DNA from: Rheinheimera sp.
Lineage (GTDB): Bacteria; Pseudomonadota; Gammaproteobacteria; Enterobacterales; Alteromonadaceae
Assembly (NCBI RefSeq): GCF_020217005.1
Contig: NZ_JAIWOI010000052.1
Span: forward strand, 1-10,000
Direction: 5' to 3'
Length of the DNA: 10,000 nucleotides
The notes under the pieces are model-generated. The model was not told where the DNA came from. It made no database searches and saw only the letters and a program-made list of their open reading frames with translations. Both the position numbers and the translations under genes were made by a program. Of the stretch, positions 1 to 10,000 are shown piece by piece (position 1 is the first letter of the stretch; the number at the start of each line of letters is the position of its first letter).

Positions 1-46
1 TAGCAGTTACTGTCGGCATTAACTTTCATTATCATAGCGCACTCTT

Positions 47-63
47 TTCGCGAGCGTCGCGAA
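47..63. repeat. Perfect inverted repeat upstream of sixA
   Basis: Seven-base arms TTCGCGA and TCGCGAA flank a GCG centre, 19 bases before the sixA ATG. It could form a compact GC-rich hairpin in a leader RNA or act as a dyad protein-binding site. No T-tract follows, so it is not a typical intrinsic terminator. The 82 bases before sixA show no convincing coding frame: frame 1 is open after a TAG at positions 1-3, but it has no start codon and no recognisable peptide. That TAG could be the stop of an upstream gene lying outside the window. Confidence 0.5.
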
Positions 64-82
64 GTTGTAACTGGTAGCAACG

Positions 83-574
83 ATGGTTAATTTGGTTATT
101 ATGCGGCACGGTGAAGCTGAACCGCAGTACTTAAGCGACAGTGAACGACAGTTAACAGCAGCAGGTCAGGCCGAAGTCAGTGAAATGGCAGAGTGGCTGC
201 ATCACCACTATAGTGCATTTGACCGGATTTTCTCCAGCCCTTATCGCAGGACACAGCAAACTGCCGCACTTTTGCTGCAAAAAGGCCTGTCGGCACAAGC
301 TGTTGAACTGAATACGGATCTGGTCCCTGAAGGCAATGCACAACTGGTTGTCGACTTTCTGGACCTGTTCTATGCAGAACATCCACAGGCCAAAATTTTA
401 CTGGTGTCGCATATGCCTCTGGTTAGCTTTTTAGTGGAAGCTTTTACCCGCAGTGGTCAGACACCTATTTTTGACACTGCTGGCGTGGCTTGCATTGATT
501 ACCATCAGCACAAAGGTATGTTACTGGAATACGCCTGTCCAAGTCTGTTAAGTTTAGTTAAATCAGTGTCATGA
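83..574 (+). CDS. sixA: Phosphohistidine phosphatase SixA
   Basis: This is a small single-domain histidine phosphatase of 163 residues, close to the 161 of E. coli SixA. The family removes phosphate from phosphohistidine; in E. coli the target is linked to the nitrogen phosphotransferase system and the HPt domain of ArcB. The catalytic RHG signature is at residues 8-10 (His9 nucleophile). The SSPYRRTQQT segment at 51-60 supplies phosphate-binding arginine, and the second active-site histidine is His110 in VSHMPLV. There is no signal peptide, so it should be cytosolic. The ATG at 83 puts the RHG motif in the expected place one residue later than in E. coli; the ribosome-binding site is weak (GGTAG). 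The gene converges on smrB with only six bases between stop codons, the same arrangement as in enterobacteria. The identification is secure; the substrate is known only by homology. Confidence 0.95.
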   Translation: MVNLVIMRHGEAEPQYLSDSERQLTAAGQAEVSEMAEWLHHHYSAFDRIFSSPYRRTQQTAALLLQKGLSAQAVELNTDLVPEGNAQLVVDFLDLFYAEHPQAKILLVSHMPLVSFLVEAFTRSGQTPIFDTAGVACIDYHQHKGMLLEYACPSLLSLVKSVS

Positions 575-580
575 GCTGAG

Positions 581-1117
581 TTAAATCGGCGTTTTAAGCA
601 ATATCAGCAAAGCGCCATCCCGGCCCCATTCAGTTGGGGCTGTATGAAAAGCTCTTACATTCGGATGCTGCACTAACCAATTAGGTACTCGTCTTGCGAG
701 GATCCCTAAGCCTTTGCCATGCACCACACAAGCACAGTTAAAGTGCTGCTGCTCACAATACGCTAATAAACCCGCCAGTTCAGTTTTGGCTTGTGGTTGT
801 GTTAAACCATGTAAATCCAAAATAACAGCAGGGCGAAACTCGCCGCGTTTTAATTGCCTGGCTAAGCCAGGGTCGTCCCCTGTTTGTACAAAGGACAAGG
901 TCTGACTGTCGCTGAAAAAACCTTCATACTGATCGGAAAAGTAAAACAAATGGCTATCTGGACTGCTATTTGTTAAAGTGGCGGCCATTCTGACCTTGCC
1001 GGGCTGGCGGGCAAAAGGTATCTTGTCCTGCTGCAAGGGGCGTGCGCCTGCTACCGAATCACGGAACAGCTGTTTTTCTTCATCAGGAAGATCTGGAACT
1101 GGTGGTTTTTTTTGCAT
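581..1117 (-). CDS. smrB: Ribosome rescue endonuclease SmrB (Smr domain)
   Basis: The 178-residue protein is collinear with E. coli SmrB (183 aa), which cleaves mRNA between collided ribosomes and so feeds stalled complexes to tmRNA rescue. The N-terminal part (about 1-95) carries the family's variable segment, including the YFSD and LKRGE stretches. The Smr domain occupies about 97-178, with DLHGLT at 101-106 and the HGKG turn at 133-136. E. coli has HGHG at that turn, so the second histidine is replaced by lysine while the first is kept. FHTAP at 157-161 matches E. coli FHQAP. The start codon on the minus strand is 36 bases from the divergent prmB start, so the two promoters must overlap or lie inside the genes. 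No clear Shine-Dalgarno sequence is visible. Confidence 0.93.
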   Translation of the reverse strand: MQKKPPVPDLPDEEKQLFRDSVAGARPLQQDKIPFARQPGKVRMAATLTNSSPDSHLFYFSDQYEGFFSDSQTLSFVQTGDDPGLARQLKRGEFRPAVILDLHGLTQPQAKTELAGLLAYCEQQHFNCACVVHGKGLGILARRVPNWLVQHPNVRAFHTAPTEWGRDGALLILLKTPI

Positions 1118-1152
1118 GCCCGAAGTCTAACCAATCACTAGAGTAAAACACA

Positions 1153-2100
1153 ATGACAGAGCATCAAAGCAGCCATCTGACTGCGGAAATTATCAACGAA
1201 GCCATCCGCCAGCTGCATTCTATCCATGACTGGTTACGCTGGTCTGTCAGTCAGTTTAATAAAGCCCATATTTATTTTGGTCATGGCACAGACAATCCGT
1301 GGGATGAAGCTGCCTTGTTACTTGCACACAGTCTGGACATCGCACGTATTACAGAAAACCTGTTGCCACTGCGCGTGACTAGCTCCGAAGCTCAAGTATT
1401 TTGTGACCTGTTATTGCAACGCATTGAACAGCGTATTCCAGCCGCTTATTTAACCCAGCAGGCTTTTTTCTGTGGTTTGAGTTTTTACGTGGATGAGCGG
1501 GTATTAGTGCCGCGTTCCCCTATAGGCGAGCTGATTAGTCGCAGTTTCGAACCTTGGTTTAAGGAACATGAACCGGCCCGTATTTTAGATTTATGCACAG
1601 GCTCAGGCTGTATTGCTATTGCTTGTGCCAAACAGTTTCCAAATGCCGAAGTGGACGCCTTGGATATCAGCGAAGATGCGCTGGATGTGGCGATTTTTAA
1701 CATCGAACAGCATGAGCTGGAACACCAGGTGTTTCCAATGTTATCAGACGGTTATGATGCCATTACCGGCCAAACCTATGATTTGATTGTGACCAATCCA
1801 CCGTACGTCGACGCTGAGGACATGGCGGATTTGCCAGAGGAATACCACCATGAGCCAGAATTAGGATTAGCCTCTGGCCAGGATGGTTTAGCGCTGACAC
1901 GCCGTATTTTGGCGCAAGCTGCAGAGCATTTAAACGACGGAGGCTGGCTGATTTGTGAAGTAGGAAACAGCATGGTCGCGCTGCAAGAGCTGTATCCGGA
2001 TCTGCCATTGCAATGGCTGGAATTTGAGCGCGGTGGCTTAGGTGTGTTTGCTATCAGCAAAGCAGATTTGGTGAAACATCAGCACAGTTTCAACGCATAG
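1153..2100 (+). CDS. prmB: Ribosomal protein uL3 N5-glutamine methyltransferase PrmB
   Basis: This is an S-adenosylmethionine-dependent methyltransferase of 315 residues that modifies a glutamine of ribosomal protein L3 (uL3) during 50S assembly. The helical N-terminal recognition domain covers about 10-115. [13 protein letters not shown] at 116-128 is the PrmB version of the HemK/PrmC family stretch. The SAM-binding motif [12 protein letters not shown] is at 146-157, the acidic DALDIS at 168-173, and the catalytic NPPY at 215-218, which holds the substrate amide. [10 protein letters not shown] together with the neighbours smrB and aroC separates it from PrmC, which methylates release factors and usually sits beside prfA. 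aroC starts 49 bases downstream on the same strand, so co-transcription is possible, although a separate aroC promoter may exist. Confidence 0.95.
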
Positions 2101-2129
2101 TTTACGAAGTTAATCTACAGAAATATATA
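2101..2129 (+). promoter_or_regulatory. Possible aroC promoter
   Basis: TTTACG (2101-2106) and TATATA (2124-2129) are separated by 17 bases in the AT-rich gap between prmB and aroC, each matching four or five bases of the sigma-70 consensus. This would give aroC a transcript of its own besides any read-through from prmB. It is a sequence match only. Confidence 0.3.
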
Positions 2130-2149
2130 AAGAAATGCAGGGGTGAAAG

Positions 2150-3247
2150 ATGTCGGGTAATTCTATAGGCCAACTGTTTAAAGTGACCACCTTTGGTGAA
2201 AGCCATGGCCCCGCCATTGGTGGCATAGTGGATGGTTTGCCGCCCGGCTTAAAGCTCGACCTGGAACAGATCCAACACGAACTGGACAGACGTAAACCAG
2301 GTACCTCTCGCTACACCACAGCGCGCCGGGAAGATGACATAGTAAAAATTTTATCCGGCGTATTTGAAGGCGTGAGTACTGGTGCTTCCATAGGTTTGTT
2401 AATTGAAAATACCGATCAGCGCTCACAGGATTATTCAGCTATTAAAGACTTGTTTCGCCCAGGTCATGCGGATTACACCTACTGGCACAAATTTGGTATT
2501 CGGGATTACCGTGGTGGTGGTCGTTCATCGGCCCGTGAAACTGCGGTCCGTGTTGCCGCTGGTGCCATTGCCAAGCAGTACTTAAAAGCCAGGTTTGGTA
2601 TCGAAATTCGTGGTTATCTGGCGCAGCTTGGCCCAATCAAAGCGCAAAAGCTGGACTGGGAACAAGTGGAACAAAATGCCTTTTTCTGCCCTGATGCGGA
2701 TGTGCTGGAGCAGTTAGATGAGTATATGCGTCAATTGAAAAAAGACGGTGACTCAGTGGGGGCCCGTATTAATGTAGTAGCGTCCAATGTGCCTGTCGGC
2801 TGGGGTGAGCCTGTGTTTGACCGTATTGATGCTGATATAGCCCATGCCATGATGAGTATCAATGCGGTGAAAGCTGTTGAAATTGGCGATGGTTTTGCCG
2901 TCGTAGAACAGCGCGGATCGACCCATCGCGATGAGCTGCGTTTAACTGGCTTTAGCGCGAATCATGCCGGTGGCACCTTAGGCGGTATCACTTCAGGTCA
3001 GGATATTAACGTCAGTATTGCGTTAAAACCTACGTCCAGTATCAGCATTGCGGGTAAAACTATTACCACCAATGGTGAAGAAACAGAGATGATCACCAAA
3101 GGTCGCCACGACCCTTGTGTCGGTATTCGGGCTGTGCCTATAGCTGAAGCTATGCTGGCGATAGTGCTGATGGATCATTTCCTGCGACACAGAGCACAAA
3201 ATGCCGATGTAGTTGTGACAACACCAGATATAGCAAGGCAGCCTTAA
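2150..3247 (+). CDS. aroC: Chorismate synthase
   Basis: The enzyme converts 5-enolpyruvylshikimate 3-phosphate to chorismate, the last step of the shikimate pathway, and needs reduced FMN. Its 365 residues fit the bacterial family, and all three signatures are visible: GESHG at 16-20 followed by [21 protein letters not shown] at 121-131, and RHDPC at 319-323 leading into [12 protein letters not shown]. The conserved His19 is present, and so is the His in NHAGG at 271-275. The start is well supported by a strong ribosome-binding site, AGGGGTGA, just upstream. The protein has no flavin-reductase domain, so it is the monofunctional type that depends on cellular reduced flavin. A rho-independent terminator lies 18 bases after the stop. 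Confidence 0.98.
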
Positions 3248-3265
3248 CACTTTAAGGTAAAATAC

Positions 3266-3295
3266 AAACGTCGCTTTATGCGGCGTTTTGTTTTT
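3266..3295 (+). terminator. Rho-independent terminator after aroC
   Basis: A nine-pair stem (arms 3266-3274 and 3280-3288, one G-U pair, loop TTTAT) runs directly into the T-rich tract TTTTGTTTTT. It ends the aroC transcript and separates it from the transporter gene. The ATG at 3278 lies in its loop and right arm, which argues against that codon as the start of the next gene. Confidence 0.85.
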
Positions 3296-3337
3296 CTCTG
3301 CGGCCACTGTGCTGTTTATTTTTGTAGTGGAAATCTG

Positions 3338-4501
3338 ATGAATCTAACCACCACCAAAGCGTTGGGACTTGCGTACTTCTCTTATTTTGCCGTCTTGGGT
3401 ATTTTTGTTCCTTATTTACCAATGTTTCTCGATGGCCGAGGTTTCAATTCACATGACATAGGCTTATTACTGGCAATAGTCACAACCAGCCGCATCATTG
3501 GTCCCAGTCTTTGGGCTATGGTGGTGGAGCGTAAAGGCGATCCTATTAGTGTGATGCGTTTTGGTGCTGTGCTGGCATCTATTGGCTGGTTAAGTAGCTA
3601 TGTTGATTTTGGTTATTGGCCATTGGTGTTGGGACTAGGTTTATTCAGTTTGTTCTGGACTGCGATTTTGCCGCAACTTGAAGTTAGTGCCTTTTATTAT
3701 CTGAACAACGACAGCACAATCTATGGCCGGGTCCGTAGTTTTGGCAGTGTAGGCTATATAGTGGTTGTGATGCTGGGTGGATTGTTGTTGCAGTATTTTG
3801 GTTCAGAGTTCTTGCCGTGGGGCGCTACTGTGTTTCTGGCTCTGCTGCTTGGTACTTTGTTTTTATTGCCTTCTTTTACTTTAAAAAATACCGAAGGGCA
3901 GCAGTCTATTCGTTTTCGCACCTTGTTTAAGCATCCGGTGTTTTTACGCTTTATGGCCGCAACTTTTTTAATGCAAATCAGCTTTGCGCCTTTTTATGGT
4001 TTCTTTATTTTGTATTGCCGTGACTTGGGCTACAGCGGTTTCACCTCGGGATTGATGATAGCGCTGGCTGTACTGGCGGAGATTGTCGCGTTTTTTTACG
4101 CGGGCAAGGTGTTACGCCGTTTTAGCTATCGTGTGCTGTTGACCTTTTGTTATGGCATCACTATTGTGCGCTGGCTGATTGTGGCTTATCTGGCACAGCA
4201 CTGGTACTGGCTGGCTTTTAGTATGCTATTCCATGCCGCCAGTTTTGCGTTGGCACACAGCTGCGCTATGCAGTTTATTCAAAGTTTTTTTGCACCAGCT
4301 CAGCGCAGCCGGGGTCAGGCTTTATATGCCGGTGTGGTCTACGGCGGTGGTGGAGCTATTGGGGCTTACTGTGCTGGCGTGTTATGGGCGGACGGTCCTG
4401 GCTCGACCTTAACTTTTGTCAGTGCTGCAGTGGCCTCTTTGGCTGCCACGCTCATGGCTTTTTCTTTGCCTGATACTTTAGGGCAGCAGCAAAAGCTCTA
4501 A
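3338..4501 (+). CDS. MFS transporter, HcaT-like (MFS_1_like family)
   Basis: This is an inner-membrane major facilitator superfamily permease of 387 residues with about twelve hydrophobic segments, the first near 8-30 and the last near 356-376. It aligns by eye with E. coli HcaT, a putative 3-phenylpropionate transporter. Shared points are an N-terminal LAYFSYF stretch, IYGRVRSFGSVGY at 128-140 (HcaT has DYGKVRLWGSVAF), PFYGFF at 218-223, and VRW near 277-279. The frame is open back to an ATG at 3278, but that codon lies inside the aroC terminator and would add a non-homologous segment. The ATG at 3338, preceded by GTGGA, gives a normal N-terminus. No aromatic-catabolism genes are nearby, so the substrate cannot be named; in this context sugar or acid export is as possible as phenylpropionate uptake. 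Confidence 0.85.
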   Translation: MNLTTTKALGLAYFSYFAVLGIFVPYLPMFLDGRGFNSHDIGLLLAIVTTSRIIGPSLWAMVVERKGDPISVMRFGAVLASIGWLSSYVDFGYWPLVLGLGLFSLFWTAILPQLEVSAFYYLNNDSTIYGRVRSFGSVGYIVVVMLGGLLLQYFGSEFLPWGATVFLALLLGTLFLLPSFTLKNTEGQQSIRFRTLFKHPVFLRFMAATFLMQISFAPFYGFFILYCRDLGYSGFTSGLMIALAVLAEIVAFFYAGKVLRRFSYRVLLTFCYGITIVRWLIVAYLAQHWYWLAFSMLFHAASFALAHSCAMQFIQSFFAPAQRSRGQALYAGVVYGGGGAIGAYCAGVLWADGPGSTLTFVSAAVASLAATLMAFSLPDTLGQQQKL

Positions 4502-4508
4502 GTCTGGC

Positions 4509-4537
4509 TGGGCATGGAGCTGGTAAAAGGCTACAAT
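4509..4537 (+). promoter_or_regulatory. Possible promoter of the ATP-NAD kinase-yfcL pair
   Basis: TGGGCA (4509-4514, four of six consensus bases) and TACAAT (4532-4537, five of six) are 17 bases apart and lie just after the transporter stop. The predicted transcript would begin near 4544, upstream of a GTG start at 4569. The in-frame ATG at 4536 would then fall inside the -10 box. Confidence 0.4.
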
Positions 4538-4568
4538 GCTGCGTTTTTTTTACGCTGTAGAGGCTAGT

Positions 4569-5693
4569 GTGAGCAGTCTGTTTCGTTTAGGTTTAATAAT
4601 CAATCCGGTAGCCGGAGTGGGCGGCGCCGTGGCGCTTAAGGGCAGCGACGGCGTGGTAGAACAAGCACTTGCTTTAGGTGCAGTGCCTCAGGCGCAACAT
4701 AAAACTGCTTTAGCCTTAGAGCAATTACTGCCTCTGAAAGATCAGCTGCAGATCCTGACTGTTGCCGGTGCTATGGGCGCTGATTTACTGGCGTCTTTAG
4801 GTTTTCACTTCCAGATTTGTTATACGCCTGCATCCAGCCACACTTCTGCCGAAGATACAGAACGGGCCGCTACTACTATTGCAGAGCAAGGCGTTGACTT
4901 GTTGTTATTTGCCGGAGGCGATGGTACCGCGCGCAACATCTGTGCTGCGGTCGGAGAGCGCTCAACTGTACTCGGTGTGCCGGCTGGTTGTAAAATTCAC
5001 TCTGGAGTCTATGCCATCAGCCCCTCTGCTGCAGGTAAAGTCATAGCCCAGTTGGTCAAAGGCGAGTTAGTCACTTTAACTGAAGCTGCTGTGATGGATA
5101 TAGACGAAACCGCTTTTCGCCAAGGCATAGTTAGAGCCAAACGTTTTGGTGAAATGCGAATTCCTGCGGAGCTTCGATATATCCAAAGCGTAAAAAACGG
5201 CGGTAAAGAATCCGAAGAACTGGTACTGGATGATTTAGCAGCCTATATCGCCAGCAGCATGGAAGATGATGTGCGTTATGTGATGGGTTCAGGTTCCACT
5301 GTTGCTGCCGTAATGAAAGAGCTCGGCCTGCCTAATACTTTGTTAGGTGTGGATGTGGTGGAAAATGGCGAACTGATCGCCAGCGATGTCACAGCCGCAG
5401 AACTGCTGACTCTGGTGCAGGATTATCCGAGCAAACTGGTGATCACTTTAATAGGAGGCCAGGGTCATGTGTTTGGCCGCGGCAATCAACAATTAAGCCC
5501 TGCTGTAATTCGCGCTGTAGGCCGCGCTAATATTTGCTTAGTGGCGACTAAAACAAAATTACAGCAGCTGGCAGGCCGGCCTTTATTGGCCGATACCGGC
5601 GATGTTAGCCTTGATCAGCAATTGCAGGGTTTGATCCCTGTGCTGGTGGGTTACAATGATTATGTGATGTACAGACTAGGTCTGGAGGAGTAA
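4569..5693 (+). CDS. ATP-NAD kinase family protein (COG3199 type)
   Basis: This is a predicted cytosolic kinase-fold protein of 374 residues from the GTG start. From that start, INPVAGVGG at 11-19 opens the Rossmann-like domain and AGGDGTARN at 115-123 is the NAD-kinase/diacylglycerol-kinase GGDGT nucleotide motif. VPAGCKIHSGVY follows at 137-148. The C-terminal half carries GSGST at 240-244 and LIGGQGHVFGRGN at 294-306, typical of the COG3199 branch rather than the housekeeping NAD kinase NadK. COG3199 is described as a predicted polyphosphate- or ATP-dependent NAD kinase and is also related to AcoX; the true substrate is not established. GTG 4569 is preferred over ATG 4536 because AGAGG sits just before it and homology begins right after it. 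The end of the gene carries the ribosome-binding site of yfcL. Confidence 0.8.
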   Translation: MSSLFRLGLIINPVAGVGGAVALKGSDGVVEQALALGAVPQAQHKTALALEQLLPLKDQLQILTVAGAMGADLLASLGFHFQICYTPASSHTSAEDTERAATTIAEQGVDLLLFAGGDGTARNICAAVGERSTVLGVPAGCKIHSGVYAISPSAAGKVIAQLVKGELVTLTEAAVMDIDETAFRQGIVRAKRFGEMRIPAELRYIQSVKNGGKESEELVLDDLAAYIASSMEDDVRYVMGSGSTVAAVMKELGLPNTLLGVDVVENGELIASDVTAAELLTLVQDYPSKLVITLIGGQGHVFGRGNQQLSPAVIRAVGRANICLVATKTKLQQLAGRPLLADTGDVSLDQQLQGLIPVLVGYNDYVMYRLGLEE

Positions 5694-5695
5694 AA

Positions 5696-5974
5696 ATGCA
5701 GGATATTCAGGCCTATATTCAGCAGGTTGCCCGGTTTTTAGATGAAATGGTGCAACATGCCAGTGATGATGAATTATTTGCCGGTGGTTATTTGCGGGGC
5801 CACTTTGATTTAGCTGTAGGCCGTTTAGAGCTGACAGAACAGCCATTTGAACACGCTGAACTCACTGGTTCTGTGCAGCAAAGTCTGGAATTGGCTATTG
5901 CCGGTGGTGAGCTCACCGAACAAGACCAACACCTTGTGTTAGGTTTATGGCAGCAACTACAACAACTTTCGTGA
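5696..5974 (+). CDS. yfcL: YfcL family protein
   Basis: The 92-residue protein has the same length as E. coli YfcL and shares its core almost exactly: HASDDELFAGGYLRGH at 21-36, then QQSLELAIAGGEL at 61-73 and a DQ.LV.. LW motif near the end. No biochemical function is established for the family. The sequence looks like a small soluble helical protein without signal peptide or membrane segment. GGAGGAG, a near-perfect ribosome-binding site, lies in the last codons of the kinase gene, and only two bases separate that stop from this start. Translational coupling is therefore very likely, and the two products are probably made in fixed proportion. In E. coli yfcL sits a few genes downstream of aroC, so the location is syntenic. 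Confidence 0.93.
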   Translation: MQDIQAYIQQVARFLDEMVQHASDDELFAGGYLRGHFDLAVGRLELTEQPFEHAELTGSVQQSLELAIAGGELTEQDQHLVLGLWQQLQQLS

Positions 5975-5975
5975 T

Positions 5976-5990
5976 CTGATGATGCATCAG
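5976..5990. repeat. Short inverted repeat after yfcL
   Basis: CTGATG and CATCAG flank a three-base ATG centre, beginning one base after the yfcL stop. No T-tract follows, so it is not a standard intrinsic terminator. It may be a weak attenuating hairpin or a dyad binding site in front of fklB. Confidence 0.4.
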
Positions 5991-6023
5991 GTTGAAACTG
6001 AAGCCGAATTTGATTTGCGCTTC

Positions 6024-6029
6024 TATAAC
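6024..6029 (+). promoter_or_regulatory. Possible -10 box for fklB
   Basis: TATAAC matches five of six consensus bases and lies 32 bases before the fklB ATG. No good -35 box stands at the usual distance; the nearest candidate, TTGAAA at 5992-5997, is too far at 26 bases. The call rests on the -10 alone. Confidence 0.25.
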
Positions 6030-6061
6030 GCGCTTTGTGCGCCAAACTACAAGTGAACTTT

Positions 6062-6682
6062 ATGTCTACTAAATTTACCAGCTTAGAGCAACACGCCAGT
6101 TATGGCATAGGTCTGCAAATGGGTCAGCAACTGGCTGATAATCCGTTTGACGGTTTAGATATTCTGGCGGTTGCAGCAGGTTTAGCAGCTGCTTTCCAGG
6201 GCGACGAGCCGGAAGTATCAGAACAACAAATTGGTGCTGCCTTCCAGGTGATCAGCCAGCGCATGCAGCAACAACAGGAAGAGCAAGCCAAAGCTTTAGC
6301 TGGTGCTGGTGAAGCTTACCTGGCGGAAAATGCCAAGAAACCAGGCGTCACTGTAACTGCCTCTGGTTTACAGTACGAAGTATTAGTGCAAGGTGAAGGC
6401 GAGAAGCCAACTAAAGCTTCTACAGTGCGTACGCACTACCACGGCACTCTGATTGACGGTACTGTGTTTGACAGCTCCTATGACCGTGGTCAGCCTGCTG
6501 AATTCCCTGTTTCTGGCGTGATCGCTGGCTGGACTGAAGCACTGCAATTAATGCCTGTTGGCACCAAGTTACGTTTAACTATCCCACATAACCTGGCTTA
6601 TGGTGAGCGCGGCGCTGGTGGCAAAATTGCACCATTCAGCACTTTAGTATTTGACGTAGAACTGTTAGCTATAGTTGGCTAA
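6062..6682 (+). CDS. fklB: FKBP-type peptidyl-prolyl cis-trans isomerase FklB
   Basis: The 206-residue protein has exactly the length of E. coli FklB (FKBP22), a dimeric cytosolic prolyl isomerase that aids protein folding. The N-terminal dimerisation domain spans about 5-95, beginning with the diagnostic ASYGIGLQMGQQL at 12-24 and ending in a glutamine-rich helix (QQQEEQ). The FKBP domain covers about 102-205. Active-site pocket residues are visible in GTVFDSS (133-139), VIAGW (153-157), LAYGERG (178-184) and PFSTLVF (191-197). There is no signal peptide, which separates it from the periplasmic FkpA. The frame continues upstream to a TTG at 6035, but ATG 6062 reproduces the family N-terminus and is preceded by AAGTGA. 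The gene ends at a terminator shared with the opposing dsbB. Confidence 0.95.
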   Translation: MSTKFTSLEQHASYGIGLQMGQQLADNPFDGLDILAVAAGLAAAFQGDEPEVSEQQIGAAFQVISQRMQQQQEEQAKALAGAGEAYLAENAKKPGVTVTASGLQYEVLVQGEGEKPTKASTVRTHYHGTLIDGTVFDSSYDRGQPAEFPVSGVIAGWTEALQLMPVGTKLRLTIPHNLAYGERGAGGKIAPFSTLVFDVELLAIVG

Positions 6683-6696
6683 TCTGTTGTTTTGAT

Positions 6697-6729
6697 AAAG
6701 AAAAAGGAGCCTTCGGCTCCTTTTTCTTT
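6697..6729. terminator. Bidirectional rho-independent terminator, fklB/dsbB
   Basis: A perfect 15-pair inverted repeat (arms 6697-6711 and 6715-6729, loop TTC) has a GGAGCC core flanked by A-rich and T-rich arms. Each strand therefore shows a GC stem followed by a T-rich run. It lies between the convergent stop codons of fklB and dsbB, and should end both transcripts. Confidence 0.92.
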
Positions 6730-6740
6730 TTAGGTTGAAT

Positions 6741-7274
6741 TTAGTCGTATGGGTTGTACTTTTTCTTTTTAAACTGGCTGAAGATTAACGTCAGAGCCAG
6801 CAGGCTATAGACCACAAAAATCACGCGAGTCCATACAGGCATTGACAGGTCCATAAAACGCCAGGCTATATCACCACACATCCCCGTTGGGTTAAATACT
6901 TCCGGAAACCATTTGTCTAAAGGTAATCCAAGTGGAAACTCCGGGAACAAACTGCAGGTGTATAAACCACCGGATTGTACCAACTCTTCTACACCTACGT
7001 GTTCATGAGTGATCATTAATCCCCATACAGAACTTGCAGTAAAACCAAGCAAAGCAGTCCAGCGCAACAAAGCATTTGTTGGTGAAACTAAGGGAATCAA
7101 GGCCGCCAGCAGTACACCGGCTAATGCAGCTCTGGCGTAAACACACAGCATGCAGGGTTGCAAATTCATCTGATATTGAAAATACAACGCCAGACCTAAC
7201 AACACAGCGGCCGACAAAGCTAATACAAGCCACGCCGATCGTTGTTTTGACCATTTTGCCAGACTGGATAACAT
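6741..7274 (-). CDS. dsbB: Disulfide bond formation protein DsbB
   Basis: This is an inner-membrane quinone reductase that reoxidises DsbA, passing electrons to ubiquinone and keeping periplasmic disulfide formation running. The 177 residues match the E. coli length (176). Four membrane segments are visible at about 13-31, 46-63, 69-87 and 148-166. All four essential cysteines are present: the CMLC pair at 41 and 44 in the first periplasmic loop, and Cys107 and Cys133 in the second. Arg48, four residues after the CxxC and required for quinone interaction in E. coli, is also kept. AAGGGA stands upstream of the ATG as ribosome-binding site. The gene diverges from fadR. In E. coli nhaB separates these two genes, but here they are direct neighbours. 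Confidence 0.96.
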   Translation of the reverse strand: MLSSLAKWSKQRSAWLVLALSAAVLLGLALYFQYQMNLQPCMLCVYARAALAGVLLAALIPLVSPTNALLRWTALLGFTASSVWGLMITHEHVGVEELVQSGGLYTCSLFPEFPLGLPLDKWFPEVFNPTGMCGDIAWRFMDLSMPVWTRVIFVVYSLLALTLIFSQFKKKKYNPYD

Positions 7275-7381
7275 TCGGATCCCTTTGTTTGATAAAACAA
7301 AACTATAAGTTGGTCAATCTAAGGCAAAAATCAAGGAAAGACAACCCAATGCTCGTCGAACAGCTATTTTTAATCCATAGC

Positions 7382-7409
7382 TTGTTAACTGCTTTGTCTC
7401 TGGTACAAT
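7382..7409 (+). promoter_or_regulatory. Probable fadR promoter
   Basis: TTGTTA (7382-7387) and an extended -10 element, TGG followed by TACAAT (7404-7409), are 16 bases apart upstream of fadR. A second perfect -10 hexamer TATAAT at 7430-7435 lacks a good -35. The first pair is preferred because of the TGn extension and because a FadR-like operator covers its -10. Confidence 0.45.
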
Positions 7410-7414
7410 CAGTG
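7398..7414. promoter_or_regulatory. Candidate FadR operator
   Basis: CTCTGGTACAATCAGTG resembles known FadR sites. Against the E. coli fadB operator as I recall it (ATCTGGTACGACCAGAT), 12 of 17 positions agree, including the CTGGTAC half and the CAG of the other half. It overlaps the TACAAT -10 box of the probable fadR promoter, a position suited to repression. Autoregulation is an inference. Confidence 0.5.
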
Positions 7415-7436
7415 CCATTTATCTGACATTATAATA

Positions 7437-7460
7437 ATGACAACGGGTTCCTCCGCATGA
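7437..7460 (+). other. Seven-codon mini-ORF overlapping the fadR start
   Basis: ATG at 7437 opens a frame of seven codons (MTTGSSA) whose TGA shares bases with the fadR ATG at 7457 (ATGA overlap). fadR itself has no clear Shine-Dalgarno sequence, so re-initiation after this mini-ORF could matter. It is probably fortuitous and has no visible ribosome-binding site of its own. Confidence 0.2.
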
Positions 7461-8176
7461 CTATGAATTTAATAAAAGCACAAAGCCCGGCTGGTTTTGC
7501 CGAAGAGTATATCGTTGAATCTATCTGGAATGGTAAATTTGCTCCAGGTTCCATTCTGCCGGCTGAGCGTGAACTGTCAGAGCTGATTGGTGTTACCCGG
7601 ACCACGTTACGAGAAGTGTTGCAGCGTTTAGCCCGTGATGGCTGGTTAACAATCCAACACGGTAAACCAACCAAGGTCAATAACTTCTGGGAAACTTCAG
7701 GTTTAAATATTCTGGAAACTTTAGCTCGTTTAGATGAAGAGCGGATGCCTGAATTGGTGGACGAGCTGCTCTCTGCCCGCACCAACATCAGCGCAATTTA
7801 TATTCGTGGCGCTATTAAAACTCATAAAGACCAGGTGATTGCCTCTTTTGCCGGTGCTGAAGATTTAGCCGATACAGCTGAAGCTTTTGCGGCTTTTGAC
7901 TACAACCTGAACCATGAAATGGCATTGCATTCTTCTAATCGTATTTATGTGCTGATTTTAAACGGCTTCCGTGGTCTGTATAACAAAATTGCCCGTTTTT
8001 ACTTCTCATCACCTGAAGCCCGTGAATTGGCGCGCCGCTACTATAGTCAGTTAAAGCAATACGCCGAAGCAGGTAAACATGATGAAGTCGTATTTGCAGT
8101 GCGCAAGTACGGTAAAGAGAGTGGAAAAATTTGGGCTGGTTTACGCTCACAAATTCCAAAAGATTTAATCGAATAG
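7457..8176 (+). CDS. fadR: Fatty acid metabolism regulator FadR
   Basis: This is a GntR-family dimeric regulator of 239 residues that represses beta-oxidation genes and activates fabA/fabB until long-chain acyl-CoA releases it from DNA. The N-terminal winged helix (about 10-75) is nearly identical to E. coli Fad[21 protein letters not shown] at 33-52 and the wing [10 protein letters not shown] at 61-70, followed by the conserved linker [19 protein letters not shown]. The C-terminal acyl-CoA-binding domain (about 80-230) has diverged more, with LDYN-type FDYN at 147-150 and [13 protein letters not shown] at 166-178. Such conservation predicts the same operator specificity as in E. coli. ATG 7463 would give an N-terminus closer to E. 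coli and is a plausible alternative start. The gene ends at a strong terminator. Confidence 0.97.
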
Positions 8177-8178
8177 TC

Positions 8179-8204
8179 AAAAACCGCCGAAAGGCGGTTT
8201 TTTT
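8179..8204 (+). terminator. Rho-independent terminator after fadR
   Basis: A ten-pair stem (arms 8179-8188 and 8193-8202), closed by a GAAA tetraloop and ending in seven T residues, begins two bases after the fadR stop. It is a textbook intrinsic terminator. Confidence 0.95.
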
Positions 8205-8210
8205 GTGCCT

Positions 8211-8328
8211 TCGTATTTGCAGCCGCAGCGTTGTTGACTGCGCGCCCGAGCCCAAGTCACATAGTGGACTATGCTCCTTGGGACTCGATTGCTTGTCGCC
8301 TAGCTGCAACAGCAATTACTTTGGCAAA
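8211..8328. repeat. Palindromic extragenic repeat element
   Basis: This element has nested dyad symmetry. The outer arms TTGCAGC (8217-8223) and GCTGCAA (8303-8309) are perfect complements. Inside, CGAG (8247-8250), CCCAAG (8251-8256) and CATAG (8260-8264) pair with CTATG (8269-8273), CTTGGG (8277-8282) and CTCG (8284-8287), leaving a TGGA loop, a 3x3 internal loop and one bulged A. It has no coding capacity that I recognise. The segment TTGTCGCCTAGCTGCAAC followed by an AATTACTTTGG-like tail is, from memory, a common intergenic repeat in Alteromonadales and Rheinheimera genomes. A REP-like or MITE-like dispersed element is the best description. The exact ends are uncertain. Confidence 0.6.
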
Positions 8329-8361
8329 ATTATCCTATAAGCTGTACTTACCTTGATCACC

Positions 8362-8390
8362 TTGTCATAGCAGTTAGGGCTGGTTATTAT
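8362..8390 (+). promoter_or_regulatory. Probable promoter of the desulfurase fusion gene
   Basis: TTGTCA (8362-8367) and TATTAT (8385-8390), each five of six to consensus, are exactly 17 bases apart. A further perfect TATAAT occurs at 8400-8405 without a good -35. The predicted start of transcription falls near 8397, within the inverted repeat that follows. Confidence 0.6.
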
Positions 8391-8394
8391 GTTG

Positions 8395-8424
8395 CCATAT
8401 ATAATATAACCTTTAGTTATATGG
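8395..8424. promoter_or_regulatory. AT-rich inverted repeat, candidate operator
   Basis: ATATAAC (8404-8410) and GTTATAT (8416-8422) are perfect seven-base arms around CTTTA. A wider pairing of CCATAT (8395-8400) with ATATGG (8419-8424) extends the symmetry to 30 bases. It covers the predicted transcription start and ends six bases before the ATG of the desulfurase fusion, a position expected for a repressor site. ArsR-type sulfur or metal sensors often use AT-rich dyads, but no regulator gene is visible here, so the binding protein is unknown. Confidence 0.45.
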
Positions 8425-8429
8425 TGTGA

Positions 8430-10000
8430 ATGATGCAAAAACCTGCGGTGCGACCACAAGAAATTTATCTTGATAATAATGCCACTACTCCAGTGTTAGC
8501 CTGCGCTGCAGCTGCAGCACAACACACCATGCAGCAGGGGTTTGGTAACCCTAGCAGCAGTCACAGTACAGGTATTAAAGCTAAAGTTGAGCTGGAGAGT
8601 ACCAGACAGCTGGCGCGCCAACTAATAGGTGCAGGCTCTGGTGATATCGTCTTTACCTCGGGTGCCACTGAAGGTATTCAAAGTTCAATTTTCTCCGCTT
8701 TGTTGCATGCTCGTTTATCTGGAAAAACCGGTCCTGCTTATCGTCTGCTCTACGGCGCAACCGAGCATAAAGCCGTGCCCCAGAGTCTGGAACACTGGAA
8801 TCAGGTGTTGCAGCTTGGGGCAACTATTACAGCTATCCCCGTGGATCAGCATGGTTTATTGGATTTTGACTTTATCCGCACTGAACTACCGAATACTTTG
8901 CTGATTTGCACTATGGCGGCTAATAATGAAACCGGTGTGAAACAGGATTTAGCAGCGTTGCAGCAGTTGATCCGGGGGGTTGCACCGCAGGTACTTTGGA
9001 TGGTGGACTGTGTGCAGGCGCTTGGCAAAATGTCACTGCAGTTGGAACAGATGACCATAGACTATGCACCTTTTAGCGGCCATAAACTCTATGCGCCAAA
9101 AGGTATAGGTTTTTTATATGTACGCAAAGGCACGCCTTATCAGCCATTGCTGGCAGGTGGTGGGCAGGAGAGTGGTTTACGTTCCGGCACTGAAAATTTA
9201 CCCGGTATTGCAGCATTGCAGGCAATTTTTCAGCAGTTGGCTTTAAAACAAGATTCAGTCTTTCAGCCTGAAACCCAGCTCTGGAGCTATCGCGCGCAAC
9301 TGCTGTTTGCATTACGTCAGGTTTTTCCTGATTTAGTTTTGAACAGTGATCAACCCCATATAGTGCCAACCACCATCAACTTTTCGGTGCCAGGCTTTGC
9401 CAGTAAAGATATTATGGACTTGTTTGACGCTGCCGGTATCCGGGTCAGCTCTGGTTCTGCCTGTAGTTCCAAAATTCCGACCAGCTTTGTGCTCAATGCG
9501 ATGGGGTTGCCGTTATGGCGCAGTCAGGGCGCTATTCGTTTGTCTTTTGGGCCAGCGATGACACCAGCTGAGTGCCAGCAGGCCTGTCAGGCTATTTTGG
9601 CGTTAAAAACTGTAGTGAACTCCTGCTGCCTGGTATTAAGCGATGCCAGCAGCACAGAACTATTGCCACTGAATGGCTTAGTGCAGTTAAAACACGAAGA
9701 TTTGTGCAGCTATTTGTTGGTATCAGCCGAAACGTCAGAAGTCATCATTATCGATGCAGTATTGCCTCTTGCGCGGCGTATAGCTCAGCTAGTACAAGGG
9801 CATCAGCTGAAACTACGGGCTATTCTTGATACTCATCTGCACAAAGACCATCCTTCAGCCAGACCAGAACTGGTTACTTTGTTAAAAGATGTGCTGGACC
9901 CAATCCCCACAGACCTGCTCGGTTGGCCTCTGGCTGAATCAAAAATTACTATGGGTACTTATAAGGTGCAGAAATGGTCGACCCCGGGTCATAGCCCAGA
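8430..10000 (+). CDS. Cysteine desulfurase fused to MBL-fold (ETHE1-like) domain, 3' end outside window
   Basis: The frame is open for 523 codons to the window edge. Residues about 11-395 form a class V aminotransferase of the NifS/IscS type, which removes sulfur from cysteine: YLDNNATTP at 13-21, NNETG at 165-169, the PLP lysine Lys219 in SGHK, RSGTEN at 251-256, and the persulfide cysteine Cys345 in SSGSACSS. After a short linker with a Cys399-Cys400 pair, residues from about 413 begin a metallo-beta-lactamase fold: SYLLVSAETSEVIIIDAV, then THLHKDH at 468-474 (His469, His471, Asp473, His474), then TPGHS with His521. This resembles persulfide dioxygenase and glyoxalase II proteins. The remaining metal ligand and the C-terminus are not seen. 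No iscU, iscR or sufE is adjacent, so a role in Fe-S assembly is not indicated. The start is ATG 8430 or 8433; an in-frame TGA stands immediately before 8430. Confidence 0.88.
   Translation, partial: MMQKPAVRPQEIYLDNNATTPVLACAAAAAQHTMQQGFGNPSSSHSTGIKAKVELESTRQLARQLIGAGSGDIVFTSGATEGIQSSIFSALLHARLSGKTGPAYRLLYGATEHKAVPQSLEHWNQVLQLGATITAIPVDQHGLLDFDFIRTELPNTLLICTMAANNETGVKQDLAALQQLIRGVAPQVLWMVDCVQALGKMSLQLEQMTIDYAPFSGHKLYAPKGIGFLYVRKGTPYQPLLAGGGQESGLRSGTENLPGIAALQAIFQQLALKQDSVFQPETQLWSYRAQLLFALRQVFPDLVLNSDQPHIVPTTINFSVPGFASKDIMDLFDAAGIRVSSGSACSSKIPTSFVLNAMGLPLWRSQGAIRLSFGPAMTPAECQQACQAILALKTVVNSCCLVLSDASSTELLPLNGLVQLKHEDLCSYLLVSAETSEVIIIDAVLPLARRIAQLVQGHQLKLRAILDTHLHKDHPSARPELVTLLKDVLDPIPTDLLGWPLAESKITMGTYKVQKWSTPGHSP

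Follow-up and report, generated by a model that had tools for sequence, protein, structure and literature searches.

A single gene of Rheinheimera sp. encodes a cysteine desulfurase (CD), a persulfide dioxygenase (PDO)-like metallo-beta-lactamase domain and a rhodanese (Rhd) in one chain. The three-domain fusion is real, and judged by its catalytic residues it could plausibly channel the sulfur of cysteine to sulfite. The balance tips slightly towards a CD-PDO-Rhd enzyme that would convert cysteine to alanine and sulfite by way of a rhodanese persulfide and oxidation at an iron site.

The fusion gene and its full-length product

The gene starts with an ATG at position 8430 of the window, the 10,000-nucleotide stretch of DNA that was analysed, and its frame is open to the window end (8430–10000, forward strand, as are the parts of this gene given below), which cuts codon 524 and leaves 523 encoded amino acids. 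Residues 525–749 and the stop codon are found on contig piece C118 (L005:2–679), in a frame unbroken from the window. The contig pieces of this genome are 10,000 bases each and C118 bears the next number after C117; from the consecutive numbers, the unbroken frame and the 85% identity of the C118 part to the relative L009, we infer that C118 adjoins C117. The joined protein is 749 aa long, with CD at residues 12–383, the PDO-like metallo-beta-lactamase domain at about 415–640 and rhodanese at about 655–745.

A Pfam search of the truncated window frame returned Aminotran_5 (E 1.1e-59), with Lactamase_B only below threshold. The 225-aa part encoded on C118 passes for Rhodanese when searched alone (38.7 bits, cut-off 22.2), and the rhodanese loop CRSGNRS was found in it. 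The domain search proposed in the original prediction confirmed Aminotran_5, Lactamase_B and Rhodanese, all above the Pfam cut-offs, in two full-length relatives with 89–91% identity. That prediction, made from the window, had described an uninterrupted desulfurase and metallo-beta-lactamase frame, which is borne out and carries on into C118. K219 (in SGHK), C345 (SGSAC), THLHKDH (H469, H471, D473 and H474) and TPGHS (H521) lie where they were first noted, and the third domain that had been guessed at is the C-terminal rhodanese. Two misgivings voiced at the time have fallen away: Asp543, the third metal ligand that might have been lost, is present on C118, and a frameshift or assembly artefact at the domain junction is excluded by the occurrence of a like frame throughout most of the genus.

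Distribution of the fusion

Where a genome is represented by its frame length alone, the desulfurase half was inferred from that length. Within the genus, frames of 693–814 aa occur in 20 of the 21 genomes other than the host's, counting one (G016) in which a contig edge cuts the frame, and the C-terminal half was matched in the same 20; the twenty-first, G013, has only a piece of the fusion, at a contig edge. With the C-terminal half as query at 1e-20, 55/196 genomes of the family matched, the window's own included; the 54 carriers among the 195 others have frames of 738–818 aa, that of G050 lying at a contig edge. At the level of the order, whose genome sample overlaps with that of the family, 41/394 genomes matched, and the 40 (of 393) besides the window's own all have a frame of 747–806 aa; G496 has an additional 353-aa protein beside the fusion frame. 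Because frames of the same kind recur in other genomes of the genus, family and order, the fusion is not an assembly error, and an assembly or frameshift origin was ruled out by this recurrence together with the in-frame continuation on C118. Among the best 80 of 573 confirmed candidates, the named carriers include Rheinheimera, Alkalimonas, Arsukibacterium, Alishewanella, Shewanella, Parashewanella, Pseudoalteromonas, Thalassotalea, Thalassomonas and Colwellia.

Across the class, a broad C-terminal profile matched 256/369 genomes. Among the matches listed, no frame was longer than 627 aa and two were of 620 aa (G814 and G657); the six best outside the window were proteins of 345–375 aa that span PDO and rhodanese. 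In the phylum, the whole protein at 1e-58 matched 10/398 genomes, nine in the host's own order and one (G1181) elsewhere.

The cysteine desulfurase domain

The CD domain (8463–9578) was assigned as Aminotran_5, NifS/IscS-like, as it also was in L009. Lys219 (9084–9086), the expected Schiff-base lysine for PLP, and Cys345 (9462–9464), the expected catalytic persulfide cysteine, are each conserved in 233/233 distinct fused sequences, and so is the substrate arginine R370; PLP lysine, catalytic cysteine and substrate arginine are thus all present. The NCBIfam equivalog cut-offs for NifS/IscS were missed, with scores of 275.1 against 530.75 and 209.1 against 643.2. A fold search with the full-length model of L009 returned desulfurases only among the matches listed. 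A separate desulfurase of IscS size is encoded elsewhere in the same genome (C231).

The PDO-like middle domain

The PDO-like domain, for which the evidence comes from relatives, begins in the window (9672–10000) and continues on C118. Its HLHKDH motif, His469–His474 (9834–9851), holds the first expected iron ligand, His469, and TPGHS the second, His521 (9990–9992); each histidine is kept in 229/233 sequences. The 2-His-1-carboxylate triad of H469, H521 and D543 is complete in the window protein joined to C118, and the exact triad is intact in 85/89 diverse fused members. The C-terminal halves of diverse members are only 29–57% identical to that of L009, a divergence at which keeping the triad needs selection. 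Since the fold search with the full model had listed desulfurases, the C-terminal half was modelled alone; in profile and fold searches of this half in relatives, PDOs ranked first. The middle domain is, by profile and modelled fold, of the PDO type, which together with the family-wide keeping of the mono-iron triad supports the persulfide-dioxygenase assignment first made from the window.

The equivalents of AcPDO Arg139/Asp141 and His171/Tyr173, namely R552, D554, H584 and Y586, are present in the window protein and in 214, 178, 230 and 229 of the 233 sequences. C636, the equivalent of AcPDO C224, is found in 230/233 and is aligned with the CG cysteine of the PDO-rhodanese protein BpPRF. All 11 active-site residues that were checked are kept in the window protein; in AcPDO, alanine variants at several of them were inactive or nearly so (PMC6060420). 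The full set is retained in 27/89 fused members compared with 18/19 stand-alone relatives (the exception, L139, has His at 586), which weighs against the sulfite reading. Of the 58 fused members with the triad but fewer than 11 of these residues, 30 depart from the set at 473/474 and 35 do so at 552/554.

A proposed route from cysteine to sulfite

In the slightly favoured CD-PDO-Rhd reading, the PLP domain would move the sulfur of L-cysteine into a persulfide on Cys345 with release of L-alanine, and this persulfide would be passed to Cys717 of the rhodanese. A mono-iron site formed by His469, His521 and Asp543 would then use O2 to oxidise the sulfur borne on Cys717 to sulfite, giving a net conversion of cysteine, O2 and H2O to alanine and sulfite. 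Thiosulfate, made from sulfite and a second rhodanese persulfide, is a possible further product. The activities, the order of the transfers and the product are what we infer from sequence. If the channelled reaction is true, it would add to cysteine dioxygenase a second aerobic way of turning cysteine into alanine and sulfite, contained in one protein and spread among Alteromonadales-like gammaproteobacteria, and would provide a clear case of persulfide oxidation on a protein carrier.

Relatives that have lost the iron site

The proteins of G1181 and of two more of 300 genomes of its order group with Massilia/Telluria proteins. The Massilia-type proteins (rows L152, L174, L175 and P0121–P0240) are 587–704 aa long in the best 120 of 3583. 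In these 120, K219, C345, R370 and C717 are each conserved in 120/120, and no protein (0/120) has an intact iron triad. C400, C426 and C636 are present in 0, 17 and 0 of the best 120 of 3583, in an eroded middle region whose alignment is uncertain, and no Pfam Lactamase_B was found in the two Massilia-type proteins P0121 and L152. In an unrooted tree of the CD domain, the Massilia-type rows form one branch (100/99) adjoining L168 (100/100), which is a fusion with an intact triad; two outgroup rows, one of them (L003_out) a frame of a different gene, had branches over 9 and were disregarded. Outside Massilia, L162 has Gln at 469 and Tyr at 521, so that two of the three ligands are gone, and lacks C636 as well.

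As the Massilia-type proteins keep the CD and Rhd cysteines without the triad, the predicted sulfur-passing pair of CD and Rhd is the constant part of this protein line; loss of the oxygenase site happened at least in the Massilia type and, as a separate event, in L162. Judged by these residues, oxidation is not the sole job of the line, because the Massilia relatives retain both sulfur-transfer cysteines with the iron site lost. It is worth weighing, though unlikely, that the fusion works mainly as a CD-Rhd, donating persulfide for the persulfidation of proteins or for the delivery of sulfur, with the middle domain a spacer, a regulator or, as in Massilia, a fading overflow valve. Such a role would accord with the losses in the Massilia type and, independently, in L162, with the relaxed second-sphere residues of fused members, and with the in vitro activity of a CD-Rhd that has no PDO (PMC8931425); the exact triad in 85/89 members of low C-terminal identity, which needs selection, argues against it. 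The Massilia variants are natural, ready-made controls for the channelled reaction.

The glutathione contact and the extra cysteines

In type I PDO, Arg190 (AcPDO numbering) contacts glutathione; it is not kept in type II PDO (PMC6060420). No Arg or Lys occupies the equivalent column in the fused family (0/233), where the window protein has V603. Arg is present there in 15/19 stand-alone relatives, an unfiltered set, and in 14/18 of a set picked by the HxHxDH and HDY motifs, in which conservation is partly built in. At the equivalent of Lys212, a second glutathione contact (AcPDO numbering), Lys or Arg was counted in 13/18 versus 0/19 stand-alone loci, in a column that depends on the alignment. 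Because the type I contact is missing, the fusion may act on something other than glutathione persulfide, and a protein-bound persulfide or another thiol becomes a candidate carrier for the last step.

Two further cysteines are near-invariant in the fusion: Cys400 in the linker (9627–9629; 224/233) and Cys426 (9705–9707; 230/233), the latter aligned with a non-cysteine position in BpPRF. In Massilia they disappear along with the iron site; these cysteines and the lost arginine would mark a glutathione-independent change. It is a tentative idea, with the chances well against it, that the rhodanese arm, once loaded by the desulfurase, presents its own persulfide to the iron, making the protein a glutathione-independent protein-persulfide dioxygenase with no free sulfur intermediate.

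The missing arginine also bears on the proposal that the chain holds two loosely linked enzymes, a PDO-Rhd that, in the manner of BpPRF, acts on thiosulfate and glutathione persulfide, and a desulfurase that merely adds persulfide. The end-to-end alignment of the C-terminal half with BpPRF would fit this, as would the nearest class matches of 345–375 aa with both domains, four of the nearest six having the rhodanese cysteine loop. The absent type I contact and the failure of the modelled rhodanese placement to superpose on BpPRF speak against it, and we consider it improbable, more so than a persulfide-donor role. It is very improbable that the middle domain works like glyoxalase II, as a dinuclear thioester hydrolase: GloB is the best NCBIfam model for the L009 C-terminal half (E 1.7e-14, 53.8 bits, below the cut-off of 200.8) and the window protein has the dinuclear ligands, D473 and H474 included, but these two vary across the family (62/89 and 56/89) while the mono-iron triad stays, and PDOs come first by both profile and fold.

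Gene neighbourhood and other sulfur genes of the host

Genes for DsbB and FadR lie directly upstream of the fusion gene (window 6741–8176). Among 80 named loci, DsbB was upstream in 45 and FadR in 44, in Rheinheimera-Alkalimonas-Arsukibacterium-Alishewanella loci; in the same group, the genes downstream code for a ChrR-like protein at 44 loci and a sigma factor at 43, each identified from a single copy tested with Pfam. Neither DsbB nor FadR was found next to the fusion in the loci of this set from Shewanella or Pseudoalteromonas, which have other neighbours, and an operon partner common to all 80 loci was sought and rejected. In seven of the 80, all Shewanella (L115, at 8162–8740, L099, L101, L104, L106, L114 and L120), a possibly exported protein is encoded directly upstream; its weak DSP-PTPase match was tested in L115 only.

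Elsewhere in the host genome, on C252 (L182, 3669–5733, forward strand), a stand-alone PDO-like protein, a TauE/SafE sulfite exporter and a rhodanese are encoded in a row, a predicted separate persulfide-to-sulfite cluster. A second stand-alone PDO-like metallo-beta-lactamase is encoded at C170:8994–9692. With these separate genes side by side on C252, the host may handle sulfite and may not need the fusion for ordinary glutathione persulfide; a stand-alone PDO-like gene in the host weighs against the sulfite reading of the fusion. Cysteine dioxygenase was considered as a complementary pattern and set aside as uninformative, being present in 1/196 family genomes and absent from 195/196, family-wide rather than specifically in fusion carriers.

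Comparison with known systems

CD-Rhd and PDO-Rhd fusions are already known; no description of a CD-PDO-Rhd fusion was found in the open-access literature searched. The CD domain shares the fold and catalytic residues of NifS/IscS, yet scores far under their equivalog cut-offs. BpPRF of Burkholderia (Paraburkholderia) phytofirmans (5VE3–5VE5) consists of PDO followed by rhodanese, and the C-terminal half of the fusion aligns with it end to end, sharing the iron triad, the GR-D motif, HDY and the CG cysteine. Unlike the fusion, BpPRF has the glutathione-contact Arg and is without a desulfurase. The C-terminal model and BpPRF superpose only domain by domain (rmsd 16.6 at full length), and in the model the rhodanese probably sits elsewhere relative to the PDO. 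CstB of Staphylococcus aureus (3R2U, which we take to be this protein) and the Alicyclobacillus MBL-rhodanese protein (3TP9) also carry MBL/PDO and rhodanese in one chain, but match the fusion more weakly than BpPRF does, are longer and are without a desulfurase.

The CD-Rhd of Pseudorhodoferax sp. Leaf274, set beside the fusion here by its published description (PMC8931425), likewise has desulfurase and rhodanese with both catalytic cysteines in one chain, a feature also found in the window protein. It forms a bifunctional homodimer in which sulfur passes from the CD cysteine to the Rhd cysteine, and loss of the Rhd cysteine lowered cysteine desulfuration with GSH or beta-mercaptoethanol about ten-fold (PMC8931425, PMC12319549); the latter paper also describes the CyReB sensor, which uses this protein. 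In the 54 kDa CD-Rhd, C334 and C466 are 132 residues apart (PMC8931425), whereas in the fusion C345 and C717 are separated by 372 residues, with the PDO-like domain between them.
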